From NCBI GenBank assembly GCA_016213985.1, contig JACRPJ010000011.1:1-7144 (forward strand): a stretch of 7,144 nucleotides of DNA. Direction: 5' to 3'. A model generated the notes under the pieces. It was not told where the DNA came from and searched no databases. It saw only the letters and a list, made by a program, of their open reading frames with translations. This document shows, in pieces, positions 1 to 7,144 of the stretch. The stretch's first letter is position 1. Each line of letters starts with the position of its first letter. The translations under genes were made by a program, and so were the position numbers. The DNA is from Candidatus Woesearchaeota archaeon (GTDB taxonomy: Archaea > Nanobdellota > Nanobdellia > Woesearchaeales > GW2011-AR9).

Positions 1-89
1 AAAGACCTGCACTGCACTTCTTTTCTGATGAAAAGACCTGCACTAGAAACAGACAGCCCTTGGCTCGAGTTCGAATCTCGATAGCGGCC
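1..89 (+). tRNA. tRNA, 3' part (class II-like), 5' part outside the window
   Basis: A T-arm is clear: stem 65-69 (TCGAG), 7-nt loop 70-76 (TTCGAAT) and stem 77-81 (CTCGA), followed by a 7-nt acceptor strand at 82-88 (TAGCGGC). A short arm just before it (GCC-CTT-GGC, 56-64) looks like a long variable arm, as in tRNA-Leu or tRNA-Ser. The matching 5' acceptor strand (GCCGCTA) is not in the window. I could not assign the anticodon, because 1-54 does not fold into an anticodon arm as it stands; introns may interrupt it. The base at discriminator position 89 would be C, which is odd for Leu or Ser. CCA is not encoded. The minus-strand gene next door ends only 3 bp away. Confidence 0.5.
14..44 (+). 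other. possible 31-nt BHB intron in the tRNA
   Basis: An 11-13 nt sequence (AAAGACCTGCACT) occurs at 1-13 and again at 32-44, exactly 31 nt apart. TGCA at 8-11 can pair with TGCA at 39-42, with 3-nt bulges at 12-14 and 43-45, which is the BHB geometry. The insert holds a CTTTTC/GAAAAG hairpin (20-25/30-35) like those in the short 16S introns downstream. The intron does not fall at the usual 37/38 site in any anticodon assignment I tried, so this is tentative. Confidence 0.3.
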
Positions 90-91
90 CT

Positions 92-403
92 TTATCCTTT
101 TTCTATTTCTTCGAGAACATCATCAAAAGTTTTCCTGCGGCTTACAGAAGGGTGAAAATAGAAAGGCGAACGGGACGCGTAATCTCCGATAACATAGAGA
201 ATCACAAATACACCACATCTTCTAGCCCCTTCAATATCTTCAAAAGCATATTGTCTGGCAAGTTCTTGGTTGCTTTCATATGGTTTTATTGGTTCATGGA
301 GAGTCCAGTCAGCAGATATTTTATGGCCCCTTGCCTGAAGTTCTTTGTAAAGGGCTCTAACTTCTTCTTTTCTATCGAATCTGGCGGCAATATAAAATTC
401 CAT
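92..403 (-). CDS. nucleoside 2-deoxyribosyltransferase-like protein with internal deletion
   Basis: The 103-aa protein starts MEFYIAARF and continues with EVRALYKELQARGH, SADWTLHEPIKPY and a segment ending EDIEGARRCGVFVIL. This is the N-terminal nucleotide-binding half of the nucleoside 2-deoxyribosyltransferase-like family. The C-terminus (YVIGDYASRSPFYFHPSV...FDDVLEEIEKG) is also typical. In the family, VF(I/V)L is normally followed by a stretch of about 25-30 residues containing G-x-x-x-E-L-G with the catalytic glutamate, before the V(Y)V(I/V)G strand. Here VFVIL joins YVIGDY directly, in frame, so the catalytic segment seems to be missing. The protein may be inactive or a binding module. 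The stop codon lies 3 bp from the tRNA end, and the gene is divergent from the 16S gene. The family call rests on recognised motifs; the deletion is an inference from expected family length. Confidence 0.75.
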   Translation of the reverse strand: MEFYIAARFDRKEEVRALYKELQARGHKISADWTLHEPIKPYESNQELARQYAFEDIEGARRCGVFVILYVIGDYASRSPFYFHPSVSRRKTFDDVLEEIEKG

Positions 404-465
404 AAAATCATATAGAGATTAACTTTAATAAGGCATTGTGCAAGCTCTTTCGAATTTTCACCGAA

Positions 466-486
466 CACGAAAGCATTTAAATATAT
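466..486 (+). promoter_or_regulatory. probable archaeal TATA box for the rRNA operon
   Basis: An AT-rich TTTAAATATA (476-485) is preceded by a purine-rich CGAAAG (469-473 region) that could act as a BRE. A start about 25 bp downstream, near 508-512, would give a 5' leader of about 175 nt before mature 16S. The box is nearly palindromic and lies about 75 bp upstream of the divergent gene's start codon, so it could also serve that gene. Confidence 0.45.
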
Positions 487-509
487 TGTCCTATAGATAT
501 TACACATAA

Positions 510-687
510 AAGTTGAACTGGTTGACAGGTGACTGTTTTTACCGGGTATGTAACATGAGTTTACTATAACTCGACCCGAATCCGAAAGGATTGTTAGATG
601 AGAACTTAGATCTAAGAGTCTGAAGTTTGACCCTGTGAAATTTTATTGAAATAAGGGAAGGAGGAATGCAGGAAGCAACCCCGCATA
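510..687 (+). other. pre-16S 5' leader
   Basis: This transcribed leader contains a hairpin AATCC-GAAA-GGATT (near 575-588), a palindrome CTTAGATCTAAG (near 606-617) and the left arm of the 16S processing stem (624-654). No protein-coding gene is seen here. Confidence 0.5.
624..654 (+). repeat. left arm of the pre-16S processing stem
   Basis: TATTGAAATAA (644-654) is the exact reverse complement of TTATTTCAATA (6883-6893), just after the 16S 3' end. Further out, AGTTTGACC (624-632) pairs with 6905-6914 with one bulged G. Between the two helices lie 11 nt on each side that can form a bulged helix, including an AAA bulge at 638-640. Archaeal pre-16S is cut at such BHB-containing stems by the splicing endonuclease, so this stem probably releases the whole intron-containing 16S precursor. 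Confidence 0.7.
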
Positions 688-851
688 ATTCCGGTTGATC
701 CTGCCGGAGGTCACCGCTATCCGAATACGGCTTAGCTATGCGAGTTCTGGGTTAAACCAGGGCGAACTGCTCAGTAACACGTAGTTAACATGCCCTTATG
801 CTTTGTCTAATCCCGGGAAACTGGGGCCGAGGACAAGATAGGCAATAGTTG

Positions 852-982
852 TTGGAATTCTACTCTTTTCTTTCAAAAAGAAAAGAGTACAGTATTGAAA
901 AGAAACGATATACTTAACCAATTGATCAAGTATCTTAGTTTTCTTGGGTACTGTAGCCTTCTTTTTTGAAAAGAAGGCTAGA
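852..982 (+). other. probable rRNA intron 1 (V2 region)
   Basis: 131 nt. TGGAAT occurs at both ends (853-858 and 984-989), and removal brings GCAATAG together with CTATTGC across a normal-sized V2 loop. BHB: TAGT 846-849 pairs with GCTA 977-980 (one G-U), with bulges 850-852 and 981-983. Inside are strong hairpins at about 862-889 and 954-980 and a TACAGTA/TACTGTA helix. Helices here vary in length, so a retained expansion segment is the alternative. Confidence 0.55.
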
Positions 983-1048
983 CTGGAATACTCTATTGCT
1001 CAATGTAAGGATTGGACTGCGGCTTATCAGGCTGAAGTGAGTGTAATG

Positions 1049-1156
1049 TAACCTTTTCTTCAAGAGAAAAGGTTAATCAAAAGAGGAGCCTAATTTTTCT
1101 TCGTTTCGACTCAGAAAAATTTACGGCTTCCATCATAGAAGAAAACGGTTTTATAG
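1049..1156 (+). other. rRNA intron 2 (E. coli about 265/266, helix 11)
   Basis: 108 nt. Outer exon helix AAGTGAGT/ACTCACTT (1035-1042/1158-1165) is perfect. Central helix GTAA 1043-1046 with TTAT 1151-1154 (one G-U). Bulges TG|T (1047-1049) and AG|T (1155-1157). The splice product GTGTAATG|TACTCAC matches consensus length. Its 5' arm AACCTTTTC can pair either with 1064-1074 or with the intron's own 3' end (1141-1150). Confidence 0.88.
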
Positions 1157-1206
1157 TACTCACTTACCGATAACGAGTACGGGCCTTGAGAGAGGAAGCC
1201 CGGAGA

Positions 1207-1233
1207 TAGGCAGAAAATAAAATGCCTTCCGAG
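1207..1233 (+). other. 27-nt rRNA mini-intron 3 (E. coli about 316/317)
   Basis: Splits CGGAGA|TGGATTCTGAGAC. Central helix CGGA 1201-1204 with TCCG 1228-1231 is perfect. Bulges GA|T (1205-1207) and AG|T (1232-1234). Inner stem AGGCA/TGCCT with a 10-nt loop. All BHB parts are present in 27 nt. Confidence 0.82.
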
Positions 1234-1299
1234 TGGATTCTGAGACATTAATCCAGGGTCTACGGACTGCAGCAAGCGCGAAAACTTCTCAATGCACGT

Positions 1300-1360
1300 A
1301 AGCTTTTCTTTCTGTAAATTCTGTTCAAAGAAAATCTTAAGCAAAAGAAAAGCTGTGTAT
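1300..1360 (+). other. 61-nt rRNA intron 4 (E. coli about 381/382)
   Basis: Inserted in a GNRA tetraloop: removal gives GCAC-GTAA-GTGT. Central helix GCAC 1294-1297 with GTGT 1355-1358 (one G-U). Bulges GT|A (1298-1300) and AT|A (1359-1361). Inner helix of 11 bp, 1301-1311 with 1344-1354. Confidence 0.82.
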
Positions 1361-1448
1361 AAGTGTGAAGAGGGAATTCGGAGTGATTTCACTTTTAGTG
1401 GAATCTTTTGTTTAGTTTAGAAAACTAAGCGAATAAGGGGTGGGTAAG

Positions 1449-2315
1449 AGAGCGGGAGTGTTTGAATTTAGTCCAGTGAAACAAATAATAACCATGGAAT
1501 ACAAGCTAACTGAACAGCATATCACAGAGCTGCTAGATGAGATAAATGGGATAAGGAGCTTTGATGAACTTATACCCATTTTATTTAAAGATTCTAGAAT
1601 TCTTGTGCTGTTTAGGTTACAAGCTTGTGAGGATAGAAGAGACTTTTCCAGAGTTCTTGGGAAGAGTCTTAATACCATAGCAAACCTCGAGAGGGGCAAT
1701 AAAAAGATAAAGACTTGGAAGAAGTGTAATGAATATGTTAAAAAACTTAAAAATAATTATAAGCTACACTTCAAAAAGGATGATATATTGGATAGCTATA
1801 GGATGTGGATAAGGAAAGATGCTGATAACAGGACAAACAGAGCAAAACAAATTGCATATATGGGAGGGGAAGCGGCAGCTAAACAACTTAGTGGCTCTGA
1901 AAGGTTTATCAGATCTCAAAAAGCAGGGTTACAGGCAGTGAAGTTTGGAGCAGGTGTGCATGGGCAAAAAGACAAATGGATGTCGTGGTCAAAGAAAGGT
2001 CTTAGAATAGCTGGCAGAAAGATGACTTTAGGTCCTTTCGGAGAAAGGATGTCCAATGAGCTGGAAGCCAACGTTGCACGAAGACTAATTGCTAACCTGA
2101 TTTTGTTGTAGACAATCTCATAATAGAATGTTGCCATTGGGAATCTTTAGAAAGATGGTTATATCCACGGAATAAATTTAATTTGTTTTTAAAGAGCGGT
2201 TTTAAATGTGTGCTAGTAACAAAAACTAAATGTAAAGGGTTTATAGAGAATCTACCAAAAGGTGTTATAGTTGTCTTTGAGGATGAATTGGATTCAAACG
2301 CTCCCATTCTACCAA
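1449..2315 (+). mobile_element. 867-nt rRNA intron 5 (E. coli 510/511) with a homing endonuclease gene
   Basis: Central helix GGTA 1443-1446 with TACC 2310-2313 is perfect. Bulges AG|A (1447-1449) and AA|A (2314-2316). Long inner helix 1450-1463 with 2296-2309, one mismatch. Removal gives GGGTAAG|ACGGGTGCCAGC. It encodes a frameshifted PD-(D/E)XK-type endonuclease (1494-2341). Confidence 0.92.
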
Positions 2316-2341
2316 ACGGGTGCCAGCCGCCATTTTTCTAG
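1494..2341 (+). pseudogene. HTH plus PD-(D/E)XK-like homing endonuclease, one-base frameshift
   Basis: Reading from ATG 1494 gives 205 aa to TAG 2109-2111. An upstream in-frame ATG at 1440 is in the exon and is unlikely. Residues about 37-70 look like a helix-turn-helix (SRVLGKSLNTIANLERG). Residues 117-190 are Gly/Ala/Lys-rich helical repeats (MGGEAAAKQLSGSE, KAGLQAVKFG, KKGLRIAGRKMT). The reading breaks at about 2097-2101: in the next frame, 2099-2341 continues with DFVVDNLIIECCHW, then PRNKFNLFLKSGFK and LPKGVIVVFEDEL. This is the expected C-terminal nuclease core (D...I-I-E-C) and shares its layout with the gene at 3036. One missing G (AACCTG[G]ATTTT) would restore NLDFVVDN. The shifted frame runs through the 3' exon and stops inside the next mini-intron. 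A sequencing error or programmed shift are alternatives. Nuclease assignment is inference from motifs. Confidence 0.78.
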
Positions 2342-2364
2342 TTTAAATACTAGGAGAACGGTAA
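2332..2364 (+). other. 33-nt rRNA mini-intron 6 in the 530 loop (E. coli 526/527)
   Basis: Splits GTGCCAGCCGCC|GCGGTAATAC, one of the most invariant rRNA sequences. Central helix GCCG 2326-2329 with CGGT 2359-2362 (one G-U). Bulges CC|A (2330-2332) and AA|G (2363-2365). Inner helix of 10 bp, 2333-2342 with 2349-2358, loop TTAAAT. The predicted cuts fall exactly where the universal sequence is restored. Confidence 0.92.
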
Positions 2365-2534
2365 GCGGTAATACCCGCGCCCCAAGTAGTGACCGCGTTT
2401 ATTGGGTTTAGAGAGTTCGTAGCCGGTTCTGTAAGTTCTTAGTGAAATACCATGGTTAACTATGGTGCGAGCTAGGGGTACTGCAGGGCTTGAGACTGGG
2501 AGAGGTCAAGAGTATTGCTAGGGTAAGGGTAAAA

Positions 2535-2622
2535 TTATACCCTCTTCTTTCGAGAAAGAAGAGCCTTATAACCCAGAAGAAAGGAAGTTACAAAAAATTT
2601 GGGTTAATTATGGATTTTACAA
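2535..2622 (+). other. 88-nt rRNA intron 7 in the 690 loop (E. coli about 696/697)
   Basis: Removal gives GGTAAAA|TCTTATAATCC. Central helix GTAA 2529-2532 with TTAC 2617-2620 is perfect. Bulges AA|T on both sides (2533-2535, 2621-2623). Inside is a 10-bp hairpin CTCTTCTTTC/GAAAGAAGAG (about 2542-2563), with a second purine-rich copy AGAAGAAAGGA downstream. Confidence 0.85.
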
Positions 2623-2648
2623 TCTTATAATCCTAGCGAGACTACCTG

Positions 2649-2696
2649 ACAGCTTGAGATTTTCCATTGGATTCTATTATCTCATGTTTGGGTAAA
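2649..2696 (+). other. 48-nt rRNA intron 8 (E. coli 722/723)
   Basis: Removal gives ACTACCTG|TGGCGAAGGCG. Central helix TACC 2643-2646 with GGTA 2691-2694 is perfect. Bulges TG|A (2647-2649) and AA|T (2695-2697). Inner helices CAG/TTG and TGAGAT/ATCTCA (2655-2660/2679-2684). Confidence 0.87.
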
Positions 2697-2767
2697 TGGC
2701 GAAGGCGCTTGACTGGAACAGATCTGACGGTGAGGGACGAAAGCTAGGGGAGCAAATGGGATTAGAT

Positions 2768-2841
2768 TAAGCCCTTTCTCTTTTTCTAAAAGAGAAAGTC
2801 CTTATGGGGAAAGAGAAAAGATTTTACAAGAGCTTATAAAA
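2768..2841 (+). other. 74-nt rRNA intron 9 in the 790 loop (E. coli 793/794)
   Basis: Splits ATTAGAT|ACCCCAGTAGTCC, an invariant block. Central helix TTA(G) 2762-2765 with (A)TAA 2836-2839 has one G-A mismatch. The inner helix AAGC/GCTT (2769-2772/2832-2835) starts right after the bulge. Contains CTTTCTCTTT/AAAGAGAAAG (about 2774-2798) followed by another purine-rich copy. Confidence 0.82.
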
Positions 2842-2942
2842 ACCCCAGTAGTCCTAGCTGTAAACGATGCCCACTGGTCGTGGGAAAGTTCAAGGGATTT
2901 TCCCATGTCGTAGGGAAACCGTTAAGTGGGCCACCTGGGGAG

Positions 2943-3001
2943 AACTCGGTTGTTTATAAGTATACTCTGCTAAATATTAAGCAGTGCAACCGAATCCCAA
3001 A
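2943..3001 (+). other. about 59-nt rRNA intron 10 (E. coli about 890/891)
   Basis: Removal gives CCTGGGGAG|TACGGCCGCAAG. An inner helix CGGTTG/CAACCG (2947-2952/2987-2992) and a CTGCT/AGCAG hairpin are clear. GGGA 2938-2941 can pair with TCCC 2995-2998, but that register would leave 1-2 extra nt in the exon, so the ends are uncertain by about 2 nt. Confidence 0.75.
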
Positions 3002-3019
3002 TACGGCCGCAAGACTGAA

Positions 3020-3824
3020 AGGTGAGAACTGGATTATGCAAAAAGAGGGACTTGATTCGCTAATGGAAATTTTGAGATCTGGGGTAGAAAAATCCACTTT
3101 AAAAAAAGATCTTCAAGAAAACCCGAGACTCATTCTTCCATTGAGACTATCTTTAGGATTAAGCCAAAAACAATTTATAGAGAAGACTGGCAGATCTTTG
3201 TCTCAGGTATCTTTAATAAGATACGAAAAAGGGATGAGAAAAACTGTTCCGTTTTCTAAAGCCGAAAGGATCGCAGATTTTATTGACTTATCCGAAATTA
3301 GGAGAGAAGATATCTGGACAAATTATAACAAATTTGAGAAAATGAGGAACGGTCACTTAACTCCTGAGAAAGCCAGGGATTTGAACAGGTTATGGCGTAA
3401 CAAGTTCACACAAGAAGATAGAGAAAACTGGGGAAGGAAAGGAGCTGAAATTACAAACAGTAAGCAAAAATTTACGGAGCAGGAAAAAAAGATAAAAAAC
3501 ATTTTAGATTTGTCACATACAGAATATATAACCCATAAAAAAATAAACACCAAAATATTATCGATGAATATAGATTTTGTGGTTTGTAAAAACTCAGTTC
3601 CGAAAATTTTCATAGAATGTACAAAAAGAAAGCATGATCTTCATATACTATTACAAGCCTATGCTTATAGAAGCAGGCTTCTGAAAGAAACTTATGAAGA
3701 TTCAAAAACAATTATAATACTTGGAAAAATCCCTCTTTTTGCGAAAAAAATATTTGAAAAAGAATTCGATTATGTCATAGAAAACAGCGAATTAGAAAAA
3801 CTAAATCTGGTTCTTGCACAGTAT
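3020..3824 (+). mobile_element. 805-nt rRNA intron 11 (E. coli 908/909) with a homing endonuclease gene
   Basis: Central helix ACTG 3014-3017 with CAGT 3819-3822 is perfect. Bulges AA|A (3018-3020) and AT|A (3823-3825). Inner helix 3022-3032 with 3807-3817. Outer AAG/CTT. Removal gives CTGAA|ACTTAAGGGAATTGG. Position 908 is a known intron site in 16S of thermophilic Crenarchaeota. Confidence 0.93.
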
Positions 3825-3830
3825 ACTTAA
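3036..3830 (+). CDS. HTH plus PD-(D/E)XK-like homing endonuclease (intron-encoded)
   Basis: 264 aa from ATG 3036. This start is chosen because it lies inside the intron and has GGTGA about 10 nt upstream; in-frame codons further 5' (to 2880) are 16S exon and intron 10. Residues about 35-66 form a helix-turn-helix (LSLGLSQKQFIEKTGRSLSQVSLIRYEKG). A Gly/Lys-rich linker (GRKGAEITNSKQKFTEQE) follows. Residues 176-197 (MNIDFVV...KIFIECTKRK) supply D180 and E194 of a probable PD-(D/E)XK core, with T196 where the family usually has Lys. A C-terminal α/β segment (TIIILGKIPLFAKKIFEKE) completes the fold. The layout matches the broken gene at 1494. It is expected to cut intronless 16S alleles at this site. 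The stop TAA lies in the 3' exon, so translation must use unspliced precursor or a separate transcript. Function is inferred; the family is unnamed. Confidence 0.78.
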   Translation: MQKEGLDSLMEILRSGVEKSTLKKDLQENPRLILPLRLSLGLSQKQFIEKTGRSLSQVSLIRYEKGMRKTVPFSKAERIADFIDLSEIRREDIWTNYNKFEKMRNGHLTPEKARDLNRLWRNKFTQEDRENWGRKGAEITNSKQKFTEQEKKIKNILDLSHTEYITHKKINTKILSMNIDFVVCKNSVPKIFIECTKRKHDLHILLQAYAYRSRLLKETYEDSKTIIILGKIPLFAKKIFEKEFDYVIENSELEKLNLVLAQYT

Positions 3831-3999
3831 GGGAATTGGCGGGGGAGCACACAAGGGGTGGAGGCTGCGGTTTAATTCGATTCAACACGAGGAACCTTAC
3901 TAGTGGCGACAGCAGAATGAAGGTCAGTCTAAGGGGCTTACCAGACACGCTGAGAAGTGCTGCATGGCCGTCGTCATTCCTTGAGGACATCTATGGTCA

Positions 4000-4060
4000 G
4001 CGGACATATTCTGTTTTTCCCTGCTTACGCAGGCCGTAAACTAAAAACAGATAAGTCCGC
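4000..4060 (+). promoter_or_regulatory. structured leader motif, copy 1
   Basis: Stem GCGGAC 4000-4005 with GTCCGC 4055-4060; conserved internal loop ATATTCT (4006-4012) facing AGATAAG (4049-4055); upper stem CTGTTTTT/AAAAACAG. It lies 16 nt before ATG 4077. The same layout with different stem sequences occurs at 4525-4605 and 6165-6229. Confidence 0.7.
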
Positions 4061-4076
4061 TTCCCTAAAAATAAAT

Positions 4077-4160
4077 ATGAAAATTAAAAATTTTCAGAAA
4101 TTAGAGAATATAAAAACGCAAATGCATTTGATCTTGAAATATCAAGTGGCCGCGCTTTAA
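4077..4160 (+). pseudogene. remnant of a LAGLIDADG homing endonuclease gene
   Basis: ATG 4077 opens with MKIKNFQ, identical to the first seven residues of the LAGLIDADG gene at 6242, then runs only to residue 27 (stop 4158-4160). No LAGLIDADG motif remains. The intron is 239 nt, against 729 nt for intron 19, so most of the gene body has been deleted while the leader, the start-codon hairpin and the splice structure were kept. Confidence 0.7.
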
Positions 4161-4227
4161 TGTTTTTTGAGTTAATTAGAGATTTTTCAATTAAATGTCC
4201 TCTTGGAACGATATAGTTCGTGCCGTG

Positions 4228-4276
4228 TAAACTTTTTAAGAAAAAGTTTAATCAAAAAATTAAAAAGTTTCGGTAC
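4228..4276 (+). other. 49-nt rRNA intron 13 (E. coli 1079/1080)
   Basis: Only 13 nt of exon separate it from intron 12. Central helix GCCG 4222-4225 with CGGT 4271-4274 (one G-U). Bulges TG|T (4226-4228) and AC|A (4275-4277). AAACTTTTT (4229-4237) can pair with either of two AAAAAGTTT copies (4241-4249 or 4262-4270). Removal gives GCCGTG|AGGTGTCGCGTTAAGTC. Confidence 0.88.
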
Positions 4277-4508
4277 AGGTGTCGCGTTAAGTCGCGTAAC
4301 GAACAAGACCCGTACCTTATGTTGCTAAGCCGAAAGGCCGCACACATAAGGGACTGCCCGCGCTAAGTGGGAGGAAGGAGCGGTCGACGGCAGGTCCGTA
4401 CGGCCTGAATCCGCTAGGCTACACGCGACCTACAATGGTTGGGACAATAGGATGTGACTCCGTAAGGGGGAACCAATCCCTAAACCCAATCTCAGTCCAG
4501 ATCGATTG

Positions 4509-5650
4509 ATGAAACGCCTCGGTCTAGTGAAGCAGACATATTCTCCTTTTGGATAGCGGAATATCGGAACGATGCTATCCCAAAGTAGATAAGCCTGCTT
4601 CACTAAAATTTAATCATGAAAACTGAAAATTTTCCTTTGAATTACAATCTTCAGAAAAACTTCAGAGTAAAATTTAAGGAAAATCAATCCAAACAGTTCT
4701 TTAGTTTAGTAAAAACTGAAACCGGGATAATCAATTGGAAAGAATTATACAACAGGTATGATATTAAATCAAGTACCTTTTCTGATTGGTTAAATGGCAA
4801 AACACCGCCAACATTAGAATTTGTGATTTCGTGTATTCGGTTGGCTAAATTAAGAGTGATTGATGTGGAAAACAAAATAGAAGACATCTATGATCTTAGA
4901 ACTGTCTATTGCAAATACCCAAAAAACGTAAAGAACAAAAGTGACGTTGGTGGCATTTTATCGAGTTTAAAGGGCTGCAAAAGTGCAGATGGCTCTACTC
5001 CCCTTAACCAAACTGCAGAGATTGATGTCTATGACAAGAGATTAGCACAACTTATTGCCATGACACTAACAGATGGTGGAATCAGTGTCTATGGCAAAAA
5101 CGGCAAACACTATGAAATCTTCTTTGTCCAGAAATATCCAGATCCGATTAAATTGTTTTCAGATATTATCAAACAACTCTTTGGTCTGCAAGTTACTATT
5201 AGAAAAAGAGTCTATAAAGAAAATACATGGTACAGTGGACACCTGACTAGCAAATTAGTTGTAAATCAATTACTTAAACTGCTTAAAACTAATGGAAAAC
5301 TTACACGAAACAAGAAGGTTCCACGATTTATCTTTGAGGAAAAATATCTGGCAAGAGAGTTTCTAAGAATTCTCTATGGATCTGAAGGATGTGTTTATAT
5401 AAAAGAAGACAGAAAGCCGGTAATAGAAATTGGTTGCAAACCTATAAATTTAAAAAAATCGTATAGAAGATTACTGCAACTTTTTGATATAGAATGCAAA
5501 ATCTATCCTACAAAGTTATCCATACTTAAAAAATCGTCAGTAAAAAGATTCGTCAAAGAAATCGGTTCTCTGAACTGTTTTCGTGTCGTTAGGGGGAAAC
5601 ACTGTGGTGAGAAGAAAGTTAAAGTTCTTAAAAATACGCTGTCTGTACTG
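4509..5650 (+). mobile_element. rRNA intron 14 (helix 42, E. coli about 1309) with a LAGLIDADG gene; ends unresolved
   Basis: 16S exon is clear up to GATCGATTG (4508) and again from AACTCGCCCTCGTGAAG (5654). No single BHB restores helix 42, whose 5' strand should read GAGGG to pair with CCCTC 5660-5664. A BHB does exist at 4508|4509 and 5590|5591 (CGAT 4503-4506 with GTCG 5585-5588), and would bring AGGGGG (5591-5596) into place as the missing strand. That requires a second small intron at about 5597-5653, for which I found no clean BHB. Confidence 0.75.
4525..4605 (+). promoter_or_regulatory. structured leader motif, copy 2
   Basis: Stem TAGTGAAGCAG 4525-4535 with CTGCTTCACTA 4595-4605 is perfect. 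Internal loop ATATTCT (4538-4544) faces AGATAAG (4587-4593). Upper stem CTTTTGGATAGC/GCTATCC-CAAAG. ATG 4616 lies 10 nt downstream. Confidence 0.72.
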
Positions 5651-5668
5651 CAGAACTCGCCCTCGTGA
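4616..5668 (+). CDS. LAGLIDADG homing endonuclease with N-terminal HTH
   Basis: 350 aa. Residues about 25-60 look like a helix-turn-helix (WKELYNRYDIKSSTFSDWLNG). The first LAGLIDADG helix is residues 143-154 (LAQLIAMTLTDG, acidic residue D153); the second is 249-258 (FLRILYGSEG, E257). Two motifs in one chain point to a monomeric enzyme that binds an asymmetric site, here the helix 42 region of 16S DNA. The start at 4616 follows the leader motif and opens with a GAAAA/TTTTC hairpin as in the gene at 6242; there is no Shine-Dalgarno sequence. The last 25 codons overlap either the 3' exon or a second intron, and TGA 5666-5668 is inside 16S exon. The length is normal for a two-motif enzyme. Family call is firm; target and activity are inferred. 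Confidence 0.88.
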   Translation: MKTENFPLNYNLQKNFRVKFKENQSKQFFSLVKTETGIINWKELYNRYDIKSSTFSDWLNGKTPPTLEFVISCIRLAKLRVIDVENKIEDIYDLRTVYCKYPKNVKNKSDVGGILSSLKGCKSADGSTPLNQTAEIDVYDKRLAQLIAMTLTDGGISVYGKNGKHYEIFFVQKYPDPIKLFSDIIKQLFGLQVTIRKRVYKENTWYSGHLTSKLVVNQLLKLLKTNGKLTRNKKVPRFIFEEKYLAREFLRILYGSEGCVYIKEDRKPVIEIGCKPINLKKSYRRLLQLFDIECKIYPTKLSILKKSSVKRFVKEIGSLNCFRVVRGKHCGEKKVKVLKNTLSVLQNSPS

Positions 5669-5683
5669 AGTCGAAATCCCTAG

Positions 5684-5717
5684 ATGATACTAGAAATCAG
5701 TTCTCGTATCAGAGGAA
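5684..5717 (+). other. 34-nt rRNA mini-intron 15 (E. coli 1347/1348)
   Basis: Splits CCCTAG|TAGTCGC. Bulges AG|A (5682-5684) and AA|T (5716-5718). Central helix CCCT 5678-5681 with GAGG 5712-5715 has one C-A mismatch and one G-U. Inner helix TGATAC/GTATCA (5685-5690/5706-5711) plus AGAA/TTCT. Confidence 0.8.
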
Positions 5718-5733
5718 TAGTCGCTTGTCATCA

Positions 5734-5799
5734 AATCTGAGGAAAGCATAATGATTAAGACCAGTGAATCGAAGTCTGAATCTTTTCTTTGGTGTGGAC
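5734..5799 (+). other. 66-nt rRNA intron 16 (E. coli about 1363/1364)
   Basis: Only 16 nt of exon separate it from intron 15. Central helix TCAT 5728-5731 with GTGG 5794-5797 (two G-U). Bulges CA|A (5732-5734) and AC|T (5798-5800). Inner helix 5735-5746 with 5782-5793, one T-T mismatch. Removal gives CGCTTGTCATCA|TCCAGCGGCGAATACG, the consensus length. Confidence 0.78.
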
Positions 5800-5924
5800 T
5801 CCAGCGGCGAATACGTTCCTGCTCCTTGCACACACTGCCCGTCAAGCCATCCGAGTGGATATTTGGCGAGCTTCTGGTTCTTGCCAGGATCAAGCCAAAT
5901 TTCTGTGAGGAGGGCTAAGTCGTA

Positions 5925-6061
5925 AGTTAGTGAGATGGGCAATAAGATGTTGGGTTCGAAAAACCAATAAATGACTTATTAGTGCATTCAATTACTCCTT
6001 AGAACACAATCTTTAAACAGGCAAAGGAAGTTATCCAGACTATCATCTCACAAATCGATAA
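5925..6061 (+). other. 137-nt rRNA intron 17 (E. coli 1499/1500)
   Basis: Central helix GTCG 5919-5922 with CGAT 6056-6059 (one G-U). Bulges TA|A (5923-5925) and AA|A (6060-6062). Inner helix includes GTGAGATG/CATCTCAC (5930-5937/6044-6051). Removal joins GTCGTA to ACAA. An internal arm AATAAG/CTTATT encloses TTGG-GTTCGAAAAA-CCAA, which resembles a tRNA T-arm. No ORF. Confidence 0.83.
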
Positions 6062-6063
6062 AC

Positions 6064-6107
6064 AAAATATCAGCAGAGGTAAACAAACTTCGCTGATGTT
6101 TGACGAA
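6064..6107 (+). other. 44-nt rRNA intron 18 (E. coli 1501/1502), after a 2-nt exon
   Basis: Removal of introns 17 and 18 gives GTCGTA|AC|AAGGTAGCC, the exact consensus. Central helix CGT(A) 5921-5924 with (G)ACG 6102-6105 has one A-G mismatch and forms only after intron 17 is gone. Bulges AC|A (6062-6064) and AA|A (6106-6108). The inner helix of 10 bp (6065-6074 with 6092-6101) starts right at the bulge. Confidence 0.78.
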
Positions 6108-6164
6108 AAGGTAGCCCTACGGGAACACGGGGTTGCCGCAAAGTTTGAAGAAGGAGAGCATAAT

Positions 6165-6229
6165 GGCTCGGCGTTCTATATTCTTCATTTCGGTCTTCTG
6201 ACACGAAACGCAGATATGAACGCCTCGCC
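6165..6229 (+). promoter_or_regulatory. structured leader motif, copy 3
   Basis: Stem GGCGTTC 6170-6176 with GAACGCC 6218-6224, extended by GGC/GCC across a TC/TC loop. Internal loop ATATTCT (6178-6184) faces AGATAT (6212-6217). Upper stem CATTTCG/CGAAACG, one mismatch. ATG 6242 is 12 nt downstream. Confidence 0.7.
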
Positions 6230-6241
6230 TAAATTCCAACC

Positions 6242-6838
6242 ATGAAAATTAAAAATTTTCAATCAAAGATTGGTGGCGAAATTTATTATCTTGTTGGCGC
6301 CTTAGGCGATGGCTGTCTTTCAACTGAATGGACAGTTGTTTACATCCAGAAATGTAAAGAGTGGCTAACAGAAGTAATAATACCACTACTGAACAAATGC
6401 TTTAGCAAAAACTATAAGCCGGAGAATTTGCGTTGGCAAGATGGTGCATGGAGGTTAAAATTCAAAAGCAGAGAAATATGGGAAACCCTAAGCAAATTAA
6501 AGAATCAGATGCCTCCGAATGCAAAAGCAAGGCAATTTTACATTCGGGCTTATTGGGATGCTGAAGGCAGTTGTTCTGTAAATGAAAGGGCGAAGAAAAA
6601 GCCATTCATAAACTTTACACAAAAGAAGAAAGCATCGCTCGATAATCTAAAGATAATGATTAACGGTTTTGGCATCAAAACAGGCGAAGTCCGGCTATCT
6701 GATCCAAAGAAACAAATGTGGCGTTTATGGATAGAAAATCAACGTGGTATAAAAAGATTTTGCCACGTAATTGGTTCTTCTCATCCAGAAAAGAGGATTA
6801 AATTAACAGATTTAAACGATCTCCTTCAAACTCGGTAA
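6242..6838 (+). CDS. LAGLIDADG homing endonuclease (intron-encoded)
   Basis: 198 aa with two LAGLIDADG helices: residues 15-24 (YYLVGALGDG, acidic D23) and 99-109 (FYIRAYWDAEG, with D106 and E108). The spacing of about 80 residues and total length fit a compact monomeric two-domain homing endonuclease. There is no extra DNA-binding domain, unlike the gene at 4616. ATG 6242 is chosen because it follows the leader motif and opens with the same MKIKNFQ and the same GAAAATT-AAA-AATTTTC hairpin as the remnant at 4077. TAA 6836-6838 lies inside the intron, 17 nt before the 3' splice site. It would target the 3' end of 16S DNA, at a site that translation and methylation make invariant. Family call is firm; activity is inferred. 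Confidence 0.9.
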   Translation: MKIKNFQSKIGGEIYYLVGALGDGCLSTEWTVVYIQKCKEWLTEVIIPLLNKCFSKNYKPENLRWQDGAWRLKFKSREIWETLSKLKNQMPPNAKARQFYIRAYWDAEGSCSVNERAKKKPFINFTQKKKASLDNLKIMINGFGIKTGEVRLSDPKKQMWRLWIENQRGIKRFCHVIGSSHPEKRIKLTDLNDLLQTR

Positions 6839-6877
6839 AGGACACCCTGTCCTAAGTGGGGCTGGATCACCTCCTTA

Positions 6878-7091
6878 TATATTTATTTCAATAGAACATC
6901 AGTAGGTTGAAACTGAAACTATGGCGGACATAGGTCTTATCCAATTTGTTAGGACCTATGTAGTCCCTTTAGATCAGTTTCGGCCTGTCAAAGGGTCAAA
7001 AATCTACAGGTCCTTTTATATACATCTATACTCAAAACTTTACAGTGTGCATAGGCAAAACCCAAAACTTGCCAAAATGCATAGAGTTAAG
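6878..7091 (+). other. 16S-tRNA spacer with hairpins
   Basis: Besides the right arm of the 16S processing stem, it holds a long imperfect hairpin (AAACTG 6910-6915 with CAGTTT 6975-6980; CATAGGTC 6929-6936 with GACCTATG 6953-6960) and a second one (TGCAT-A-GGCAA 7048-7058 with TTGCC-AAA-ATGCA 7069-7081). I see no credible coding region; the open frame at 6921-7109 has no family features and runs into the tRNA. Confidence 0.6.
6883..6914 (+). repeat. right arm of the pre-16S processing stem
   Basis: TTATTTCAATA (6883-6893) and GGTTGAAACT (6905-6914) pair with 644-654 and 624-632 in the leader. Together they close a loop around the whole 16S gene. Confidence 0.7.
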
Positions 7092-7103
7092 GGGCCTGTA
7101 GAT
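7002..7103 (+). repeat. 15-bp inverted repeat covering the tRNA 5' end
   Basis: 7002-7016 (ATCTACAGGTCCTTT) pairs with 7089-7103 (AAGGGGCCTGTAGAT) with two G-U pairs. The right arm includes the acceptor strand and part of the D-arm of the tRNA. The hairpin at 7048-7081 sits in the loop. Confidence 0.6.
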
Positions 7104-7144
7104 CAATAGGAGGTCGGAACCGATTCGAAAATCGGTTTCCGTCT
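7092..7144 (+). tRNA. tRNA 5' half, cut by the window end
   Basis: GGGCCTG (7092-7098, acceptor) is followed by TA (positions 8, 9) and a D-arm GATC-AATAGGA-GGTC (7101-7115) with the GG of a D-loop. The start resembles archaeal tRNA-Ala, the tRNA usual in archaeal 16S-23S spacers. What follows is an 8-bp helix (GAACCGAT/ATCGGTTT, 7117-7138) with a TCGAAA loop and not a normal 7-nt anticodon loop, so an anticodon-loop intron is likely. Identity cannot be settled here. Confidence 0.55.

What the first reader, a model, noticed from the sequence alone, without database searches (positions are those of the whole stretch)
688..6877. A single 16S rRNA gene split by about 19 BHB introns
About 4.7 kb of intron sits in about 1.45 kb of rRNA. 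In at least 14 cases, the point that restores the 16S consensus also gives a 4-bp exon-intron helix with 3-nt bulges on both sides, cut between nt 2 and 3 of each bulge. Two independent criteria thus give the same base. Introns in 16S are known in thermophilic Crenarchaeota, but usually only a few per gene; this density is exceptional as far as I know.
Basis: partly seen in the sequence, partly recalled or inferred. Interest (0 to 1): 0.95.

Follow-up and report, generated by a model that had tools for sequence, protein, structure and literature searches.

The report
Ribosomal RNA gene with nineteen introns
A 16S ribosomal RNA gene from an uncultured archaeon, which groups with the Aenigmatarchaeota, is cut into 20 pieces by 19 inserts that are predicted to be spliced out of the RNA by the tRNA-splicing machinery, and related archaea carry up to about 20 such inserts, so standard 16S surveys would likely miss or discard them.

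Summary
Window 688-6877 is one 16S rRNA gene: 1,450 nt of rRNA in 20 exons (shortest 10 nt) and 4,740 nt in 19 inserts. At the chosen junctions 15 of 19 inserts form the full bulge-helix-bulge (BHB) helix, against 0.63 expected (maximum 5 in 2,000 shuffles). With junctions set by alignment alone it is 12 of 19, against 0.58. The spliced product forms 381 of 418 Rfam consensus pairs (91%); random change to the same divergence gives 65%. So it looks like a working gene. In the 16S tree it falls inside Aenigmatarchaeota, so the contig is probably misbinned. Other MAGs of that phylum, taken together, have introns at 17 of the 19 sites within 2 nt. The density is extreme but not unique: in 70 full-length genes the median is 4 and the maximum 21. 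Extra findings: a second class of intron nuclease (HTH plus a predicted PD-(D/E)XK fold), a LAGLIDADG frame that spans two introns and the 10-nt micro-exon between them, and a shared leader that suggests introns moved between sites. No RNA evidence was available; splicing is inferred.

The parts
688..6877 (+). 16S rRNA gene, 20 exons (1,450 nt) and 19 introns (4,740 nt)
   Evidence: Spliced profile alignment and BHB; unspliced archaeal Rfam match only 326.6 bits
852..982 (+). intron 1, site 192 (E. coli number of the nt before), 131 nt; edges uncertain, alternative 858-988
   Evidence: helix 4/4, one inner pair
1049..1156 (+). intron 2, site 265, 108 nt
   Evidence: helix 4/4, outer 8, inner 4
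1207..1233 (+). intron 3, site 315, 27 nt; site also used in L001 (C65)
   Evidence: helix 4/4, inner 5
1300..1360 (+). intron 4, site 381, 61 nt
   Evidence: helix 4/4, inner 11
1449..2315 (+). intron 5, site 510, 867 nt, with a broken HTH-nuclease gene
   Evidence: helix 4/4, inner 3
1494..2111 (+). N-terminal part (205 aa) of a broken HTH-nuclease gene; the C-terminal part lies in another frame at 2099-2341 and runs into the 16S exon
   Evidence: 49% to P0010 (299 aa), and 54% for the second part
2332..2364 (+). intron 6, site 526, 33 nt, inside the 515-533 region
   Evidence: helix 4/4, inner 10
2535..2622 (+). intron 7, site 696, 88 nt
   Evidence: helix 4/4, no inner pairs; site used in 20 of 75 Aenigmatarchaeota loci
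2649..2696 (+). intron 8, site 722, 48 nt
   Evidence: helix 4/4, inner 3
2768..2841 (+). intron 9, site 793, 74 nt
   Evidence: helix 3/4, inner 4; site used in 22 of 75 loci
2943..3001 (+). intron 10, site 890, 59 nt
   Evidence: helix 3/4, one inner pair; site used in 3 of 75 loci and in L001
3020..3824 (+). intron 11, site 908, 805 nt, with HTH-nuclease gene
   Evidence: helix 4/4, no inner pairs; homologous gene at the same site in L088 and L124
3036..3830 (+). 264-aa HTH + PD-(D/E)XK-like nuclease (candidate homing endonuclease); its stop codon lies in the 16S exon
   Evidence: Pfam HTH_3, homologues P0001-P0005, fold matches
3976..4214 (+). intron 12, site 1066, 239 nt, with leader hairpin and what looks like a remnant of a homing-nuclease start
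   Evidence: helix 4/4, inner 4; leader
4228..4276 (+). intron 13, site 1079, 49 nt
   Evidence: helix 4/4, inner 11
4505..4970 (+). intron 14, site 1309, 466 nt
   Evidence: helix 4/4, outer 6, inner 9
4971..4980 (+). 10-nt micro-exon between introns 14 and 15
   Evidence: profile alignment placed an exon here at two of three insert penalties; flanking BHBs 4/4
4981..5655 (+). intron 15, site 1319, 675 nt
   Evidence: helix 4/4, inner 12
4616..5668 (+). 350-aa LAGLIDADG gene that starts in intron 14, crosses the micro-exon and intron 15, and ends in the next exon
   Evidence: Pfam LAGLIDADG_3 E 7.7e-11; P0007 60%
5684..5717 (+). intron 16, site 1347, 34 nt
   Evidence: helix 3/4, inner 6
5734..5799 (+). 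intron 17, site 1363, 66 nt
   Evidence: helix 4/4, inner 3; site used in 32 of 75 loci
5927..6107 (+). intron 18, site 1501, 181 nt; edges uncertain, alternatives 5923-6103 and 5925-6106
   Evidence: helix 3/4, no inner pairs
6127..6855 (+). intron 19, site 1520, 729 nt
   Evidence: helix 4/4, inner 6
6242..6838 (+). 198-aa LAGLIDADG gene
   Evidence: Pfam LAGLIDADG_3 E 4.1e-11; 45% to the site-1513 gene of L150
641..655 (+). 5' arm of the predicted pre-16S processing stem, pairs with 6882-6896
   Evidence: 15-bp pairing in a fold of the joined flanks
6882..6896 (+). 3' arm of the predicted pre-16S processing stem

Best explanation
The window holds a complete 16S rRNA gene whose 1,450 nt of rRNA are interrupted by 19 inserts (4,740 nt) that are predicted to be bulge-helix-bulge introns, cut from the precursor RNA by the tRNA-splicing endonuclease and likely rejoined by the ligase RtcB. 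Shown by sequence: exons that align to 16S end to end, the BHB helix at most junctions, restored secondary structure, and the same insertion sites in independent genomes. Inferred: splicing, the enzymes that do it, and mobility. Large introns carry homing-nuclease genes of two classes (LAGLIDADG, and HTH plus a predicted PD-(D/E)XK fold). These would cut intron-free 16S genes and so copy the intron into them by repair. Short introns are probably decayed remnants that kept only the BHB. A leader and gene start shared by introns at different sites suggests that introns also jump to new sites in the gene, which would explain how they piled up. The gene groups within Aenigmatarchaeota, not with the genus of the bin that holds the contig.
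For: Junction statistics: 15 of 19 full helices against 0.63 expected; 12 of 19 with alignment-only junctions against 0.58. A BHB-aware alignment with a partly different profile recovered 17 of the 19 introns with the same edges, including the micro-exon. Function: 381 of 418 consensus pairs formed; against relative L112, 62 pairs changed on both sides and still pair, 29 changed on one side, 17 broken; a neutral control gives a mean of 8.9 and a maximum of 17 double changes. Independence: 17 of 19 sites recur within 2 nt among 75 other Aenigmatarchaeota loci; 328 of 345 introns in 70 full-length genes are BHB-supported. A named MAG (L088, JACPZZ010000028.1) has the homologous nuclease intron at site 908 in its own multi-intron 16S. 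Machinery: splicing endonuclease family PF01974 in 14 of 15 and RtcB in 11 of 15 intron-rich relatives. A predicted processing stem flanks the gene.
Against: No RNA data. Four of 19 introns have only 3 of 4 helix pairs; introns 7 and 11 have 4/4 but no inner pairs, and intron 1 has one. Edges of introns 1 and 18 are uncertain. RtcB was not found in 4 of 15 relatives, 5 of the 11 genomes with RtcB have it with stop codons inside (some perhaps introns, see Noticed in passing), and the endonuclease was not found in 1 of 15 (MAGs, incomplete). The window's own host genome is not identified, so its enzymes could not be checked. The window is one short contig (7,144 nt).
Confidence: 0.92

Rival explanations
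1. The inserts are cut out but the pieces are not joined, so the ribosome carries a 16S in fragments.
For: No RNA evidence of ligation; RtcB not found in 4 of 15 intron-rich relatives. Fragmented rRNAs are known in other organisms (recalled).
Against: BHB geometry fits the splice-and-ligate pathway; RtcB matches in 11 of 15 relatives; exons of 10, 13, 16, 16, 18 and 19 nt would hardly stay in place unjoined, and one cut lies in the 530 region (site 526).
Confidence: 0.05
2. The gene is a degenerate or chimeric pseudogene, or an assembly artefact.
For: It sits on a short contig in a 59% complete bin that holds a second, different 16S; the nuclease gene of intron 5 is broken.
Against: 91% of consensus pairs are kept, with 62 doubly compensated pairs; a processing stem is predicted; near relatives of the intron-11 gene exist on other contigs (P0001, 90%, 4 contigs); same sites in independent genomes.
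Confidence: 0.02
3. The inserts are self-splicing group I introns or other ribozymes.
For: Group I introns with homing genes are reported in archaeal rRNA genes, some beside BHB introns in one gene (PMC6125680, passages seen).
Against: No intron family match in the window at E up to 1 in Rfam; 12 of 19 inserts are shorter than 140 nt, too short for a group I core (recalled); junctions show BHB.
Confidence: 0.01
4. The contig does belong to the bin's own lineage, and its 16S is only very divergent.
For: The contig is filed in that bin, and the bin has two such 16S contigs.
Against: Tree: the window groups with L137, L122 and L112 of the Aenigmatarchaeota set, support 0.99, and the bin's second 16S falls in another part of the same set. 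The 16S of the same-genus genome G002 sits in the other phylum and is 70 to 77% identical, depending on the alignment.
Confidence: 0.06

Closest known systems
BHB introns in 16S rRNA genes of Thermoproteales and other archaea (Jay and Inskeep 2015, PMC4496867)
   Same: BHB at junctions, insertion in conserved 16S regions, mix of nuclease-coding and short hairpin introns, LAGLIDADG genes; sites 722 and 908 are shared
   Different: That survey lists 13 sites for the archaeal 16S introns it collected; 17 of the 19 sites here are not on its list. The host phylum differs, there are 19 introns in one gene, and there is a second nuclease class
Introns in archaeal rRNA genes, DPANN included (Nawrocki et al. 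2018, PMC6125680)
   Same: rRNA introns in small-genome archaea, BHB introns among them, with homing genes
   Different: That work is about group I introns, 36 of 39 in 23S; no intron family of Rfam is matched here
LAGLIDADG homing endonucleases of archaeal introns
   Same: Two genes match LAGLIDADG_3
   Different: One gene runs through two introns, a 10-nt exon and into the next exon
PD-(D/E)XK and EDxHD homing endonucleases (I-Ssp6803I, I-Bth0305I; functions recalled)
   Different: XRE-like HTH at the N terminus, located in archaeal BHB introns

Membership tests
Archaeal BHB rRNA intron | Removal restores a full-length, well-paired rRNA | tested here: met
   1,450-nt product; 381 of 418 consensus pairs, model positions 1-1419 of 1,478
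Archaeal BHB rRNA intron | 4-bp helix between two 3-nt bulges at the junction | tested here: met
   15 of 19 with 4/4, 4 of 19 with 3/4; null mean 0.63 full helices
Archaeal BHB rRNA intron | Splicing endonuclease and ligase encoded by the host | tested here: inconclusive
   Relatives: PF01974 in 14 of 15, RtcB in 11 of 15; the window's own genome is unknown
Archaeal BHB rRNA intron | RNA shows excision and ligation | not testable with these tools
   No transcript data at hand
Group I intron | Catalytic core found by covariance model | tested here: not met
   No intron family match in Rfam at E up to 1
LAGLIDADG homing endonuclease (ORFs 4616-5668, 6242-6838) | LAGLIDADG domain above curated cut-off | tested here: met
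   42.5 and 43.4 bits, cut-off 22.5
PD-(D/E)XK homing endonuclease (ORF 3036-3830) | PD-(D/E)XK fold | tested here: inconclusive
PD-(D/E)XK homing endonuclease (ORF 3036-3830) | Cuts the intron-free allele | not testable with these tools
   Needs purified protein
Aenigmatarchaeota | 16S groups inside the phylum | tested here: met
   FastTree of 112 sequences; clade with L137, L122, L112, support 0.99

The most novel reading that the evidence does not exclude
Aenigmatarchaeota have the most intron-dense rRNA genes known. Mobile BHB introns invade, jump between sites within one 16S gene and decay in place. They are driven by two unrelated homing-nuclease classes, one of them new to archaeal introns. 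In the extreme form a single nuclease gene is read through two introns and the 10-nt piece of rRNA between them, so the rRNA exon is at once ribosome and protein-coding sequence, and the same RNA must choose between becoming ribosome and making the nuclease.
Probability: 0.5. Interest if true: 0.92.

Novelty: new variant of a known kind. Interest (0 to 1): 0.85.

Why it matters
A gene that every cell needs would have to lose three quarters of its transcript in 19 separate cuts and joins. That makes it a test of how much splicing a ribosome gene can bear without a spliceosome. It points to a phylum-wide intron load (only 5 of 70 full-length Aenigmatarchaeota genes had no intron of 26 nt or more). 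This could make these archaea hard to see: inserts lie in or near common primer regions (sites 526, 793, 908, 1501; primer places recalled), and the archaeal Rfam model scores the window at 326 bits, where four relatives with no intron called score 1,327 to 1,519. It also offers a natural series for intron birth and decay: intact, broken and remnant nuclease genes in one gene, with related introns at different sites.

Tried and rejected
Single-reference spliced alignments found the inserts but placed several edges badly; five references were used in the wrong orientation, and one of them (L011) still. A profile of 12 relatives was better. In it I treated 4505-5653 as one intron and found no full helix in the top rows; the full helix appears if a 10-nt exon at 4971-4980 is allowed, as the profile alignment had suggested. 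The BHB-aware alignment split intron 1 into two; I rejected that because the exon it implied does not match relatives. Group I introns: no match. tRNA scan of the window: none. The viral-contig scan found no relative of the intron-11 nuclease. A looser pattern for the leader hairpin gave 17 hits against 13.1 in shuffles, and a first stem-based scan 4 hits against 1, so only the strict pattern (7 hits against 2.0) is used. RNAalifold on four leaders found no strong consensus structure. Literature: in the listings of searches (open-licence PMC only) I saw no paper on multi-intron Aenigmatarchaeota 16S; the listed papers were not opened apart from two. PMC4496867 was read in parts 1 and 2 of 4, PMC6125680 by passages; PMC11270868 (insertions in rRNA genes of CPR bacteria) was seen only as a search listing.
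Full report
What is there. The window is a whole contig (7,144 nt) of a 635-kb, 59% complete bin. Rfam finds 16S in it only in pieces: 326.6 bits for the archaeal model, plus a separate match of the 5' part to another SSU model. A spliced alignment to a profile of 12 related 16S genes runs through from 688 to 6875 and needs 18 to 21 inserts, depending on the insert penalty. After adding the BHB rule the best set has 19 introns, 27 to 867 nt long, in 1,450 nt of rRNA. Exons range from 10 to 228 nt, and G+C is 52% in exons and 35% in introns. Sites, as the E. coli nucleotide before the insert, are 192, 265, 315, 381, 510, 526, 696, 722, 793, 890, 908, 1066, 1079, 1309, 1319, 1347, 1363, 1501 and 1520.

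Is it more than chance. With the final junctions the four-pair helix between exon and intron is complete in 15 of 19 and has three pairs in the other four. Twelve of the 15 also have at least three inner pairs. In 2,000 dinucleotide shuffles of the introns the mean number of full helices is 0.63 and the maximum 5. Sliding all junctions by 1 to 8 nt gives 0 to 2 of 19. Because some junctions were picked with the help of this rule, I repeated the count with junctions from the alignment alone: 12 of 19, null mean 0.58, maximum 5 in 1,000. Introns 1 and 18 have uncertain edges, and the BHB at intron 10 was not scored by the automatic method.

Is the product a working rRNA. I took the base pairs of the Rfam archaeal model as aligned to the intron-free relative L090 (model positions 1-1419 of 1,478, so the last part of helix 44 and helix 45 are not covered). 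The spliced window forms 381 of 418 testable pairs (91.1%). Aenigmatarchaeota rows range from 89 to 96% (median 93%). Sliding partners gives 37 to 45%. Random change of relative L112 to the same number of differences gives a mean of 65% (maximum 70%, 500 runs). Against L112, 62 pairs have changed on both sides and still pair, 29 changed on one side and 17 are broken; the control mean for double changes is 8.9 and the maximum 17. A 15-bp stem (641-655 with 6882-6896) and an outer stem are predicted around the gene, as in archaeal pre-16S processing. This speaks against a pseudogene.

Whose gene it is. A 969-nt piece of the spliced 16S matched 236 of 371 genomes of the bin's own phylum; the listed matches have at most 78% identity, except for the window itself. 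A protein search led to a named Aenigmatarchaeota MAG (JACPZZ010000028.1, L088). It encodes a 44% identical nuclease inside its own 16S gene, at the same site 908, and that gene has 10 to 14 inserts depending on the method. A tree of 112 sequences puts the window in a clade with L137, L122 and L112 of that phylum (support 0.99). The other 16S contig of the bin (C65, L001) falls elsewhere in the same phylum. The 16S of a genome of the bin's own genus (G002) lies in the other group. Both contigs are probably misbinned.

How unusual it is. Of 156 Aenigmatarchaeota genomes searched, 86 gave a 16S match; I examined one locus from each of 75 of these. The other 11 had partial matches and were not fetched; the 70 without a match may include heavily interrupted genes. 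Of the 75, 70 were full-length. They carry a mean of 4.9 and a median of 4 introns of at least 26 nt. Five have none, ten have 10 or more, and the maximum is 21 (L122, 18 of them BHB-supported). Of 345 introns in the 70, 328 are BHB-supported; over all 75 loci there are 89 distinct sites. The window is second by number and first by intron length (4,740 nt; next 4,424 in L127). Seventeen of its 19 sites recur within 2 nt; sites 192 and 1309 do not. In the bin's own phylum the loci examined have up to 6 inserts (not an even sample).

The passengers. Five of the introns (5, 11, 14, 15, 19) carry nuclease genes or parts of them, and intron 12 what looks like a remnant. Two genes are LAGLIDADG. Two (introns 5 and 11) belong to another family: an XRE-like HTH followed by a domain predicted to have the PD-(D/E)XK fold. 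The fold call is moderate: the best rows are restriction enzymes and related nucleases, but unrelated response regulators reach nearly the same Z. The intron-5 gene is broken: a 299-aa relative (P0010) covers both pieces. In the census set with the window and C65 there are 63 introns of 380 nt or more, and 60 hold an open frame of at least 100 aa. I scanned 58 frames with Pfam (two window pieces of one gene were merged and one antisense frame dropped): 43 match LAGLIDADG_3 at E up to 0.01. Ten of the 60 frames belong to the HTH-nuclease family by an iterated profile, at sites 510, 908, 946, 1197 and 1363; the intron-5 gene joined only in the third round. I recall no earlier report of such a nuclease in archaeal BHB introns; searches showed none in their listings, but they were narrow.

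The micro-exon. Introns 14 and 15 are separated by 10 nt of rRNA (4971-4980), and both have complete BHBs with inner helices of 9 and 12 pairs. The LAGLIDADG gene starts in intron 14, runs through the micro-exon and intron 15, and stops in the next exon (4616-5668). A 60% relative, P0007, keeps the residues read from the micro-exon and the last residues read from the next exon. So the gene can only be read whole from unspliced RNA (inference). A single cut would then likely copy both introns at once, as reported for sites 1205 and 1213 in Pyrobaculum (PMC4496867, part 1).

How they may have multiplied. Introns 12, 14 and 19 share a leader (ATATTCT ... AGATA hairpin) and a gene start (ATGAAAATTAAAAATTTT or close to it). 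The strict leader pattern has seven hits in the loci, against 2.0 on average in shuffles. Five of the seven are followed by this gene start or a close form: the three window introns, site 1347 in L127 and site 1513 in L150. The sixth, in C65, has a more distant start, and the seventh lies outside 16S and has none. The simplest reading is that one intron type moved between sites. The intron-19 gene is 45% identical to the site-1513 gene of L150. This is inference from sequence.

Machinery. Among 15 Aenigmatarchaeota MAGs with interrupted 16S genes, the splicing endonuclease family is found in 14 and RtcB in 11; in five of these 11 genomes the RtcB match contains stop codons.

Verdict. It is a new variant of a known kind (archaeal BHB rRNA introns): new in host phylum, number, most sites, one nuclease class and the gene across the micro-exon, as far as the papers and listings seen here go. 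The claim that this gene is exceptional in density holds against the published survey that I read in part, but not against its own phylum. Splicing is inferred until RNA is seen.

Noticed in passing
L181 727-756 (genome G393); L183 minus strand near 2793 (genome G501): rtcB, the gene for the splicing ligase, has inserts of about 30 nt with stop codons at conserved motifs. The G393 insert forms a full BHB with 8 inner pairs, and leaving it out restores GGIGYDINCG; the G501 insert gave no convincing full BHB in the automatic scan. The ligase may itself need splicing to be made.
   Followed up: partly
L001 (G000:C65) 1476-4825: A second Aenigmatarchaeota 16S in the same bin, with introns at sites 315, 793 and 890 and probably a further one near 1363 carrying a homing gene, at or close to the contig end.
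   Followed up: partly
L177 (G513), L178 (G507), L179 (G501): The splicing endonuclease family lies in open frames of 393-404 aa in these three genomes (G501 also has one of 202 aa), against 171-236 aa in the others. A larger, broader-acting form might go with high intron load.
   Followed up: no
window 2316-2341, 3825-3830, 5656-5668: Three nuclease reading frames run into the next 16S exon and take their last residues and, in two cases (3828-3830 and 5666-5668), their stop codon from rRNA sequence. Some relatives keep these ends (P0001 and P0003, P0007, P0010).
   Followed up: partly
window 1-91 and about 7090-7144: Stretches that look like parts of tRNAs at both edges of the contig (by eye); ARAGORN finds no complete tRNA. 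They may be tRNAs with introns or cut by the contig ends.
   Followed up: no
window 92-403, minus strand: A 103-aa open frame without a Pfam match at E up to 1.
   Followed up: no
G448:C30 24002-26746: RtcB match split in two within one 984-aa open frame, which suggests an intein.
   Followed up: no
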